Shown here: piece by piece, positions 1 to 64,000 of the stretch
How positions within the stretch are numbered: the first letter of the stretch is position 1
How the letters are laid out: every line of letters starts with the position of its first letter
Assembly: GCF_000299355.1 (NCBI RefSeq)
Contig: NC_018664.1
Location: forward strand, 2,774,380-2,838,379
From: Gottschalkia acidurici 9a
GTDB lineage: Bacteria; Bacillota; Clostridia; Tissierellales; Gottschalkiaceae
DNA: 64,000 nt
Direction: 5' to 3'
Program-made: the position numbers and the translations under genes
The notes under the pieces: generated by a model
The model's input: only the letters and a program-made list of their open reading frames with translations
Databases searched by the model: none
Told to the model about the DNA's origin: nothing

Positions 1-1
1 T

Positions 2-67
2 ATTAGACTGTCTATAATTGAAAACGGTTTTGGTAAAATAGAATATTTTTTTAAAGTTTTATTTTAG
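2..67 (+). CDS. possible 3' end of a gene entering from the left
   Basis: A reading frame open from the window edge ends in TAG at 65-67 and encodes 21 residues ending GKIEYFFKVLF. It has no start inside the window. The only support is its position ahead of the bidirectional hairpin at 135-163. It is too short to assign a function and could be chance. Confidence 0.25.
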   Translation: MRLSIIENGFGKIEYFFKVLF

Positions 68-134
68 AAACTAAATTTTAGAAAGATATAGTCTTTTAGA
101 GTATTTTACTACTCTTATTAAAAAGTAGGTAATA

Positions 135-163
135 AAAAGGCACCTTCTTTGAAGGTGCCTTTT
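135..163. terminator. bidirectional hairpin terminator
   Basis: AAAAGGCACCTTC and its exact complement are separated by TTT, with A-tract and T-tract flanks. It lies downstream of the minus-strand two-component operon and downstream of the possible plus-strand gene end, so it could stop transcription from both sides. Confidence 0.8.
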
Positions 164-241
164 AGTTTATCTTAATATACTTTAAATATATATGTTGAAG
201 CTTCTGTGTTTGTATATAGTTTTAACATTGGATTTTCTTTA

Positions 242-2440
242 TTATTGACCATAAGAAGTTGCCTTTTGATAAAATTCTACGTTTACTTTAAAAAGATCCC
301 CGTCTATAGTAATATCTAATTTACCCCCTTGAAGTTCAACTATACTCTTTGCTATTGCAAGCCCAAGTCCAGATCCCTCTGTGTTTCTCGAATCATCTCC
401 TCGTTTAAACCTCTCGAAAATTTCATCTACACCAAAATTTAATTCATGGGATGAAATATTTTTCATTGTAATTATTACTTTTTTATCTTCTTCAATGATA
501 TCTATATATACTCTAGTATTAGGTTGAGAATACTTTAGTATATTACTTATAAGATTCTCAAATACTCTCCACATCTTATTTCCATCAAGGTCCATATATA
601 TATTTTGGTTTGAAGTATTAGTTTTAATACTTAATGATGATTTTTTAATTTTTCCTTCGAATTCAGCCATAGCTTGTCTTAGCAAAGCTACTACATCTAC
701 ACGTTCAATTTTTAAATCTACTTCTCCACTCGATAGTTTAGTTACTTCAAATAAATCATCTATTAAAGTTTTTAATCTTTGTGATTTTCTATCTAATATT
801 TCTACATACCCTTCAATCTCTTCTTTAGATGAATCTTCTTTTTTTAGTATATTTACATAATTTATTATAGATGTTAGCGGTGTTTTTAAGTCATGAGACA
901 CATTTGTTATAAGTTCTGTTTTCAGTCTCTCACTTTTAATTTGAGTTTCTAAAGATTTTTTAAATCCTTCCCTCATATGATTTATGTTATATCCTATTTT
1001 AGCTAGTGTTCCGCTTCCTTTTTCCTCTATCTCATAGTTTAAATTACCACTCGATATTTCTTCTATCCCTGTTACTAAATTATTAAGATATGCTATCTTC
1101 CTTAATACATAATTTATAATATATAACATATATACTATAGTAATCATCATAAATGTAATTAAGAATAATTCATTATTAATACCTAGAAATATGATTGAGA
1201 GAATAGCTAGTGCTAAAAATATTAATATAGCTATGAATCCTTTTAATATTATTTTGCTTATATTTTTAGTAAAAAATATATCTTTAGTACTTTTAAAACT
1301 ATTAACTGTTCTTTTCCACAAACTAACACTCCATTGTTGACTTAACTCATCTCTATTTTTATATAGTCTTACAATACACGTTCCATTAAGTATAAAATAA
1401 ATAATGCTTAAAGATATAAATGTGAGCTTTATAAAGTGATCCATATTTAAAGGAAAATAAAAAAAGTTCGCCTCACTTAAATATACGTTCATGATTATTG
1501 CATATACAAATAGTATTGATATTCTTATATCTAAAGGTATCTTCTTGTACTTATTAATAACCTTTTCAAGCCATTCTGGTACTTCTATATATTTTAATAT
1601 TTTTTTCTTTATTATAATCGATATCATAACTATTGCCGAAGTAAATGATACGATCAATAATACTAGTTCTTTAACTAGTCTATCCTTTATTGAATCAATA
1701 TACTTTAAATCTTCATGTATTTGACTATATCCATTTGCTTTTTTAGGCACAACAAAATATCCTTCTAGTCCATGTTCTTCAAATTTTCTTCCATTGTTTA
1801 TAGAGTAATTATAATCACTAGATTTATATGGTATTTTCATGCTAAATATGGAGTTAGTATTTATATATTCTTTAACATCATTTATATTTTTAATATTATC
1901 TATGTTTGTATACGTGTCTTTAGTTTTAGTATTTATAATAAAGTACTTTATATTTTTTTGCTTTTCTATATGTTCTTTTGCTTTTTTATGCTCATCATTC
2001 CTATCATCTAATATTTCTTTTCTTAATTCTTCTTCACTTTTTGTATGAATATTTTTATTTTCTACAAGTTTATCAAATTTCTCTCCATATAACTTTAGAA
2101 TAGCTTCTTTATCTTCCTGTTCTTCTGCTTTTGTAATTTTCTCATTATAGTCTTCCTCAATAATATTCTTTTGATTAATCATTAAATTTTGATGTGCTAT
2201 TTTCAGGTTTTCAATTTCATAGTCTTCAATTTTACTGTCTATTATAAAGACTTTTTCAGTACTATCTATATATTTATTTATTTCTTCTCTAAGAACACTG
2301 CTATACTTATATGGCTCATCTTTAAAAACATTTCTATGTTTGTTTAAATCAAATATTACCAGTAATGATATAGATATCATGTATAGGATCATTGCTATAG
2401 CTATTATATTTTTACTTTTATTTTTCAATTTTATATCCAA
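242..2440 (-). CDS. sensor histidine kinase (large multi-TM type)
   Basis: A 732-residue membrane histidine kinase, the likely phosphodonor of the regulator encoded just upstream. An N-terminal membrane segment (about 13-30) precedes a charged extracytoplasmic region of about 220 residues rich in E, K and N. About five membrane segments follow between 255 and 450, then a HAMP-like linker and a HisKA box with VSHDLKTPLTS holding the phosphoacceptor His. The ATPase domain ends with a G box, GSGLGLAIAKS. The start is TTG inside the last codons of the regulator gene (23-nt overlap), preceded by GTGGGGA, which implies translational coupling. It closely resembles the kinase at 39634-41805. The signal sensed is unknown; the soluble N-terminal region is the obvious candidate sensor. 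Confidence 0.9.
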   Translation of the reverse strand: MDIKLKNKSKNIIAIAMILYMISISLLVIFDLNKHRNVFKDEPYKYSSVLREEINKYIDSTEKVFIIDSKIEDYEIENLKIAHQNLMINQKNIIEEDYNEKITKAEEQEDKEAILKLYGEKFDKLVENKNIHTKSEEELRKEILDDRNDEHKKAKEHIEKQKNIKYFIINTKTKDTYTNIDNIKNINDVKEYINTNSIFSMKIPYKSSDYNYSINNGRKFEEHGLEGYFVVPKKANGYSQIHEDLKYIDSIKDRLVKELVLLIVSFTSAIVMISIIIKKKILKYIEVPEWLEKVINKYKKIPLDIRISILFVYAIIMNVYLSEANFFYFPLNMDHFIKLTFISLSIIYFILNGTCIVRLYKNRDELSQQWSVSLWKRTVNSFKSTKDIFFTKNISKIILKGFIAILIFLALAILSIIFLGINNELFLITFMMITIVYMLYIINYVLRKIAYLNNLVTGIEEISSGNLNYEIEEKGSGTLAKIGYNINHMREGFKKSLETQIKSERLKTELITNVSHDLKTPLTSIINYVNILKKEDSSKEEIEGYVEILDRKSQRLKTLIDDLFEVTKLSSGEVDLKIERVDVVALLRQAMAEFEGKIKKSSLSIKTNTSNQNIYMDLDGNKMWRVFENLISNILKYSQPNTRVYIDIIEEDKKVIITMKNISSHELNFGVDEIFERFKRGDDSRNTEGSGLGLAIAKSIVELQGGKLDITIDGDLFKVNVEFYQKATSYGQ

Positions 2441-3110
2441 TTCCCCACACCACCTTTAAATAATTTGGTTCTCTAGAATTGATCTCTATTTTTTCCCTTA
2501 TTCGTCTTATATGAACTGCCACTGTATTTTCAGCATTATAAGATGGTTCTTTCCAAACATTCTCATATATTTGATCTATGGAGAATACTTTTCCCTTGTT
2601 TTCCATTAAAAGTTCTAGTATCTTGTATTCGGTTAAAGTAAGTTTAACTTCTTCTCCATCTACTAAGACCATCTTTGTACTTTTATTTAAAATAAGACCC
2701 CTTACTTTCACTTCATCTTCACTTTCTTTATATTTTCCGAAATCTATATACCTTCTTAATTGTGATTTTACTCTTGCTACAAGTTCTAGAGGATTAAAGG
2801 GTTTTGTTATGTAATCATCTGCACCTATATTAAGACCTAATATCTTGTCTGTATCTTGTGACTTTGCAGAAAGCATTATTATAGGAATGTTTTTGTCTTC
2901 TCTAATTTTAAATGTAGCTTTTATTCCATCCATTCTAGGCATCATTATATCCATTATTATAATATGTATTTCCTCTTCACTTAATATTTCTAAAGCTTCT
3001 ATTCCATCACTAGCTTTGAGTATTTTCGTATTATTATCACTTAGATATATCTCTATAGCATCTCTTATTTCATCTTCATCATCTACAACTAAAATATTGT
3101 ACTTTTGCAC
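2418..3110 (-). CDS. OmpR/PhoB-family response regulator
   Basis: A 230-residue response regulator. The receiver domain (about 1-120) shows the acidic pair in VVDDEDE, the phosphoacceptor Asp in IIMDIMMPRMDG, the Thr/Ser position in IIMLSAKS and the Lys in DYITKPF. The winged-helix DNA-binding domain (about 130-230) ends VVWGIGYKIEK. It is the first gene of a two-gene operon with the overlapping kinase. Two perfect 11-bp direct repeats lie about 110 bp upstream (3220-3241), a typical binding arrangement for this family, so autoregulation is plausible. The targets are unknown. Confidence 0.93.
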   Translation of the reverse strand: MQKYNILVVDDEDEIRDAIEIYLSDNNTKILKASDGIEALEILSEEEIHIIIMDIMMPRMDGIKATFKIREDKNIPIIMLSAKSQDTDKILGLNIGADDYITKPFNPLELVARVKSQLRRYIDFGKYKESEDEVKVRGLILNKSTKMVLVDGEEVKLTLTEYKILELLMENKGKVFSIDQIYENVWKEPSYNAENTVAVHIRRIREKIEINSREPNYLKVVWGIGYKIEK

Positions 3111-3219
3111 ATCCGATCATCCTTTCAGTATATTAATTATTATTATAACATTCTGACCACCCCTTACTTTAACTGCAATCTTATTTTAATAGATATTTTT
3201 TACAAATTACTTACTAAAC

Positions 3220-3241
3220 TTCTTAAATATTTCTTAAATAT
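3220..3241 (-). promoter_or_regulatory. tandem 11-bp direct repeats upstream of the response regulator
   Basis: TTCTTAAATAT occurs twice without a gap. One-helical-turn spacing of direct repeats is how OmpR/PhoB dimers bind DNA. A related pair sits upstream of the second regulator at 38873-38894. Function as an operator is inferred. Confidence 0.5.
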
Positions 3242-3316
3242 TCTCATTATTATGCTTTTATGCAGTACCCTTTCTTTATATTTTTCATATTATATAAAGA
3301 GAAGGGAGAAGTGAGT

Positions 3317-4036
3317 ATGGATAACTCATATTCTGGTAATAATTTTAATCCTTCTGGCAAGGACTATAATATAAAAGAGAAAGAAAATAACACTAAGAAA
3401 AACAATAGTAATACACCTATCAGTGATAGTTCATGTACTTTAACTAATGAACTATCAAATCCTCTATACAATATTCCTGTTTTTCTTAGCTATGCAACTC
3501 CTTATAACGAGAATCAAATAATCTTTCTTAATAAAGTTATTGAAGAAATTAGAAGTATTCTGCTGTTTCCACGTACCCTTGGAGTAACTGAACAAGAAAC
3601 TGAGTCTCCTATTACTTCAATAAGAAGAATGATATTAACTAGTTATGGTATGTTAGCTGTAGCATTTCATCGTGTTCATATAGATAGTGCTGTTTCTAGA
3701 CCAAATACTTCTAGTGAACAAATTCATGTAGATATATGGCTAAGCAATCCTTATATTCAAATAGAACCTGCTATGGCATACCAACAAGGCTTACCACTAA
3801 TGATTATAGTTGAGGATGGAGTTCTCTTAGATGGAGTATTTGGAGGTATACTGGAGCAAGGTGCAATTCCGTTATTTATACCTCGATTTAGTGTTGAGAA
3901 TGAAGCTGCTATTAATGACTTTTTTAGTTCTGTAGCATGGAAATCTGTATTTTTAGATTGGGTAAGTCAGGTAAGAGCCTATTACGAGTCTGTAACTAAC
4001 AAAGTAATAATCCCAGGTGGAAATAGTCCATTTTAG
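3317..4036 (+). CDS. TIR/nucleoside-deoxyribosyltransferase-like protein of unknown function
   Basis: A 239-residue soluble protein with no signal peptide. The ATG at 3317 is chosen because GGGAG lies 8 bases upstream; an earlier in-frame ATG at 3260 has no such site. The first 50 or so residues are Asn/Ser/Lys-rich and look disordered. The rest looks like a single alpha/beta domain. It opens with VFLSYATPYNENQ, reminiscent of the first strand of TIR domains, and later has QIEPAMAYQQGLPLMIIVE, which resembles the Glu-containing motif of nucleoside 2-deoxyribosyltransferases (a Glu followed by an alanine-rich helix, then a strand). PRTLGVTEQETESPITSIRR may be the family signature. The fold call rests on short motifs only. 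It has its own terminator and no obvious partner enzyme next to it. An N-glycosidase or NAD-cleaving activity is a hypothesis. Confidence 0.6.
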   Translation: MDNSYSGNNFNPSGKDYNIKEKENNTKKNNSNTPISDSSCTLTNELSNPLYNIPVFLSYATPYNENQIIFLNKVIEEIRSILLFPRTLGVTEQETESPITSIRRMILTSYGMLAVAFHRVHIDSAVSRPNTSSEQIHVDIWLSNPYIQIEPAMAYQQGLPLMIIVEDGVLLDGVFGGILEQGAIPLFIPRFSVENEAAINDFFSSVAWKSVFLDWVSQVRAYYESVTNKVIIPGGNSPF

Positions 4037-4062
4037 ATAAAATTTATCTTTTAATATAAAAT

Positions 4063-4130
4063 AGCCCCCTTAAGGTAGACATACTATGTTGTATCAGTAT
4101 AGTCCTTACTTTAAGGGGCTTATGTTTTTT
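4063..4130 (+). terminator. long hairpin terminator
   Basis: AGCCCCCTTAAGGTAGAC pairs imperfectly with its complement ending TTTAAGGGGCT, followed by a T run. It lies 27 bases after the TIR-like gene. The stem is unusually long for a simple terminator, and it could be a leftover insertion-sequence end. Confidence 0.65.
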
Positions 4131-4173
4131 GAAATAAACCATATATTGTATCTAACTTAACTCTTTTCACGAG

Positions 4174-4410
4174 TTAAGCTCTTTTATATGGTGTTTTTTC
4201 ATTTGTTATGCCAAGTAGATAATCAATACTTGTGTCATAAAATAAAGCTAACCTAATTAATATTTCATTTGGAATGTTTCTTTCACCAGTTTCGTACTGT
4301 GAAAGAGTATTCTGAGCGATATTTAGCTTTTCTGCTACTTGCTTTTGACTTAAATTTTTATCATTTCTGATATCTCTTATCCTATTGTATTTTAGCATGT
4401 CATATCTCAT
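4174..4410 (-). CDS. XRE-family HTH repressor
   Basis: A 78-residue DNA-binding protein that is almost entirely one Cro/C1-type helix-turn-helix (about 10-66): LSQKQVAEKLNIAQNTLSQYETGER contains both helices. The ATG at 4410 follows GGTGAT. Two palindromes immediately upstream (4434-4452 and 4460-4476) are probable operators, so it likely represses its own promoter. Stand-alone regulators of this size are common on mobile elements and in toxin-antitoxin or host-takeover circuits. No partner toxin is recognisable here, and the nearest divergent gene starts about 370 bp beyond the operators. Confidence 0.88.
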   Translation of the reverse strand: MRYDMLKYNRIRDIRNDKNLSQKQVAEKLNIAQNTLSQYETGERNIPNEILIRLALFYDTSIDYLLGITNEKTPYKRA

Positions 4411-4433
4411 TCTATCACCAAGACAATAATATT

Positions 4434-4476
4434 ATATCTCAAATTGAGATATTGTTTATTATCTCAGATTGAGATA
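4434..4476. promoter_or_regulatory. double palindromic operator of the XRE repressor
   Basis: ATATCTC-AAATT-GAGATAT is a perfect dyad at 4434-4452. TATCTC-AGATT-GAGATA is a second at 4460-4476. Both have a 5-nt centre and differ at one central base. The centres are 25 bp apart, about two and a half helical turns. They lie 24-66 bases upstream of the repressor start. Assignment to this repressor is by position. Confidence 0.75.
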
Positions 4477-4847
4477 TAATTGTTTATATTAGTAAGAAAT
4501 TCTAAGGAAAAATCGTAAAACTATAAATTAAAAATAAAAATGTTTGTTAGTTTTTGAAAGTAATTTTTGACTTTATGTACCTTTTAATTATTTAGCCTAA
4601 ATAATTACTCTAGCATTTAAACACTCTTTACTTCTAAGATGGCAATTAATAAAGTGTTAGAATTTTATATTTTAAAAACTTATTAACTAGATTAAATAGT
4701 GTTTGTTTACGAAATAGAGTAATATTTGACTGTTATTATTCTATAAGAAATAAATATATGATTTGATAAGTCAATTGATTATTGTGTCAGTAAAAACAAT
4801 ACAAAATATATAATAAAAAACATAGAAATGCAAGGGGGATTAGTTTG
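4477..4847. other. AT-rich gap without a recognisable gene
   Basis: About 370 bases between the XRE operators and the next gene hold no convincing reading frame, repeat or hairpin. The promoter of the 4848 gene must lie in it, but I cannot place it with confidence. Confidence 0.4.
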
Positions 4848-5342
4848 ATGCATAATGCTATTATAGATTTATCAAAGAAGGGAATATATCAACAAAGACA
4901 TCTAGAAGATATTTTTGTTTTAAACAATGTAACAGATTCAGTAAAATATCAGTATTGTAAGATATATAAATACTTAATAGATAACCCAAATGAAGAAAAG
5001 AATATTGAGATGGCTTTGTATAATATAATCTCTAAATCGGAATTCACCAATGAATTAGCTATATTTTTATACTTGTATAGTGGAAATTTCACTTATTTTC
5101 AAGCAATTAAATTTACAGATAGTATTACAATAGATATCATTGACACTTATACCCCACTATGTAAATGGACACAAAGTACTCTTAAAACAATCTTTCTTAT
5201 ATTCACAAAATTAATTAATGATATAAAAATAAGTTTCAACAATATAGATGATATCTCAGATTATGTAGACTTTGATGGATCTTTAGATAACGAATTATTT
5301 ATTAAATCAAAAAAGTATATTGATAAAAAATATTGGAAGTGA
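4848..5342 (+). CDS. hypothetical protein, 164 aa
   Basis: ATG at 4848 with AGGGGGAT 8 bases upstream; the TTG codon just before it is less likely to be the start. The predicted protein is soluble, helix-rich, Lys/Ile/Asn-rich and free of a signal peptide. A hydrophobic stretch near 110-125 (TLKTIFLIFTKL) looks like an amphipathic helix rather than a membrane anchor. I recognise no family. The stop codon overlaps a GTG that may start the next, frameshifted gene (GTGA overlap), which suggests the two were co-translated. Confidence 0.7.
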   Translation: MHNAIIDLSKKGIYQQRHLEDIFVLNNVTDSVKYQYCKIYKYLIDNPNEEKNIEMALYNIISKSEFTNELAIFLYLYSGNFTYFQAIKFTDSITIDIIDTYTPLCKWTQSTLKTIFLIFTKLINDIKISFNNIDDISDYVDFDGSLDNELFIKSKKYIDKKYWK

Positions 5343-5571
5343 TAAACAAAATATTCTCTATAGAAAATATCTTAGTAAAAGTTGATATTGATAATAAAAA
5401 AAGAGACAAGCAGAAATACAAAGTGAGATAAAAAAAGTTGAAGAGTTTTATAAGTTAGAAGAAACCAGCACATATAAATACTTAGATAGTGTATACGAAA
5501 ACTGTAATTGTCAAGCTTGCAATGCTATTCGATTTAATGGATTTTTAAAAGATATTTTGACTGTAAATTAA
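5339..5571 (+). pseudogene. frameshifted small gene, unknown function
   Basis: A GTG at 5339 overlapping the previous stop opens a 30-codon frame ending at 5431. Slipping back one base at the A7 run 5396-5402 joins it to a frame that runs to TAA at 5571 and includes a Cys cluster, NCNCQACNA. With eight A residues the two halves read continuously as a protein of about 77 residues. This is either a single-base deletion, a sequencing undercall, or slippage-dependent expression. No known family is recognised. Confidence 0.5.
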
Positions 5572-5943
5572 GTATGTACTTTTTTCAATAAATTAACACA
5601 ACATAATCTCTATTAATTTATATACAATTAATAATTAATGTTAACAAAGCAAAATTTCATAAGATTTCTACTATGTTTATTCGCTGATAAAACATCTGTA
5701 TTAGTATTATTATAGTAACTTGCAATTTCTTTTAGGATTTTATAACTAACTGAAATAAACTTTTTCTATAACTTTAATTTCCTGAGTCTTTACTAAGTAA
5801 TGCATTTAACTCGTTCAATATAAAGTATTTTATGAAGCATATTTTATAGCTATTTTACAATAAAAAGCTTGTATTTAACTATATTACGAAGTCTAACATA
5901 TGTTAAATTAAAAATTCCTAAAAAATAAATCAGAAATTATATA
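5572..5943. other. AT-rich gap without a recognisable gene
   Basis: Some 370 bases with stops in all frames and no clear dyad, repeat or RNA signature. It separates the accessory patch from the convergent EamA operon. Confidence 0.4.
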
Positions 5944-5980
5944 GAGGAAGGTTTAATTATTAAATAATTAAACCTTCCTC
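5944..5980 (-). terminator. terminator overlapping the end of the EamA gene
   Basis: GAGGAAGGTTTAATTATT pairs perfectly with the following half. The stop codon of the EamA gene (5968-5970) lies inside the stem, so the last codons form one arm of the hairpin. Confidence 0.75.
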
Positions 5981-6822
5981 TTAGAATAATAGTTAATAAA
6001 CCCTCCACCTATTATCAACAGCCCTCCTAGTATAGTATATATTTCTAACTTTTCAGAAAATATAGCTATTCCTATTATACTAGAAAATATTATGCTCGTA
6101 TAATTATATATGGAGATCTCTGAAGCTTCAGCAAATCTATATGCATAAGTTAAAGAGTACTGAGCTGCTGTTGCAAATATTCCTATTGCTATTGCTTTTA
6201 ATAAGTCTACACCCATTGGAAAAAGCCAATCACCAGCTAATGCAAATGGCAACATACATAAACTAGTTATAAGTGCAAAGTAAAATACTATAACATCTGG
6301 CGAATCTGTGTTTCTCAAGTATCTTACTGACACATATGAACACCCTGCAAAAAATGCGGATAGTAAACCTATCACAGCTGGAACCACAGTAACATTTAGT
6401 GTCGGTCTTGTAATTAAAGTAACTCCTATTATGGCTAAAAATAATGCTCCTATTTGAGACTTTGTTATATTTTCTTTTAAAATTATGAATGATAATATAG
6501 CTACAAAAAATGGTGACATATTATTCATAATTACTGCATCCGCTAAAGGCAGGTGGCTTATTGCATAGAAGTAAAATGCAATACCTAGCATACCTGTTAT
6601 ACTTCTCATAAGTAAGAACTTTTTATTATTTCCTTTAAAGCTATGTTTATTTTTAACTATTATAAATATTGATACTAATAAACTTAAAAAGTTTCTAAAA
6701 AACACTTTTTCAGTAACTGGGTAGTTTTCTAATGATTTTACGAAAGATGCCATAATAGCAAAGCATAGTGCCGATAAAAGCATTAGTAAAATACCTTTTT
6801 GCCTATCTTTAATTTTTACCAT
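5968..6822 (-). CDS. EamA (DMT superfamily) transporter
   Basis: A drug/metabolite-type exporter with ten predicted membrane helices in two EamA repeats (about 10-130 and 145-280). It begins MVKIKDRQKGILLML from ATG 6822. The start is awkward: AAGGAG lies directly against this ATG with no spacer. An upstream ATG at 6861 has no ribosome binding site and would add 13 odd residues. It is the last gene of an AraC-EamA-EamA run, and the two exporters are only distantly alike. The substrate cannot be read from sequence; relatives move amino acids, nucleosides or other metabolites. Confidence 0.88.
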   Translation of the reverse strand: MVKIKDRQKGILLMLLSALCFAIMASFVKSLENYPVTEKVFFRNFLSLLVSIFIIVKNKHSFKGNNKKFLLMRSITGMLGIAFYFYAISHLPLADAVIMNNMSPFFVAILSFIILKENITKSQIGALFLAIIGVTLITRPTLNVTVVPAVIGLLSAFFAGCSYVSVRYLRNTDSPDVIVFYFALITSLCMLPFALAGDWLFPMGVDLLKAIAIGIFATAAQYSLTYAYRFAEASEISIYNYTSIIFSSIIGIAIFSEKLEIYTILGGLLIIGGGFINYYSKRKV

Positions 6823-6877
6823 CTCCTTAAACCATATATTGTATAGTACTAAAAAGTACATTGAGAATATATTAAAG

Positions 6878-7795
6878 TTAAGTATTTAGATTATTACTTT
6901 CTATGTCTTTACTCTTAACTATTAATTTTCTCTCTGAAATATACACTCCAATAAGTATTAAAATACAACCTATTATCATTGTAACACTAATCTTTTCCCT
7001 AAGTACTATAGCAGATGTAACCATAGTAATTAAAGGTACAAGATATATATAGCTACTAGCTTTCACTATACCTATAATACTTATAGACTTATTCCACAGA
7101 ACAAAGCATAGTGCAGATGCTCCAAGACCTAAGAAAATCATATTATATATTAAGCTTAAGTTTATTTCATAATTAAAACTTATGTCATCTTTTAATAGTA
7201 GTATTGCAGGAATCATTGTAATAAGACCATAAAAGAACGTTCTTCTAACCACATAAAGCGAACTATACCTCTTATCAACCTTTTTTAATAATAGTGAGTA
7301 TAAAGCCCATAAAATAGCAGCTATTAATGCTAAAATATCCCCAAGAGGATTAATGTCTAACCTAAATGTCCCATTAAATATTACTAAAAATACTCCTAAT
7401 ATAGAGATTAAACATCCTATAACTAACATTTTTGAAATCTTCTCATCACGAGTAAAAATATGAGCAATTATTGCTGTTATAATAGGATTAATCGATACAA
7501 TTAGTCCTACATTTGAAGCCAAGGTAAAATCAAGAGCAATATTTTCAACTAGAAAATATAGTGTTACTCCTGTAAGGCCTAAGCTAAAAAACAATATCTC
7601 ATCTTTCATGCTATCTATTTTCTTAAACTTAGGATGTATTATAAGCATAGCTAAATAACCTATTAAAAACCTATAGAATAGTATCTCCACTGGTGACAAG
7701 TATTCTAATATAACTTTAGTAGATATAAAAGTTGTTCCCCATATAAATACAGTAACAAGAGTAATTAAGTGTGCAAATATAATTTTATTTTTCAT
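6878..7795 (-). CDS. EamA (DMT superfamily) transporter
   Basis: A 305-residue membrane protein with ten helices in two EamA repeats. HLITLVTVFIWGTTFISTK is a typical first helix of this family and GLGASALCFVLWNK is typical of the second repeat. The ATG at 7795 follows a strong AGGAGGA. That site is complementary to a segment about 27 bases upstream in the mRNA (7836-7847), so its translation may be controlled by RNA folding. The AraC regulator is encoded just upstream on the same strand and the second EamA gene follows 16 bases after the stop. The substrate is unknown. Confidence 0.9.
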   Translation of the reverse strand: MKNKIIFAHLITLVTVFIWGTTFISTKVILEYLSPVEILFYRFLIGYLAMLIIHPKFKKIDSMKDEILFFSLGLTGVTLYFLVENIALDFTLASNVGLIVSINPIITAIIAHIFTRDEKISKMLVIGCLISILGVFLVIFNGTFRLDINPLGDILALIAAILWALYSLLLKKVDKRYSSLYVVRRTFFYGLITMIPAILLLKDDISFNYEINLSLIYNMIFLGLGASALCFVLWNKSISIIGIVKASSYIYLVPLITMVTSAIVLREKISVTMIIGCILILIGVYISERKLIVKSKDIESNNLNT

Positions 7796-7847
7796 ATAAT
7801 CTCCTCCTATCTATTTAAACTTACTTTATTAGAGTTAGGAGGATTAT
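7796..7847 (-). promoter_or_regulatory. hairpin sequestering the EamA ribosome binding site
   Basis: On the minus strand ATAATCCTCCTA (7847-7836) can pair with TAGGAGGAGATTAT (7809-7796), with one bulged G and a loop of about 26 nt. The second arm contains the Shine-Dalgarno sequence of the gene starting at 7795. Whether this switches in response to a signal is unknown. Confidence 0.45.
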
Positions 7848-7862
7848 TATAGTAAAAAATTG

Positions 7863-8657
7863 CTATGTGACTTTATACTTTAAAGGAGTTACTCCAAAAT
7901 ATTGTTTAAATGACTTACTAAAATGGCTTTGATCATAAAAGCCTAGATCTTGAGCTATATCTGATATATCTTTTTTATCTTTTAATAGTTTTTTAGCATA
8001 GTTTAATCTCAACAAAGTTTGATAAGAATGAGGTGTTGTATTGAAGTAAAGTTTAAAGAGCCTTAGAGTATGATATTTACTTAGATTACTATATCTTGTT
8101 AGATCATCAAGTGTAATTTTCTCTAAGAAGTTATCATCAATATATTTTCTCGCCATTTTAATGGAGTCTTTATCTGTATGTCTGCTACTAAAGTTTTTCA
8201 ACACATAACTTTCCATGTTAAGTAAGTAGTCTATATCTGTAATTAGCCTGCTTTCTTTCTCTATATTGGAAATGTCTTTTCTAAGAATTGCAAATAATTC
8301 TATCATTCTATATATATCCCTACTCATAAGCTCTTTGACTAATATATTTTCACTTTTCAATTCAGTATCAAAAACAGACTCTATCCAGTCTTTTTTCAAG
8401 TATAGCATAGAAAATTTCCAACTTTCGATAGATGTTGGAGTACATTTGTGTATAACACCTGGATATATTATAACAGCTGTCCTTGAATCTACATTGTAAC
8501 TTTTTTCACCACAATTAACTGTACTTGATCCTTTCTCAATAATGCCTATGGACAATTCTTCATGAGAATGATCTTTTGATGAATGTATTCCTGAATCACA
8601 ACTTTTAATTTCAAATATAGGTAATTTGTCATCTCTAAAATAACTTATTTTATTCAT
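7863..8657 (-). CDS. AraC-family transcriptional regulator with cupin sensor
   Basis: 264 residues from the ATG at 8657, which follows AGAGGTAA; an in-frame TTG at 8675 is less likely. The N-terminal half (about 10-90) looks like a cupin sensor: HEELSIGIIEKGSSTVNC, then IIYPGVIHKCTP. The C-terminal 100 residues hold two helix-turn-helix motifs with the family signature IAQDLGFYDQSHFSKSFKQ followed by FGVTPLKYK. The two EamA exporters lie directly downstream on the same strand, so it probably controls them. Such pairs often respond to the exported compound. Confidence 0.92.
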   Translation of the reverse strand: MNKISYFRDDKLPIFEIKSCDSGIHSSKDHSHEELSIGIIEKGSSTVNCGEKSYNVDSRTAVIIYPGVIHKCTPTSIESWKFSMLYLKKDWIESVFDTELKSENILVKELMSRDIYRMIELFAILRKDISNIEKESRLITDIDYLLNMESYVLKNFSSRHTDKDSIKMARKYIDDNFLEKITLDDLTRYSNLSKYHTLRLFKLYFNTTPHSYQTLLRLNYAKKLLKDKKDISDIAQDLGFYDQSHFSKSFKQYFGVTPLKYKVT

Positions 8658-8684
8658 GAAGATTACCTCTTTCAAAAGTAATAT

Positions 8685-9753
8685 TTATCTAATATCAACT
8701 AAAAAATCATTTACTATATTTGCATCATCAAGTGTACCCATATTATTCATAGTGAAAAGTGCAGCTTCTATTATATTAAATGCAAGAGGACATCCTGAAC
8801 CCTCACCAAGTCTCATACTTAAATTTAGCATAGGCTTTAAATCTAATTCATCTAATATATATTGGGCACCTGGTTCTGCTGATAGATGTGATGGAAATAT
8901 ATACCCACTTACTAGTGGATTTAATTTATGTGCACAAAGTGCAGCCACAGATGATATAAGTCCATCTATAACTATAGGAACTCCATTTTTAGCAGCACCT
9001 AAAAAGCATCCACAAAGACCCGCTATATCAAATCCACCAACCTTTGATAGTACATCTATTATATCATCTTTGTTAGGTTTGTTTATTTCTATTGCCTTCT
9101 TTATTATGTTCTTTTTATTCTGAAACTGCTCTTCCGTAAGTCCTGATCCTTTTCCCGTTACTATTTTAGAGTCAATTTGTGATAATACACTTAGAACTGC
9201 CGCACTCGTTGTAGTATTTCCTATTCCCATTTCTCCTGTTCCAAACATATCATATCCTTTTTCCACTAATTCATCTATAGTCTCTATTCCTATTTCTATA
9301 GCTTTAATAGTCTCATCTCTAGTCATAGCAGCCTCTTTTACTATATTCTTTGTTCCATAAGCTATTTTTTTATTTACTATTTTAGGATTATTGAAATCAC
9401 TATTTACACCTATATCTACAACTGTAATATCTGTATTTGTATATTCTGATAGAACACATACACCTGTAATATTTCTTGTAAAATTGTTTGTAACTGTAGT
9501 AGTTAAGCTTTGAGGACAAGCACTCACACCTTCTTCTACCACACCATTATCTGCACACATTATAACTATGTTTTTTTCTTTATCTCATTCTCAATTTTAC
9601 CTGTTATTCCAGACATCTTAATCGCTATTTCCTCAAGATATCCTAAGCTACCTATAGGCTTTGTAAGGTTATCTATTTTTTTCTAGTTCCATTCATTATT
9701 GATTCATTAAGTGGTTTTATATTTTTAATAGCTTCTTCTAGTATTGATTTCAT
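8685..9753 (-). pseudogene. cobT: nicotinate-nucleotide--dimethylbenzimidazole phosphoribosyltransferase, frameshifted
   Basis: CobT makes alpha-ribazole phosphate for the lower loop of cobalamin. The open 3' part (to 9560) encodes 291 residues, including CADNGVVEEG, TGEMGIGNTTTSAA and the late catalytic-Glu region LGEGSG. The missing N-terminus is present in other frames: it starts at ATG 9753 after GGAGAGGT, then shows LTKPIGSLG, the expected CobT motif. Two single-base frameshifts separate the parts, both in A7 runs (9676-9682 and 9571-9577). Restoring each run to A8 gives one continuous protein of about 355 residues, the normal family length. It is either a recently inactivated gene or two homopolymer errors in the assembly. 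Confidence 0.88.
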
Positions 9754-9858
9754 CATTTTACCTCTCCAAACTGTTTTCTTAAATTATATCATAAATAATA
9801 GTTTGTAGAAAAATAGACTGTAGTCCACTTAGGTAGATTACAGTCTATAACTTTATAC

Positions 9859-10302
9859 TTATATATAAAACATTAAGTTATCTTTTCCATTCATACGTTT
9901 ATACTCTTCTACTAGATCTTCCAATGTCATTGAGTCTACTACGTTATTTATGCTCTCATTAATTTTATCCCATACATTTATTCTTAAACAATATTCCACA
10001 CTTCTTGTATCTTCTAATTCTTCACTTTCTTCTACTACAGAAAGATTTCCTTCAAGTGCTCTTAATATTGTACCTACAGTAATATTAGACGGATCATCTG
10101 CTACCATATATCCTCCTTGAGCACCCTTTATACTATTTACAAGTCCTGATTTTCTTAGAATAGCAAAAACCTGCTCAAGATAACTTACAGAAATATTTTG
10201 TCTTTCAGCTATACTATATAGTGCTACTTGTTCACCTTTAGAATTTATAGCTAAGTCTATCATAGCTCTCAAACCATATCTACCTTTTGTGGAAAGTCTC
10301 AT
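9859..10302 (-). CDS. Rrf2-family transcriptional regulator (CymR-like)
   Basis: A 147-residue winged-helix regulator starting MRLSTKGRYGLRAMIDLA, the classic Rrf2 opening, from ATG 10302 with AGAGGTG upstream. Recognition-helix region: ISVSYLEQVFAILRKSGLV, then the GAQGGY wing. Iron-sulfur members such as IscR use three Cys near residues 92-106. Here only one Cys (in VEYCLRINVWDKIN) is present, so a cluster is unlikely and a CymR-like role in sulfur or cysteine control is more likely. No iscS or cysteine gene adjoins it, so the target is inferred from family only. Confidence 0.88.
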   Translation of the reverse strand: MRLSTKGRYGLRAMIDLAINSKGEQVALYSIAERQNISVSYLEQVFAILRKSGLVNSIKGAQGGYMVADDPSNITVGTILRALEGNLSVVEESEELEDTRSVEYCLRINVWDKINESINNVVDSMTLEDLVEEYKRMNGKDNLMFYI

Positions 10303-10412
10303 TTTTTCACCTCTTTTCAATTCACACTATTCCCATCATATTTATAACTATAATATATATATTATATCATAGTTTGTCAATATGCATTTATGTATTAATT
10401 TTCCATGGTAAA

Positions 10413-10449
10413 AAAGTCCTTGCGGACTCATATCTCAACAAGGACTTTC
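10413..10449 (-). terminator. hairpin terminator of the OsmC gene
   Basis: AAAGTCCTTG and CAAGGACTTT arms, with a T run on the minus strand, directly after the OsmC stop at 10457. Confidence 0.75.
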
Positions 10450-10456
10450 TTTGTCT

Positions 10457-10846
10457 TTATTTAACTTCAAGTTCAAATTTAGGTGGATTTAGTATATGTC
10501 TTTTTACTTTACATGTCCCTGCTATTCTCTCTACAGATTCTTTATATTTATCAGGAAATCCTTTTGGTAATGTAAGATGTGTTTTGATATTAGTAGCATT
10601 TCCCTTTTCATCCTTAGTCACATCTAATTCTATTTTTAAACCCTCTGTATTTATTTCTCTAGTCTGACAAAAGCTCAGTACAGCTACACCAGTACAAGTA
10701 GCTAATGACGATAGAAATAGTTCAAAAGGTGATGGTGCTGAATTCTCTCCTCCAGACTCTTCAAGCTGGTCTGTTTTTATCTCAAAATCTCCTATTTTAG
10801 CATTTACTTTTTTACCACCTGGAAAGTTTACTACTATGTCTGCCAT
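10457..10846 (-). CDS. OsmC-family peroxiredoxin-like protein
   Basis: A 129-residue cytoplasmic protein of the OsmC/Ohr superfamily, thiol enzymes that reduce organic hydroperoxides. The two conserved cysteines are visible: Cys51 in SSLATCTG and a second near 112 in AGTCKVKRH. The segment PSPFELFLSSLATC is characteristic. It is short but within the range for the YhfA-like branch, whose substrate is unclear. It is a single gene with its own terminator. Confidence 0.9.
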   Translation of the reverse strand: MADIVVNFPGGKKVNAKIGDFEIKTDQLEESGGENSAPSPFELFLSSLATCTGVAVLSFCQTREINTEGLKIELDVTKDEKGNATNIKTHLTLPKGFPDKYKESVERIAGTCKVKRHILNPPKFELEVK

Positions 10847-10939
10847 TTTATCATCTCCTAGTTAATTATATATATATTAACATACCCTTTAGTAAATATT
10901 TATAACCATTATATCTTTAGCATATAAGGTTCTAATATT

Positions 10940-11659
10940 CTACTTATTTATATTTTCAGAGATTATATTTCTTACAGTTTCCGTGAGTTCTTTTGTATCA
11001 TTTTTAGATTGATTGTCCACTTGTACTACAGGTGATATTATTACCTCTACTTTAGCTGGTTTTATTATAAGGCTTCCTTTTTCCATAATCTTATTCGACC
11101 CTTTAATTGTAACTGGTACTATTGGAACTTCCGATTTTGTGGCTAATTTTAAACCTCCTGGTTTAAATTCTCCTAGACTTCCATCTTTACTTCTAGTTCC
11201 TTCTGGAAATATAACTAAAGAATATCCTCTTTTTAAAATTTCTATTCCATCTTTAATAGCTTTTATAGATTCTCTTGGATTAGTTCTATCCATAAATACA
11301 CAGTTTATAGCCTTCATCCACTTATTTACCATTGGAAGTTTTTCTAGTTCTTTCTTAGCTACAAATCCTTTTGACTTTTCTATGTACCCAAGCAATATAG
11401 GTATGTCAAAGTTTCCTTGGTGGTTACTCACAAAAAGTACATTTCCCTCTTTCGGAATATTCTCTTCACCTATAACCTTAACTTCACATCCACTTAACTT
11501 TATGAGGCTTATAGCCCAATTCCTTACTTTCTTATATACTAATTTATCCTTGTCTTCTATTTTCCCAGACTCTTCTAGAGACTTCACCTTTAAAAGAGAT
11601 GGTGTTAAGAGTATTAAACTAACCCAGAAATAGATAAACCAGATTATAGTTCTTATCAT
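10940..11659 (-). CDS. plsC: 1-acyl-sn-glycerol-3-phosphate acyltransferase
   Basis: PlsC adds the second acyl chain to lysophosphatidate in membrane phospholipid synthesis. The 239-residue protein has an N-terminal membrane anchor (about 3-22), the catalytic HX4D box in SNHQGNFD (about 79-84), the acceptor-binding region CVFMDRTNPRESI, the FPEGTRS box and the late PIVPVTIKGS motif. The order and spacing are normal for the family. It lies 16 bases after the methyltransferase gene and may be co-transcribed with it. Confidence 0.93.
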   Translation of the reverse strand: MIRTIIWFIYFWVSLILLTPSLLKVKSLEESGKIEDKDKLVYKKVRNWAISLIKLSGCEVKVIGEENIPKEGNVLFVSNHQGNFDIPILLGYIEKSKGFVAKKELEKLPMVNKWMKAINCVFMDRTNPRESIKAIKDGIEILKRGYSLVIFPEGTRSKDGSLGEFKPGGLKLATKSEVPIVPVTIKGSNKIMEKGSLIIKPAKVEVIISPVVQVDNQSKNDTKELTETVRNIISENINK

Positions 11660-11675
11660 AATGTTTATATCCCCC

Positions 11676-12872
11676 TTAATTTAACTTTTCTATAAATACA
11701 ACTTTAAGATAATTCCCTTCTTCAAACTCTTTTATAGTTCTAAAGTCCGAAGGTAAAGAAAATTCCTCTAAGACTTTATATTTTACACCTGTATCTTTAA
11801 ATGCATCATTTATAAACATTTTAAATTTATCCATATTAAAACTACTGCAATTAGTTGATGCTACTATAACCCCTTTACTTTCAGTTATAGCTATAGCATC
11901 TTTTAGAAGACTCGTATAGTCTTTTTCTGCACTGAATTTATAATTTTTAGATTTAGCAAAACTAGGAGGATCTAATATTACCATTTCAAATTTCAATTCT
12001 TTTCTTACCGCATATTTAAAATAGTCAAATACATCCTCTACTATTATCTCTTGAGCCTCATAGTCTATATTATTTATACTAAATTGTTCTATAGTTTTAC
12101 TCAAACTTCTATTGGCTAAATCAACACTTGTAGTCTTCTTTGCACCACCCACTGCTGCAAACACTGAAAAAGCTCCTGTATATGAAAATGTATTTAAAAC
12201 AGTTCTTCCTTTTGCATACTTATCTCTTATAGTTCTTCTTACATCTCTTTGATCTAAAAATACTCCTACCATAGCCCCATCATTTAAGTATACTGCAAAG
12301 TTAACTCCATTTTCCTTAACTACTAAAGGAAATTCACCTCTTTCACCAAGTATAAAATCATCTTGCTCCACATACTTACCGTCCGTATCAAATCTTTTTT
12401 TCTGATATATTCCTTTAAGCTCAACTAGGTTTTTTAGTGAATTTATAACTTCATCTCTAAACTTATATATGCCTTTGCTATACCAGTTTATTACATAGTA
12501 TCCATCAAAGTATTCTATAGTTAATCCACCTATTCCGTCACCTTCACCATTAAACACTCTAAATGCTGTAGTATCAGGATCATTATAAAATGATGATCTT
12601 TTATTTAGTGCAGTTATAAGCTTTTTCTGAAAAAATGCTTTATCTATCTTCTCATCTTCCTTTGTACTAAGTACCCATCCATATCCTTTGTTTTGTCTCC
12701 CATGATAACCTTTAGCTATAAATTTACCCTTTTCATCTACAAGGTTTATTATTTGTCCTTCTTTCTCTAAATCATTAATATTTAAAATAGCTTCCTTAAA
12801 TATCAATGGATATCCTTTTTTAAATTTATTTATAAACTTTGATTTTACCTTTAAATTTACTTCCTTTTTCAC
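11676..12872 (-). CDS. class I SAM-dependent rRNA methyltransferase, RlmI-like
   Basis: A 398-residue protein resembling RlmI/YccW, which makes m5C1962 in 23S rRNA. It has an N-terminal PUA-type RNA-binding region (about 8-80), a central EEHD-like region ending FPLVVKENGVNFAVYL, then a Rossmann methyltransferase with VLNTFSYTGAFSVFAA (SAM motif I) and the catalytic-site motif VILDPPSFAKSK. Length and domain order fit. The exact target base is assumed from the family. The start ATG 12872 follows AGGATGGTT, with an M-K-K-E opening. Confidence 0.9.
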   Translation of the reverse strand: MKKEVNLKVKSKFINKFKKGYPLIFKEAILNINDLEKEGQIINLVDEKGKFIAKGYHGRQNKGYGWVLSTKEDEKIDKAFFQKKLITALNKRSSFYNDPDTTAFRVFNGEGDGIGGLTIEYFDGYYVINWYSKGIYKFRDEVINSLKNLVELKGIYQKKRFDTDGKYVEQDDFILGERGEFPLVVKENGVNFAVYLNDGAMVGVFLDQRDVRRTIRDKYAKGRTVLNTFSYTGAFSVFAAVGGAKKTTSVDLANRSLSKTIEQFSINNIDYEAQEIIVEDVFDYFKYAVRKELKFEMVILDPPSFAKSKNYKFSAEKDYTSLLKDAIAITESKGVIVASTNCSSFNMDKFKMFINDAFKDTGVKYKVLEEFSLPSDFRTIKEFEEGNYLKVVFIEKLN

Positions 12873-12888
12873 CTAACCATCCTATCTA

Positions 12889-13554
12889 TTATGAATTAGC
12901 TTTCTTTCTACTATTAAAAACAATGTTTTTTAAAGCTCTTATATCTTCATCTATTAGCCTATGACGCACTTCTCTAGTATCAAATTTAAATATCTTAAAG
13001 ATAAATTGGAGTATATATCCCATACCTACTGACATAATGAGTGTTCCTATACCCACAGGTCCACCTAACAAGTATCCGATTATAAGTATTGTGATTTCCA
13101 TAGAATTTTTTACAAATCTAACTGACTTATTAGTTTTTTTAATAAACATTATCATAAGTGAATCCCTAGGTCCTGCTCCAAGCTGTGATGCTATATAAAA
13201 ATATGTTCCTATACCTAGTATAATCATGCCTATAATCATCATTATTAAGCTAGGAGTAAAACTATTAAATACAGGAATTAATCCACTTGACATTATAATG
13301 TTCATAAATACGCCTATAAGTATCATATTACAAAGTGTACCAATTCCTGGCTTCTCTCCAAATATAACTTGTACTAATAATATTACTATACCTGTAATAA
13401 TATTAGATGTGCCTATTGTAGTGTGAAATATATTTGATAAACCCTTATGGAATACATCCCACGGTGCATACCCTAGCTCGGCATTAATAGTCATAACCAT
13501 GCCTAGTGCACATAAGAAAAGTCCCGAAAAAAGATACATGTATCTTTTTATCAT
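12889..13554 (-). CDS. YczE/YitT-like integral membrane protein
   Basis: A five- or six-helix membrane protein of the YczE/YyaS branch, with LGYAPWDVFHKGLSN and GPRDSLMIMFIKK as family marks. Function is not established. The start is uncertain. A longer frame from TTG 13638 would place its first codons in the terminator of the upstream amidase gene, so a later Met is preferred. MIKRYMYLFSGLFLCALG from 13554 fits the usual N-terminus, with GGAGGA 13 bases upstream. ATG 13575 and 13596 are alternatives. Confidence 0.82.
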   Translation of the reverse strand: MIKRYMYLFSGLFLCALGMVMTINAELGYAPWDVFHKGLSNIFHTTIGTSNIITGIVILLVQVIFGEKPGIGTLCNMILIGVFMNIIMSSGLIPVFNSFTPSLIMMIIGMIILGIGTYFYIASQLGAGPRDSLMIMFIKKTNKSVRFVKNSMEITILIIGYLLGGPVGIGTLIMSVGMGYILQFIFKIFKFDTREVRHRLIDEDIRALKNIVFNSRKKANS

Positions 13555-13614
13555 TTTTTCATCCGATTCCTCCATTTTTAAAGTCTTTCTTATCATTCTA
13601 CCATAAAGTGAAGC

Positions 13615-13648
13615 TAAAAAACTCCCACTTTTATTCAAGTAGGAGCTT
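13615..13648 (-). terminator. hairpin terminator of the amidase gene
   Basis: On the minus strand GCTCCTACTT and AAGTGGGAG pair with one mismatch, followed by TTTTTT. It lies 10 bases after the amidase stop and overlaps the longest possible reading of the next gene. Confidence 0.65.
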
Positions 13649-13657
13649 TTTTATCAA

Positions 13658-14803
13658 TTAATAATTTACTTTTATGAACCAAAATCTTATATTACTATCG
13701 TTCCACCCTAAATCCCATGGGACATTATTTCTATCTGTATTATGACAAGTGACTAATGGATATCCTTTTGAATCAAAATCTGTGACTACTGCTGTGTGAG
13801 CAATTTTACCATCTTCCTCATAAGATACTATATCACCTGGAAGAAGATTATACGCTGATTGATATATTTCCTCATAGTCACCACTATCTATAACTGACCC
13901 TTTACCACTATATACAATATAGTCTTTAAATCCTTGAGCATTTACCCATGGTTTCGTTGCACCATCAGAGCTATAGTTCCATGTTGAATCCTTTTTAAAG
14001 CCTCCACCTTCATGCAAAACTTGAGATATAAAGTTTGTGCAATCTCCACCTTCATAGTTATAGTTTTTGTATTTATTATTGTATTTAAACCCATACTTTT
14101 CTTCACTTGCTGCTCCACTATACTTGTGAGCATACTCTACGGCATTTTCTCTTCCTTCTTCTAATTCTAATGATTCTTTACGTTTTTGACTCGTTATAAA
14201 CTCTTTAATAGAATCAACCTTTAAATTTTCTAAATTCAGAGAGTCAGCAAATGGATCGTTATACCATTCTTTTGTAATAACTAATGAATCATTCTTCTCA
14301 ACTACATCTAAAACATGATATGCTCCTATTCTAGATGTATTTACTAAATCCTTATTATCTTCATATATATATTTATATTCTGTTGAACACAATAGAGTAA
14401 TAGTTTTTTTATCACCTTTATCTTTTACATCTTTAATTATAACTTTAGGCTTAATATCTATAAACTTTGCTCCTTGTTTTTCTTCCCAATTACTAATATA
14501 TTTTATTTTCTTAACCTCATGTTCATATGCCCATGTACCAGCTTTATGTTCTCTATCATAAATTGACTCTAGATATTTAGTATCATTATCTAATATAGCT
14601 TTGTTTCTCTTATCAAATATTTCTTGTATAGCTTTGTCTATTTCATTATTAGCTGAAACATTATTAATATATTCTTTAGTAGAATATTCTTTAGGCTTAG
14701 ATGGCATATTAAGTTTAAGAACATATCCTGCCACTAATAAAAAAGCTAGTATAGATACTTTTATAATAGTTTTTTTAGATAAATTTCCTAAGGAAAATTT
14801 CAT
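13658..14803 (-). CDS. secreted amidase-domain protein
   Basis: 381 residues from ATG 14803, which follows AAGGAG at good spacing. An N-terminal membrane/signal segment (about 12-30) is followed by a linker region with a low-complexity D/K-rich stretch. A C-terminal amidase domain of the Amidase_6 type runs from about 225 to 380: the catalytic Cys in GGDCTNFISQ, the His in IAHTAVV, and a late Asn/His region VTCHNTDRN. Such proteins are thought to act on peptide bonds of the cell wall outside the cell. The substrate is unknown. Single gene, own terminator. Confidence 0.88.
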   Translation of the reverse strand: MKFSLGNLSKKTIIKVSILAFLLVAGYVLKLNMPSKPKEYSTKEYINNVSANNEIDKAIQEIFDKRNKAILDNDTKYLESIYDREHKAGTWAYEHEVKKIKYISNWEEKQGAKFIDIKPKVIIKDVKDKGDKKTITLLCSTEYKYIYEDNKDLVNTSRIGAYHVLDVVEKNDSLVITKEWYNDPFADSLNLENLKVDSIKEFITSQKRKESLELEEGRENAVEYAHKYSGAASEEKYGFKYNNKYKNYNYEGGDCTNFISQVLHEGGGFKKDSTWNYSSDGATKPWVNAQGFKDYIVYSGKGSVIDSGDYEEIYQSAYNLLPGDIVSYEEDGKIAHTAVVTDFDSKGYPLVTCHNTDRNNVPWDLGWNDSNIRFWFIKVNY

Positions 14804-15104
14804 ATTCTTGCTTCTCCTTTTTATAATATTCAAAACTATTATTCCCCTAATGATAATTTTTATTTTAAAATAATAAATTTACCTTATTTTATCTTATTAA
14901 TTTTTTTATGAATATTATGGTATGTGAAAATAGATAAAGCTATTGAGAAAGCATAGTTATTAAAAATAACTTCATCAAAGAATTGTGAAATTTATATTTC
15001 TGAAATGATAATAACCTATAATTTTTGTCAATGGAACAAGGCTAGAGTTCTCAAGTAACAAATTTGATATTATAGTCTCTAAGTATAAAATATAGTACTA
15101 AAAT

Positions 15105-15150
15105 ATTAATGAGCCATAGAATTTTTAATATATTCCTATGGCTCATTAAT
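15105..15150 (-). terminator. hairpin terminator
   Basis: ATTAATGAGCCATAG and its exact complement are separated by 16 bases. It lies 39 bases downstream of the minus-strand small gene at 15189, followed by T on that strand. Confidence 0.65.
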
Positions 15151-15188
15151 TATAATTTTATTTTAATTTTTATTTTTTTATAATTCTT

Positions 15189-15404
15189 CTAATGAAGACT
15201 TATTTCAAAGCTATCTTCATGTTCTTTAGGTATGTATCTTATATTTGTATGTGTGTCTAAGTATAGTATTCTATTACCATCTGAAGTTTGTATAACATCT
15301 AATTCTTCCCCATCTTTTATCTGTACTGTAGTCGCTAAAACTCCTTCATAGTTAGTATAAGAAAATTTTTGCTTACTTACTGCCTTCCCAATTATTTGTG
15401 ACAT
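15189..15404 (-). CDS. small hypothetical protein, 71 aa
   Basis: ATG 15404 has an excellent AAGGGGGAG site. The protein is small, soluble and beta-rich, opening MSQIIGKAVSKQKFSYTNYEGV. No signal peptide and no Cys. I do not recognise the family. The strong ribosome binding site and dedicated terminator argue that it is a real gene. It stands alone between long AT-rich gaps. Confidence 0.7.
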   Translation of the reverse strand: MSQIIGKAVSKQKFSYTNYEGVLATTVQIKDGEELDVIQTSDGNRILYLDTHTNIRYIPKEHEDSFEISLH

Positions 15405-15836
15405 TTTAGTCTCCCCCTTTTATTTTGTTTGTTAGTCAGTAATAAAGTTTTAAACTTAAAATAAGACTAAACCTTTAATTTATAGAAATAGCTTAATTTC
15501 CTCTACATTTATACATATTATATTAGTCATACATGTATAACTTAGTACAAAATGAAATGAGAAAAATTATACTAATTTCAGCTTATTAGCTAAATTTCGT
15601 GATACTTTTAACAATTCTAATCAGTAATCTAAGCCTGAAATTTTTATTTATGTAAAACATATTTATACTCTCACAAAACCTATATACCCAATGTAAAGAG
15701 TTTTATTCTCCTATTTTTCTAATTTATAGTTATTTTTCAGTCGTATTTCCAACCATATTGCCAATTTTCTTTATAGTATTTTAGTTAAAATGTTGTCTAA
15801 TTATGATAAAATATAGTTTACGATAAATTAAAACAT
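15405..15836. other. AT-rich gap between divergent genes
   Basis: About 430 bases without a credible gene. It must hold the divergent promoters of the small gene at 15404 and the ABC-F gene. No attenuator or riboswitch-like fold was evident by eye, though ABC-F leaders often carry one. Confidence 0.35.
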
Positions 15837-15850
15837 AAAGGATGATTCAA

Positions 15851-17794
15851 ATGAACGTTTTATCTGCTGAAAATATTTCTAAAAGTTATGGAATCAAATC
15901 ATTATTTAATGATATTTCTTTTACTATAAGTGATACTGATAAAGTTGGTGTTATAGGAATAAACGGAACAGGTAAATCTACACTTCTCAAAGTTATAGCT
16001 GGATATGAGCCTGTAGATAGTGGAACTATAACCATTCCAAATGGAGTAACTTTAGAGTACCTATCTCAAAATCCTAATTTCAATCTAGATATTACAGTTC
16101 TAGAGCAAGTATTTAAAGGAGATTCTCCTAACATGATTGTTATTAGGGATTATGAAAGAGCATTAGAAGATTCTATAAAGAATCCTAATGATGAAAAAAT
16201 TCAAGATCGTCTAATAAAATTAACTGATGATATGAATAAATTGAATGCTTGGGAACTTGAGAGCCAAGCTAAGGCTATTCTGACTAAGCTTGGTATAACT
16301 GAGTTTGATAAAAAGATTCATACTCTTTCTGGCGGTCAGAAGAAGAGAATTGCTCTTGCAAGTGCTCTTATAACTCCTTGTGATTTATTGATTTTAGATG
16401 AGCCTACTAACCACATGGATAGTGATACTATAGATTGGCTAGAAAAGTATCTTGAAAATAGAAAAGGTGCATTAATTATGATTACCCATGATAGATATTT
16501 TCTAGATAGAGTAGTTAATAAGACCCTAGAGCTTGACTGTGGTAAGCTTTATACTTATACAGGTAACTACTCACAATTTTTAGAGAAAAAGCTAGAAAGG
16601 CAAGCTTTAGAGTCTACTATGGAACATAAGAGACAGAGACTATATAAAAAGGAACTAGAATGGATAAGAACTGGAGCCAGAGCTAGAACTACTAAGCAAA
16701 AAGCTAGAATTCAAAGATTTGAAGAAATTAAGAATTCTAAAGTAGAAGTAAATGACTCTACTTTAGATATATCTGTAAGTGGCTCTAGGCTTGGACAAAA
16801 AATTATAGAGATTAAAAACTTATCTAAATCTTTTGATGAAAAAGTATTTATTAAAGATTTTACTTATACATTTCTAAAAGATGATAGAATCGGAGTAATT
16901 GGAAACAGTGGTATAGGTAAATCAACACTTTTGAACATAATTGTTGGAAAAATTGAAGCAGACTCTGGTAGCGTTGATATTGGATCTACAGTAAATATAG
17001 CTTATTTTTCTCAAGAGTCTCAGGATATGAATCCAAACTTGCGAGCTATTGAATATATTAAAGAAAGTGGAGAGTTCGTAACTACTGCAGATGGTACTAA
17101 GATAAGTGCATCTCAGATGATGGAAAGGTTTTTGTTTACTTCTGATATGCAATGGTCTTATATCTCTAAATTATCTGGCGGTGAAAGAAGAAGACTATAC
17201 CTTTTAAAAGTATTAATGACTTCTCCAAATGTGTTAATATTAGACGAACCTACTAACGACTTAGACTTAGACACTCTTAAAGTTTTAGAAAACTATATAC
17301 ATGAGTTTAGTGGCCCTGTTATTACCGTTTCTCATGATAGATATTTTCTAGATGTAATATGTAATAAGATCTTATCTTTTGAGAATGATGGAAATATAAT
17401 AATGAACGTGGGAAATCATTCTGATTTTGTGGATAAAAGAGACTTACTTGTTAGTAATGTTAATAGTTCAAAAAATAATAATGTTTCTAAAGATACTTCT
17501 GAAGAGAAGGAAGCTTCTAAAGAGTATAAATCAAAATCTAAAAAAACAAAGTTTACTTATAACGAGCAAAGAGAATACGAAAAAATCGATTCTGAAATAG
17601 AAGCTCTTGAGAAAGAAATAGATAAAATCGACAATGAAATGGAGCTATATTCTAGTGACTTCACTAAATTACAGGAACTACTTGAGAGAAAAGAAAAAAT
17701 TGAAGAAGAGTACTTGTTTAAACTTGAACGTCAAGAATACTTCGTGAATCTAGAGAGTGAAATTAAGAATAACCTATTGAGTTCTAGAAGCTAA
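15851..17794 (+). CDS. ABC-F family ATPase (Uup/YdiF-like)
   Basis: 647 residues from ATG 15851, chosen over ATG 15842 because AAAGGA sits 8 bases upstream of it. Two ATPase domains with no membrane part: Walker A GINGTGKST (about 36-44) and GNSGIGKST (about 354), signatures LSGGQKKR and LSGGERRR, Walker B LLILDEPTNHMD and LILDEPTNDLD. The linker between domains carries a charged helix, and the C-terminus (about 565-645) is a predicted coiled coil. ABC-F proteins act on the ribosome as translation factors or, in some branches, in antibiotic resistance. The coiled-coil tail favours the Uup/YdiF housekeeping type. The hairpin at 17831 ends the transcript. Confidence 0.92.
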   Translation: MNVLSAENISKSYGIKSLFNDISFTISDTDKVGVIGINGTGKSTLLKVIAGYEPVDSGTITIPNGVTLEYLSQNPNFNLDITVLEQVFKGDSPNMIVIRDYERALEDSIKNPNDEKIQDRLIKLTDDMNKLNAWELESQAKAILTKLGITEFDKKIHTLSGGQKKRIALASALITPCDLLILDEPTNHMDSDTIDWLEKYLENRKGALIMITHDRYFLDRVVNKTLELDCGKLYTYTGNYSQFLEKKLERQALESTMEHKRQRLYKKELEWIRTGARARTTKQKARIQRFEEIKNSKVEVNDSTLDISVSGSRLGQKIIEIKNLSKSFDEKVFIKDFTYTFLKDDRIGVIGNSGIGKSTLLNIIVGKIEADSGSVDIGSTVNIAYFSQESQDMNPNLRAIEYIKESGEFVTTADGTKISASQMMERFLFTSDMQWSYISKLSGGERRRLYLLKVLMTSPNVLILDEPTNDLDLDTLKVLENYIHEFSGPVITVSHDRYFLDVICNKILSFENDGNIIMNVGNHSDFVDKRDLLVSNVNSSKNNNVSKDTSEEKEASKEYKSKSKKTKFTYNEQREYEKIDSEIEALEKEIDKIDNEMELYSSDFTKLQELLERKEKIEEEYLFKLERQEYFVNLESEIKNNLLSSRS

Positions 17795-17830
17795 TTTAAA
17801 AAATTATAAATTTAAGCAATATCATAAAAG

Positions 17831-17875
17831 GGGCTGTTTCATAACTGATAAGTCAGTTATGAAACAGCTCTTTTC
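17831..17875 (+). terminator. perfect hairpin terminator (or insertion-sequence end)
   Basis: GGGCTGTTTCATAACTGA and its complement TCAGTTATGAAACAGCTC are separated by four bases, with a TTTT tail. It is placed 36 bases after the ABC-F gene. Because a dead IS1182-type transposase begins 130 bases further on, the sequence could instead belong to that element. Confidence 0.65.
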
Positions 17876-18005
17876 CTATATCAACGTTGACAGCTAAGTT
17901 ATATAAGTCCTTATAAATATTAAATATACTCTCTCTAGACTAATTTAGGGTACAGGAAATAAAGCTTAGATTTTTCTAAACCTCATTTTATTTATGGTGT
18001 CTTTT

Positions 18006-19547
18006 CTATTTTAAAATTGCTTCTTTATATCGGATAAAACCTAATTTGTCTGCCTTTATTTTGCTACTTACCTTCCTTATATTTATCGCAATACTTAGTA
18101 ATATCATTTCAGAAATAGTCTTTTCCATACTTCTATGTCTAAATCTAAAATATCTCATTCCTGATTTAATGTATGAAAATATTCCTTCCGCCTGAATTGA
18201 ACGATTAAGTCTTTCTGTAATTCCTTCTTCTGTCATTATGTTTTCTTCTGAGTCTTTCCTTAATTTTTCAAATTGTTCAGAAACATATATTCGCTTTAAT
18301 CCAGTTTTGTTTTTCATATTGATGCACTCACTAGAATATGTACAATTTAGACAGTCATTGTATAGATAAATCTTAGACTCACTTTTAAATCCATATTTAT
18401 TTTTTCTATATATCATCTTTTCAAATTTAAGCTTTTTATTATTATGACAAAGATAGTAATCTTCTGCCTTATATTAAGTCATATTCTCTTTTCTTGATAT
18501 GTCATTTTTATATTTTATTGTCTTTTTCACTTCATAATTTAAGGGTTTTATGAAGGGTTTCATTTTCTTTTCTCTTAAATAAAGATAATTTTCTTCACTT
18601 TCATATCCTGAGTCTGCTACAACTTTACTTATTTTTGTATCATACTTTTTTAGAAGATTGTCCATAAAAGGGATTAAGGTTTTTACATCAGCTGGATTGC
18701 TAAATTCTTCTATACCTACAATGTATCCGTCATTTGTTGCACATTGAATATTGTAAGCAAATTTTAACTGACCATTTTTCATATGATCATCTTTTAATCT
18801 CATAAAAGTCGCATCGTGATCTGTTTTAGAATAGCTATTTCTTTCTCCTATCATATTCAAATGTTTTTCATATATATTTAGCTTATCAAGCCATTCTTCA
18901 AACATTTTATATTTTCTTTGCTCTTCTGTTTTTCTTTTACCTTGACCATAAACAAAAATTATATTTTGTGATTTACAAATATTTCTTATGTTATTGAATT
19001 AAATTAAAACAAGCTTTTTACAATCCTCACTAGATAAATTTTCATTACTTTTGAAATATTCTAGTATTTTCTGTATTAATTTCTCTTGATAGTTAAGTGT
19101 AGATTGTTTCCACACAAATGTGTATCTATTAGTATTTGCTTCTGTTTTCGTTCCATCTATGTATATGCTTTTTAAATCAATTTCTCCTTGTTCAATTAGC
19201 AGATCTACTAACTGGTGTAATATTTCATCCATAAAAGGATATATTTTATTCCTAAATCTATTGATGGTTACATGGTCAGGGTTTTTTTTGTTATTTAAAA
19301 GCCATCTGAATCGAAAATCATACTTAAAAGCATCTTCAATATCTCTGACGGAATATTTTCTATGTATGTATGCAAAAACTAAAATTTTCAACACGGTCTT
19401 TGGCTCTACAACTGGCTTTCTACCTTTATTAGAATAGACACTATCTAAAAACTTTAAATTCATCTCCTCAATAATATTGTGCACCAGGAAAACCTCATCA
19501 TCCACATCAAAATTATTAGTCAAATCAAAACTAAAAGTTAGTTGCAT
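18006..19547 (-). mobile_element. dead IS1182-type transposase with two in-frame stop codons
   Basis: A single 514-codon frame starting MQLTFSFDLTNNFDVDDEV is interrupted only by TAA at 18999-19001 and TAA at 18474-18476. All three pieces are in the same frame. The N-terminal piece has the IS1182-type opening (KPVVEPKTVLKILVFAYIHRKYSVRDIE, split here for length: RKYSVRDIEDAF) and FRNKIYPFMDEIL. The middle piece has DHDATFMRLKDDHMKNG and KVVADSGYESE. The last piece has the DDE_Tnp_1_6-like end RHRSMEKTISEMILL. No clear terminal inverted repeats were found. The region 19569-19607 holds an imperfect inverted repeat around TTTTAGTATG. Confidence 0.85.
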
Positions 19548-19607
19548 TTTTTTGATTTATGATTAATTTTAGTATGTTTATTCATTGGAGATAAAGCATA
19601 CTAAAAA

Positions 19608-20190
19608 AGAGTTATGAGGATTTTATATTTCAATTTTCCTTATATATACTACATATCTTAAATATAAGACCATTAAAACTTGACATTTAAATAGAGTTAT
19701 TTACTGTACTAACATCATAATGTTGCTCTTGTAGATTATATATAAATTCCTTTTCAGATGATAGTATAGCTAACTTTATAAAAAAATGAAATGTAATATA
19801 ATGTCGATTAGTAGATAAAAATTAGCTATATTGGTAAAATTGCCTTAAAAGCCTATATATGGTTGACATGCTATATAGATTATGATACTTTGACTATAAA
19901 CAAACAATAAAAATTTAAAACTAGAATAATAAGGATAATAACTAAAAGTGAAAAAATTAGATGCGACTGCTTATAAAGAAAGAATATAAAAATATATATT
20001 ATAGATGAATATTTATATAAAAGCTATAAGAAGTATAAATAAAAAGTAGAAAAAATGGAGCACAAGTTTCCGAAAATATATAAAATCATATCGAAGTGAA
20101 ATTACTGTATATTATATGATAATAATGATTCAATACTTTTCTTTTAATAAACTATCCTTATAACTAGTTAAATATTAAATAATTTAAAAC
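19608..20190. other. degenerate region between insertion sequence and secreted-protein gene
   Basis: About 580 AT-rich bases. A short stretch near 19950-20100 reads in broken frames as KLDATAYKERI and then MEHKFPKIYKIISK, which may be the remains of a decayed gene. The evidence is weak and no family is recognised. Confidence 0.25.
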
Positions 20191-20206
20191 GAAAGGAAGA
20201 TTATTT

Positions 20207-20854
20207 ATGAAAAAAGTATTAAAGTGTATAACTATATCTATGTTAGTCTCTATGTCAACTGTTCCTATTAATGCAAGCTCAATTAGTACGAATGGTGAAG
20301 TCATAAGTAGTGAGCAGAAACTATTAGATGATTTTTTTGGAAACTACTCTGAAGTTTACAAAGTAGATTTTGATGAAAGGTCAAATAAAGAAACTATCGA
20401 AAATAAAGACGTGGTGAAAGATTTTTTTGAAAATCCTTCCGAAAAAGTTCATGAAGTGTATATTGATGAAAATTCACATAATATAAATGTCGGAAAAAAA
20501 GAAGATATAACTGCAAGAGCCCCTAATATTCCAACAAGTATGGCACCTAATTCATATGGTCCTAATAACTTTAGAAGTAACTGGAGTGGAACTAAAAATT
20601 TTACCTATACGATGTATAACTTTTGCAGGGGGACATTTAATGTAAAAGCGGATACTTTTTATGAGGTAGAAATAATTAATAATGCAACTGGATATACTGG
20701 AAAATTTTCTCCAGAATACACCAATGGACGATGGGAGATTTCTATAAACGTAAATTCAGTTAGCACATATTATGCAAGAATAATAAATAAAGCTGGTGGA
20801 GATGCCAAGAATGCTGAATACCTCGCAGTATGGCCATATGGGTGTATGGTTTAA
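20207..20854 (+). CDS. secreted protein with internal duplication, unknown function
   Basis: A 215-residue protein with a clear signal peptide (MKKVLKCITISMLVSMSTVPINAS) from ATG 20207, after GAAAGGAAG. After processing it has two related segments of about 30 residues: LLDDFFGNYSEVYKVDFDE and VVKDFFENPSEKVHEVYIDE. The C-terminal half (about 105-215) looks like a single beta-rich domain, with one Cys in YNFCRGTF and one three residues from the end (GCMV). These two could form a disulfide. A stalk-domain thioredoxin is encoded 160 bases downstream. I recognise no family. Confidence 0.75.
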   Translation: MKKVLKCITISMLVSMSTVPINASSISTNGEVISSEQKLLDDFFGNYSEVYKVDFDERSNKETIENKDVVKDFFENPSEKVHEVYIDENSHNINVGKKEDITARAPNIPTSMAPNSYGPNNFRSNWSGTKNFTYTMYNFCRGTFNVKADTFYEVEIINNATGYTGKFSPEYTNGRWEISINVNSVSTYYARIINKAGGDAKNAEYLAVWPYGCMV

Positions 20855-20917
20855 GGTACAAATAAACCGTATGACTAAATAAAATTAATTATTACTATAT
20901 ATAATAACAAACATATA

Positions 20918-20988
20918 TTAATTAAAAAATCAAGTTGGTATTCTAAAAGGGTTAATTTTAAGAGTATCTAACTTGATTTTTTAATTAA
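20918..20988 (+). terminator. long hairpin terminator
   Basis: TTAATTAAAAAATCAAGTT pairs exactly with AACTTGATTTTTTAATTAA across a 32-base loop region with a few more pairs. It separates the secreted-protein gene from the thioredoxin-fusion gene. Confidence 0.65.
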
Positions 20989-21013
20989 GATAAAAGCAAA
21001 TGGAGGAATATGC

Positions 21014-21790
21014 ATGATAAGAAGGGGAATAATAGTTATAATATTGGCATTAAACTTTGCTATGATTAGCAATACTACAATTGCCTCTATGGAGAATAAT
21101 GGTGATATTTTAATTAAAGTAAACGGAAAGTTTATAGAATTTGATGATGAAAAGCCATTTATTAATAGTGATTATAGAGCTTTAGTGCCTTTACAATTTA
21201 TAGTGAATGAGCTAGGGGCGGAAGCGGATTGGATATTTCAGTCTCAAACAATTAGAATAAACACTAAAAAGGAAGTAAGTCTTAACATAGGAGCGTATAA
21301 GGCTATAGTAAACAGCGAGGAAGTCAATCTAGATCCTATGCCTACAATTAATAATGGAAAAGTTTTTGTACCACTTAGGTTTATTAGTGAAACTTTAGGA
21401 TTTCACACTGAATGGGATGATAAGGACTCAATAATTAATATCTATAAAATTGAAAAATTAATTGAAATAGATAGTCTTACTTTCTTTGAACAAACACGAG
21501 ATAATCTTATTTACTTTGGACGTCCTACTTGTCCATATTGTCAAGAATTTGAATATCACCTTAAGAAAACACTTGAAGACAAAAATGTAACTGTATACTA
21601 TTTTAATAGTGATTATTGGAGAGAAAAAGATGGATTTGAAGAAATAGTAAATAAATACGATGTTAGATATGTTCCCTATTTAGTAAAATTAAAAAATGGA
21701 GTGATACAGGACTCTTTAAGTTTAAATGACAGAACTTACGAAAAAGAAATAAAAGATCATATTGAAGCTTTTATATCTAAATATAAATAA
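21014..21790 (+). CDS. secreted stalk-domain/thioredoxin-like fusion protein
   Basis: 258 residues. A signal peptide (about 1-25) is followed by a copper-amine-oxidase-N-type stalk domain (about 30-145) with its repeated marks RALVPLQFIVNELGAEADW and KVFVPLRFISETLGFHTEW. A thioredoxin fold follows (about 155-258) with active site RPTCPYCQEF and a cis-Pro region, RYVPYLVKLKNG. The CPYC site and flanks resemble bacteriocin transport accessory proteins (PedC/BrcD type) and DsbA/Trx-like oxidoreductases. It probably acts outside the membrane as a disulfide enzyme. Its substrate could be the two-Cys secreted protein encoded just upstream. AGGAGGAAT-type site (TGGAGGAA) before ATG 21014. Confidence 0.85.
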   Translation: MIRRGIIVIILALNFAMISNTTIASMENNGDILIKVNGKFIEFDDEKPFINSDYRALVPLQFIVNELGAEADWIFQSQTIRINTKKEVSLNIGAYKAIVNSEEVNLDPMPTINNGKVFVPLRFISETLGFHTEWDDKDSIINIYKIEKLIEIDSLTFFEQTRDNLIYFGRPTCPYCQEFEYHLKKTLEDKNVTVYYFNSDYWREKDGFEEIVNKYDVRYVPYLVKLKNGVIQDSLSLNDRTYEKEIKDHIEAFISKYK

Positions 21791-21823
21791 TGGGAAGATC
21801 CATTAAGATCTTCTCAGATTGTT

Positions 21824-21859
21824 GAAAAACTCTCATAAAAATTTTTATGAGAGTTTTCA
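21824..21859 (+). terminator. perfect hairpin terminator
   Basis: GAAAAACTCTCATAAAAA and its complement are directly adjacent, 33 bases after the thioredoxin-fusion gene. It could also be part of the neighbouring insertion sequence. Confidence 0.6.
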
Positions 21860-21931
21860 TGTTTTTTGATTTAGACTTTTATGTGAGCTTTTTCATAAAA
21901 CCTAGCTAAGTATATTGCTTTTTTTAATAAT

Positions 21932-23300
21932 TTAGGAAGCTAGTATTCTAGATATCCTTTTCATATTCTGACAAGCAGATGTAAGTAAACATTGTTTACT
22001 TACTTTTTCTTTTCCGCGCATACGACAATAACGAAACCTATGTAGCTGTTTTGAATCAGCAAAGCTTCCTTCTATAGTTTCTTTTCTTCTTTTATATATT
22101 CTTTTGCCTTTATCTGTTTTTAAAAATTTAATGTTTTTTTCCTTATATTCTTCCGAGACATGTCTTCTAATTGTTCTAGTATTGTTTTTACCAATTAAAC
22201 ACTTTTCTTTTTTAGGACAATCTATACAATCTTCTTTTTTACTGATATCCTCTGAATAACCTTCTCGTATAGTTATTTTATATTCTAAAAACCTGTCATT
22301 AGGACATGTGTAAACGTCCCATTCTCTTAAATATATGAACTTATTTTTTGTGTATTTTCCCTTTTGATGTGATCCTAACTTATATGCAATTACTAACTGT
22401 ATTCCTTTTTCAGTTATTTCTTTGCATAATGGTGCTGTAAAGTATCCAGCATCAAATCCTACATAATTAACATTGAATCCAAACGTTGATATCTGTCTAT
22501 TTAACCTATCTATATATGGGGTTGCACCATTTACATTTCCAGCTGTAACATGAGTATCTGTTATTATATTATTTTTACTATCTACAGTCCTGTGTTCTAG
22601 ATAAAAGAACCCCTTGGGTTTATTATCTAGAACCATGTATCCACTTTCTGAGTCAGTTGTACTTATTTTTGTTTCTTTTATTTTAGGGGCATATTCTTTT
22701 TTTTAGCTGTTTTTGGTTGTGGCTTTCTCTTGTACTATTTATGCTTTCATCTAGTGCATTAACGTAGTTTTTAACAAACTTTTCAACTAATTCTTTTTTG
22801 AATTTATTCTTATTAGCATTAGCTTTTAAATGTGTTGAGTCTGAGTAAAGTATTTTTCCATCAACAAGATTTTTATCTATTGCTTGAAGTACAATGTTAT
22901 CAAAAATATCTTGATATATATTGGTTTCTTTAAATCTTCTTCTATTTTGACTTATTGTTGAATGATTTGGTATTTTGTCTGTTAAAGACATTCCTAAAAA
23001 CCATATATACGCAATGTTAACTTCTATTTCACATACAAGCTTCTTTCTGATCTTATCCCAAAGAGATATCCTATGAAAAGCATCTTAAACATTACAACAG
23101 GATCTATTGCAGGACGTACATTATTAAGACAGTATAAATCTTTTGTCAAATCTCTTATGAATGAAAAGTCTATATACTTATTTATCTTTCTAAGAAGATG
23201 ATTTTCTGGAACAGGTTCTTCTATATATACTAACTCTAATTCACTTTGATTTGTATCATTTGTTTTTAGTATAACTGATTCTCCTTGTGTATTAAACTAT
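21932..23300 (-). mobile_element. dead IS1182-type transposase with frameshifts
   Basis: Three pieces of one transposase. The N-terminal part (about 23300-23060) contains YIEEPVPENHLLRKINKYID and VVMFKMLFIGYLFGIRSER but has lost its start codon (ATAG where ATG would be expected). It then loses one A near 23047 (SERKLVCEIEVNIAY is restored by adding it). The middle part (22991-22683) carries IPNHSTISQNRRRF. An A8 run near 22703 shifts frame before the last part, which has NVNYVGFDAGYF, a four-Cys zinc-like segment (CIDCPKKEKC) and the family end ETIEGSFADSKQLHRFRYCR. It differs from the copy at 18006-19547. No terminal repeats were identified. Confidence 0.85.
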
Positions 23301-23349
23301 CTTAAATATATTTCTACAAAAGATCTCTACTTCCTTTTTGAAAAACAAA

Positions 23350-23382
23350 AGACTGATGACAATTTATCTTTGTCATCAGTCT
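23350..23382. repeat. inverted repeat
   Basis: AGACTGATGACAA pairs with TTGTCATCAGTCT across a short loop. It lies next to the terminator of the shell-protein gene and may be a second terminator or the edge of the insertion sequence. Confidence 0.5.
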
Positions 23383-23383
23383 G

Positions 23384-23415
23384 AAAAGGCCATAAATAAT
23401 TATTTATGGCCTTTT
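23384..23415 (-). terminator. hairpin terminator of the shell-protein gene
   Basis: AAAAGGCCATAAATAAT and TATTTATGGCCTTTT are adjacent and complementary. It lies 22 bases after the stop at 23437 on the minus strand. Confidence 0.75.
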
Positions 23416-23436
23416 GTTATATTTATATATTGTCTT

Positions 23437-23988
23437 TTACTTAAACAGATTTTCTATAAATTCTTCTGAAGGAGATGGTACTGCTACTGCGGCAACCATA
23501 TCTTTAGGATCCTTAACTTTTTCTTTTGCTACTTCTATTCCATTTTTAACAGAAGCTATGTCTCCTGTAAATATCACTATAGATTTTCCAGCTAATCCAA
23601 GAGTTATAGAAACTCTTAGTATCTCTACCTGTGAGGATTTTTTAATGTAGTTTGCACAGTATAATCCACTATTAGTATCCCTAGTTTCTACTACTCCTAT
23701 AGCTCTTATATTATTTCTGTCTATTTTAGCATTAATTTTATTTATAACATCATCTGCTAAACTAGGTATTACCTTCGCACCTACCAGTAAATCAGATGAA
23801 AGTTCTTTACAGCTATCTATTGCAGCTGTTACGTCAGCTACTTCTCCAGAAATCACACAGAAGAATTTTCCCATACATATAATTCTGTTTTCTATTATTT
23901 TAATAGAAGCTTTTTTAGTCATTAAATCTAGCATTTCTATTCCTTTAGCTATACTTTTAAATTCTGCTATTCCGATTGCTTGCCCCAT
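23437..23988 (-). CDS. pduT: PduT-like bacterial microcompartment shell protein (BMC-T)
   Basis: 183 residues with two tandem BMC domains (about 3-85 and 95-178). Numbering from ATG 23988 gives the opening MGQAIGIAEFKSIAKG and Cys38 in IICMGK. This matches the PduT Cys38 that holds a [4Fe-4S] cluster at the pore of the trimer, supporting this start over ATG 24003. GGATGGTGAT provides the ribosome binding site. PduT-type shells let electrons or small metabolites pass into propanediol-type compartments. No other shell or pdu/eut enzyme gene is present in the 64 kb, so this copy is an orphan here. Partners may lie elsewhere in the genome. Confidence 0.9.
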   Translation of the reverse strand: MGQAIGIAEFKSIAKGIEMLDLMTKKASIKIIENRIICMGKFFCVISGEVADVTAAIDSCKELSSDLLVGAKVIPSLADDVINKINAKIDRNNIRAIGVVETRDTNSGLYCANYIKKSSQVEILRVSITLGLAGKSIVIFTGDIASVKNGIEVAKEKVKDPKDMVAAVAVPSPSEEFIENLFK

Positions 23989-24058
23989 ACCATCACCATC
24001 CATATTTATAATCTTATTTAAGTATAATAACTAATGGATGTATTAGTCAATGTATTCT

Positions 24059-25084
24059 TTATTTTATGTTTATAACTCCACTTTTAGTTATTTCATAGTC
24101 TAACTTTAATACTTTATCTAAAAAGCTTAGTGGAACATAAGTGTTACCATCTTTTAATTCTGATGCTACACCAAGTTTTACTATCATTTTTGCAAAACTA
24201 TAGTTGTCTTCATTTGGCTTCACAGTTACGAAGTTATTTCCTTTTATTAATTCTGCTACTTTAAGATCATTGTTCCAAGTTACTTTATATTCAAGTACCT
24301 CAGCAATATCTCTTAAAGGTATCATAGTGCTTTTACCTGATTTATATATTTTATTTTTAAGTTCTTTTTCTTGACCATTTACAGTTATCTTGTCTAATGT
24401 TTTTACTTCTGATTCTAATAATATTATTTTATTTGCATGACTTTGTGCTGGAATGCTCATAGTCATAATTGGTCCATAGAATACAATTAAATCTTTATTA
24501 TATATATCTTCTTTTTCTAGTTTGTTTCCATTTTTATCTACTATAATAGTTTTATCACTAATATTTGCCTTTAGAAAATTATCTGTACTTATAAGCTGAT
24601 CATTAAATCTATCTACTTTTACTCCATCTGGTTCTTCTGACTCATTTACTACTACTACTGAAGGATTAGCAATAGGTGGTAAACTTTTTGTCATTGGTGT
24701 ATTTTTACCATAAAATACATTAATCTTCATGCCTTCTTTTAGTTCATCTTTGTTGATGAAGTCTTTAGTTTTATTACTTAATAGATACACATCTTCACTT
24801 ATATTAAATCTTATACTTTTAAAGCCTTCGTTATCTTTGTTTTCTACTAATATACTTGTGCTTTTTTCACTCTTATTTACTTCTGTTATTGTTCCTTCAT
24901 AAGTTATATAGTCTGATTCTGAATTTAATTCTTTTATATCTGTATTTATATTTTCTGTTTTCGCTTCTGTTGTTACACTTGTTACTTTATTTGATTCTTC
25001 TATTTTATTTGCGCCTGCTGCAAAAACTGAACTACCTAGTAATAAACAAGTGGATAAACTTAATGATATTAATCTTCTTTTCAT
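24059..25084 (-). CDS. secreted stalk-domain protein
   Basis: 341 residues with a signal peptide (ends near residue 23, SVFAAGANK). A Thr/Glu/Lys-rich linker precedes an unrecognised central domain of about 170 residues (about 55-230) with VYLLSNKTKDFIN and DLIVFYGPIMTMSIPAQSHANKI. The last 110 residues are a copper-amine-oxidase-N-type stalk domain with STMIPLRDIAEVLEYKVTW and NTYVPLSFLDKVLKL. It is a close paralogue of the protein at 25653-26660, with the same domain order. Function is unknown; stalk domains usually hold other domains off the cell surface. It precedes the shell-protein gene by 70 bases on the same strand. Confidence 0.85.
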   Translation of the reverse strand: MKRRLISLSLSTCLLLGSSVFAAGANKIEESNKVTSVTTEAKTENINTDIKELNSESDYITYEGTITEVNKSEKSTSILVENKDNEGFKSIRFNISEDVYLLSNKTKDFINKDELKEGMKINVFYGKNTPMTKSLPPIANPSVVVVNESEEPDGVKVDRFNDQLISTDNFLKANISDKTIIVDKNGNKLEKEDIYNKDLIVFYGPIMTMSIPAQSHANKIILLESEVKTLDKITVNGQEKELKNKIYKSGKSTMIPLRDIAEVLEYKVTWNNDLKVAELIKGNNFVTVKPNEDNYSFAKMIVKLGVASELKDGNTYVPLSFLDKVLKLDYEITKSGVINIK

Positions 25085-25652
25085 GCTGCATCTCTCCTAT
25101 CATTTTGATTCAAATTATGGTTTACTTAGTATTTGTTTCATTAATACTATATTAATCAGTATACCACCATATAACAGCTGTAAAATTACAATTTGATTAA
25201 GTTTATTTAATAGCCCTTTCATTCCTCCTACTAAATACTACTTGTCCAATGTACTTTCACTTTGATTATCACTGATATTTTAGCTATGCAACTATAAAAT
25301 TAAAATTAGATAATATATATTTATATATTATCTAATTTATTCATTCTATGTGTGTGAAAATTCCCTATTTTTAAAAACCTTTTTTAATTATCATGTTGCT
25401 TTTAAACATTTATAAATTTCATCTAATAATATTAAAGCTTATATTAAATTAACCAAAGGATTTAACTGTGTATTAGACACTCCAGAATTTACATCACCTA
25501 TGTAATTGTATGTTTCTTTGTTTAAGTTTAAAACATTTGTATATGCCATAGTTCTTAGCTTAGTGTATTAAAAATTTATGGTAATTTTTGTTTAACACTA
25601 AGTATAAACTTATACCAATTTTTATTGTTTGGTAACTCGAAAATTAATCAAC
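25085..25652. other. AT-rich gap between the two stalk-domain paralogues
   Basis: About 570 bases. A palindrome at 25307-25342 (AATTAGATAATATATA and complement) may act as a weak terminator of the upstream paralogue. A 36-codon minus-strand frame at 25439-25549 lacks a ribosome binding site. No other structure was seen. Confidence 0.4.
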
Positions 25653-26660
25653 CTATTCTTTATCTATTAATATAGTTCCATCTTCAGACACCTCTAGATT
25701 TAATTTTAGAACCTTGTTTGTAAAATCTAAGGGAACATAAGTAGTTCCATCTTTAACCTCTGATTCAGCTCCAAGCTTTAGTATCATCTTTTCAAAGCTA
25801 TACTTATCTTCATTTAATCCTACCTTTATAAATTTATTACCTTTTGATAATCCTGCTAATTTATTTTCCTTATTCCAAGATACTTTGTATCCTAGAGATT
25901 CTGAAATTTCCCTAAGAGGAATCATTGTTACTCCTTTTGATGTATACATATTATTTTTAAGAGCCTTTTCTTTTTTATCTATTAATACCTTATCCAATAC
26001 TTTTATCTTAGGTTTTAGTGCAATTATTTTATTAGCAGAGGTCTGGCCTGGTATACTCATTGTAACAGAAGGTCCATAGAACACAATTAAATCTTTATTA
26101 TATATGTCCTCTTCATTTAATAAGCTTTCATTTCTATCAATTAATATAGTTTTGTCAGATATATTTAGCTTCAATTGATTGTCTATGCTAATTAATTCTT
26201 CATTAAACTTTGATACTTTGACTGGAGTTAATTCTTCTGCTTCATTTACTACAATAACTGAAGGGTTTAGTATAGGTGAAATATTTCTTTTAGTATCTGT
26301 TTTTTCATTACAAAAAACGTTTATTTTTGCACCCTCTTTTAGGTCTTCATGGTTTATAAAGTCTTTTGTTTTATCACTCAGCAGAATTACATCATCACTT
26401 ATCTTAAACATCGCTTTTTCAAAAGTATCATTATTTTCTATCTCTACTAATATAGATAATCTACCATTGCTTTCTATTATTTCTTTTATTATACCTTCAT
26501 ATTCGTTGTATCTTGAATCACTAATTCCAGCATTTTCTTCAATTAAAACTACAGATTTTCTACTCTCATATAATTTACTATCAAGTAGCTGTGATGCATA
26601 AATTTGACTACTCAATAGTATACAAGCTGACAGACTAATCGCCACCACTTTCTTTTTCAT
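25653..26660 (-). CDS. secreted stalk-domain protein, paralogue
   Basis: 335 residues with a signal peptide (MKKKVVAISLSACILLSSQIY, about 1-22). The central domain matches the paralogue at 24059: EGIIKEIIESNGRLSILVE, DVILLSDKTKDFIN, DLIVFYGPSVTMSIPGQTSANKI. A C-terminal stalk domain (about 230-335) has VTMIPLREISESLGYKVSW. The two genes look like an old tandem duplication, since they share about half their residues by eye. The conserved proline-containing motif MSIP in the central domain may be a functional site. The start ATG 26660 follows AGGAGGA. Confidence 0.85.
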   Translation of the reverse strand: MKKKVVAISLSACILLSSQIYASQLLDSKLYESRKSVVLIEENAGISDSRYNEYEGIIKEIIESNGRLSILVEIENNDTFEKAMFKISDDVILLSDKTKDFINHEDLKEGAKINVFCNEKTDTKRNISPILNPSVIVVNEAEELTPVKVSKFNEELISIDNQLKLNISDKTILIDRNESLLNEEDIYNKDLIVFYGPSVTMSIPGQTSANKIIALKPKIKVLDKVLIDKKEKALKNNMYTSKGVTMIPLREISESLGYKVSWNKENKLAGLSKGNKFIKVGLNEDKYSFEKMILKLGAESEVKDGTTYVPLDFTNKVLKLNLEVSEDGTILIDKE

Positions 26661-26889
26661 ATTTTAAAATCCTCCTCTTAAGTTTACTTTTTATAAATCC
26701 ATCTTTTTACTGTATTATTTACATTATGTTGTAAGATATACGCTCTTTAGTAATTTTTATTTTTTCATATCTAACCAAGTAACCTTCTTTAATGCGATTT
26801 ATTGTGTTATAATTATACATAAAGTCTTATGATATTTTTTTATTAACTTATACGTATTAATAAATTTATTATATATTGGAGTGATATTT

Positions 26890-27918
26890 ATGAGCAAAAC
26901 AGTAGATATTGATTGGGATAATCTAGGTTTTAGCTATATAAAAACTGATTATCGCTATATCTCAGTTTGGAAAGATGGTAAATGGGACGAAGGAAAATTA
27001 GTTGAAGATAATAAGTTAACTATAAGTGAAGGCTCTACTGCACTTCACTATGGTCAACAATGTTTCGAAGGACTTAAGGCCTATCGTACAAAAGATGGTA
27101 AAGTTCAACTATTTAGACCTGATGAAAATGCTAAGCGTATGATTGAAAGTTGTCATAAAGTACTTATGCCTGGAGTTCCAGTTGAAAAATTTATAGATGC
27201 ATGTAAGCAAGTTGTTAAAGCAAATGAACACTTTGTACCTCCTTATGGTACTGGTGGAACTCTTTACTTAAGACCTTTTGTAATAGGTGTTGGCGATAAT
27301 ATAGGAGTTAAAAGTGCACCTGAATTTATATTCTCAGTATTCTGTGTTCCTGTAGGTCCTTATTTCAAAGGAGGAGTTAACCCAGTTAATTTCTTAGTAG
27401 CTCCTGATTTTGATAGAGCTGCACCACATGGTACTGGAGCTGCAAAAGTAGGTGGAAACTATGCTGCAAGTCTTTATCCTCTAAGTATAGCAAAGGAAAA
27501 AGGATTTGCTGACTGTATATACCTTGACCCTGCTACTCGTACTAAAGTAGAAGAAGTAGGATCAGCTAACTTCTTTGGTATTACTCATGATGATAAATTT
27601 GTTACACCAACTTCTCCTTCTATACTTAGAAGTATAACTAGAATTTCTCTTGAAACTATTGCAGAGGACTACTTAGGCCTTAAAGTAGAGGAAAGAGATG
27701 TTTATATAGATAAATTAGATGAATTCAAAGAAGCTGGAGCTTGCGGAACTGCAGCTGTTATTACTCCTATAGGTGGAGTACAATACAAAGATGACTTCCA
27801 TGTTTTCTATAGTGAAAAAGAAGTTGGACCTATTACTAAAAAACTTTACGATACACTTTGTGGAATTCAATTCGGAGATGTAGAGGCTCCTGAGGGTTGG
27901 ATGGTAGAAGTAGAATAA
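26890..27918 (+). CDS. ilvE: branched-chain amino acid aminotransferase
   Basis: 342 residues from ATG 26890 with GGAGTG upstream; an in-frame GTG at 26881 is less likely. It is a fold-type IV PLP enzyme that interconverts Leu, Ile and Val with their 2-oxo acids. The Schiff-base Lys lies in [30 protein letters not shown] and [10 protein letters not shown] are family marks of the 340-360-residue BCAT group, and [15 protein letters not shown] is the late cofactor-binding segment. It stands alone with its own terminator, with no adjacent ilv genes. Confidence 0.93.
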
Positions 27919-27923
27919 AAATT

Positions 27924-27969
27924 AAAAACTATCAATACTTTAGATTCTTTATAGTATTGATAGTTTTTT
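27924..27969 (+). terminator. hairpin terminator of ilvE
   Basis: AAACTATCAATACT and its complement around a 13-base loop, with a TTTTTT tail, just after the ilvE stop. Confidence 0.85.
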
Positions 27970-27978
27970 AATAATATC

Positions 27979-28812
27979 CTAGTTCTTATTTCTATTTATA
28001 AAGCTCTCTATATAAAATACTTCTTCTTCTGTCACTTCTCTATTAACCTTTTCACTATAACTCTTAGTTAATTCCTCTAAATCAGTTTTATTTCCAACTA
28101 AATTTCCTATATCTATCATCATATCAAAGAGTTCTTTCATACTTTTTTTTGTATATACAGGCCTATGCGCTGTAAGATAATATTCAGTATCGTATCTATT
28201 TATCTTCTCTATGAGTGGAACTAGTTTCTCCATATGATAGCATTTATGTCTTCTGTTTAAATCTCTATATATTGAATCTCCTAAGAACATTACTTTTTCA
28301 TTCTCAATATATATAAGATTAGAATCTTCCGAGTGATCTCCTCCTATGTTCTCCACAATACACTTTATGCCACCCAGATCAATTTCAACTTTTCCATTAA
28401 ATATTATATCTCCATTTGAAATACTCAGTCCTTCAGATACTTGCTTTCTTAACTTTGTAGCAGTACTATGTTTAACTCTACCTAGTTCCTTAACGCTAAT
28501 TTTTTTATCATTTTCTATTAGAGTCTTTATGTCTTCTATATTTTTATAGTTTTTTTCGTTTAATACTGTTGTAAGATTCATAGTAGATATTCCAGCTACA
28601 TGATCCCAATGATAATGAGTTATAGCTAGATATTTTAACGGTGGAATATCAAGCTTAGATATTTCTTCTAAAAATTCCTTAGCATGACCCATAGAGTTAC
28701 CTGCATCCACCACTAAGCTATATTTATCTCCGATTATTAGTCCTAATGCAGGCTGGCATCCTTCATCTTGATATGGTAAATAATAAACTCTTTCAGTTAA
28801 TTTGTTTAGCAT
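27979..28812 (-). CDS. metallo-beta-lactamase-fold hydrolase
   Basis: 277 residues with the metal-binding motif ITHYHWDHVAG (about 60-70), a second His in GGDHSEDSNLIY and an Asp in MFLGDSIYRD. A late His (YLTAHRP) completes the dinuclear zinc site. The fold is used by many hydrolases (lactonases, glyoxalase II, RNA enzymes). Length and motif spacing do not point to one substrate. A C-terminal helical extension of about 60 residues is charged. The gene converges with ilvE and shares its terminator region. Confidence 0.88.
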   Translation of the reverse strand: MLNKLTERVYYLPYQDEGCQPALGLIIGDKYSLVVDAGNSMGHAKEFLEEISKLDIPPLKYLAITHYHWDHVAGISTMNLTTVLNEKNYKNIEDIKTLIENDKKISVKELGRVKHSTATKLRKQVSEGLSISNGDIIFNGKVEIDLGGIKCIVENIGGDHSEDSNLIYIENEKVMFLGDSIYRDLNRRHKCYHMEKLVPLIEKINRYDTEYYLTAHRPVYTKKSMKELFDMMIDIGNLVGNKTDLEELTKSYSEKVNREVTEEEVFYIESFINRNKN

Positions 28813-28942
28813 ATGTACCTCCTTTTAAATCTTTAGTTACTATACATTTTAACTTAATCTTACACAAAAGTTAACCTCTCTAAAAAACACTAAAGAGCAG
28901 ATCCGTTTTATCTTGTCTATCATATTAAATCTATATATAAAA

Positions 28943-28968
28943 AGAGAACTGATTAGTATCAGTTCTTA
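28943..28968 (-). terminator. terminator overlapping the msrAB stop codon
   Basis: AGAACTGAT and ATCAGTTCT around TAGT. The TGA stop of msrAB (28959-28961) lies inside one arm. A T-rich tail follows on the minus strand. Confidence 0.65.
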
Positions 28969-29924
28969 AATAAATGTAGATATTCACCATATCCTTCTTC
29001 TTTTAGTTTATGTTTAGGTATAAATCTAAGTGCTGCTGAATTAATGCAATATCGTAACCCGTTAGGTTTAGGTCCATCATTGAAAACATGTCCTAAGTGT
29101 GAGTCACTAGCCTTACTTCTCACTTCAGTACGTACCATACCATGACTTTTATCTACTGCTTCGGTCACCTGTTCTTTATGAATAGGGTCAGTAAAACTTG
29201 GCCATCCGCAGCCTGAATCATATTTATCTAATGAACTAAACAAGGGTTCTCCAGAAACTATATCAACATATATGCCTTCTTCTTTATGATCCCAGAATTC
29301 ATTCCTAAATGGTGGTTCAGTACCATTGTTTTGAGTAACCTCATACTGAATAGGAGTTAAGGTTTGCTTTAGTTCATCATGATTCTTTTTTTTCTTCCAG
29401 TTCTTCTTTATAAAATCCTCTCTTCCAGATCCTTTCCTATATGCTCTGTAACGTAACGGGTTCTTCTTATAAAAATCTTGATGATATTCCTCTGCTGAGT
29501 AGAAAAATGTTGCTGGTAAAATTTCAGTAACTATAGGTTTGTCAAAGCGTCCACTTTCATTTAACTTTCTTTTAGATTCTTCTGCCATCATTCTTTGGTT
29601 CTCATTATGATAGAATATTGCTGTTTTATAAGAATCCCCTCTATCATTAAACTGTCCACCAACATCAGTCGGGTCTATTTGCTGCCAAAATGTATCCAGC
29701 AATTTGTCATAAGGAAATATCTCAGGATCATATTTGATTTGAACAGCTTCATAATGTCCTGTATCACCTAAACATACATCCTCATAAGTCGGATTTTCTT
29801 TATGTCCTCCAATATATCCTGATAGTACTTCTATTATACCCGGTCTTTCATCGAATGGAGATACCATACACCAAAAACAACCTCCTGCAAATGTGGCTAA
29901 TTCATAATGGATATTATCAGTCAT
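28959..29924 (-). CDS. msrAB: bifunctional peptide-methionine sulfoxide reductase MsrA/MsrB
   Basis: A 321-residue fusion. The N-terminal MsrA domain (about 8-165) has the catalytic Cys in AGGCFWCM and [16 protein letters not shown]; it reduces Met-S-sulfoxide. The C-terminal MsrB domain (about 175-315) has SGCGWPSF and the catalytic Cys in [13 protein letters not shown]; it reduces Met-R-sulfoxide. The zinc-binding CxxC pairs of many MsrB enzymes are absent, as in other zinc-free types. The protein is cytoplasmic, with no signal peptide. Regenerating reductant is probably thioredoxin. Single gene with the terminator overlapping its stop. Confidence 0.95.
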
Positions 29925-30103
29925 AGTTAACCTTCTTTCTTAATTATTTTATATTAAGTCTATTATGATAATATCCATTTAAAAAAGATAATACTCAGAT
30001 TCTTTTAAATATTTAATATACTAGTATTTTTCATCTTAATATTTAATGATTAAAATCACATATTTAAAATATAGAAAACTTGACAGTAAAATAAATTGAT
30101 TTA

Positions 30104-32410
30104 TTACTTCATTAAATCTTTTATTATATCTTCTATATCTTCATGATTATCTGGTTCTCCATAAACATTAACGTAATATACAATATTATCTTGCTTCCAT
30201 ACATAATCAGTCTGTGTGAAAGTTTCTTTAGGATTATCATAAGTATCAACTTGAGTGTGCACAAAAACATCAATATCATTTATCTTTAAAGAAGTTGTTC
30301 TAGACTTATCAACTCTATGGCTTGTGTTAAGAGGACCTTTCTCATTTTTAAAACTATCATCTATACCGCTTTTATCTTTTTCTTTTAAAGAGTCATAATA
30401 ATTTGTATCTTTACCCTGAATAAAAGATATCTTTATTGAACTACCATCTTGAGAACCGTACGATGTAATCATCACCCATTCATTTCTTATATTATCTAAA
30501 CGTGCTCCATTAGCTACAAGTTCTTTCGACAAGTTTAAATAAAGTTTAGGTTTAAATCCTAAAATTTCCTCAAACACTTCTAAATCTTTTTTTTCATATA
30601 TTCTATAAGTGCGATAATTTTTAGATGTATATTTATCTTTGGATACATCTTCAAAGTTCTTAAGTGATGTAACTATCTTTTCTATATCATTTCTAGAAAT
30701 TCCATAAGGCTTCTCATACTCAATTCCATACCATATATCTTTACTATTCCATATGAAATATTCCATTTCATTTATTTCTATATCTTTAGCATTTGATTCA
30801 TCACTTGATATTTTGCTAATAGCCCTAGATGTTATAGTAACATTTTGACCATGTATATTAGAAATGCTAAAAGGTTTCTCTTTATATTCTACTGTAATAT
30901 CTTCAGTTCCATTGCTTCTACTCTTATGTCTATTTTTTAAATTTTCTATAAGATCTTCTTTAGAAACTAAAAAGTTAAATCTTCCTTCTGACTCAAACAT
31001 TAATTTTGAATTAGGCTTGGATTTACCAAAGGACATTCCTATCAAATTACCTTTATCATCATTAAGAGTTATACTCATTAACTGTGTTTCTGATGGCAAA
31101 TAGTCAGGAACTTTAAATCTAAAATCTATGAAATCACTTGCTCTATCTAAATTGCTAAATATAAGGCTTCCGTTTCCATTAGAGGGATATAATTTAAAGT
31201 CTTCGTTATCCTTTTTTTCCAAACTCTGATTTTCAAATATAGCTGTATTAGAATCTAGTATGTTACCTCCACTACCAGCTAATACTACAGATCCAGATAG
31301 TGTAAGAAGCGCAATACTTAAAACAGACATTTTATAAGAACCTTTTTTAAATTTTCTTATCATCATAATTCTCCTTTCAATTTGTGTTTTACTCTCATAA
31401 AAGCATAGATTAAGATTGTTTTTATAACTATTACTAAAAAAGTCTTTAGAAAAACTTAATATAGTCATTCCATATTCTACAGATTCATGTTCTTCAAGAA
31501 CTTCTAATATATAACTATCACATGCTATCTCTCTATCTTCTCTCATCTTTTTCATTGCAAACCATATAACTGGATTAAACCAGTAAAATAGTATCGCTAT
31601 TATAGAAATCAGATTAGATATTAAGTCTTTTCTTTTATAGTGAGCAAGCTCGTGTAAAATAATATGTAACAGTTCTTGACTTGTAGCTTTATCTAAGACA
31701 TATTTAGGGATATAAATTTTAGGATTTAAAACTCCATATATAAAAGGACTTTTAAATTCATTATTGCTATAAATAGAGATATTTTTATTTAAACCTAACT
31801 TGTCCTTAGATATTTTTAATATATGCTCAATATGTGGATTATTAACTTTATAAAATTCTTTTGTATTGCACTTAAATCTAAAAGTAATAAAGAAAACAAA
31901 TATAGCCATAACACTAAATCCAGTAATCCATATACATGAGGATATCTTTATTATTTTTTCAATAGAGTCTTTTTCTTGTTCCTTAAATTCATATAATAGT
32001 TTTTCTATTTTTAAGGATTTACCCTTTAAAGTATTTTCTTCATACATCTCTTCAGTAGTAATTTTGCTATTATCATTTAATCTAGATATATCACCCGTTC
32101 TATACTCTTCTATATCATTATTTAAACTATCCTTGGATTCTTTAGAATTAGATGATTTATATAGATCGGTTTTTTCAAAATCTATTATATCTTTATAGCT
32201 TTCTGATACATTGTCTATTAAGTCCAAAGGACTTCCAACAGAAATAGGAAGTAGAAGTCTTATTAATATGAGAAACCATAAAGCATGCTGAAACCTAGGA
32301 CTAGTATAGTTTTTAAAAAGTTTTTTTATAGCTAATATAAGTATTGTCATAATAGTAGCTATAAACGAAGAGTATAAAACCCATAATAAAGCTTTTTCAA
32401 GTATATTCAT
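30104..32410 (-). CDS. BlaR1-like M56 receptor protease with DUF4367-type sensor
   Basis: 768 residues. Membrane helices near 8-28, 42-58, 158-177 and 360-378 enclose the cytoplasmic M56 zinc protease: HELAHYKRKD at 253-262 is the HExxH site, and REDREIACD (about 290-298) supplies the third ligand region. The roughly 390-residue extracellular tail has no penicillin-binding motif. Instead it holds two DUF4367-like modules: FKVPDYLPSE with a WYGIEYE...IEKIVTSL end, and a second ending DYVWKQDNIVYYVNV. By analogy with BlaR1/MecR1, ligand binding outside would trigger cleavage inside and lift BlaI repression. It is the last gene of an operon with its own paralogue and a BlaI repressor. Confidence 0.88.
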   Translation of the reverse strand: MNILEKALLWVLYSSFIATIMTILILAIKKLFKNYTSPRFQHALWFLILIRLLLPISVGSPLDLIDNVSESYKDIIDFEKTDLYKSSNSKESKDSLNNDIEEYRTGDISRLNDNSKITTEEMYEENTLKGKSLKIEKLLYEFKEQEKDSIEKIIKISSCIWITGFSVMAIFVFFITFRFKCNTKEFYKVNNPHIEHILKISKDKLGLNKNISIYSNNEFKSPFIYGVLNPKIYIPKYVLDKATSQELLHIILHELAHYKRKDLISNLISIIAILFYWFNPVIWFAMKKMREDREIACDSYILEVLEEHESVEYGMTILSFSKDFFSNSYKNNLNLCFYESKTQIERRIMMIRKFKKGSYKMSVLSIALLTLSGSVVLAGSGGNILDSNTAIFENQSLEKKDNEDFKLYPSNGNGSLIFSNLDRASDFIDFRFKVPDYLPSETQLMSITLNDDKGNLIGMSFGKSKPNSKLMFESEGRFNFLVSKEDLIENLKNRHKSRSNGTEDITVEYKEKPFSISNIHGQNVTITSRAISKISSDESNAKDIEINEMEYFIWNSKDIWYGIEYEKPYGISRNDIEKIVTSLKNFEDVSKDKYTSKNYRTYRIYEKKDLEVFEEILGFKPKLYLNLSKELVANGARLDNIRNEWVMITSYGSQDGSSIKISFIQGKDTNYYDSLKEKDKSGIDDSFKNEKGPLNTSHRVDKSRTTSLKINDIDVFVHTQVDTYDNPKETFTQTDYVWKQDNIVYYVNVYGEPDNHEDIEDIIKDLMK

Positions 32411-32477
32411 ATAAATACTTCCTTTTAATTTATTTCATTTACTATACAAATTTTATAATAAAAAATAAAATTAAGTT

Positions 32478-34835
32478 TTAGTTCATAAAAGTCTTTACTA
32501 TTTCCTTTTGTTTATCTATTTGACCTACAAATACAACCCTATATAGGATATCTTCTTCATTCCATATGTATGTCTTAATAATATCGCGGTTTTGATCAAA
32601 TTCATACATAAGAACCTTTTTACCTTCTATCATTATTGAGGATTCGTTAGACTTTTCTTCATCAGACAAAATATATTTATTTGTATTTTTTCTTTGATCA
32701 AACGTTATACGTGGTGATAAGATCGTATTATCGTTTTGTTGACGCTGTTCATAATATGTAGAAATATTTCTACTTGTCTCAATTGTACTATTAGTCAAAG
32801 GCTCTACTCTTGATAAGCTAGGAACGAAGTCGCCATGTAACTTTAAAGGAAGTTTAGGTTTAAACCCAAGAAGTCTTTCAGCTTCTTCCAAGTCCTTTTT
32901 ATCATATATAATTAAATTGCTATTTAGAAAGTATGGAGATTTATCATTAGAAGATTCAGATATATGATTTTTCCAATATACATCATCAGAATACTTAAAT
33001 GACATTATTATTTGATTCATATCATCTTTAGAAATTTCTTCTTCTTTAAAATAAGACATATTAATATCATCAATCTTATTGTAATATCTAATTCCATACC
33101 ATATATCTTTGCTATTCCATATGAAATATTTTTCTACACTTCTAATTTCCTTAGGTTGTGAGTATACTTGTCTATCTATCATTTGACCAGTCTTCATATC
33201 CATCACTTGCATTCTATTTCCATCCGAGATTGTATTCTTTTTTATGGTAATGACACTACCCCCTATGCTAGAAATAGTCATATGTTCTTCCTCGAAATTT
33301 ACATCTACCTTATCAAGATCATTCTCATAACTTTTATTTTTGTTCATAAGATATTCTTTGATATTTTCTTTAGAAACTAAAAGTTTGATATAACTATTTG
33401 ATCTCAATGGTGTATCATTAGGATATTTCAGATAATCTGTGGAGTATTTAATAAAGTCAAAGTTCGCTATATATTCTTTCTCTTTCTCCAGTGTTAAAGT
33501 AGCCGGCTTATATCCTGATGGTAGATAATTAGGAACCTTAAACTCGAAGTTCACAAAATCTTTTAATCTATCTAAAGTACTAAATACAAGTGAATCATCG
33601 GAGGAGTATAGCTTAAAATCTGTATCATCTTTGTCTTTATTAATTTGACTTATAGATTTATCTACATTAGAAATAAGTTTGCTGCCATCGGCACTTACTA
33701 TTGTAACTAAACTAAGTAATATTACAGTTGTAATACTTGTAATAGACATTTTATATGATCCTTCTTTAAATTTCTTGATCATCATGATCCTCCTTTCAAT
33801 TTGAGTATTATCTTCATAAAAATGTAAGTTGAAGCTTTCTTTATTCCCACTACTTGAGAAGATCTTAGAAAGACTTAATATAGTCATTCCATATTGTATA
33901 GATTCATGCTCTTCAAGAACCTCTAAAACACAACTATCACATGCTAATTCTCTATCCTCTTTTATTTTTTTCATTACAATCCATATAATGGGATTAAACC
34001 AATGAATAGATAGAGCTATTATAGAAAGTAAGTTGTATAATATATCCTTCCTCTTATAATGAGTGAGCTCATGTAAAATAATGTAAAATAATTCTTTACT
34101 ATTATTCATATTTAGAATATCCCTTGGAATATAAATCTTAGGTTTTAAAATTCCATATATAAATGGGATATTAAATCTGTCACTACAATAAACTAAAATA
34201 TCTTTTTTTAATCCTAGTTTTTCTTTAGATACTTCTAACATAGATCTAATTTGTGTATCACTAACTCTTAAAAAATCGTTTGTAATTTTCTTGAACTTTA
34301 AGATAGATAAAAGTGTAAAGATAGTCATAATAATAACTCCAATAATCCATAGGTATGAAGATATCATTATAACCTTTTTTATCGAAGCTTTTTCTTTATC
34401 CTTAAACTCGTATATTATCTTCTTTAAATTTAAAAAATTACTTTTTAAAGAATTTTCTTCTTTAAATCTTTCAAAACTTTTTTCATTATCTGCATTATTT
34501 AAATTAGATACACTATCATTTAAATATTCTTCAGATACATTCTCTAAACTATAAGTAGAGTCTGAAGAATTTAAAATAGTTTGAGTCAAATCTGACTTTC
34601 CATAATTCACTATGTTCTTATAGTTTTCTGATACAATATTTATTAAGTCTGAAGGATTTCCAATAGAAGTGGGAATCAAAAGTCTTATTATTATCAGAAA
34701 CCATAACATATTTTGAAATCTAGGAGTAATGTAATTTTTGAATAGTTTTTTTATCACTAGTATAAGTAACACCATAATAGTAGCAATGAATGAAGAATAC
34801 AAAGTCCACAATAAAGATTTTTCAAGTATATTCAT
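32478..34835 (-). CDS. BlaR1-like M56 receptor protease with DUF4367-type sensor, paralogue
   Basis: 785 residues, the same architecture as the downstream gene and clearly its paralogue: MNILEKSLLWTLYSSF start, HELTHYKRKDIL zinc site and KEDRELACDSCVLEVLE third-ligand region. The extracellular tail again has two DUF4367-like modules (VPNYLPSGYKPATL; YFIWNSKDIWYGIRY). The HExxH reads HELTH rather than HELAH, which keeps both His and the Glu. It lies between the BlaI gene (72 bases upstream) and the second receptor (67 bases downstream), so one BlaI operator probably controls both. The ligand is unknown; two diverged sensors in tandem suggest different ligands or a heteromer. Confidence 0.88.
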   Translation of the reverse strand: MNILEKSLLWTLYSSFIATIMVLLILVIKKLFKNYITPRFQNMLWFLIIIRLLIPTSIGNPSDLINIVSENYKNIVNYGKSDLTQTILNSSDSTYSLENVSEEYLNDSVSNLNNADNEKSFERFKEENSLKSNFLNLKKIIYEFKDKEKASIKKVIMISSYLWIIGVIIMTIFTLLSILKFKKITNDFLRVSDTQIRSMLEVSKEKLGLKKDILVYCSDRFNIPFIYGILKPKIYIPRDILNMNNSKELFYIILHELTHYKRKDILYNLLSIIALSIHWFNPIIWIVMKKIKEDRELACDSCVLEVLEEHESIQYGMTILSLSKIFSSSGNKESFNLHFYEDNTQIERRIMMIKKFKEGSYKMSITSITTVILLSLVTIVSADGSKLISNVDKSISQINKDKDDTDFKLYSSDDSLVFSTLDRLKDFVNFEFKVPNYLPSGYKPATLTLEKEKEYIANFDFIKYSTDYLKYPNDTPLRSNSYIKLLVSKENIKEYLMNKNKSYENDLDKVDVNFEEEHMTISSIGGSVITIKKNTISDGNRMQVMDMKTGQMIDRQVYSQPKEIRSVEKYFIWNSKDIWYGIRYYNKIDDINMSYFKEEEISKDDMNQIIMSFKYSDDVYWKNHISESSNDKSPYFLNSNLIIYDKKDLEEAERLLGFKPKLPLKLHGDFVPSLSRVEPLTNSTIETSRNISTYYEQRQQNDNTILSPRITFDQRKNTNKYILSDEEKSNESSIMIEGKKVLMYEFDQNRDIIKTYIWNEEDILYRVVFVGQIDKQKEIVKTFMN

Positions 34836-34907
34836 TTTAATGCTCCCTTTTTAGATTTTTTACTCAATGTATGCTTTTTTAAGTAATAAAAATATAATAA
34901 ATTTCAA

Positions 34908-35294
34908 CTATTCTTCTAATTCATTTTTCTTTTCTTCTAAAATCTTTTGAAGTTTTTCAATTTCTTTTTCTGACAGCTTCTCCTCTTCTAGAAATTTTGA
35001 AAATAGCATGCCGATAGCACCGTCATAAACTTTTTCAAGAAAAGATTTATTTTCTGATTTCACGTACTCATCATAAGAAATTAAAGGATAGTATAGATAA
35101 CTTCTACCTGATTTCTCAAATGATATTACCTTCTTATTTAAAAGCCTATTTATAAAAGTCTTTATTGTCTGACTTGACCAATCCATCTTATCTGATAAAG
35201 AAGATATAATCTCACTAGAAGATAAAGGGCTTGTATTCCATAGAAGTTTCATAACTTCTAATTCTGCCTCTGATATTTTAGAACTGTTACTCAT
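34908..35294 (-). CDS. BlaI/MecI-family repressor
   Basis: 128 residues. A winged helix in the first 75: ISEAELEVMKLLW, WSSQTIKTFINRLLNKKVI and the wing SGRSYLYYPLI. The C-terminal dimerisation helices (about 80-128) end in a Lys/Glu-rich coiled coil. BlaI proteins block their own operon until cleaved by an M56 protease. Two such proteases are encoded next in the operon. Its promoter has two dyads spaced 26 bp apart. It is nearly identical in layout to the repressor at 61915. Confidence 0.93.
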   Translation of the reverse strand: MSNSSKISEAELEVMKLLWNTSPLSSSEIISSLSDKMDWSSQTIKTFINRLLNKKVISFEKSGRSYLYYPLISYDEYVKSENKSFLEKVYDGAIGMLFSKFLEEEKLSEKEIEKLQKILEEKKNELEE

Positions 35295-35320
35295 AATAAT
35301 ACACCTCCATATAAGTACAG

Positions 35321-35373
35321 TTTACGAACGTAAACCTTATTCATAGTCTACATGTGTAAACCATGAATGTCAA
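35321..35373 (-). promoter_or_regulatory. BlaI-type promoter with two operators
   Basis: On the minus strand TTGACA (35373-35368), 17 bases, then TAGACT (35350-35345). One dyad, TTTACACATGTAGA (35360-35347), covers the -10 end. A second, TTTACGTTCGTAAA (35334-35321), lies downstream. Their spacing is 26 bp, identical to the locus at 61837. They match the BlaI-family core TACA-NN-TGTA, with one variant site. Confidence 0.75.
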
Positions 35374-35498
35374 TATATTATTTAAAAATAAAAAATATAT
35401 ATTCCATATGCTTAAAACATAAAGAATATATATTTTAAAATTAGTAAAAATTATAATAAAGATTGATAAGAAATATAATTATAGAAGGAAGTGATAAG

Positions 35499-35633
35499 AT
35501 GAATCCTATATGGCATTACATGTATTCGCCTCTTGCACGAGATAGAATCACTATAGTTCCATTAGCTGTTTATGCAGTATTTATATTAGGATTGGCTATC
35601 ATGATAGTAATAAAAGAAAAGAAGGAAAAATAA
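35499..35633 (+). CDS. small single-helix membrane protein, 44 aa
   Basis: ATG 35499 follows GAAGGAAGTGAT. The 44 residues start MNPIWHYMYSPLARDR and contain one hydrophobic helix (about 17-37), then a Lys/Glu-rich tail. It is divergent from the BlaI operon, whose operators begin about 125 bases upstream. No family recognised. The good ribosome binding site and clean membrane-protein composition argue for a real gene. Confidence 0.6.
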   Translation: MNPIWHYMYSPLARDRITIVPLAVYAVFILGLAIMIVIKEKKEK

Positions 35634-35673
35634 AGTTATAATGATCTAACAATATATCTTTATCTTCTATTTT

Positions 35674-36105
35674 CTATATTAATTTGTTTTTTATTGTTTT
35701 TGTTCCGTTAGGTGTTGAAATCTGCTTTTCTATAGTTTTAACTCCATTTTCATATGTCACTTTATTTTGTACTCCACTATTTTTGTTTTCAACTTTAATT
35801 TCTTTCTCTATTGTTTTTGTTCCATTATCTGTTGGTATCTGTTTTTCTATAGTTTTAACTCCATTCTCATATTTTACTTGGCTTTGTACCCCACTATTTG
35901 TATTTTCTACGTTTATTTCTTTCTCTATTGTTTTTGTTCCATTACCTATTGGGATTTGCTTTTCTATTTTCTTAACTCCATTTTCATATGTTACTTTATT
36001 TTTATAATTTTTATTATAATTTCTTCCTGCTAATACTACTGTTACACTAGAAATAGTCAGTATTGATACTACTAGTGCTGTTACTACTTTCTTAGATTTT
36101 TTCAT
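35674..36105 (-). CDS. secreted protein made of 39-residue tandem repeats
   Basis: 143 residues. A signal peptide (about 1-27, ending VVLAGRN) is followed by two full 39-residue repeats (37-75, 76-114) and a partial third (115-143). Each begins with KVTYENGVK or a close variant and contains IEKQIP and NGTKTIEKEI. Each repeat is a Lys/Glu/Thr-rich beta-type unit with no Cys. Repeat number may vary between strains. No known domain recognised. It lies convergent to the small membrane protein gene. Confidence 0.78.
   Translation of the reverse strand: MKKSKKVVTALVVSILTISSVTVVLAGRNYNKNYKNKVTYENGVKKIEKQIPIGNGTKTIEKEINVENTNSGVQSQVKYENGVKTIEKQIPTDNGTKTIEKEIKVENKNSGVQNKVTYENGVKTIEKQISTPNGTKTIKNKLI
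35677..35997 (-). repeat. 117-bp tandem repeats inside the secreted repeat protein
   Basis: Two complete and one partial copy of a 117-base unit, seen both in DNA and as 39-residue protein repeats. Copies differ at scattered positions, so this is not a very recent expansion. Confidence 0.85.
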
Positions 36106-36332
36106 AATTAAACCTCCTTAAACCATATGTATCTTTGATTTCTCGTATGTCATATTTTGTCGTATTGTGTTTCAAGCTCATTATATACCTTTTTATCATT
36201 AATGTCTCTACTATTTAAAATAGATAATCCTATAATTTAATACATAATTTATGATATATTCATATTAATTCATTTATTCTTAGTTTTTCTTAGTATCTCT
36301 AATTATGTGTAACCTTTCTATCATCATTAAAT

Positions 36333-36375
36333 AAAAATGACAGAGTAATCTTTTACTGTTTACTCTGTCATTTTT
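36333..36375 (-). terminator. hairpin terminator of ung
   Basis: AAAAATGACAGAGTAA and its complement around a short loop, 41 bases after the ung stop on the minus strand. Confidence 0.8.
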
Positions 36376-36415
36376 GTTTATATTTTTAAATTTTACTATC
36401 TATCTTTGTTAATCA

Positions 36416-37099
36416 TTATTTATCTATATTTTCTATCTGCCAATCAATTGGATCTTTTCCTATAGATCTTAAAAAGTCATTAGTCTTAGAAAATGGTTTT
36501 GATCCAAAGAATCCTCTACTAGCTGATAGTGGACTAGGATGCACTGACTTTATTATAAAATGATTCTTGTTAATTATTAATTTTTCTTTACTTATAGCAT
36601 TATTTCCCCAAAGAATGAATACTATAGGATCCTCTCTATCATTTAAAACCCTTATTATTTCATCGGTAAATATCTCCCATCCTATCTTCCTATGTGAATT
36701 CGCCTCTCCACCTCTAACAGTCAATGACGTGTTCAAAAGAAGAATACCTTGATCTGCCCACTTCTTTAGATATCCGTTATTTGGTATGTAGCAACCTAAA
36801 TCACTTTGTAGTTCTTTATATATGTTAACTAGTGAAGGCGGTATTTTTACCTTCGGGTTTACTGAAAAACTTAAACCATGAGCTTGATTAGGTCCATGAT
36901 AAGGATCCTGACCCAAAATTACTACTTTTGTATCTTTATATGAAGTAAAATGTAGTGCATTAAATATATTATACATGTCTGGATATATTGTTTTCGTTTT
37001 ATATTCATTAATTAAAAAACTTCTTAATTTTAGATAATAATCTTTTTCGAACTCATCCTTTAAAAGTTCATTCCAATCATTTTGTAAATTTGCTGCCAT
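36416..37099 (-). CDS. ung: uracil-DNA glycosylase
   Basis: 227 residues from ATG 37099 with AGAGGTGG upstream; a GTG nine bases earlier is less likely. It removes uracil from DNA in base-excision repair. The catalytic Asp is in [18 protein letters not shown] and the second site is [13 protein letters not shown]. The family length is normal (about 220-230). Single gene, no partner. Confidence 0.96.
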
Positions 37100-37255
37100 A
37101 GATTCCACCTCTTTCCCTCCCCATATTATATCATAAATATTTTTTATTCAACCTATGTTAAGCATTGATATATTGAATTTTGCCCTATCGCAATTATTTT
37201 ATCCTTAAAGTATTATCATATAAAATACAAATATCTTTATCCTTTAAAACAAAAT

Positions 37256-37312
37256 AGCTAGTAATTTTACTCTAATGTGTTTTTTATCTTCACATCAGTA
37301 AAATTACTAGCT
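37256..37312 (-). terminator. long-arm hairpin terminator
   Basis: AGCTAGTAATTTTACT pairs exactly with its complement around a 25-base loop. It lies 51 bases after the alcohol dehydrogenase stop (minus strand). Confidence 0.7.
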
Positions 37313-37363
37313 GTTAAAAAAATTAAATATTAGCTTTTTAATTACCTAGCTATTTAGATTTGC

Positions 37364-38533
37364 CTATATATTTAGCGGTGATCCATAAAACGCAGATTCT
37401 AGTACTTTCTTTAGATCTTCTACACTAGTTTCTCTAGGATTTGAACCTGTACATGGATCTAGTAATGCGTTCTCTGCAATATAGTCTATTGTAGAGTTAA
37501 ACTTTTCTTCATCTACTCCAGCTTCTCCCAGTGTACTTGGTATATCTAGTATAACATTAAAGTAATCTATGGACTCTATCAATGATTCTACTAGTTGCTT
37601 TTCAGTTCCTCCCTGTAGTCCTAGCATTCTGGCTATATCAGCGTATCTGTTTAACGCTGTCTTAGAGTTAAACTTAATTACATGTGGAAGTAATATTGCA
37701 TTACAACATCCATGTGGTATTCCATATTGAGCTCCTATTTTATGAGCTAAACTATGGGAAATTCCTAGTAAAGCATTACTAAATGACATACCTGCTAAAC
37801 ATTGTGCTATATGCATTTCTCCCCTTGCTTCTTCACATCCATTATATGAATCTATTAAATTATCATAAATCATAGATATGGACTCTTTAGCCAATGCATC
37901 TGAAAAACTAGATCTATTAGATGCCACGTATGCTTCTATAGCATGGGTAAGTGCATCCATACCAGTATGTGCTACTAGCTTTGGAGGCATAGTTTGTGGT
38001 ATATCGCTATCTAGAATAGCTATATCTGGAGTTATTTCAAAGTCTGCTAATGGATACTTTATTTTTTGTGAATAGTCTGTAATTACTGAAAATGCTGTTA
38101 CTTCTGTCGCTGTACCACTTGTAGAAGGAATTGCTACGAAAATAGCTTTATTTCTGAGTTTAGGCATAGTAAATGGATTCTTAATGTCATCAAAAGTCTT
38201 TTCTGGATGTTCGTAGAATACCCACATGGCCTTTGCGGCATCTATAGGTGAACCCCCACCAATTGAAACTATAACATCGGGTTGAAATTCTTTCATTTTT
38301 TCTGCACCTTTAATTACTGTCTCTACAGAAGGATCTGGTTCCACTCCTGAAAATATTTCTACTTCTAGTCCGGCTTCTTTTAGATACTGTTCTGTTTTCT
38401 GAAGAAAACCGAACTTCTCCATCGATGATCCACCTGAAACTATAATAGCTTTTTTGTGTCCTTTAAGATTTTTTAATTCTTCTAGAGCTCCTTTTCCAAA
38501 ATATAAATCTCTAGGTAATGTAAATCTAGCCAT
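37364..38533 (-). CDS. iron-containing alcohol dehydrogenase
   Basis: 389 residues of the group III (Fe-ADH) family. The N-terminal nucleotide-binding part contains SIGGGSPIDAAKAMW, the GGGS NAD(P) motif. The C-terminal metal part shows HTGMDALTHAIEAYV and GISHSLAHKIGAQYGIPHG, split here as GISHSLAHKIGA and IPHG, which supply the metal-binding His residues. It oxidises or reduces alcohols/aldehydes; butanol dehydrogenase and 1,3-propanediol dehydrogenase are relatives, and the substrate cannot be fixed from sequence. Single gene, own terminator. Confidence 0.92.
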   Translation of the reverse strand: MARFTLPRDLYFGKGALEELKNLKGHKKAIIVSGGSSMEKFGFLQKTEQYLKEAGLEVEIFSGVEPDPSVETVIKGAEKMKEFQPDVIVSIGGGSPIDAAKAMWVFYEHPEKTFDDIKNPFTMPKLRNKAIFVAIPSTSGTATEVTAFSVITDYSQKIKYPLADFEITPDIAILDSDIPQTMPPKLVAHTGMDALTHAIEAYVASNRSSFSDALAKESISMIYDNLIDSYNGCEEARGEMHIAQCLAGMSFSNALLGISHSLAHKIGAQYGIPHGCCNAILLPHVIKFNSKTALNRYADIARMLGLQGGTEKQLVESLIESIDYFNVILDIPSTLGEAGVDEEKFNSTIDYIAENALLDPCTGSNPRETSVEDLKKVLESAFYGSPLNI

Positions 38534-38872
38534 ACTTTAACCCCTCCTCAAGTTGTTGTATATCTAATACACAATATATATATCCATATTTCATGAATTT
38601 AATTACCCTTTTTAAACTTTATGTAAATAATTACTTAATTCACTTTTAATTTAACAAAGATTTTTATATTTTTTAAACACTATTATTCTTTACTGTTGTA
38701 TATTAATAAGGTTTATTATATAAAGAATTTAGAAGTTATAGTATAAGACTATTATATGCTTAAGTATGTAAGTTCAATTATATGATAGAGTCTATATATG
38801 ATTTAGAATTAGAAATTTGATCTCTTTTATTTTTAAAAACATTTTACTATACCTTAGTCTTTATTTTATAAA
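38534..38872. other. AT-rich gap upstream of the second two-component system
   Basis: About 340 bases without a gene. It separates the divergent alcohol dehydrogenase and response-regulator genes and must hold both promoters, which I cannot place. Confidence 0.35.
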
Positions 38873-38894
38873 TCTTTAGAAATTCTTTAGATTT
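38873..38894 (+). promoter_or_regulatory. tandem 11-bp direct repeats upstream of the second response regulator
   Basis: TCTTTAGAAAT is followed directly by TCTTTAGATTT. The period and general sequence resemble the repeats at 3220-3241. A role as the OmpR-type binding site is inferred. Confidence 0.45.
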
Positions 38895-38954
38895 TACTAG
38901 AGTTTATTTTAAGAATTAAAAGATACGATAAGGGTATGGAAAGGAGGAAATAAG

Positions 38955-39659
38955 GTGGAGCCATATAACATCTTAGTTGTAGAAGATGAGCCGGACATAG
39001 CCATTGCTATAGAAGCATACTTAGTAAACCAAGGATATAAAGTTCTTATAGGAAGTAATGGACTTGAGGGGCTAGATATACTTGAAAAGGAAACAGTACA
39101 TCTAGCTATAGTGGATGTAATGATGCCAAAGATGGACGGAATAACTTTCACTATGAAATTAAGAGAACATTACGATTTTCCAGTTATAATATTATCAGCA
39201 AAATCAGAGGAAGTTGATAAAATAATGGGATTAAATATAGGAGCAGATGACTACATAACAAAACCGTTTAAACCTCTTGAACTTTTAGCAAGAGTAAATT
39301 CTCAACTAAGAAGATATGCAAAGTTTTTAAATATGATAAATCAAAATATTAATAAAAATAAAACTTTAATCGTGGGAGGGCTAGAGTTAGACATTGACGC
39401 AAAAGAAGTGACCTTAGACGGTAATCCAGTAAAGATGACACCTATTGAATTTAAGATACTTACATTACTTATGAAACATCCGGGAAGAGTTTTTTCTGCA
39501 GATGAAATATATGAAAGAGTATGGAATGAGCAAGCAATAAATACTGATACAATAATGGTTCATGTGAGAAATATAAGAGAAAAAATAGAGATAAATCCTA
39601 AAAATCCGAAATATTTAAAGGTGGTGTGGGGAGTTGGTTACAAAATTGAAAAGCAATAA
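38955..39659 (+). CDS. OmpR/PhoB-family response regulator
   Basis: 234 residues with a GTG start at 38955, seven bases after AAGGAGG. Receiver: VVEDEPD, the phospho-Asp in IVDVMMPKMDG, ILSAKS and DYITKPF. The DNA-binding winged helix at 135-234 ends VVWGVGYKIEKQ. It is the counterpart of the regulator at 2418-3110 in sequence and in gene order. The overlapping kinase gene begins within its last codons. Targets unknown. Confidence 0.93.
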   Translation: MEPYNILVVEDEPDIAIAIEAYLVNQGYKVLIGSNGLEGLDILEKETVHLAIVDVMMPKMDGITFTMKLREHYDFPVIILSAKSEEVDKIMGLNIGADDYITKPFKPLELLARVNSQLRRYAKFLNMINQNINKNKTLIVGGLELDIDAKEVTLDGNPVKMTPIEFKILTLLMKHPGRVFSADEIYERVWNEQAINTDTIMVHVRNIREKIEINPKNPKYLKVVWGVGYKIEKQ

Positions 39660-41805
39660 AGATAAGCTTAATAAAATAGGAGTAATTCTAATCATATTAA
39701 TAGCATCTATAGGTATGTGTTTATCTTATCCAAGTATAGAATATAGAGTAAACAAATATATAGATAATCCTTATGAAAGTGGTAGCTTAGTAAATGAACT
39801 TATTACATCTAATTATTCTTTATATTATAAGCTAAAGTCAAATAAAGTGGAGGGATCCGAAAAATTAAAGCCATCAGAATTGTTCTTTAATTTAGATGGT
39901 TTAACAGGATTAAAGAAAGATCTTATCTATCGTTCACGCGTGCTAGATAATGGTATAGCTAAGTGGACAACAAATTTAAATAATTCTTTGAAAAATTTAG
40001 ACTATTATGCAAAAGACAGTGAAACAATGGCTCAAGATTCAAGAAGTGATTATAAGATAGAGGATTTAGCAAAACAAGATAAAGGAAATATAGAAAAACT
40101 AAAAGGTATATATGATTTTTATGTAGTTGTAAAGTATGATGAACAAGGACAAGTAGTAATAACAGATATACATGGCGCAAGTAAAAGAGAACTGATTCGT
40201 ATATTCTCATTAAAAGAAGATGCCTATAATAAGCTAATGAATAGCGAAGATTATAAAAATGATGCAAAAATAAATCCTATTAAAAATGCCACGTTTGTTT
40301 ATGCTATACCTAAGAATTTAAAGCATATTGATAATATATCTAATTATGTTAATAAAGCTGAGAGACATTCATATAGTATAGAGAGTAACACTTTTATAGG
40401 TATTGCATTGATATTTATAGTAATAAGCGCCTTGGTAATTCCATATAAGAAATCAAAAGATATAATAGGTTTTAGGCAGATATCTAAGCTACCTTTTGAA
40501 ATATGGATAGTTCTAGTTTGGATTACCTTAAATTTTATATTTAAGTCTCCACAGTATCTAATAAGAGATAGCATTAATGGTAATTTTTCAATGTTTGGAT
40601 TAAGACTTAGCAAACATATGATTTCAGAATACTTAATATATATAGTAAACATAATCTACTGGTCTATATGCTTTGGATTAATATTTATAGAAACTGTTAA
40701 TTTGAAATATATATGGGGCAAAGGAATTAAAATCTATATTAAAGAAAGTTCACTAATATATAAAGTTATAATTAATAATTTAAAGATAACTTTTAAAAAT
40801 ATAGATTTAAGAAATAAAAATACAAAACAAATTATAATCATACTAGGGATAAACCTTATCTTTATAATGATTATGTGTGGTATGAGGCCTACCATCATAT
40901 ATGTAGCTATTATGTATAGTGTGATGCTCTTCATATTAATCAAGATAAAGCTAACTGATATACGTAAGAAATATAATAGAATACTAGAAATCACAAGTAA
41001 TATTTCAGAAGGTAATTTTAACACAATAGTTGAAGAAAACTTAGGTGTATTCCAACCACTGAAAGAAAAAATTGAAAATATACAAGAGGGATTTAAAAAT
41101 GCAGTAGATAAGGAAATAAAAAGTCAGAATATGAAAACTGAACTTATATCTAATGTCTCACACGATTTAAAAACCCCATTAACTGCTATTATTACTTATG
41201 TAGATTTACTTAAAGATAAGAATCTTTCTGAAGAGAAGCGTATAGCTTATTTGGATACGCTAGATAGAAAGTCTCAAAGACTACAGGAATTAGTAGAAGA
41301 TTTATTTGAAGTAAGTAAAGCCACAAGTGGAAATATAAGTTTAAATATAGTAGATGTAGACATAGTATCTCTAATGAAAGAAACATTGCTAGAACTGAAT
41401 GATAAGATAACAAACTCATCATTAGTATTAAGAAAAAACTTTCCAACTGGAAAGGTAATTCTGCCCTTAGATAGTCAACGTACTTTTAGAGTATTTGAGA
41501 ATCTCATAATAAATATAACAAAGTATGCAATGAAAGGCTCTCGAGTATATATTGATATTATAGATAGAGAAAATGAGGTAAATATAATTTTGAAAAATAT
41601 GACGGAGTCTGAAATAGATTATAATGTTAACGAGCTACTTGAAAGATTTGTTAGAGGAGATAAATCTCGTAACACTGAAGGGGCAGGATTAGGATTAGCA
41701 ATAGCAAAAAGTTTTGTAGAAATTCAAGGTGGTTGCTTTAATATTGACGTTGATGGTGATTTATTCAAAGTAACAATGATATTTGATAAAAATATTTCTA
41801 TATAA
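39634..41805 (+). CDS. sensor histidine kinase (large multi-TM type)
   Basis: 723 residues with a TTG start at 39634, inside the end of the regulator gene (26-nt overlap) after GTGGGGA. N-terminal membrane helix (about 12-30), extracytoplasmic region of about 200 residues, then around five helices between 245 and 440, a HAMP-like linker, HisKA with SNVSHDLKTPLTA, and the ATPase domain with a G box GAGLGLAIAKS. It has the same architecture as the kinase at 242-2440, but the extracytoplasmic regions differ. That suggests duplicate systems with different signals. Confidence 0.9.
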   Translation: MVTKLKSNKDKLNKIGVILIILIASIGMCLSYPSIEYRVNKYIDNPYESGSLVNELITSNYSLYYKLKSNKVEGSEKLKPSELFFNLDGLTGLKKDLIYRSRVLDNGIAKWTTNLNNSLKNLDYYAKDSETMAQDSRSDYKIEDLAKQDKGNIEKLKGIYDFYVVVKYDEQGQVVITDIHGASKRELIRIFSLKEDAYNKLMNSEDYKNDAKINPIKNATFVYAIPKNLKHIDNISNYVNKAERHSYSIESNTFIGIALIFIVISALVIPYKKSKDIIGFRQISKLPFEIWIVLVWITLNFIFKSPQYLIRDSINGNFSMFGLRLSKHMISEYLIYIVNIIYWSICFGLIFIETVNLKYIWGKGIKIYIKESSLIYKVIINNLKITFKNIDLRNKNTKQIIIILGINLIFIMIMCGMRPTIIYVAIMYSVMLFILIKIKLTDIRKKYNRILEITSNISEGNFNTIVEENLGVFQPLKEKIENIQEGFKNAVDKEIKSQNMKTELISNVSHDLKTPLTAIITYVDLLKDKNLSEEKRIAYLDTLDRKSQRLQELVEDLFEVSKATSGNISLNIVDVDIVSLMKETLLELNDKITNSSLVLRKNFPTGKVILPLDSQRTFRVFENLIINITKYAMKGSRVYIDIIDRENEVNIILKNMTESEIDYNVNELLERFVRGDKSRNTEGAGLGLAIAKSFVEIQGGCFNIDVDGDLFKVTMIFDKNISI

Positions 41806-41811
41806 TAATAA

Positions 41812-41844
41812 AAGACCTTCATCTTGTATAGGATGAAGGTTCTT
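41812..41844 (+). terminator. hairpin terminator
   Basis: AAGACCTTCATC and GATGAAGGTTCTT arms, directly after the kinase stop at 41805. Confidence 0.75.
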
Positions 41845-41903
41845 CAATTACTATATGGTTTTATTATATAGTTACTTTCATTTATTTTTATTATTTTATA
41901 CTA

Positions 41904-42875
41904 TCAATTATTATCCTTATCTTCACTTTCATCATATTCTTTCATAAGTGAATCAATGCACAAGTTGCATTTTCCCCTATGATCAGGTTTGCTATGAAAA
42001 CAACTACTACATGGTGAACTTTCTATTTGTATAGTAGAATGAACTATATTAAACTTTTCCTTTAACAGATGTTGAATTTCATGAATAATTTCTTCAGAAG
42101 CTTTTATATCTTTTTCATCAATAGATACAAGAGCCGTCATAGCCTTTACCTCTTTAGAAAGACTCCATAAGTGAATATCTCTTACACATATAACTTTAGA
42201 AACTGATTTTATTTCTCTACAAACTTCATTAATTGATATATCACTTGGTGCTGACTCTAAAAAAATCTTTATACATTCATATGACATTTTAATAGCACTT
42301 CTTAATATTAGTATTGAAAGAATAGCACTAAGGAAGGTATCTATCATATTAAATCCTGTAAAGTATATTACTGTAGCTCCTATAAGCACAGAAATATCAC
42401 CTATAATATCACCTACGAAATGTAAAAATGCACTTTGCACATTTATATTATCATTATTTTCTTTAAGTATTAGTAATATAAGAGTGTTAACTATAACCCC
42501 TAATACAGAAAAGAATATCATAAGTGTTGATTCAACAGGTACTGGATTTAAATATCTCACAACAGCTTTATATAATATAAATACTGATATTGCTATTAAT
42601 AATATATTATTAATAAGTGCAGTCAAAATACTATGTCTATAGTATCCAAATGTATATTTATGTGAGGCGGCTCTAGATGTCATCTTAAGCCCAATCCAAC
42701 TTATTATCAGTGCGATAAAGTCAGTTATCAAATGGAGAGAGTCGCTAAGTAGTGCTAAACTGTTAGCAAAAATCCCTCCTACAAGTTTAAACATAAACAC
42801 TATCAATACAAACATCATTGATTGTAGTATCTTTTTTTCACTATTTTTTAAATCTACGGAAGAGTTCTTTTTCAC
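41904..42875 (-). CDS. cation diffusion facilitator transporter
   Basis: 323 residues of the CDF/CzcD type, exporting divalent metals such as Zn(II) against protons. Six membrane helices (about 15-205) carry the metal-site motifs in LLSDSLHLITDFIAL and HFVGDIIGDISV. A cytoplasmic domain (about 210-295) follows. The C-terminus adds a Cys-rich tail, SPCSSCFHSKPDHRGKCNLC, that looks like a zinc-binding CxxC...CxxC knuckle, unusual for the family. It is a single gene. Its metal cannot be decided from sequence. Confidence 0.92.
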   Translation of the reverse strand: MKKNSSVDLKNSEKKILQSMMFVLIVFMFKLVGGIFANSLALLSDSLHLITDFIALIISWIGLKMTSRAASHKYTFGYYRHSILTALINNILLIAISVFILYKAVVRYLNPVPVESTLMIFFSVLGVIVNTLILLILKENNDNINVQSAFLHFVGDIIGDISVLIGATVIYFTGFNMIDTFLSAILSILILRSAIKMSYECIKIFLESAPSDISINEVCREIKSVSKVICVRDIHLWSLSKEVKAMTALVSIDEKDIKASEEIIHEIQHLLKEKFNIVHSTIQIESSPCSSCFHSKPDHRGKCNLCIDSLMKEYDESEDKDNN

Positions 42876-42975
42876 AATTAATAGCCTCCTAGAGTTAGCC
42901 GTAACTAACTTTTCTATTAATCAGTGTATGATAATTTTAAAAAATAGTTCTAAAATAAAACATCTATTTACTTCT

Positions 42976-45084
42976 TTATGCCTTTGCTATTTCACACAAC
43001 AAAGCTTTAAGAACTGGAAACCCTGATATATTATCTCTATTTTTTAAATCAGTAAGATAGTTTACGTTTCCTTCTTTCCATTCATCCACTTGAATTGGCG
43101 ATCCTCCACCTTGATTAACTTCTACTGTTCCTGGCAAAACTTTATCACTTACATCTGCATAGAAATATACCTCTCCACGTTTTGTTTTTACTTTTATACG
43201 ATCTCCATTTTCTATTCTCCTTCTTACAGCATCCTCAGGATTCATAAGTGCTAATGGTTTCTCTTGAAGCTTTAATAAACTTGGAATATTTAAATGCTGT
43301 GAACGAAATGTTGAGTGAATCCTAGCACCAGTATTTAAGATTAAAGGATAATCTTTAAATATATCTGTAGATTTCAGAGGGCTCTCAATTGGCTCTATAT
43401 ATTTAGGTAGTGGATCATAACCATAACTCTCTAAATATTCAGAGTATATCTCTAGCTTTCCTGACTTTGTAGGAAATCCTGCTTTCCCATCTCCTCTTAA
43501 CAGTCCTGATTCATATTTTTTGTACTTGCATTCAGGTATCGGTACTTCAACTCCATCTTCACTTTCTCTTAATTTCTTAAGTAGTTCTGGATTACCCGAA
43601 AAAGCTTTTTCAATAATTTCTTCTTCTGTTTGAGGATATAAATGTCCAAAACCTAGTCTATTAGCTAACTCACCAAGAATTAGCATATCATTTCTAGCTT
43701 GTCCCACAGGCTCAATTACTTTCCGACGTAAACGTGCATATCCTGGATATCTTTGATATGAATCTATTTCAAAGTGTGTTGTAGCTGGAAGTACAACATC
43801 AGCGAATAGAGCATCTTTAGTCATAAAGCGATCTATTACAACCATTAAATCTAATTCTTTAAATGCTTTTTCGTAAATATTTGGTTGTGGATATGACGTA
43901 AGTATAGATGATCCAATGTTCAATAGACCTCTAATTTTATATGGATTGCTGTCTAAAACTGCCTTTGGAAACTCCATAAATTGAGCATCATCTGTTAAAT
44001 CGTAAAATACAGGATATTCACTAGCTCCGATAGCCTTTACATGACTTGGTTTTTTAATATCCTTTTTTATTACAGATTGTGGTTTGAAGTAAATACCTCC
44101 AGGTACATCAATATTTCCTGATAATGCCCATAATATATAAACAGCACGAATATTTTGTACTCCACTATTAGTATATTCTAGACCTGTATAAGTACGTAGT
44201 GTTGCATGATTAGCCGTTGCAATTTCTCTTGCTAGAGAAACTACTCTGTCTTTTGGTACTTTAGTTATACGTTCCACTTCTTCCGGAGTAAACTTAGTTA
44301 CATACTCTTTTAATTCTTTAAATCCAACTGTCCATTTCTCAATAAATTCTTTATCATATAATTTTTCCTGAATTATTACATTAATAACTCCTAGTGCTAA
44401 TGCTCCATCAGTTCCTGATCTTATAGGTATCCATTCATCTGCTCTCTTTGCAATATCACTTTTCATATGGTCTATTACGATTATTTTTTTACCCTGTTCT
44501 TTAGCTTTCATTATTTGATGAAATGAAAATGGAGGTGAGTCAGTTACTGGATTTGCTCCCCATATTACTATTAAATTAGTATTTTCGTACTCTGGTTCTA
44601 TATTGTATCCCATTAATCCATAAGTTGTCATAGGTGCAAATACACCAAATGATTGATAACAAAGAGAACCTACACTAGATACATTAGGTGAACCAAATTC
44701 CCATAAAAACTTTGTTCCAAGTACATTATCTATTTCAGAAAAAGATTGTTCAAAGACTCCTCTTCCAGAGTGGCTTATTATAGATTCAGCGCCATATTTA
44801 TTTTTAAGTTCTTTCATCTTATCTGTAACATAATCAAGTGCTTCATCCCACTCAGCTTCACGAAATTTACCTTCTCCTCTTTTTCCAATACGTATCAATG
44901 GCTTGTTTATTCTATCTTTAGAATAGACAATTTCAGCTGCTGCCTTACCACGTATACACATTGTACCAAAAGGTGCTTCCTTATTCGGTTTTACATCAAC
45001 TAGTACTCCATCTTTTACTTCAGCTTCTATAGCACACCCTCCTGGACATACCCCACAAATTGCATTTACTTTTGTATTTTCCAT
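42976..45084 (-). CDS. molybdopterin oxidoreductase, bis-MGD family
   Basis: 702 residues from ATG 45084 with AGGGGTGG upstream; a GTG nine bases earlier is less likely. An N-terminal [4Fe-4S] motif, CGVCPGGC then CIRGK, is followed by molybdopterin-binding domains including NLIVIWGANPVTDSPPF. A C-terminal dinucleotide-binding domain ends near HSTFRSQHLNIP. A Cys in GSLCYQSFG is a plausible Mo/W ligand, as in polysulfide- or thiosulfate-reductase types. There is no signal peptide and no ferredoxin or membrane subunit beside it, so the electron partner is not visible. The substrate is unknown. Confidence 0.88.
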   Translation of the reverse strand: MENTKVNAICGVCPGGCAIEAEVKDGVLVDVKPNKEAPFGTMCIRGKAAAEIVYSKDRINKPLIRIGKRGEGKFREAEWDEALDYVTDKMKELKNKYGAESIISHSGRGVFEQSFSEIDNVLGTKFLWEFGSPNVSSVGSLCYQSFGVFAPMTTYGLMGYNIEPEYENTNLIVIWGANPVTDSPPFSFHQIMKAKEQGKKIIVIDHMKSDIAKRADEWIPIRSGTDGALALGVINVIIQEKLYDKEFIEKWTVGFKELKEYVTKFTPEEVERITKVPKDRVVSLAREIATANHATLRTYTGLEYTNSGVQNIRAVYILWALSGNIDVPGGIYFKPQSVIKKDIKKPSHVKAIGASEYPVFYDLTDDAQFMEFPKAVLDSNPYKIRGLLNIGSSILTSYPQPNIYEKAFKELDLMVVIDRFMTKDALFADVVLPATTHFEIDSYQRYPGYARLRRKVIEPVGQARNDMLILGELANRLGFGHLYPQTEEEIIEKAFSGNPELLKKLRESEDGVEVPIPECKYKKYESGLLRGDGKAGFPTKSGKLEIYSEYLESYGYDPLPKYIEPIESPLKSTDIFKDYPLILNTGARIHSTFRSQHLNIPSLLKLQEKPLALMNPEDAVRRRIENGDRIKVKTKRGEVYFYADVSDKVLPGTVEVNQGGGSPIQVDEWKEGNVNYLTDLKNRDNISGFPVLKALLCEIAKA

Positions 45085-45291
45085 AGTTTCCACCCCTAAT
45101 AGTAAAAAATATCATATAAAATTCTATCATACTATTAGCACTTATTTTCTTATCTCCATATTTTTTATAGTCATATATAAGTCTATAGATTTTTTCTATA
45201 CATGGTTGTCTTAAAAAAATCCTATAAAAAAACTATATATATTTATGATTTTTACATTTCATAATTATATATAGTCGCTTCTTAAAATCTA

Positions 45292-45768
45292 TTATTTTAT
45301 TATATCTCCAAACTTACCATCTATCGCCTTTAATAAATCATTCGGTAAAAGTTCTATTTGAATGCCGATTTTGCCCCCACTAACTACAATTGTCTCTAAA
45401 GATTCAGCACTATTGTTTATAAAAGTTTTATATAGCTTCTTCATTCCAACAGGTGAACAGCCTCCTCTTATATACCCTGTATGTTTTGTTATATCATTTA
45501 CTGCTATCATTTCTATTTTCTTTTTTCCAGTTACCTTAGAAGCTTTTTTTAGATCTAATTCTTCTATTACTGGTATTATAAAAACATAGATTTCTTTGCT
45601 TGTACCCTGTGCAACTAACGTCTTATATACACTTTCTACACTTTTTCCTATTTTCTCTGCTACTGATACTCCATCTATTTTGCCATCCTTATTATCATAG
45701 GTAATTACTTTATAATCTATTTTCTTACTATCCAAAATTCTCATTGCATTTGTCTTCACTTGTGCCAT
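45292..45768 (-). CDS. ybaK: Cys-tRNA(Pro)/aminoacyl-tRNA deacylase, YbaK/EbsC family
   Basis: 158 residues from ATG 45768 after AGGAGTGG. It hydrolyses mischarged Cys-tRNA(Pro). Family marks: TNAMRILDSKKIDYKV, AEKIGKSVESVYKTLVAQG and ITKHTGYIRGGCSPVGMKK. The conserved Lys in KTLV is present. It probably works with prolyl-tRNA synthetase, which is not in the window. Normal length. Confidence 0.93.
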   Translation of the reverse strand: MAQVKTNAMRILDSKKIDYKVITYDNKDGKIDGVSVAEKIGKSVESVYKTLVAQGTSKEIYVFIIPVIEELDLKKASKVTGKKKIEMIAVNDITKHTGYIRGGCSPVGMKKLYKTFINNSAESLETIVVSGGKIGIQIELLPNDLLKAIDGKFGDIIK

Positions 45769-45817
45769 CATTACCACTCCTGTAAAAAAATTTATTAAAT
45801 TTTATAAGAATATATGG

Positions 45818-46606
45818 TTACTTAATCAGGTATGACCTATATAAAGTAATCTTCTTATATCCTAGTTTATTATATACTCTTTCTCCAACAGCAGATGCCT
45901 GTAAAATTACAGCTTCTGCTCCTAATTCAAATCCTATATTTGTAGCTACTTGTGCTATGTATCCTCCTAGTCCTTGACCTCTCGCATCTTCAATAGTTCC
46001 TACCCAGTAAATTCCTGCTATGCGATCTGACATTACTGTTAATGCAGTTGCAACAGGTTCATCGTTCTTATAGATTACAAAAGATATAACATTAGAATCA
46101 ATTAGTGTTTTATTTGAGCTAAACATGCACTCTATAACTTCATCAGTTTTATCGAAAGCATTTTTCGTTACTAGTGCGAAATCCTTTATTTCCTTTTCCG
46201 AATTAACTCGTTTTAGTTCAAATCCATCAGGTAGTTCTAATAAGTCTATCTTTTCATTTATTATCATTACTGACGATCCTGGTTCCCGTTTTGGTTTTAA
46301 TCCCTTTTGTTTAAGTATCTTTTCAAGCTTATAATCTTCATGATCTCTTATCCAAACTGAATAACTAAAATTAGTAGTTTTAAAGAACTTCTCTGCCTCA
46401 TTAAGCATCTCTTCTGCATAATCATCATTGAAACAAAATGCACCATTAAGGTGTCCATCTTCACTATCAACACCAATTGTATATATTATATAGTTTTCAG
46501 TTTCATATAGTTTTCCACTTTTAATACTCTTAACTCTATGTACTATAGAGTCTACTAAATTTTCATCTGCTAGTTTTAACCAGTTTGACAACTCATTTTC
46601 ACACAC
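45818..46606 (-). CDS. GNAT-family N-acetyltransferase
   Basis: 262 residues. The C-terminal GNAT domain (about 130-262) has the acetyl-CoA-binding loop DARGQGLGGYIAQVATN and the end GERVYNKLGYKKI. The N-terminal 120 residues are less conserved and may be a second, degenerate GNAT-like fold. The substrate is unknown. It precedes ybaK by 49 bases on the same strand and may be co-transcribed. Confidence 0.9.
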   Translation of the reverse strand: MCENELSNWLKLADENLVDSIVHRVKSIKSGKLYETENYIIYTIGVDSEDGHLNGAFCFNDDYAEEMLNEAEKFFKTTNFSYSVWIRDHEDYKLEKILKQKGLKPKREPGSSVMIINEKIDLLELPDGFELKRVNSEKEIKDFALVTKNAFDKTDEVIECMFSSNKTLIDSNVISFVIYKNDEPVATALTVMSDRIAGIYWVGTIEDARGQGLGGYIAQVATNIGFELGAEAVILQASAVGERVYNKLGYKKITLYRSYLIK

Positions 46607-46758
46607 AATACATCCCTCCTAACTTTAATCTTATTCAAACTACTAATTTATAGCTTTCACTTATTATTTATGTTAATTATATCATATAAAAAAACTCCTT
46701 CTTAAAGCAAATTTCTATTAAAACTTGCTTAAAAAAGAGCTCAAAAATACCATTTCTA

Positions 46759-48924
46759 CTATATTTTATTCATATACTTTAACATTCTATATATAATAGT
46801 GGCAGATTGAGCCTTAGTTGCTTCTTCCTTTGGTAAAAATATATCTGATTCTAGTCCATTTACCAATTCCTTATTTACAGATACCTTTATCGAACTTTTA
46901 GCCCAATCCGATATACTGTCTTTATCTTTAAATGACAAATCTTTTTCCTCATAATTTTTACTGTCATTCATATGCTCTAGTGATCTTGTTACTAATGTTA
47001 CCATTTCTTCTCTAGTTATATAATTGTTCGGCATGAAGTCTTCGCCGTATCCTTCTACAATTCCTATACTTGCCGCAATTTCTATATGATCTTTATACCA
47101 ATCTTTCTCTTCTATATCTCTAAACGAGACTTTATTTTTTCCTTTTTTTAAATCTAATGAATTAACAAGTGTTTCTATAAACTGTGCTCTAGTGACCTTT
47201 TCATCTGGTTTAAAGTTATTATTATCAACTCCGCGTACTATGTTCCTAGATGATAATAACTCAATATAACTTTTTGCCCATGAATTATCTATATCATTAA
47301 ATGTTTTATTATATTTACTAAAATCATTTATTGAAGGTTCTAAATTATGGTTTGATTCAGTCTTCTTAGTAGCTTCTGTTATCCTTCCGCCAACCTTAAT
47401 ATTGATTTTTCCTTTCTTTTCAATATAAGATGTTAATATTTCGTCTAAACCTAAGTATTCATTAAGTATCTTATAGTCTTTAAACATAGTGTAATTATCA
47501 CCACCAGCTGCTATAAAATCATTTGTAGCTAATACATACTTTCTATCTAAATCTAGTTTTTTTCCTTTTATAGTTACATCATGTACTCTATTTCCTGACT
47601 CTTTTGAAGTATCTATTTTAAACTTAATTCCTCCTACATGTGGAAATGCACCTTTAGGATTAGGATAGTCTGACACTCCGTATTCTAGGGATTTAAGTAT
47701 GTCTATTCCTTTTACCTCTTTTGTTACTACATAGTTTCCAAATGGTAAGGCAGTTATAATATCTCGTTTTGTAATCTCTCCCATATCTATAGAAGATCTT
47801 ATTCCACCACCATTTGTTATGGCTATATCTGCTCCTGTAGCATCTATCATTGAATCTGCTATTAAATTTCCTAAGTTAGTTTCCTTAGCTCTTACATTTT
47901 CCCTCTCTCCATCTAACATAACCTCTGATTTTCCAACTACCTTAGACGTTACTTTCTCATTTTCTTTCTCTATTTTTTCTATCACTTTCTTTAACTTCAT
48001 ATCTTCTTTTAAATCTTTAGTTTGTTCTTTAGTTATTAATTTACCTTGTGATACTATCTTCTTTTTCCCATTAGATTTATCTATTTTTATATTTATTGTT
48101 CCTATGTTTTTTGTATATTCACCTGTTTGCACTATTAATGTGTCATTTACTTTTTTACCTTGTTCTAAAGTCGTATGACTATGACCATCTATAATTATAT
48201 CTATTCCATCTACTTGTTTGGCTAGTTCATCACTTCTATTTTGACTTTCTGTTGATTTATCCATACCCAGATGAGTTAAAGCGATAACTACATCTACTTC
48301 TTCTTTATATTTTAGCTCTTTTATTATTTTTCTCGCTTCCTCTATTGGACTTTTGATTTCCAGTCCTTCAACATTCCTAGGATTAGTCTTATACAGTGTT
48401 TCTGGAGTAGATAGTCCAAATATGCCTAATCTTATTCCATCTATTTCTTTTATCACATATGGACTGAATAGTCTCTCGCCATCTTCTTTATATATATTCG
48501 TTGCTATTATTGGAAAGTTTGCTTTTTTACTTAGCTCTAGTAGTCTATCTTTGCCATAATTAAAGTCATGATTTCCAGGTACCATTGCATTGTAATTAAC
48601 TGTGTTCATTATATCTATCATTGCTTCTCCCTTTGAAATACCGATTATAGGAAGACCATGTAAAGTATCTCCTGCATCTAATATCATAACTCTATTAGAA
48701 TGTTTTTCCTTTAGCTCTTTTATCTTTGCATCTACTTTAATTAAGCCTATAGATGAATTATCTTCTTTTATTCTTCCATGAATATCGTTGGTATGAACTA
48801 TAGTTATTTCAGTAACTTCCTTTTCACCATGCACTATATTACTAGGGCTAAAGTTAATAATATACACCAGCAATAAAGTTAGAGCTAATAAAAAGCTTGG
48901 TATTCTCGATGACCTATTATACAC
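46759..48924 (-). CDS. secreted 5'-nucleotidase/UshA-like enzyme with SLH anchor
   Basis: 721 residues. A signal peptide (about 1-32) is followed by a metallophosphatase domain (about 40-260): HTNDIHGRI, GDTLHG, GNHDFNYG and the GHSHT motif bind two metals. The C-terminal nucleotidase domain (about 310-510) has ITNGGGIRSSI and AAGGDNYTMF. The last 200 residues are three SLH domains (for example NFKPDEKVTRAQFIETLV) that hold it on the cell wall. It would release nucleosides and phosphate outside the cell. Confidence 0.93.
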   Translation of the reverse strand: MYNRSSRIPSFLLALTLLLVYIINFSPSNIVHGEKEVTEITIVHTNDIHGRIKEDNSSIGLIKVDAKIKELKEKHSNRVMILDAGDTLHGLPIIGISKGEAMIDIMNTVNYNAMVPGNHDFNYGKDRLLELSKKANFPIIATNIYKEDGERLFSPYVIKEIDGIRLGIFGLSTPETLYKTNPRNVEGLEIKSPIEEARKIIKELKYKEEVDVVIALTHLGMDKSTESQNRSDELAKQVDGIDIIIDGHSHTTLEQGKKVNDTLIVQTGEYTKNIGTINIKIDKSNGKKKIVSQGKLITKEQTKDLKEDMKLKKVIEKIEKENEKVTSKVVGKSEVMLDGERENVRAKETNLGNLIADSMIDATGADIAITNGGGIRSSIDMGEITKRDIITALPFGNYVVTKEVKGIDILKSLEYGVSDYPNPKGAFPHVGGIKFKIDTSKESGNRVHDVTIKGKKLDLDRKYVLATNDFIAAGGDNYTMFKDYKILNEYLGLDEILTSYIEKKGKINIKVGGRITEATKKTESNHNLEPSINDFSKYNKTFNDIDNSWAKSYIELLSSRNIVRGVDNNNFKPDEKVTRAQFIETLVNSLDLKKGKNKVSFRDIEEKDWYKDHIEIAASIGIVEGYGEDFMPNNYITREEMVTLVTRSLEHMNDSKNYEEKDLSFKDKDSISDWAKSSIKVSVNKELVNGLESDIFLPKEEATKAQSATIIYRMLKYMNKI

Positions 48925-49015
48925 ATCATTCCCTCCCTTTTATTTAATACTTATTAAATATGTTGTCATGTTAACTTTAACTATACGTTAAGTATTTGTA
49001 ATATTTGTAAAATAA

Positions 49016-49067
49016 AAAAGACTATTTTCTAATTTTTTTTAAAAATTCCCCTTAGAAAATAGTCTTT
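49016..49067 (-). terminator. hairpin terminator of the cystine symporter gene
   Basis: AAAAGACTATTTTCTAA and TTAGAAAATAGTCTTT around a loop of 19 bases, 25 bases after the stop on the minus strand. Confidence 0.7.
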
Positions 49068-49091
49068 GTATAAATTCACTTTTTTATTAAT

Positions 49092-50483
49092 TTAAGATTC
49101 TTGTGTATCAGCAATTTCTTTATTGTAAGTTTGAACATCTATTTCGTTCATAAGCTTACTTGTTATAACACCTGCTGTCATTGATCCACTTACATTTAAT
49201 GCTGTTCTTCCCATATCTATTAATGGCTCTATAGATATAAGTAAACCTACAAGTCCAACTGGTAATCCCATTGTCGAGAGTACAATAAGAGCTGCGAATG
49301 TTGCTCCACCACCTACTCCTGCTACTCCAAATGAACTAATGGCAACTACTAATACTAATTTAACTATAAAACCTATACTTAATGGATCTATACCTACTGT
49401 TGGTGCAATCATAATAGCTAACATTGCAGGATATATTCCTGCACATCCATTTTGACCTATAGATGCTCCAAAAGACGCTGATAAGTTAGCAAATGCTTCA
49501 GGTACACCTAGTTTCTTAACCTGAGCCTCTATGTTTAGAGGTATTGCTCCTGCACTTGTACGTGAAGTAAATGCAAATGTTAATACCGGTAATGATTTTT
49601 TGATAAATTTAATTGGACTTAATCCTGTTAAAGCTATGAAAATCATTTGTATTATAAACATAATAATAATAGCTACATATGAAGCTACTACAAATTTTAG
49701 TAATTTTAAGATTTGATTAAAATCGCTAGTTGAAGTCACGTTTGTCATAAGTGCCAACACTCCATACGGTGTTAATCTTAAAATTAATGTTACCATTCTC
49801 ATAACTACATCATGAATAGAGTTTATAAAATCAGTAAAAACTTTAGCTGACTCTGGTCGTTTGTTTTTAATTCCTAATACTGCTATACCAATAAAACTTG
49901 AAAATATTACTACAGATAAAGTAGCTGTGCTCTCTTGGCCTGTCATAGCATAGAAAGGATTTGTAGGAATTACCCCTACTAATTTCTCCTGAACAGTTCC
50001 TTCCTGATACTCTGTTAATGTTTTTTCTAGCTGCTCTCCTCTGCTTATCTCTGTTTCTCCTGATTTTAGTCCTTCTGCTGTTAGTCCAAAGGCAAATGAA
50101 GTTATTACTCCTACAATTGCAGCAACTAAAGTTAAAAGTACTAAAGCCCCAATAATCTGTCCCCCTATTTTTTTAAGAGAACTTTCATTTTTAAGATTAA
50201 TTATAGCAGATATAATGCTCACTATAATAAGTGGCATAACTATCATTTTTAATAGTCTTACATATCCATTACCTATAACACTAAACCAATTATTAGACTC
50301 CTTAACTACATCTGATGATACCCCATATATAAATTGTAAAACTAAACCAAATATAATACCTATTACTAAAGCAGTCATTACTCTTTTTGTAAATGAAAGA
50401 TATTTCTTTTGCATTTTGTAAAGAACGAAAATAAATCCAATCATAATAGCTATATTAATAAGTATTAAAAAAGTGTCATTCAT
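49092..50483 (-). CDS. tcyP: dicarboxylate/amino acid:cation symporter, TcyP-like
   Basis: 463 residues from ATG 50483 after AAGGAAGGTGAT; a GTG nine bases upstream is less likely. It is a DAACS-family symporter with eight helices and two reentrant loops. TFAFTSRTSAGAIPLNIEAQ is the serine-rich loop and NGCAGIYPAMLAIM is the second substrate motif; both match the L-cystine symporter TcyP. The central hydrophilic insert at about 150-180 is also typical. Cystine specificity is inferred from these motifs. No other sulfur gene adjoins it. Confidence 0.88.
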   Translation of the reverse strand: MNDTFLILINIAIMIGFIFVLYKMQKKYLSFTKRVMTALVIGIIFGLVLQFIYGVSSDVVKESNNWFSVIGNGYVRLLKMIVMPLIIVSIISAIINLKNESSLKKIGGQIIGALVLLTLVAAIVGVITSFAFGLTAEGLKSGETEISRGEQLEKTLTEYQEGTVQEKLVGVIPTNPFYAMTGQESTATLSVVIFSSFIGIAVLGIKNKRPESAKVFTDFINSIHDVVMRMVTLILRLTPYGVLALMTNVTSTSDFNQILKLLKFVVASYVAIIIMFIIQMIFIALTGLSPIKFIKKSLPVLTFAFTSRTSAGAIPLNIEAQVKKLGVPEAFANLSASFGASIGQNGCAGIYPAMLAIMIAPTVGIDPLSIGFIVKLVLVVAISSFGVAGVGGGATFAALIVLSTMGLPVGLVGLLISIEPLIDMGRTALNVSGSMTAGVITSKLMNEIDVQTYNKEIADTQES

Positions 50484-50815
50484 ATTTATCACCTTCCTTA
50501 TATATTCTCATAACCATATTAGCATAGTACAAGTATAACAATCAATAAAAAATTCCTAAAAGCATATGGGATTAGTTGTATTTAGATATACCAATGTACA
50601 TAATTACCATATTGTCAAAATTATTTATATATTACTGTGCACACTAATTAATATATTTAATATTTAATTTTTATTCTACTAAGTGAAAAATATAAAAAAG
50701 TAATTACATAATCATGGATATACTATTAAGTTGTTCTATTGAATTATATTTTACAATAGTATAAAATTATATGGATTAATCATAGATTCTATAGTTATTT
50801 TAAGGAGATAAGAAA

Positions 50816-51364
50816 TTGAATCAATTTAAAGAAAAAAACAAACAACTAATAGGATTAAAAGCATATTTAAAAAGCATACGAATTAAAAATATGTTATGGG
50901 CTTGGATAGGTTCATTTTTAACAATATCACTAATTGGATATGTACATGATTACCTGCACATTCTTTCTGATGGAGCTTTCACTATGATGATAGCGTCCTT
51001 TGGAGCTTCAGCGGTTATGGCATTTGGAGTCATGGAAAGTCCATTAGCTCAACCTAAAAACATAATATGTGGTCATATGTTATCAGCCATAGTAGGAGTA
51101 ATATCTTATAAACTGTTTGGTAGTCATATATGGCTTGCATCTTCAGTAGCAGTGTCAACATCTATTGTTGTTATGCTACTTACAAAAACTCTTCATCCTC
51201 CAGGAGGAGCAACAGCTCTAACTGCAGTGATTGGAGGCACTAATATCCATAATCTAGGTTACCTCTTTCCATTTGTTCCAGTAGGGGTAGGAGCTTCTGT
51301 TGTAGTACTCATTGCTATGGTTATAAACAATATTCCTAAAAACAGCAAATATCCAAATGTGTAA
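50816..51364 (+). CDS. HPP-family membrane protein
   Basis: 182 residues with four predicted membrane helices and the family signature LHPPGGATALTAVIGG. The start is TTG 50816, six bases after AAGGAGAT. HPP proteins have been linked to nitrite or small-anion transport in plastids and bacteria, but the role here is unknown. Single gene between two AT-rich gaps. Confidence 0.88.
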   Translation: MNQFKEKNKQLIGLKAYLKSIRIKNMLWAWIGSFLTISLIGYVHDYLHILSDGAFTMMIASFGASAVMAFGVMESPLAQPKNIICGHMLSAIVGVISYKLFGSHIWLASSVAVSTSIVVMLLTKTLHPPGGATALTAVIGGTNIHNLGYLFPFVPVGVGASVVVLIAMVINNIPKNSKYPNV

Positions 51365-51394
51365 AGCTAATTTGAAAGAAAATCTGTTGATATA

Positions 51395-51471
51395 TTCAGA
51401 TAGAGAAAAAACTTTAACATATAGTAATAATTAATAGCAATTATTCAGTTTAATATTTTTCTCTATCTGAA
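51395..51471. terminator. bidirectional hairpin between convergent genes
   Basis: TTCAGATAGAGAAAAA and its exact complement flank a 45-base loop. The arms lie between the plus-strand HPP gene and the minus-strand alcohol dehydrogenase. The long loop makes it a weaker candidate than most here. Confidence 0.55.
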
Positions 51472-51486
51472 TCCTTATATTTATTT

Positions 51487-52617
51487 TTAAGGCTTAAGTA
51501 TTACTTTTATACAATTATCCTTTTTTCCATCAAAAATATTGTATGCATGCTCACCTTTACTTAGAGAAAGTTTATGAGTAATTATATCTGTAGCATCAAA
51601 TTTTCCTTCCTTAATTAGCTTTAATATAGGATCAACATAAGAATGAGCAGGACATTGACCCATTTTAAGTGTGATGTTTCTTGAGAAAAAATCTCCTAGT
51701 GGAAAATTATTGTATCTTGCTCCATAGACTCCTACCATTGAAACAGTTCCTCCTTTTCTTACAGCTTGAGTAGCAATTTCAATTGCAGATTTTGATCCAC
51801 CCTGAAGCTTCAGAAAACTCTCAACTTTTTCTATAGCTGACATCTTTCCATCCATACCAACACAGTCTATGACAACATCTGCTCCACCATTTGTAATTTC
51901 TTTTATATATTCTCCTGTGTTATCATAATCCCTAAAGTTTACTACTTCCACTTGGTTATTAAGCTTTGCGTGTTTTAATCTATAGTCTATATAATCTACA
52001 GCTATTACCCTACTAGCGCCTTTATATATAGCCCATTTTTGTGCTAATAATCCTACAGGTCCACATCCTAATACTACAACCGTATCCCCTAGCTTTACAT
52101 TACCATTTTCTACTCCCCATAGTGAAGTAGGAAGAATATCTGTTAAAAATAACACTTGTTCATCAGTTAGTTCTTCTGGAATTACTGTTGGTCCTACATT
52201 AGCATATGGAACTCTTATATACTCTGCTTGACCTCCATCATATCCACCAAAGTTATTGCCAAATCCAATTAGTCCTCCTACTTCTCTATTTTCATTTGAA
52301 TTATCACACTGACTCCATAAATCATGATCACAATACCAACAATGACCGCAAGACACAGGGAACGGAACAATTACTCTATCACCTTTTTTTACTTTTGTTA
52401 CTCCTTTCCCAATCTCCTCTACTATACCCATAGTTTCGTGACCTAGTACAAATCCTTTAGGCAAATCTGGAACAAACCCATGAACTAGATGTAAATCAGA
52501 ACCACATATAGCAGTTGAAGTAACCTTAACTATTATATCATCATGTTCTTCTATTGAAGGATCTGGAACCTCTTTTACTTTTACATCTTTTATACCCTCA
52601 TAAACTATTGCTTTCAT
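51487..52617 (-). CDS. zinc-dependent alcohol dehydrogenase family protein
   Basis: 376 residues of the medium-chain dehydrogenase family. Catalytic zinc: Cys in STAICGSDLH, and GHETMG. Structural zinc cluster: CGHCWYCDHDLWSQC. Rossmann motif: VVVLGCGPVGLLAQ. The insert after the zinc cluster (NFGGYDGGQAEYIRVPYAN) and the overall length match the formaldehyde-dehydrogenase-like (FdhA) group. The exact substrate is not certain. Single gene converging with HPP. Confidence 0.92.
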   Translation of the reverse strand: MKAIVYEGIKDVKVKEVPDPSIEEHDDIIVKVTSTAICGSDLHLVHGFVPDLPKGFVLGHETMGIVEEIGKGVTKVKKGDRVIVPFPVSCGHCWYCDHDLWSQCDNSNENREVGGLIGFGNNFGGYDGGQAEYIRVPYANVGPTVIPEELTDEQVLFLTDILPTSLWGVENGNVKLGDTVVVLGCGPVGLLAQKWAIYKGASRVIAVDYIDYRLKHAKLNNQVEVVNFRDYDNTGEYIKEITNGGADVVIDCVGMDGKMSAIEKVESFLKLQGGSKSAIEIATQAVRKGGTVSMVGVYGARYNNFPLGDFFSRNITLKMGQCPAHSYVDPILKLIKEGKFDATDIITHKLSLSKGEHAYNIFDGKKDNCIKVILKP

Positions 52618-52877
52618 TTTTTACTCCTTCCATAAATAATTTATATTTAACAATAATATTTACTCATTTGGCACTATTTATTATTAGAATGTGATGTTAT
52701 GAGAAATAAATATTTTTTTGAAAATAATAGTTATAAAATAAATCTATTGAAATATTTTTGTCTATAGATTATCCCTATATTTATAGATTTCTACTTTTCT
52801 TTCTTATAGAATTAATTCGTGAGTGGTATAGTCTTGTCAAATTAAATTCCAGTGTATTACTAAAAAGGAGTGTTTTT

Positions 52878-53360
52878 ATGAATAAACAAGAAGTTGTTGC
52901 AAAAGCAAAAAGTATTGCAGAAGGTTATTTCGAAAGAGGAGAATTTTTCTGCTCTGAAGCAGTTATACACACTATAAATGAATTACTTGGTTGGCCTTTT
53001 CCAAAAGAAATAACAAAGTTAGCATCGGGATTCCCTATTGGTATGGGAAAATCAGGCTGTGTATGTGGTGCTATTAGTGGTGGTCAAATGGCTCTAGGAA
53101 TGGTTCACGGAAGAAATCACGGAGATCCTATGGCTGAGGAGATGTTTCCAGCAGCTGCACAATTACATGACTTTATAAAAGACACTTATAAAAGTACATG
53201 TTGTAGAGTGCTTGTTAAAGGCTATGATTTTACTTCTCCAGAAAGAAAAAAACACTGTATTGAAATAACAGGATTAGTCGCAGAATGGATAGCTAATAAG
53301 CTTGTAGAAGACGGTACAGTAAATCCTGATGAAGCATATTTAAGTAAAGCTGAAGCTTAG
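52878..53360 (+). CDS. C_GCAxxG_C_C family protein
   Basis: 160 residues from ATG 52878, which follows AAAAAGGAG; a longer upstream frame lacks a site. The family's spaced Cys pattern is present: Cys in FFCSEAV, the CGAISGG core in SGCVCGAISGG, then STCCR and HCIE. These proteins are thought to bind metal or a redox centre, possibly in selenium or molybdenum metabolism; the function is not established. A TDT transporter gene follows by 29 bases and is probably co-transcribed. Confidence 0.9.
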   Translation: MNKQEVVAKAKSIAEGYFERGEFFCSEAVIHTINELLGWPFPKEITKLASGFPIGMGKSGCVCGAISGGQMALGMVHGRNHGDPMAEEMFPAAAQLHDFIKDTYKSTCCRVLVKGYDFTSPERKKHCIEITGLVAEWIANKLVEDGTVNPDEAYLSKAEA

Positions 53361-53389
53361 TATAGAATTCGAAAAGGGGTTTTGAAAGG

Positions 53390-54325
53390 ATGAATATAAT
53401 AAAAAAGTTACCTGTTCCTATTTCGGCATTAATGTTAGGACTAGCTTCAACAGGAAATCTGTTAATGTCTTATGGATATATATATAGGAATATATTTGGT
53501 ATTATATCTTCTGTAATATTTTTAGGACTTGTTTTAAAAGTATTAACTACGTCAAAGACTGTATGTGAAGATTTAAAAAATCCTGTTATAGCTGGTGTAT
53601 CAGCAACTTTCCCTATGGGAATGATGGTTTTATCTACTTATATAAAACCATACTTGCCAACATTATCTTTCACTATTTGGATTTTAGGTTTAGTAATTCA
53701 CTGTATTTTAATAGTTTACTTTACTAAGATGTTTATTCTTAACTTTGATATAAAAAAAGTATTTCCTAGCTATTTTGTAGTTTACGTTGGTATTGTAATC
53801 GCAAGTATGACTGCGTCGTTATATGGTTTAGATAGTATAGGACAAGGTTTGTTTTGGTTTGGCTTTATATCCTATATAGTACTATTACCTATAGTAGCTT
53901 ATAGAGTTATAAAAGTTAAAAATATTCCTGAACCTGCACTACCTACTATTGCAATTTTTGCAGCACCAGGAAGTCTTTGCCTAGCTGGATATATAGATGC
54001 TTTTCAAGACAAAAACATTGGTATGATTGTATTCTTAACGATATTATCTCAAGTTATATTTTTAGCTGTACTTCTATACATGCCAAAATTGTTGAAGTTA
54101 AAGTTCTATCCTAGCTATGGAGCCTTCACATTCCCAATTGTAATTAGTGCTATATCTCTAAAGAAAGTTAATGCCTTTCTAATAACTAGTGATAATGCAA
54201 TTGCTTCACTTAAGTATTTAGTTAAATTTGAAGAAGTAGTTTCTGTTATTATAGTTATATATGTACTTGCAAGATATGCTGGATTTATTTCTAGTCAGGA
54301 AAAAGCTGCAAGTACTCAGAGATAG
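53390..54325 (+). CDS. TDT-family (TehA/SLAC1-like) transporter
   Basis: 311 residues with ten predicted helices. Early LMLGLASTGNLLMSYG and the central GLFWFGFISYIVLLP match the tellurite-resistance/dicarboxylate transporter (TDT) family. The family includes TehA and plant anion channels; the substrate here is unknown. It follows the C_GCAxxG_C_C gene in an apparent operon and ends at a bidirectional hairpin. Confidence 0.88.
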   Translation: MNIIKKLPVPISALMLGLASTGNLLMSYGYIYRNIFGIISSVIFLGLVLKVLTTSKTVCEDLKNPVIAGVSATFPMGMMVLSTYIKPYLPTLSFTIWILGLVIHCILIVYFTKMFILNFDIKKVFPSYFVVYVGIVIASMTASLYGLDSIGQGLFWFGFISYIVLLPIVAYRVIKVKNIPEPALPTIAIFAAPGSLCLAGYIDAFQDKNIGMIVFLTILSQVIFLAVLLYMPKLLKLKFYPSYGAFTFPIVISAISLKKVNAFLITSDNAIASLKYLVKFEEVVSVIIVIYVLARYAGFISSQEKAASTQR

Positions 54326-54336
54326 TTTACAAAAAT

Positions 54337-54368
54337 AAGACTCAAAAGCTTCTAAGCTTTTGAGTCTT
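54337..54368. terminator. bidirectional perfect hairpin terminator
   Basis: AAGACTCAAAAGCTT and AAGCTTTTGAGTCTT are separated by two bases. It sits between the convergent TDT and Ntn-hydrolase genes. Confidence 0.9.
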
Positions 54369-54371
54369 ATT

Positions 54372-55184
54372 TTATTTGAATATTTCTAATTCTATAAATC
54401 CTTTATTTCTTTTTCTCTTCATAACCTTAGAATTTAATTTTAATTCTGCAAAGTCTACAGAATATTTTCCTTTTTTTAAGCACTTCTCTAACTCAAAGTT
54501 ATATTTATCATTAAAATTCTGCTCTATACATATAGAAAAGCTCTTACTATTTATATCGTATGTGCTACTCCAAGCAGTTAAATCTTCTTGCTTTACCATA
54601 GATATTACATCCATGCAATTATCTTCATTTATAGTTATATGTTTTTGTAAAGCATCTTTTACTTTATTATATCTATTACAATTTATATTACTTGTAACTG
54701 ACTTGTTTGTTAATAGTTTATACTCTCCTATATTTAAAGAAGTATTTTCTTCATATACTCCTTCTTCGTATATTCCAATATTGTTTTGAATATCCGCAAA
54801 AAAGTATTGAACTTTTGGCCAACCATATCTTATTTTATAATCTATTGTAAAGCTTTTAACTATGAAGAGAGCTTCTTCTACAAATCTAGCTCTTTCTAAT
54901 ATATATCTGACCATACTTAAACTGTTTATATTTAAAGGTGTTAGTTTCCTCTCTTCTTCTTTTCTCGTTGGAAGTGCAACAACTGCTACAAAAAGTCCTT
55001 CTTCATTTATACCTTCATAAGCTCTATCACTTCCCATTTGCTCTATAAAACAACATCCTATAGTATTTACACCATAGCTCCTGTAAGATGGAACAAAGCA
55101 TATATTTCCACCATATTGAACCCAATCAAAACTTCTGCCTATAATTAATTTTGCTCTCTCACGTTTTCCAAATACAGTACACAT
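54372..55184 (-). CDS. Ntn-hydrolase: choloylglycine/penicillin-V-acylase-like linear amide hydrolase
   Basis: 270 residues beginning MCTVFGKRERAKLIIGRSFDW. Removal of Met exposes the N-terminal nucleophile Cys2, and the GRSFDW motif with Asp is the next catalytic mark. YEGINEEGLFVAVVALP and LLTNKSVTSN fit the conserved fold. Members hydrolyse penicillin V, bile-salt conjugates or other linear amides. Residues that decide between these are not clear by eye, so the substrate is left open. No signal peptide, so cytoplasmic. Confidence 0.85.
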   Translation of the reverse strand: MCTVFGKRERAKLIIGRSFDWVQYGGNICFVPSYRSYGVNTIGCCFIEQMGSDRAYEGINEEGLFVAVVALPTRKEEERKLTPLNINSLSMVRYILERARFVEEALFIVKSFTIDYKIRYGWPKVQYFFADIQNNIGIYEEGVYEENTSLNIGEYKLLTNKSVTSNINCNRYNKVKDALQKHITINEDNCMDVISMVKQEDLTAWSSTYDINSKSFSICIEQNFNDKYNFELEKCLKKGKYSVDFAELKLNSKVMKRKRNKGFIELEIFK

Positions 55185-55413
55185 ATTTTATCCTTTCTGT
55201 CAAAAAAATATTATACCAAAATTATCTTTAATATCATTTTATCATCTCTATTTCTATTAGTCATTTACGTTTATTCTTTTCAATTAATTTCATAGAATAT
55301 TCCCATTGTTTTTTACGGATAATATTATTGTAAGTTAAGATATTTAGAAGTTTAGCTATAATTAATCTTATATGTTTATGTAAAAGTTTATCATAGAGAG
55401 GAGAGAACTTTTT

Positions 55414-55596
55414 ATGTCAACTAGAAAAAATACTAAGTTTAATAAAAATAATGGATATAAAGATTTTACTTTTAGTAGAAAAAGGTTAAATCATTATAAT
55501 TATAATAAAATAGCAAGTTCTAAAAATAATGATATTAGTGAAAATATGTTAGATTCAACACCTGGAACTCCTATCGAGGCAAATCTATTTAAATAA
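55414..55596 (+). CDS. small hypothetical protein, 60 aa
   Basis: ATG 55414 has GAGGAGAG upstream. The protein opens MSTRKNTKFNKNNGYKDF, is rich in Asn, Lys and Ser, and has no Cys, signal peptide or membrane segment. Its opening resembles that of the next small gene (MSKKNTFTNHTG), so the two may be related. They are likely co-transcribed. Spore or stress proteins of clostridia can have this size and composition, but I cannot place it. Confidence 0.65.
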   Translation: MSTRKNTKFNKNNGYKDFTFSRKRLNHYNYNKIASSKNNDISENMLDSTPGTPIEANLFK

Positions 55597-55637
55597 TTTT
55601 AATAATATCTTTAACTCTTTATGGAGGTGACATTATT

Positions 55638-55811
55638 ATGTCTAAAAAAAATACTTTTACAAATCATACTGGTCTTACAAATTCTCTAGTTAATAAAAAA
55701 GAAAGTGAAGATTATGTTCAAATAATAAATTCTAAGAAGTATACTATTAAGGGAAAAGATAAAATTCCAACAAGAGTAGAACCTTCTATGAATTCAGTTA
55801 CTCGTGTTTAA
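55638..55811 (+). CDS. small hypothetical protein, 57 aa
   Basis: ATG 55638 follows GGAGGTGA, an excellent site. The 57 residues open MSKKNTFTNHTGLTNSLV and end MNSVTRV; they are polar, basic and lack Cys. It lies 41 bases after the similar small gene and ends before a hairpin terminator at 55838. The short shared start (MS-K/R-K-N-T) suggests an old tandem duplication. Function unknown. Confidence 0.62.
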   Translation: MSKKNTFTNHTGLTNSLVNKKESEDYVQIINSKKYTIKGKDKIPTRVEPSMNSVTRV

Positions 55812-55837
55812 AAAATCATAAGTTTAATATTTATAAT

Positions 55838-55876
55838 AAAACTATCAATATTTAAAATATTGATAGTTTTTTATTA
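55838..55876 (+). terminator. hairpin terminator of the small-gene pair
   Basis: AAAACTATCAATATTT and its complement, with a TTTTTT tail, 26 bases after the second small gene. Confidence 0.8.
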
Positions 55877-56052
55877 TAAATGTTTTTCATATATTAATCT
55901 AATATGGAATATCCTTGCATAAACTATATTTTAACACACTTGTAATCCATTATAATCTTTAATATAATGAATTTATATAATTAGAAACTATGATAAATTT
56001 TTAACCTATCATTTATATTTAGTTTTGTAAAATAAATTAGGTGGTGATTATT

Positions 56053-57123
56053 TTGTATGAAGATATCTATAAAGATTTATTAGATAAACTAGCCTATGGT
56101 CATAATTCAGTTCTATTAACTTTTATGGATCCTGTTGATAAAAAAAGTGGTAACATTAAGAAAAAAATAGTATTAACTGAAAATAATATTAAGGAAAATC
56201 TTAATTCTATAGATAATAAAGAAACTTTAATTGAAAAAATATTTTTTACATTAGAATCCGGTTATCCAGAGTTTATAGATAATGAAAATGGTGAACTAAT
56301 TTTAATTGAACCCTACTTCCCTAAACCTCGTCTTATTATTTTCGGAGGTGGACACATCGCTAGTCCTCTATCAGAATTTGGAGATAAAGTTGGATTCTCT
56401 GTTGTAGTTGTTGATGACCGTCCGTTTTTCGCAAACTCCAATCGTTTTCCTAAAGCTAGTCAGGTTATTTGCGACAGCTTTGAAAATGCATTCGAAACTA
56501 TTAAGCCACATAAATCCGACTTTATTGTAATTGTAACAAGAGGCCATAAGTATGATGGACTTTGTTTACGTAAATCCTTAGGCTATGATCTAAAGTACGT
56601 AGGTATGATAGGATCGAAACGTAGAGTAAAAGGAGTTATGGATCAATTATTAAGCGAGGGATTCTCTCAAGAACAATTAGATAGAGTAAACTCTCCTATT
56701 GGTCTACATATAGGTGCTGTTACTCCGGAAGAAATAGCAGTCTCTATAATAGCTGAAGTTATTAGCTTTAGACGAAAAGGAAAAAGTAGCAATTTCATTA
56801 AAAAATCCAATTGGCCAGAGTTTGACCCTGATGTAATTGAAGAAATGACTAAAACTGAAGATCCAAAAGCACTTGTAACTATTACTTCCTCAAAAGGTTC
56901 TGTACCTAGAAAAGCAGGAGCTAAAATGATTGTTTGGTATGATGGTAGGACTATGGGAAGTATAGGTGGAGGATGTAGTGAAGGTGGTATAATAAATATA
57001 GCGAGAGACGTTATACTGAATAAAGGATATGCTACTGAACATGTTGACATGACAGGGGAAGTAGCAGAGTCTGAAGGTATGGTTTGTGGTGGAACTATGG
57101 AGGTACTCATTGAGTCATTCTAA
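56053..57123 (+). CDS. XdhC/CoxI-family maturation factor, domains in reversed order
   Basis: 356 residues. The start is TTG 56053, seven bases after AGGTGGTGA; two GTG codons upstream overlap that site. The N-terminal part (about 85-235) is a Rossmann-like XdhC domain: LIIFGGGHIASPL, VVVDDRP, FIVIVTRGHKYDG and KYVGMIGSKRR. The C-terminal part (about 265-356) is the CoxI-type domain: KALVTITSSKGSVPRKAGAKM and GSIGGGCSEG. The usual order is CoxI first. XdhC proteins insert or sulfurate molybdenum cofactor in xanthine dehydrogenase-type enzymes. No hydroxylase gene is adjacent; a Mo/W oxidoreductase of another family lies 11 kb away. Confidence 0.9.
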   Translation: MYEDIYKDLLDKLAYGHNSVLLTFMDPVDKKSGNIKKKIVLTENNIKENLNSIDNKETLIEKIFFTLESGYPEFIDNENGELILIEPYFPKPRLIIFGGGHIASPLSEFGDKVGFSVVVVDDRPFFANSNRFPKASQVICDSFENAFETIKPHKSDFIVIVTRGHKYDGLCLRKSLGYDLKYVGMIGSKRRVKGVMDQLLSEGFSQEQLDRVNSPIGLHIGAVTPEEIAVSIIAEVISFRRKGKSSNFIKKSNWPEFDPDVIEEMTKTEDPKALVTITSSKGSVPRKAGAKMIVWYDGRTMGSIGGGCSEGGIINIARDVILNKGYATEHVDMTGEVAESEGMVCGGTMEVLIESF

Positions 57124-57208
57124 ATAATAATACTATATGTTAAATATCCTAAAGACATGAACTTTTAGATTTTATTTAAGAGCTAACTCTCATTACTAAT
57201 ATAATTAT

Positions 57209-57252
57209 GGGATTACTATCAATAAACTTTAAAAAAGTTTGATAGTATCCCT
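57209..57252 (+). terminator. hairpin terminator of the XdhC-like gene
   Basis: GGGATTACTATCAATAAACTT and its near-complement around AAAA, 85 bases after the stop. The arm has one or two mismatches. Confidence 0.65.
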
Positions 57253-57395
57253 ATGTTCATTTATAAATACCTTACTAAGTTCTAATTTTCTATTTTAAAT
57301 TATTTATATAACTTGAGTACATTCTAAAATTAATCATCTTCCAAAGTACCGTAATGGAAACCTTACTTTCACTTCTTTAAAGATGAATTAGAATA

Positions 57396-59093
57396 TTAGA
57401 ATTTACTGTCATCTATCGAATCAAGCCATTCCTTAATAGGTTCTACAACTTCTTTAATAGTACCATCAACAAATGGATTTTTTAGCTTAGCTAATTCTAC
57501 TAGTTCTAAGAAAGATTTACTTCCTCTAGCTTTGCAAAGTCTTATATAGTCATTCCAAGCTGATTCCCTATTTTCTCTAGTTTTTATCCAAAATTGGAAT
57601 GCACACACTTGAGCTAATGTATAATCTATATAGTAGAAAGGGCTTGCGAATATGTGTCCTTGTTTAAACCAGTACCCACCCCTACTTAGAAAATCATTAT
57701 TTTCATAATCTCTAAATGGTAGGTATTTCTTCTCTATCTCTCTCCATTTGTTTTTTCGTTCCTGAGGAGTTGCATCTGGGTTTTCATATACAAAATGCTG
57801 GAACTCATCGACAGTTACTCCGTAAGGAATAAAATTTATTGCTCCACTTAAATGGCTAAATTTATACTTATCTACCTCATGTTCAAATAGTAATTCCATC
57901 CAAGGCCATGTTATAAATTCCATACTCATAGAGTGTATCTCACAAGCTTCATAAGTTGGAGATGCATATTCTGGTATTTTAAAATCCATACTTAAATAAG
58001 ACTGAAAAGCATGACCTGCTTCATGAGTTAGAACATCAACATCCCCACTAGTTCCGTTAAAGTTTGCAAAAATAAAAGGGGATTTATAGTTAGGAATATG
58101 TGTACAATAACCTCCTCCCATCTTTCCTTTTTTGCTTGTTAAATCTAATAGCTCTTTTTCTACCATAAATATGAAAAACTCATCTGTTTCTTTAGAAAGC
58201 TCTTTGTACATTTGTTTACCTTTCTCAATAATCCAGCTCTCATCGCCCTTAGGAGTTGCGTTTCCAGTTAAATACTCTAATGGCTCATCAAAATATTTCA
58301 ATTCATTTAATCCCAATCTATTTTTTTGTCTATCTTTCAGTTCTACTACCAGTGGAACTAAATCTTCATATACTTGCTTTCTATAGTTTGCTACTAGTTT
58401 TGAATCATAATCAGATCTAGATAGACGAGCATAACCGAGTTCTACGAAATTATCATATCCTAATTTTTTAGCTATTGTATGTCTAACTTTCACTAAATTA
58501 TCATAGATTTCATCGAATTTAGATTCATTAGATTTAAAGAAGTTTATATAAGACTCCTGTGCTTTTTTTCTTTTTCGTCTATCTTTTGACTGGATAAATG
58601 GAGTCATCTGGCTTAAGTTCCTTTCCTCCCCTTCAAATTTAATTTTAGCAGAAGCAATAAGTTTATCATACTCTGTTACTAGCTTATTCTCTTTAACTAA
58701 ATCTTCTATTATTTCCTCTGAAAAAGTCTTTAGTTTGAGCTCTGCTAATTTAAATAATTGACTTCCCCATTCTCTTTGTAACCTTCTTCTGAATTTTGAA
58801 TTGACTAATGCTTTATAGTACTTTGAAATAAGACCTTCATACTTAGGAATATTTTCATCAATAAAATTTTGCTCTTTTTCATAAAATTCATCTTCTGTAT
58901 TAATGGAATGTCTGATATACACTAAGCTAGTCATAGTATCTACTGTATCTCTTATCTTATTTATTTCTTCTACAACCATGCTTTGTTCTCTAAAAGATCT
59001 TGATTTAGAAAACCTATTAAGTAAGTGATTAAATTCTTTACTTATTTCATCTAAATTAGGTCTAACATACTCATAATCTTTAAACTTTGTCAT
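57396..59093 (-). CDS. M3-family oligoendopeptidase (PepF-like)
   Basis: 565 residues with the zinc site LTHEAGHAFQSYLS (about 352-365), that is HExGH, and the downstream Glu in TYEACEIHSMSMEF. It cleaves short peptides in the cytoplasm. Helical N-terminal half and catalytic C-terminal half fit the M3 family; length fits the 560-600-residue PepF type. The start ATG 59093 follows AGGAGGTAT. Single gene. Confidence 0.93.
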   Translation of the reverse strand: MTKFKDYEYVRPNLDEISKEFNHLLNRFSKSRSFREQSMVVEEINKIRDTVDTMTSLVYIRHSINTEDEFYEKEQNFIDENIPKYEGLISKYYKALVNSKFRRRLQREWGSQLFKLAELKLKTFSEEIIEDLVKENKLVTEYDKLIASAKIKFEGEERNLSQMTPFIQSKDRRKRKKAQESYINFFKSNESKFDEIYDNLVKVRHTIAKKLGYDNFVELGYARLSRSDYDSKLVANYRKQVYEDLVPLVVELKDRQKNRLGLNELKYFDEPLEYLTGNATPKGDESWIIEKGKQMYKELSKETDEFFIFMVEKELLDLTSKKGKMGGGYCTHIPNYKSPFIFANFNGTSGDVDVLTHEAGHAFQSYLSMDFKIPEYASPTYEACEIHSMSMEFITWPWMELLFEHEVDKYKFSHLSGAINFIPYGVTVDEFQHFVYENPDATPQERKNKWREIEKKYLPFRDYENNDFLSRGGYWFKQGHIFASPFYYIDYTLAQVCAFQFWIKTRENRESAWNDYIRLCKARGSKSFLELVELAKLKNPFVDGTIKEVVEPIKEWLDSIDDSKF

Positions 59094-59102
59094 AATGATA
59101 CC

Positions 59103-59363
59103 TCCTTATATTCAGCATATATTTTCTAACACAAGCTTCTGGCTAAACCTAGTAGCCTTAGTCCTAGTCCTATCTGATTTTTACCATCTTCGAGCAATAT
59201 TAATAATACTTCTTACCTCTCTTCTTTATATCTTAGTGTATTTCCTCTTATAACCTTAATTTGTTTCAAGATTCATTATCTCATTAAGTTTATATTCTCC
59301 TTGAGCTTTTAGTCTAGATCTTTCTTCCAGTGTACTTATTATTTAGTTAGCTAAAAAGACTAA
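59103..59363. other. degenerate gap, no gene seen
   Basis: About 260 bases between the M3 peptidase start and the permease remnant. Stops in all frames; it may hold further remains of the broken ABC operon, but I recognise none. Confidence 0.3.
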
Positions 59364-59682
59364 TCAAGATGACATTATTGTTCGCCATAAAATTTTGGGA
59401 ATATAATTAATTCTAAGTACATCAAATAAAATAACGCCTAATTCTCCTGCACTTATTACTGATGCTATAAAGGATAGCTAGACTAGGAATAATCCTTAGC
59501 AAATTAAATAAGTTCATTATGTAATTAGATATTTTTGAAGTCTTAAAGCATATAATCTCTAACGGTATAGATATTAAAATTCCTATAAGAATTGCTACTA
59601 TACTGATTGAAATGTGATTTATAACCGCTCCATAGTATTTATCAATATTTTCTAATAGATATTTAATAACAGAATCTACCAT
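59364..59682 (-). pseudogene. ABC-type osmolyte/glycine-betaine permease remnant
   Basis: The first 68 residues (MVDSVIKYLLENIDKYYGAV, then HISISIVAILIGILISIPLE and RIIPSLAIL) match the start of OpuC/ProW-like permeases. The frame then shifts, and the C-terminal part reads ASVISAGELGVILFDVLRINYIP in another frame, joining the family's late helix. The middle of a normal permease (over 100 residues) is missing. No ATPase or binding-protein gene remains nearby. Confidence 0.75.
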
Positions 59683-59862
59683 AACATCTATTCTTTCTTA
59701 AGATTAAATCTTTAATAGACAATACAATAATTACACTGTAAACATATGCTAATATCCATATTATTTTAATTAATTCTCTGATAATAAATATATATTTCTC
59801 TAATAGTAACTACAGTTAAGTAAAGTTATTATAAATATACTCTATATGTCTTCAGATAAAAG
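59683..59862. other. AT-rich gap, no gene seen
   Basis: About 180 bases between the permease remnant and the terminator of the sigma-factor operon. No reading frame or repeat stands out. Confidence 0.3.
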
Positions 59863-59896
59863 AAAAAGGAATCTCTTTCATATGAGATTCCTTTTT
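59863..59896 (-). terminator. hairpin terminator of the sigma/anti-sigma operon
   Basis: AAAAAGGAATCTC and GAGATTCCTTTTT around an eight-base loop, 40 bases after the anti-sigma stop. Confidence 0.85.
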
Positions 59897-59936
59897 CCTC
59901 TTTGTAATATATAATACTCTTTAAATATCTAAATAA

Positions 59937-60902
59937 TTACTTAATAGATTCTGCTATCTTTATTAGTTCACTCTTTGTAACTTCTCCTCTTCCACTTATC
60001 CCGTAAATTACACCATTATATTCCCAGTCAATATTTCTATTATCCATCAGTATAGCGTCTACATCATTAATTTTTATCTTTTCTATTTTTCCATCTGTTC
60101 CATCTACATATCCTGTTTCTTCATCAGCAAATCTTTGTTGCATAAATATTTCTTTTTTCCCATCTTTAAAATATAGATCAATATACTTAGTACCCTTTAC
60201 AACCCCATCCGCATTTTTATAAAACTCTGCCCTATCAAACTCATATCCTTCTGGTAAATAACTTGGAAGTATAACATTAAAGCAAGTGTACTTATTTAAT
60301 TCATCAGAGTTTTTAACTACTAATGTCGTTTCTTTTCTTTCTTTCTCATATTCAGCTACAGTAGTAATAGTACCACCTGACATATCTTCAATTTCTTCAC
60401 CATCAGATGTATAGTATTTTCCTTTATATTTTTTTGAAAATTCCTTTACTTCATTTCCATCTTCATCAAAAATCTTTCCTTTTAACTCTGATGGCACAAC
60501 AAATGACTCTTGTTTAGATGCCTCTTCTTGTATAGCTGCTATATGACCTAAAGATATTTTCTTTATCACTTTTCCCATTAGATCCTGACCAAATGATGTC
60601 TGAGTTAAAGAAACACTTACTACACATACTAATGTGATTGACGCCGCTATAGTAGTTAAACGTTTTGATTTTCTTGAACTTTTCATAATATTATCTCCCT
60701 TGTATTCATTTATATTTTTTAGAGCTTTATTAAACACAGCCTCTTTATTACTATCTTTACTAAAATCATTATCTACTAATTTCTTTCCTAGTTCTAAAAG
60801 TTCATTATATTCTTCAGATTTTAATTGACTTTCATTTTTTGTTCCATTAAGATAGGTGTCCATATCTATAGAAAACCTATCTTCTATACTTTTTTTATTC
60901 AT
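59937..60902 (-). CDS. ECF anti-sigma factor with DUF4367-type extracytoplasmic domain
   Basis: 321 residues. A cytoplasmic N-terminus of about 80 residues (MNKKSIEDRFSIDMDTYL) should bind the sigma factor. One membrane helix (about 83-103) precedes an outside part with a DUF4367-like module at about 205-321: LPSYLPEGYEFDRAEFY and IAESIK. This module resembles those in the M56 receptors nearby (VPDYLPSE). No HxxxCxxC zinc motif is seen, so it is not a ZAS-type anti-sigma. It is translated two bases after the sigma-factor stop. Confidence 0.85.
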   Translation of the reverse strand: MNKKSIEDRFSIDMDTYLNGTKNESQLKSEEYNELLELGKKLVDNDFSKDSNKEAVFNKALKNINEYKGDNIMKSSRKSKRLTTIAASITLVCVVSVSLTQTSFGQDLMGKVIKKISLGHIAAIQEEASKQESFVVPSELKGKIFDEDGNEVKEFSKKYKGKYYTSDGEEIEDMSGGTITTVAEYEKERKETTLVVKNSDELNKYTCFNVILPSYLPEGYEFDRAEFYKNADGVVKGTKYIDLYFKDGKKEIFMQQRFADEETGYVDGTDGKIEKIKINDVDAILMDNRNIDWEYNGVIYGISGRGEVTKSELIKIAESIK

Positions 60903-60904
60903 AC

Positions 60905-61471
60905 CTATCCCTCTCTTTCTATTTCTTTTTTTAGCTTTTTCATTGACCTATAAATTATCACACCAACATTACTTTCAGTGATATGTAATATGTCTGCAAT
61001 TTCTTTATTTTTTAACTCTGCACCAAATTTAAGTGCTACTATATTTCTATCTCTCTCATCTAAAGTATTTAAAGCTTCCAAAAGTTCATCTTTTGTATCT
61101 AGGCCTACCATGATGTCTTCTGGTGTTTTCTTTCTCGATACTAGCTCCTTAATTGCATCTATAGAAAATAAATTATGTTTTTTTATACTCCTAAAATAGT
61201 CATTTATCGCATTTCTAGCTATGGCAAACACCCATACTTCAAATGGTGATTTCTTATCAGAGTAAGTGTGTTTTTTTATTATAATTTTTTCAAATACTTT
61301 ACTTGTCAAGTCTTCTGCTGTGTAATGACAATTAACTCGATAGTATATATAGTTGTAAACCCTTTTATAATAAACTTCAAATATATAAGTAAAATCTTCT
61401 TGTTTAACATGTCCTTGGACGTCTAGAACTTTTTCTTTATTTAAATTGTTAAATAGAGTAGCTTGATGCAT
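60905..61471 (-). CDS. ECF-type RNA polymerase sigma factor
   Basis: 188 residues with region 2 (VYNYIYYRVNCHYTAEDLTSKVFE split: YNYIYYRVNCHYTAEDL; then VWVFAIARNAINDYFR) and region 4 (LDERDRNIVALKFGAELKN, then ILHITESNVGVIIYRSMKKL). It would direct polymerase to ECF promoters while held by the anti-sigma factor encoded next. A candidate self-promoter lies at 61528-61553. The start ATG 61471 follows AGGAGG at a long 12-base spacing, with GAGG closer; an alternative start is not obvious. Confidence 0.92.
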   Translation of the reverse strand: MHQATLFNNLNKEKVLDVQGHVKQEDFTYIFEVYYKRVYNYIYYRVNCHYTAEDLTSKVFEKIIIKKHTYSDKKSPFEVWVFAIARNAINDYFRSIKKHNLFSIDAIKELVSRKKTPEDIMVGLDTKDELLEALNTLDERDRNIVALKFGAELKNKEIADILHITESNVGVIIYRSMKKLKKEIEREG

Positions 61472-61527
61472 ACCTCAACATTCCTCCTTTCTTCACTTTC
61501 ACTTAGCTAAGCATCTTCATATGTTAA

Positions 61528-61553
61528 TACGTATAACTTTTCATTTCATTACA
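61528..61553 (-). promoter_or_regulatory. candidate ECF-type promoter of the sigma operon
   Basis: On the minus strand TGTAAT, 16 bases, then CGTATT, which resembles ECF promoters of the TGTAAC...CGTC/CGTA class. It places transcription start about 50 bases before the sigma ATG, consistent with autoregulation. One match of this kind in AT-rich DNA can be chance. Confidence 0.4.
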
Positions 61554-61680
61554 TGTTTTCATAAAATTTTTTATATTTTTATAATTAATTATAAAAATGA
61601 ATTAACCCTCTAAATTAATTCGTTGTGCTAGTTGATTTTTTATATTGAAATTACTTGTTTTAAATCACCAAGTTATTTAT

Positions 61681-61809
61681 TTATTCTTTCTTTAAATTTA
61701 TCAAGACATCACCATTGCAAGGATTACTATCAATTATGATACGGCCCTCCGTACTCTTTATAAAACAGTTTTTTTCAATAAGCATCCATTTGCTCTTCAT
61801 GTTTTTCAA
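61681..61809 (-). CDS. small protein, 42 aa, unknown function
   Basis: TTG 61809 follows AGGGGGAAAT at good spacing; ATG 61800 is an alternative. The protein reads MKNMKSKWMLIEKNCFIKS, then EGRIIIDSNPCNGDVLINL. Two Cys, no signal peptide. It starts 41 bases from the first BlaI operator of the divergent BlaI gene, so it may share regulation. No family recognised; short, so only moderate confidence. Confidence 0.45.
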   Translation of the reverse strand: MKNMKSKWMLIEKNCFIKSTEGRIIIDSNPCNGDVLINLKKE

Positions 61810-61836
61810 TATTTCCCCCTTTTATTTAATTTAATC

Positions 61837-61889
61837 TTGACATTTTCCATTTACAACTGTAAACTATACTTAAGATTTACACATGTAAA
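61837..61889 (+). promoter_or_regulatory. BlaI-type promoter with two operators
   Basis: TTGACA (61837-61842), 17 bases, TAAACT (61860-61865). Dyad one, TTTACAACTGTAAA (61850-61863), overlaps the spacer and -10. Dyad two, TTTACACATGTAAA (61876-61889), lies 26 bp downstream. Both fit the BlaI core TACA-NN-TGTA. It has the same layout as the promoter at 35321-35373. Confidence 0.8.
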
Positions 61890-61914
61890 TTTTATTGTAT
61901 GGAGGTATTCTACT

Positions 61915-62301
61915 ATGAGTAATAATTTTCAAATATCCGAATCTGAATTAGAAGTTATGAAGCTTCTTTGGGAAAGTAGTCCTTTATCTGCTAATGAAAT
62001 AATTTCTTCTTTATCAGATAGAATGAACTGGTCACATCAAACTATAAAAACTTTTATAAATAGACTTCTAAATAAACAAGTAATATCATTTGAGAAGTCT
62101 GGTAGAAGTTATCTTTACTATCCTTTAGTTTCTTATGATCAGTATGTAAAATCAGAAAATAAATCTTTTCTTGAAAAAGTCTATAATGGAGCTGTTAGTA
62201 TGCTTTTTTCGAAATTTTTAGAAGATGAGAAACTATCAGAAAAAGAAATTGAAAGACTCCAGAAAATTTTAGAAGAGAAAAAAAGTGAACTAGAAGAATA
62301 A
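61915..62301 (+). CDS. BlaI/MecI-family repressor, paralogue
   Basis: 128 residues from ATG 61915 after ATGGAGGT; an upstream in-frame start at 61837 would run through the operators and is rejected. Winged helix (ISESELEVMKLLW, WSHQTIKTFINRLLNKQVI, SGRSYLYYPLV), then a Lys/Glu-rich C-terminal coiled coil. It is very similar to the repressor at 34908-35294. The next gene, an M56 receptor, starts 19 bases after its stop. Confidence 0.94.
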   Translation: MSNNFQISESELEVMKLLWESSPLSANEIISSLSDRMNWSHQTIKTFINRLLNKQVISFEKSGRSYLYYPLVSYDQYVKSENKSFLEKVYNGAVSMLFSKFLEDEKLSEKEIERLQKILEEKKSELEE

Positions 62302-62320
62302 TTTAAAAGGAAGTATTTAT

Positions 62321-64000
62321 ATGAACATACTTGAAAAGGCTTTACTATGGGTTTTATACTCTTCGCTTATAGCTACTATTATGACAATATTTATATTAGC
62401 TATAAAAAAGCTCTTTAAAAATTATCTTAGTCCTAGGCTTCAGCATGTTTTATGGTTTCTGATATTAATAAGACTTCTACTTCCAATATCTATTGGAAGT
62501 CCTTTAGACTTAATAGATATTGTATCAGAAAGCTATAAAAACATAATAGATTATGAAAAATCTGATTTATCTCAATCTTTAACTTCTAATGATAGTTTTA
62601 AAAAAGATATTAAAGGAGATAGAGCTGATATCATATCTAGATTAAATGATAATAGTGAAGCCAATACCAAGAAGATGTATGAAGAAGACACTTTAAAGAG
62701 TAAATTCTTAAAAATAGAAAAACTATTATATGAATTTAAGGAACAAGAAAAAGATTCTATCGAAAAAATAATAAAAATATCTTCATATATATGGATTATT
62801 GGATTTAACACTATATCTATATTTGTTCTTTCAATTACTTTAAAATTTAAGAACAATACAAGAGAATTTTATAAAGTTAATAATCCACATATTGAGCATA
62901 TATTAGAAATATCTAAGGACAAGTTAGACCTAAGTAAAAATATTTCTATTTATTGTAATAGTGAATTTAAAAGTCCCTTTATATATGGAGTTCTAAATCC
63001 CAGAATTTATATTCCTAAATATGTTTTAGATATGTCTACAGATCAAGAGTTGCTACATATTATTTTACACGAGCTTGCTCATTACAAAAGAAAAGATTTA
63101 CTATCTAACTTACTTTCTATATTAGCTATATCTTTTCATTGGTTTAATCCAGTTATATGGTTTGCAATGAAAAAAATGAGAGATGACAGAGAGTTATCGT
63201 GTGATGGTTATGTACTAGAGGTTCTTGAAGATCATGAATCTATAGAATATGGAATGACTATATTAAACTTTTCCAAAGTTTTTTTTAATAGTGATTATAG
63301 AAACAATCTTAATTTATGCTTTTATGAGAGTAGTACGCAAATTGAAAGGAGAATTATGATGATAAAACATTTTAAAAAAGGTTCATATAAGTTATCTACA
63401 GTAAGTGTTATACTTCTTACCTTAGTGGGATCTGCAACACTAGTAGGAGCTGAAGGTAATATAGTAAACTCTAATATAAGTGCATCAGTAAGTCAAAATG
63501 TAGGAAAAGAAGATAGTGAAGATTTTAAACTATACTCAGATAAAGAAAATCTTTTATTTAATACTCTAGATAGGGCAAGTGATTTCGTGGATTTTGAATT
63601 TAAAGTACCCGATTATTTTCCGCAAGAAACTGAGTTTAACGGAATATCTTTTAATAGAGAGGACAATCTTGTAAATATACGTTTCGATAATTTCGAAGGC
63701 ATAGGGGTACACTTTGATTTTTTAACTTCAAAAAAAGATATCATCGAGAGTCTTAAAAATACAAGAAACGATATGATAGAGAATGTTAATACTGAAAAAA
63801 GAAAAAGCGGTGAACATTCTGAAACTATAGTAGATTATAAAGAAGAACCTTTTAGTATTTCTAATATAAATGGTACAAATTTTACTATAACAACTAGTTC
63901 AACTGGAAAACCTAAAGATTCTAAAGAAGTATTAAACGATGCACGCGCGGAGAGATATTTTGTGTGGAAGGAAAAAGATACATGGTATGCAATTCAATAT
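62321..64000 (+). CDS. BlaR1-like M56 receptor protease with DUF4367-type sensor (partial, runs off window)
   Basis: 560 codons are visible; the 3' end lies beyond the window. Start ATG 62321 follows AAAGGAAG. MNILEKALLWVLYSSLIATI is nearly identical to the receptor at 30104, and the zinc site HELAHYKRKDLL and MRDDRELSCDGYVLEVLE are conserved. The outside part begins a DUF4367-like module (VPDYFPQETEF, YFVWKEKDTWYAI). Among the three receptors it is closest to the one at 30104-32410. It would cleave the BlaI protein encoded just before it. Ligand unknown. Confidence 0.9.
   Translation, partial: MNILEKALLWVLYSSLIATIMTIFILAIKKLFKNYLSPRLQHVLWFLILIRLLLPISIGSPLDLIDIVSESYKNIIDYEKSDLSQSLTSNDSFKKDIKGDRADIISRLNDNSEANTKKMYEEDTLKSKFLKIEKLLYEFKEQEKDSIEKIIKISSYIWIIGFNTISIFVLSITLKFKNNTREFYKVNNPHIEHILEISKDKLDLSKNISIYCNSEFKSPFIYGVLNPRIYIPKYVLDMSTDQELLHIILHELAHYKRKDLLSNLLSILAISFHWFNPVIWFAMKKMRDDRELSCDGYVLEVLEDHESIEYGMTILNFSKVFFNSDYRNNLNLCFYESSTQIERRIMMIKHFKKGSYKLSTVSVILLTLVGSATLVGAEGNIVNSNISASVSQNVGKEDSEDFKLYSDKENLLFNTLDRASDFVDFEFKVPDYFPQETEFNGISFNREDNLVNIRFDNFEGIGVHFDFLTSKKDIIESLKNTRNDMIENVNTEKRKSGEHSETIVDYKEEPFSISNINGTNFTITTSSTGKPKDSKEVLNDARAERYFVWKEKDTWYAIQY

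Follow-up and report, generated by a model that had tools for sequence, protein, structure and literature searches.

A probable sporulation-regulated enzyme of the TIR-DrHyd-SLOG class in Gottschalkia acidurici 9a

Background

TIR effectors deplete NAD+ or nucleotides in abortive infection, and TIR and deoxyribosyltransferase-type domains are easily taken for the products of defence genes. The described proteins that are most like the one considered here fall into two groups, 1) members of the DrHyd superfamily, namely the CMP N-glycosidases MilB and BcmB, DNPH1 and the nucleoside deoxyribosyltransferases (NDTs), which have a glutamate at the start of the helix that follows strand 3, and 2) the TIR domains of ThsB, TIR-STING and SARM1. 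The passages of PMC9503650 that deal with the TIR-DrHyd-SLOG class locate the active site at the helix after strand 3. Membership of a CBASS, Thoeris or Pycsar system is judged by an adjacent cyclase, ThsA/ThsB or a TIR partner.

A different kind of described system is the sigma-K regulon of Clostridioides difficile and Bacillus subtilis, whose promoters, according to passages of PMC3789822 and PMC517825, have a -35 AC and a CATA-type -10, as does the site described below. The -35 AC separates sigma-K from sigma-E promoters, which have a similar -10 (passages of PMC3789822, see also PMC517825). No TIR or deoxyribosyltransferase member of the regulon was met in those passages, and the main text of PMC3789822 does not use the term deoxyribosyltransferase. 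Among the papers listed by full-text searches of PMC, judged by title and opening of the abstract, none linked endospore formation to a TIR or deoxyribosyltransferase-type protein; the searches cover open-licence papers only and are thus weak evidence of absence. In the same open-licence text, the terms "TIR domain", "sporulation" and "forespore" co-occur in one paper, a jumbo-phage survey.

The window analysed here is a stretch of 64,000 nucleotides of the G. acidurici 9a genome (NC_018664.1, positions 2,774,380 to 2,838,379 of the forward strand). A sequence-only reading had proposed that one of its open reading frames encodes a stand-alone TIR/deoxyribosyltransferase-like protein with a disordered N-terminus and a possible part in phage defence.

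Results

Organization of the locus

The open reading frame at 3317-4036 (+ strand), present in a single copy in its own genome, has a translation that holds VFLSYATPYNENQ and QIEPAMAYQQG. The gene and its immediate surroundings comprise the following features.

3267-3294, + strand: sigma-K-type promoter of 28 bases, with the -35 AC at 3267-3268, a 17-nt spacer and the -10 CATATTATA at 3286-3294; 8 of 8 scored bases, 22 nt before the ATG
3300-3308, + strand: ribosome-binding site AGAAGGGAG, read from the sequence
3317-4036, + strand: whole gene, 239 residues, apparently monocistronic
3317-3466, + strand: N-terminal extension, residues 1-50, low-confidence/disordered and typical of the Firmicutes branch of the family
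3467-3991, + strand: predicted TIR/DrHyd-type Rossmannoid core, residues 51-225, from AlphaFold2 and structure comparison
3764-3766, + strand: codon of E150, the candidate catalytic glutamate and fifth residue of the helix 146-156, invariant in 67 of 67 homologues
4101-4120, + strand: terminator-like hairpin downstream of the gene
4174-4410, - strand: XRE-type gene (HTH_3, E 2.9e-17)

The near neighbours of the gene are a two-component system, the XRE gene, an orphan open reading frame and, by eye, EamA-like transporters, the response regulator and histidine kinase lying upstream on the opposite strand. The XRE repressor and the unknown genes of the earlier description were recovered: the XRE gene is real, and the further neighbour at 4845-5342 (+ strand, 165 residues) belongs to no convincing family, having no convincing match in Pfam, NCBIfam, PADLOC or PHROGs. 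An adjacent cyclase, ThsA/ThsB or TIR partner, as would mark a CBASS, Thoeris or Pycsar system, was absent at the gene.

Predicted fold and the conserved glutamate

Searches with the protein itself (P0001) gave no Pfam, NCBIfam, PADLOC or PHROGs matches at E values up to 1, the Pfam TIR_2 and ThsB_TIR profiles included, and sequence searches of the PDB with P0001, A4 and the L123 member were equally empty. TIR_2 was matched by 7 of the 67 family members (best E 0.0014), and the Pfam nucleoside deoxyribosyltransferase models matched neither P0001 nor any of the 67. No signal peptide or membrane segment was evident by eye.

The AlphaFold2 model of the protein, computed with 62 sequences, had a mean pLDDT of 82 and a pTM of 0.73. 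Residues 1-50 were unstructured, and the N-terminus was therefore correctly described as disordered, since the pLDDT over these residues was 55-58. Block means over residues 51-230 were mostly 85-98, with dips to 70-80 at residues 91-100 and 171-190.

Comparison of the model with known structures by VIA-align placed it close to the TIR domain of SfSTING (Z 12.3, rmsd 2.8, 127 residues aligned), the CMP N-glycosidase MilB (4jem; Z 12.0, rmsd 3.4, 134 aligned), DNPH1 (Z 11.5, rmsd 2.9, 130 aligned), NDT (Z 11.2, rmsd 3.1, 130 aligned) and the SARM1 TIR domain (Z 10.8, rmsd 3.3, 129 aligned). The flavodoxin-like protein ArsH scored slightly lower (Z 10.2, rmsd 5.2, 154 aligned). Plain Foldseek was weaker, with two matches at E values up to 0.001, both of them SARM1 TIR domains, the better having an E value of 7.8e-4 and a TM-score of 0.35 by query and 0.54 by target. 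The model of a compact relative, the L034 member (pLDDT 83, pTM 0.80), was closest to MilB (Z 13.9, rmsd 3.0, 133 aligned) and to NDT-like enzymes; a flavo-di-iron protein, which is also flavodoxin-like, followed slightly below the enzyme-fold scores at Z 11.1. The core of the protein is thus confidently predicted to have a TIR/deoxyribosyltransferase-type fold, in agreement with what had been suspected from the letters alone. It resembles MilB/BcmB, DNPH1 and the NDTs in this fold and in the place of its glutamate but shares only 6-15% identity with them among the matches listed.

In the alignment of homologues, E150, G111, P160 and G177 were invariant (67 of 67), as were F56, S58 and Q67 (66 of 66), and Q148 was kept in 65 of 67. 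E150, which lies in the helix that comes after strand 3 and an inserted hairpin, was found in 42 of 42 rows of the Firmicutes branch and in 25 of 25 other rows. S58 and Q67 are polar residues after strand 1 and were kept in all rows of both branches that have these columns. The motif IEPAMAY had been read as a catalytic-glutamate region, and this reading has held, in that the invariant E150 occupies the place of the catalytic glutamate in such enzymes. The register comes from a profile alignment with neighbouring TIR proteins, in which E150 fell on their invariant glutamate with a non-significant score (probability 0.5%, E 0.11); to that extent the protein is like the TIR domains of ThsB, TIR-STING and SARM1 in glutamate register as well as in fold, although P0001 itself has no TIR profile match.

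Distribution and phylogeny of the family

Relatives were collected from plasmid matches, a viral scan and one genome scan. The genome scan kept 80 of its 119 confirmed relatives, so that family counts describe the sample only. P0001 used alone retrieved no relative from phage records or viral contigs, and Hymenobacter plasmid matches (E 0.05-0.6), which look like chance, were rejected. Three rows lacked a family ORF in simple gene calls (L006, L043 and L048) and do not enter the counts, L043 and L048 still being tblastn relatives.

The hosts are Bacilli, Clostridia, Pseudomonadota, Actinomycetota, Acidobacteriota, Bacteroidota and others, and also Methanosarcina and one haloarchaeon. An archaeal copy (L124:7880-8394) is contained in two overlapping ORFs. 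The gene is rare: it was found in 2 of 100 genomes of the window's order and in 3 of 398 of the phylum, with the window's own genome counted in both, and two of these three phylum genomes have fragments with stops. L098 and L099 are remnants of the family, each a fragment interrupted by stops, from two phylum genomes that consist of a single contig. Other groups had the family in 3 of 296, 1 of 296, 4 of 294 and 2 of 300 genomes, each group including at least one already known carrier. Because the distribution is patchy, the broad housekeeping occurrence that would have spoken against a defence-type gene does not apply, and because the gene is rare even in its own order, it is not a core sporulation gene.

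A tree was computed from 90 rows; L001, L015, L121, L124, L126 and the near-identical viral copies L008-L014 were left out, and the midpoint root serves for drawing only. The family was split into 61 and 29 rows by a dividing branch 4.47 long with a support of 100/100. The 61-row branch is nearly all Firmicutes and has the window gene near its base, the nearest row being L016 (52% identity). The inner order of the 29-row branch is unsure because of its long branches. The two branches also differ in the length of the N-terminal tail: 37 of 41 rows of the Firmicutes branch have 31-74 residues ahead of the F56 column, versus 5-10 in 19 of 24 rows of the other branch and 29-47 in its remaining five, some starts being uncertain.

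Gene neighbourhoods of the two branches

In the 29-row branch, TIR, caspase, 8xMP, SLATT or Pycsar-like genes adjoin 10 rows, one of which lies in a CBASS operon that includes Cap15. These are all of the tree rows labelled for defence-type neighbours; the labels were assigned by us, and that of L066 is weak (a DUF4062 match below the cut-off). Neighbours were tallied in 31 hand-picked loci, 25 from the other branch and six from the window's branch (L016-L019, L030 and L079), using 115 of 128 listed genes. The commonest Pfam families among the 115 were ThsB_TIR (6), TIR_2 (5) and 8xMP (3), and each had fewer than 2 members among the 99 genes 5-8 places off in the same loci, as judged from the 25 commonest families. 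A TIR profile seeded with near genes and run over 1,517 genes of 91 loci (viral copies L008-L014 left out) gave 10 matches, all among the 511 genes at most 3 places from the family gene and none beyond.

The individual loci are varied. L123, a CBASS operon (L123:7838-10040), has a CD-NTase (PADLOC cyclase, E 4.6e-94), Cap15 (Cap15_CD_rec, E 2.4e-12) and, as its third gene, a family member that has a hydrophobic C-terminal segment and no PADLOC match. P0001 and this member share 30% identity over 128 residues (E 1e-18; profile E 3.5e-19). In the viral contig L112 (6597-11297), a family member is clustered with two TIR genes, a caspase-like gene and a gene for a calcineurin-like phosphoesterase; L112 and L123 came from later searches and lie outside the 31 loci. 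On a haloarchaeal plasmid (L005:3757-7280), the family member is accompanied by 8xMP, two TIR genes and a PycC-like cyclase. Further examples of neighbours are TIR and 8xMP (L015), 8xMP (L021), DUF4231/SLATT (L028), caspase and SEFIR (L032), ThsB_TIR (L034 and L088) and SLOG cluster2 plus TIR (L073). Defence-type neighbours were not seen in many other loci of this branch (e.g. L023, L068 and L075).

Two further observations concern the same branch. The L119 member (7788-8417) has, by eye, a tail like that of the L123 member and no CBASS operon. Upstream of the Rhodococcus plasmid member, at L004:4500-5422, is a stretch that by eye is TIR-like, split between frames and fused to Pterin_4a.

In the 61 rows of the window's branch, profiles found no TIR, 8xMP, caspase or SLATT gene. 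Similarly, when 123 near genes from 53 Firmicutes loci were tallied (125 of 145 near genes taken at random, two very long ones removed), the 25 commonest families included no TIR or other defence family; since the tallies show the 25 commonest families, a single TIR gene could hide among the far or the Firmicutes genes. An MscS neighbour in Paenibacillus (7 of the 123 near genes) was read as vertical inheritance. The survey for defence genes around the family thus succeeded in the sister branch and found none in the branch to which the window gene belongs.

A sigma-K-type promoter

The motif tested, AC-N16/17-CATANNNTA with 8 scored bases, is one that we take to be the sigma-K consensus. It agrees with passages of PMC3789822 and PMC517825. 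Start codons were chosen by the ribosome-binding site, and sites were counted 12-50 nt upstream. By sequence, the window gene carries a putative sigma-K promoter, with AC and CATANNNTA at a usable distance from the start. The gene is not an independent case because the motif AC-N17-CATATTATA was spotted by eye there before testing. Counting both strands, the 64 kb of the window contain 13 sites at 8/8, of which two are close to a potential start codon, and a single site is therefore weak evidence by itself.

Across the branch, 8/8 sites preceded 14 of 60 members versus 3 of 571 control genes, which are other genes at these loci (Fisher 6e-13), and sites of at least 7/8 preceded 42 of 60 members versus 40 of 571 control genes (Fisher 1.6e-28). 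The counts hold without the window gene (13 of 59 at 8/8). They leave out the viral copies L008-L014 and L079, which is inside the branch by the tree and scored 5/8; the other 18 of the 60 members were below 7/8 in the 12-50 nt interval. When the interval was extended to 110 nt, the figures were 15 of 60 (8/8) and 46 of 60 (at least 7/8), versus 3 and 75 of 571. In 24 of these 46 members the -10 was 18-26 nt from the start, and in 12, all Paenibacillaceae, it was 40-45 nt away. The 22 tested rows of the other branch, which exclude L004, L005, L112, L119, L120, L122 and L123, had no site at 8/8 and two at 7/8 or better.

Neither relatedness nor base composition reproduced these counts. The 60 members form 11 clusters at 70% identity, of which 9 had a median score of 7 or more, versus a mean of 1.4 and a maximum of 6 in 2,000 resamplings of control genes. 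When each cluster was reduced to a single representative, 7 of 11 reached 7/8 (permuted motifs: mean 0.9, best 4). None of 120 permuted motifs reached 42 of 60 (mean 4.4, best 20).

Transcription by sigma-E is possible because sigma-E and sigma-K share the -10. A strict sigma-E pattern was not enriched (1 of 59 members versus 3 of 560 control genes), and a relaxed one was slightly so (7 of 59 versus 31 of 560). A strict sigma-G pattern was not enriched either (0 of 59 versus 3 of 560). A vegetative sigma-70 promoter was considered and rejected, promoter-like sites in 2900-4900 being no more frequent than in shuffled sequence (12 vs 14.3).

Sporulation genes of the host

The hosts of the window's branch are, from their genus names, presumably spore-formers. 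In G. acidurici, spoIVA scored 776 bits, over the cut-off, and the sporulation signature gene yabG was not found (0 of 1). The sigK gene is in two halves, N- and C-terminal ORFs about 11.5 kb apart on one strand, none of them over the sigK cut-off, with a skin-like element within it (G000:C2:1449645-1461928, equivalent to L135:646-12929). Between the halves, beside the first, is a large serine recombinase ORF. Other ORFs of the element are ones that we take to resemble CotF, DUF1259 and YmaF proteins. A skin element in sigK of B. subtilis and C. difficile is described in passages of PMC3789822. On these sequence matches, the host appears to have sigK and sporulation genes.

The host sigK has a 7/8 site with the -10 CATATAAT, which is the -10 of C. 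difficile sigK P2 as printed in a passage of PMC3789822. As a positive control, the DUF1259-like gene within this element has an 8/8 site at the same distance from its ATG as the window gene, 22 nt. The YmaF-like ORF has a 7/8 site at 56 nt, and the recombinase and CotF-like ORFs have no site of at least 7/8 within 150 nt.

Discussion

The window gene probably encodes a sporulation-regulated enzyme of the TIR-DrHyd-SLOG class, as judged from sequence comparison and a predicted model. It would be a late mother-cell gene that sigma-K RNA polymerase transcribes, with its promoter directly next to the ribosome-binding site. The product would be a soluble enzyme with a core that binds a nucleotide and in which E150, acting as a nucleophile or general base, may cleave the N-glycosidic bond of a nucleoside monophosphate, a nucleoside or NAD+. 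The N-terminal tail may dock the enzyme to an assembling spore layer or to a partner. A position in the spore coat is suggested tentatively, by analogy with the many known products of sigma-K-dependent genes that are coat proteins (passages of PMC3789822). The sporulation-type promoter and the N-terminal tail set the protein apart from MilB/BcmB, DNPH1 and the NDTs. Loci with CBASS, Thoeris or Pycsar components contain relatives from the other branch, whereas the window gene has no such partner.

In a variant of this sporulation reading, the enzyme stays in the cytosol and depletes NAD+ or nucleotides in mother-cell death. The sigma-K-type promoter, the TIR/DrHyd fold with its invariant glutamate and a sequence in which neither signal peptide nor membrane segment is evident by eye would all fit a terminal role of this kind. 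However, NMP N-glycosidases resemble the core no less closely than NADase TIRs do, and the branch-typical tail suggests localisation, so that we consider the variant unlikely. We are similarly doubtful of a broader proposal, that spore-formers drew on the TIR-DrHyd immune repertoire for a nucleotide glycosidase of the abortive-infection type and placed it under sigma-K, the doomed mother cell or the spore surface then carrying a destroyer of NAD+ or nucleotides. If true, it would connect immune suicide in bacteria directly, in evolutionary terms, with the developmental death of the mother cell or with protection of the spore.

Less probable still is a protein that has kept the fold without catalysis, as a nucleotide sensor or a structural component of the spore. 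Inactive members of the TIR-DrHyd-SLOG class do serve as nucleotide sensors (passages of PMC9503650), but E150 and the polar residues S58 and Q67 are retained throughout both branches wherever an aligned row has these columns, which argues against it.

The phage-defence role proposed in the sequence-only reading suits the other branch, with its TIR, CBASS, Pycsar-like and caspase neighbours, but for the window gene a stand-alone anti-phage NADase or nucleotidase effector, its sigma-K-type site being a chance or secondary promoter, is very improbable and was dropped as the first choice after the tree and promoter tests, since the fold, the sister branch in defence loci (the CBASS operon and TIR/caspase clusters among them), the copies of the window's branch in prophage-type viral contigs and the patchy distribution are set against the failure to find defence-type neighbours in 61 rows, a conserved sporulation-type promoter and the absence of a PADLOC match for P0001.

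The preferred reading, a sporulation-regulated enzyme, makes the family one in which one lineage occurs at defence loci, among them a CBASS operon with a third gene that PADLOC-DB does not match, while its sister lineage looks developmental. If confirmed, it would give an immune-type fold a role in sporulation and offer a case in which recruitment between immunity and programmed development can be tested. The family also warns that the fold alone is insufficient for calling a gene defensive.

Copies on viral contigs and a plasmid

The viral contigs L007-L014 have near-identical copies of the window-type branch. In L008 terminase and portal-like ORFs are on the strand opposite to the family gene (8028-8654), and at 14864-16279 there is a collagen-like ORF. 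On the plasmid pBM300 (L002:1937-9748), the homologue of Priestia megaterium QM B1551 (WP_098325134.1) lies among genes annotated as YheC/YheD, collagen-like, YvrJ and Spo0E-type, names that we take to recall spore functions.
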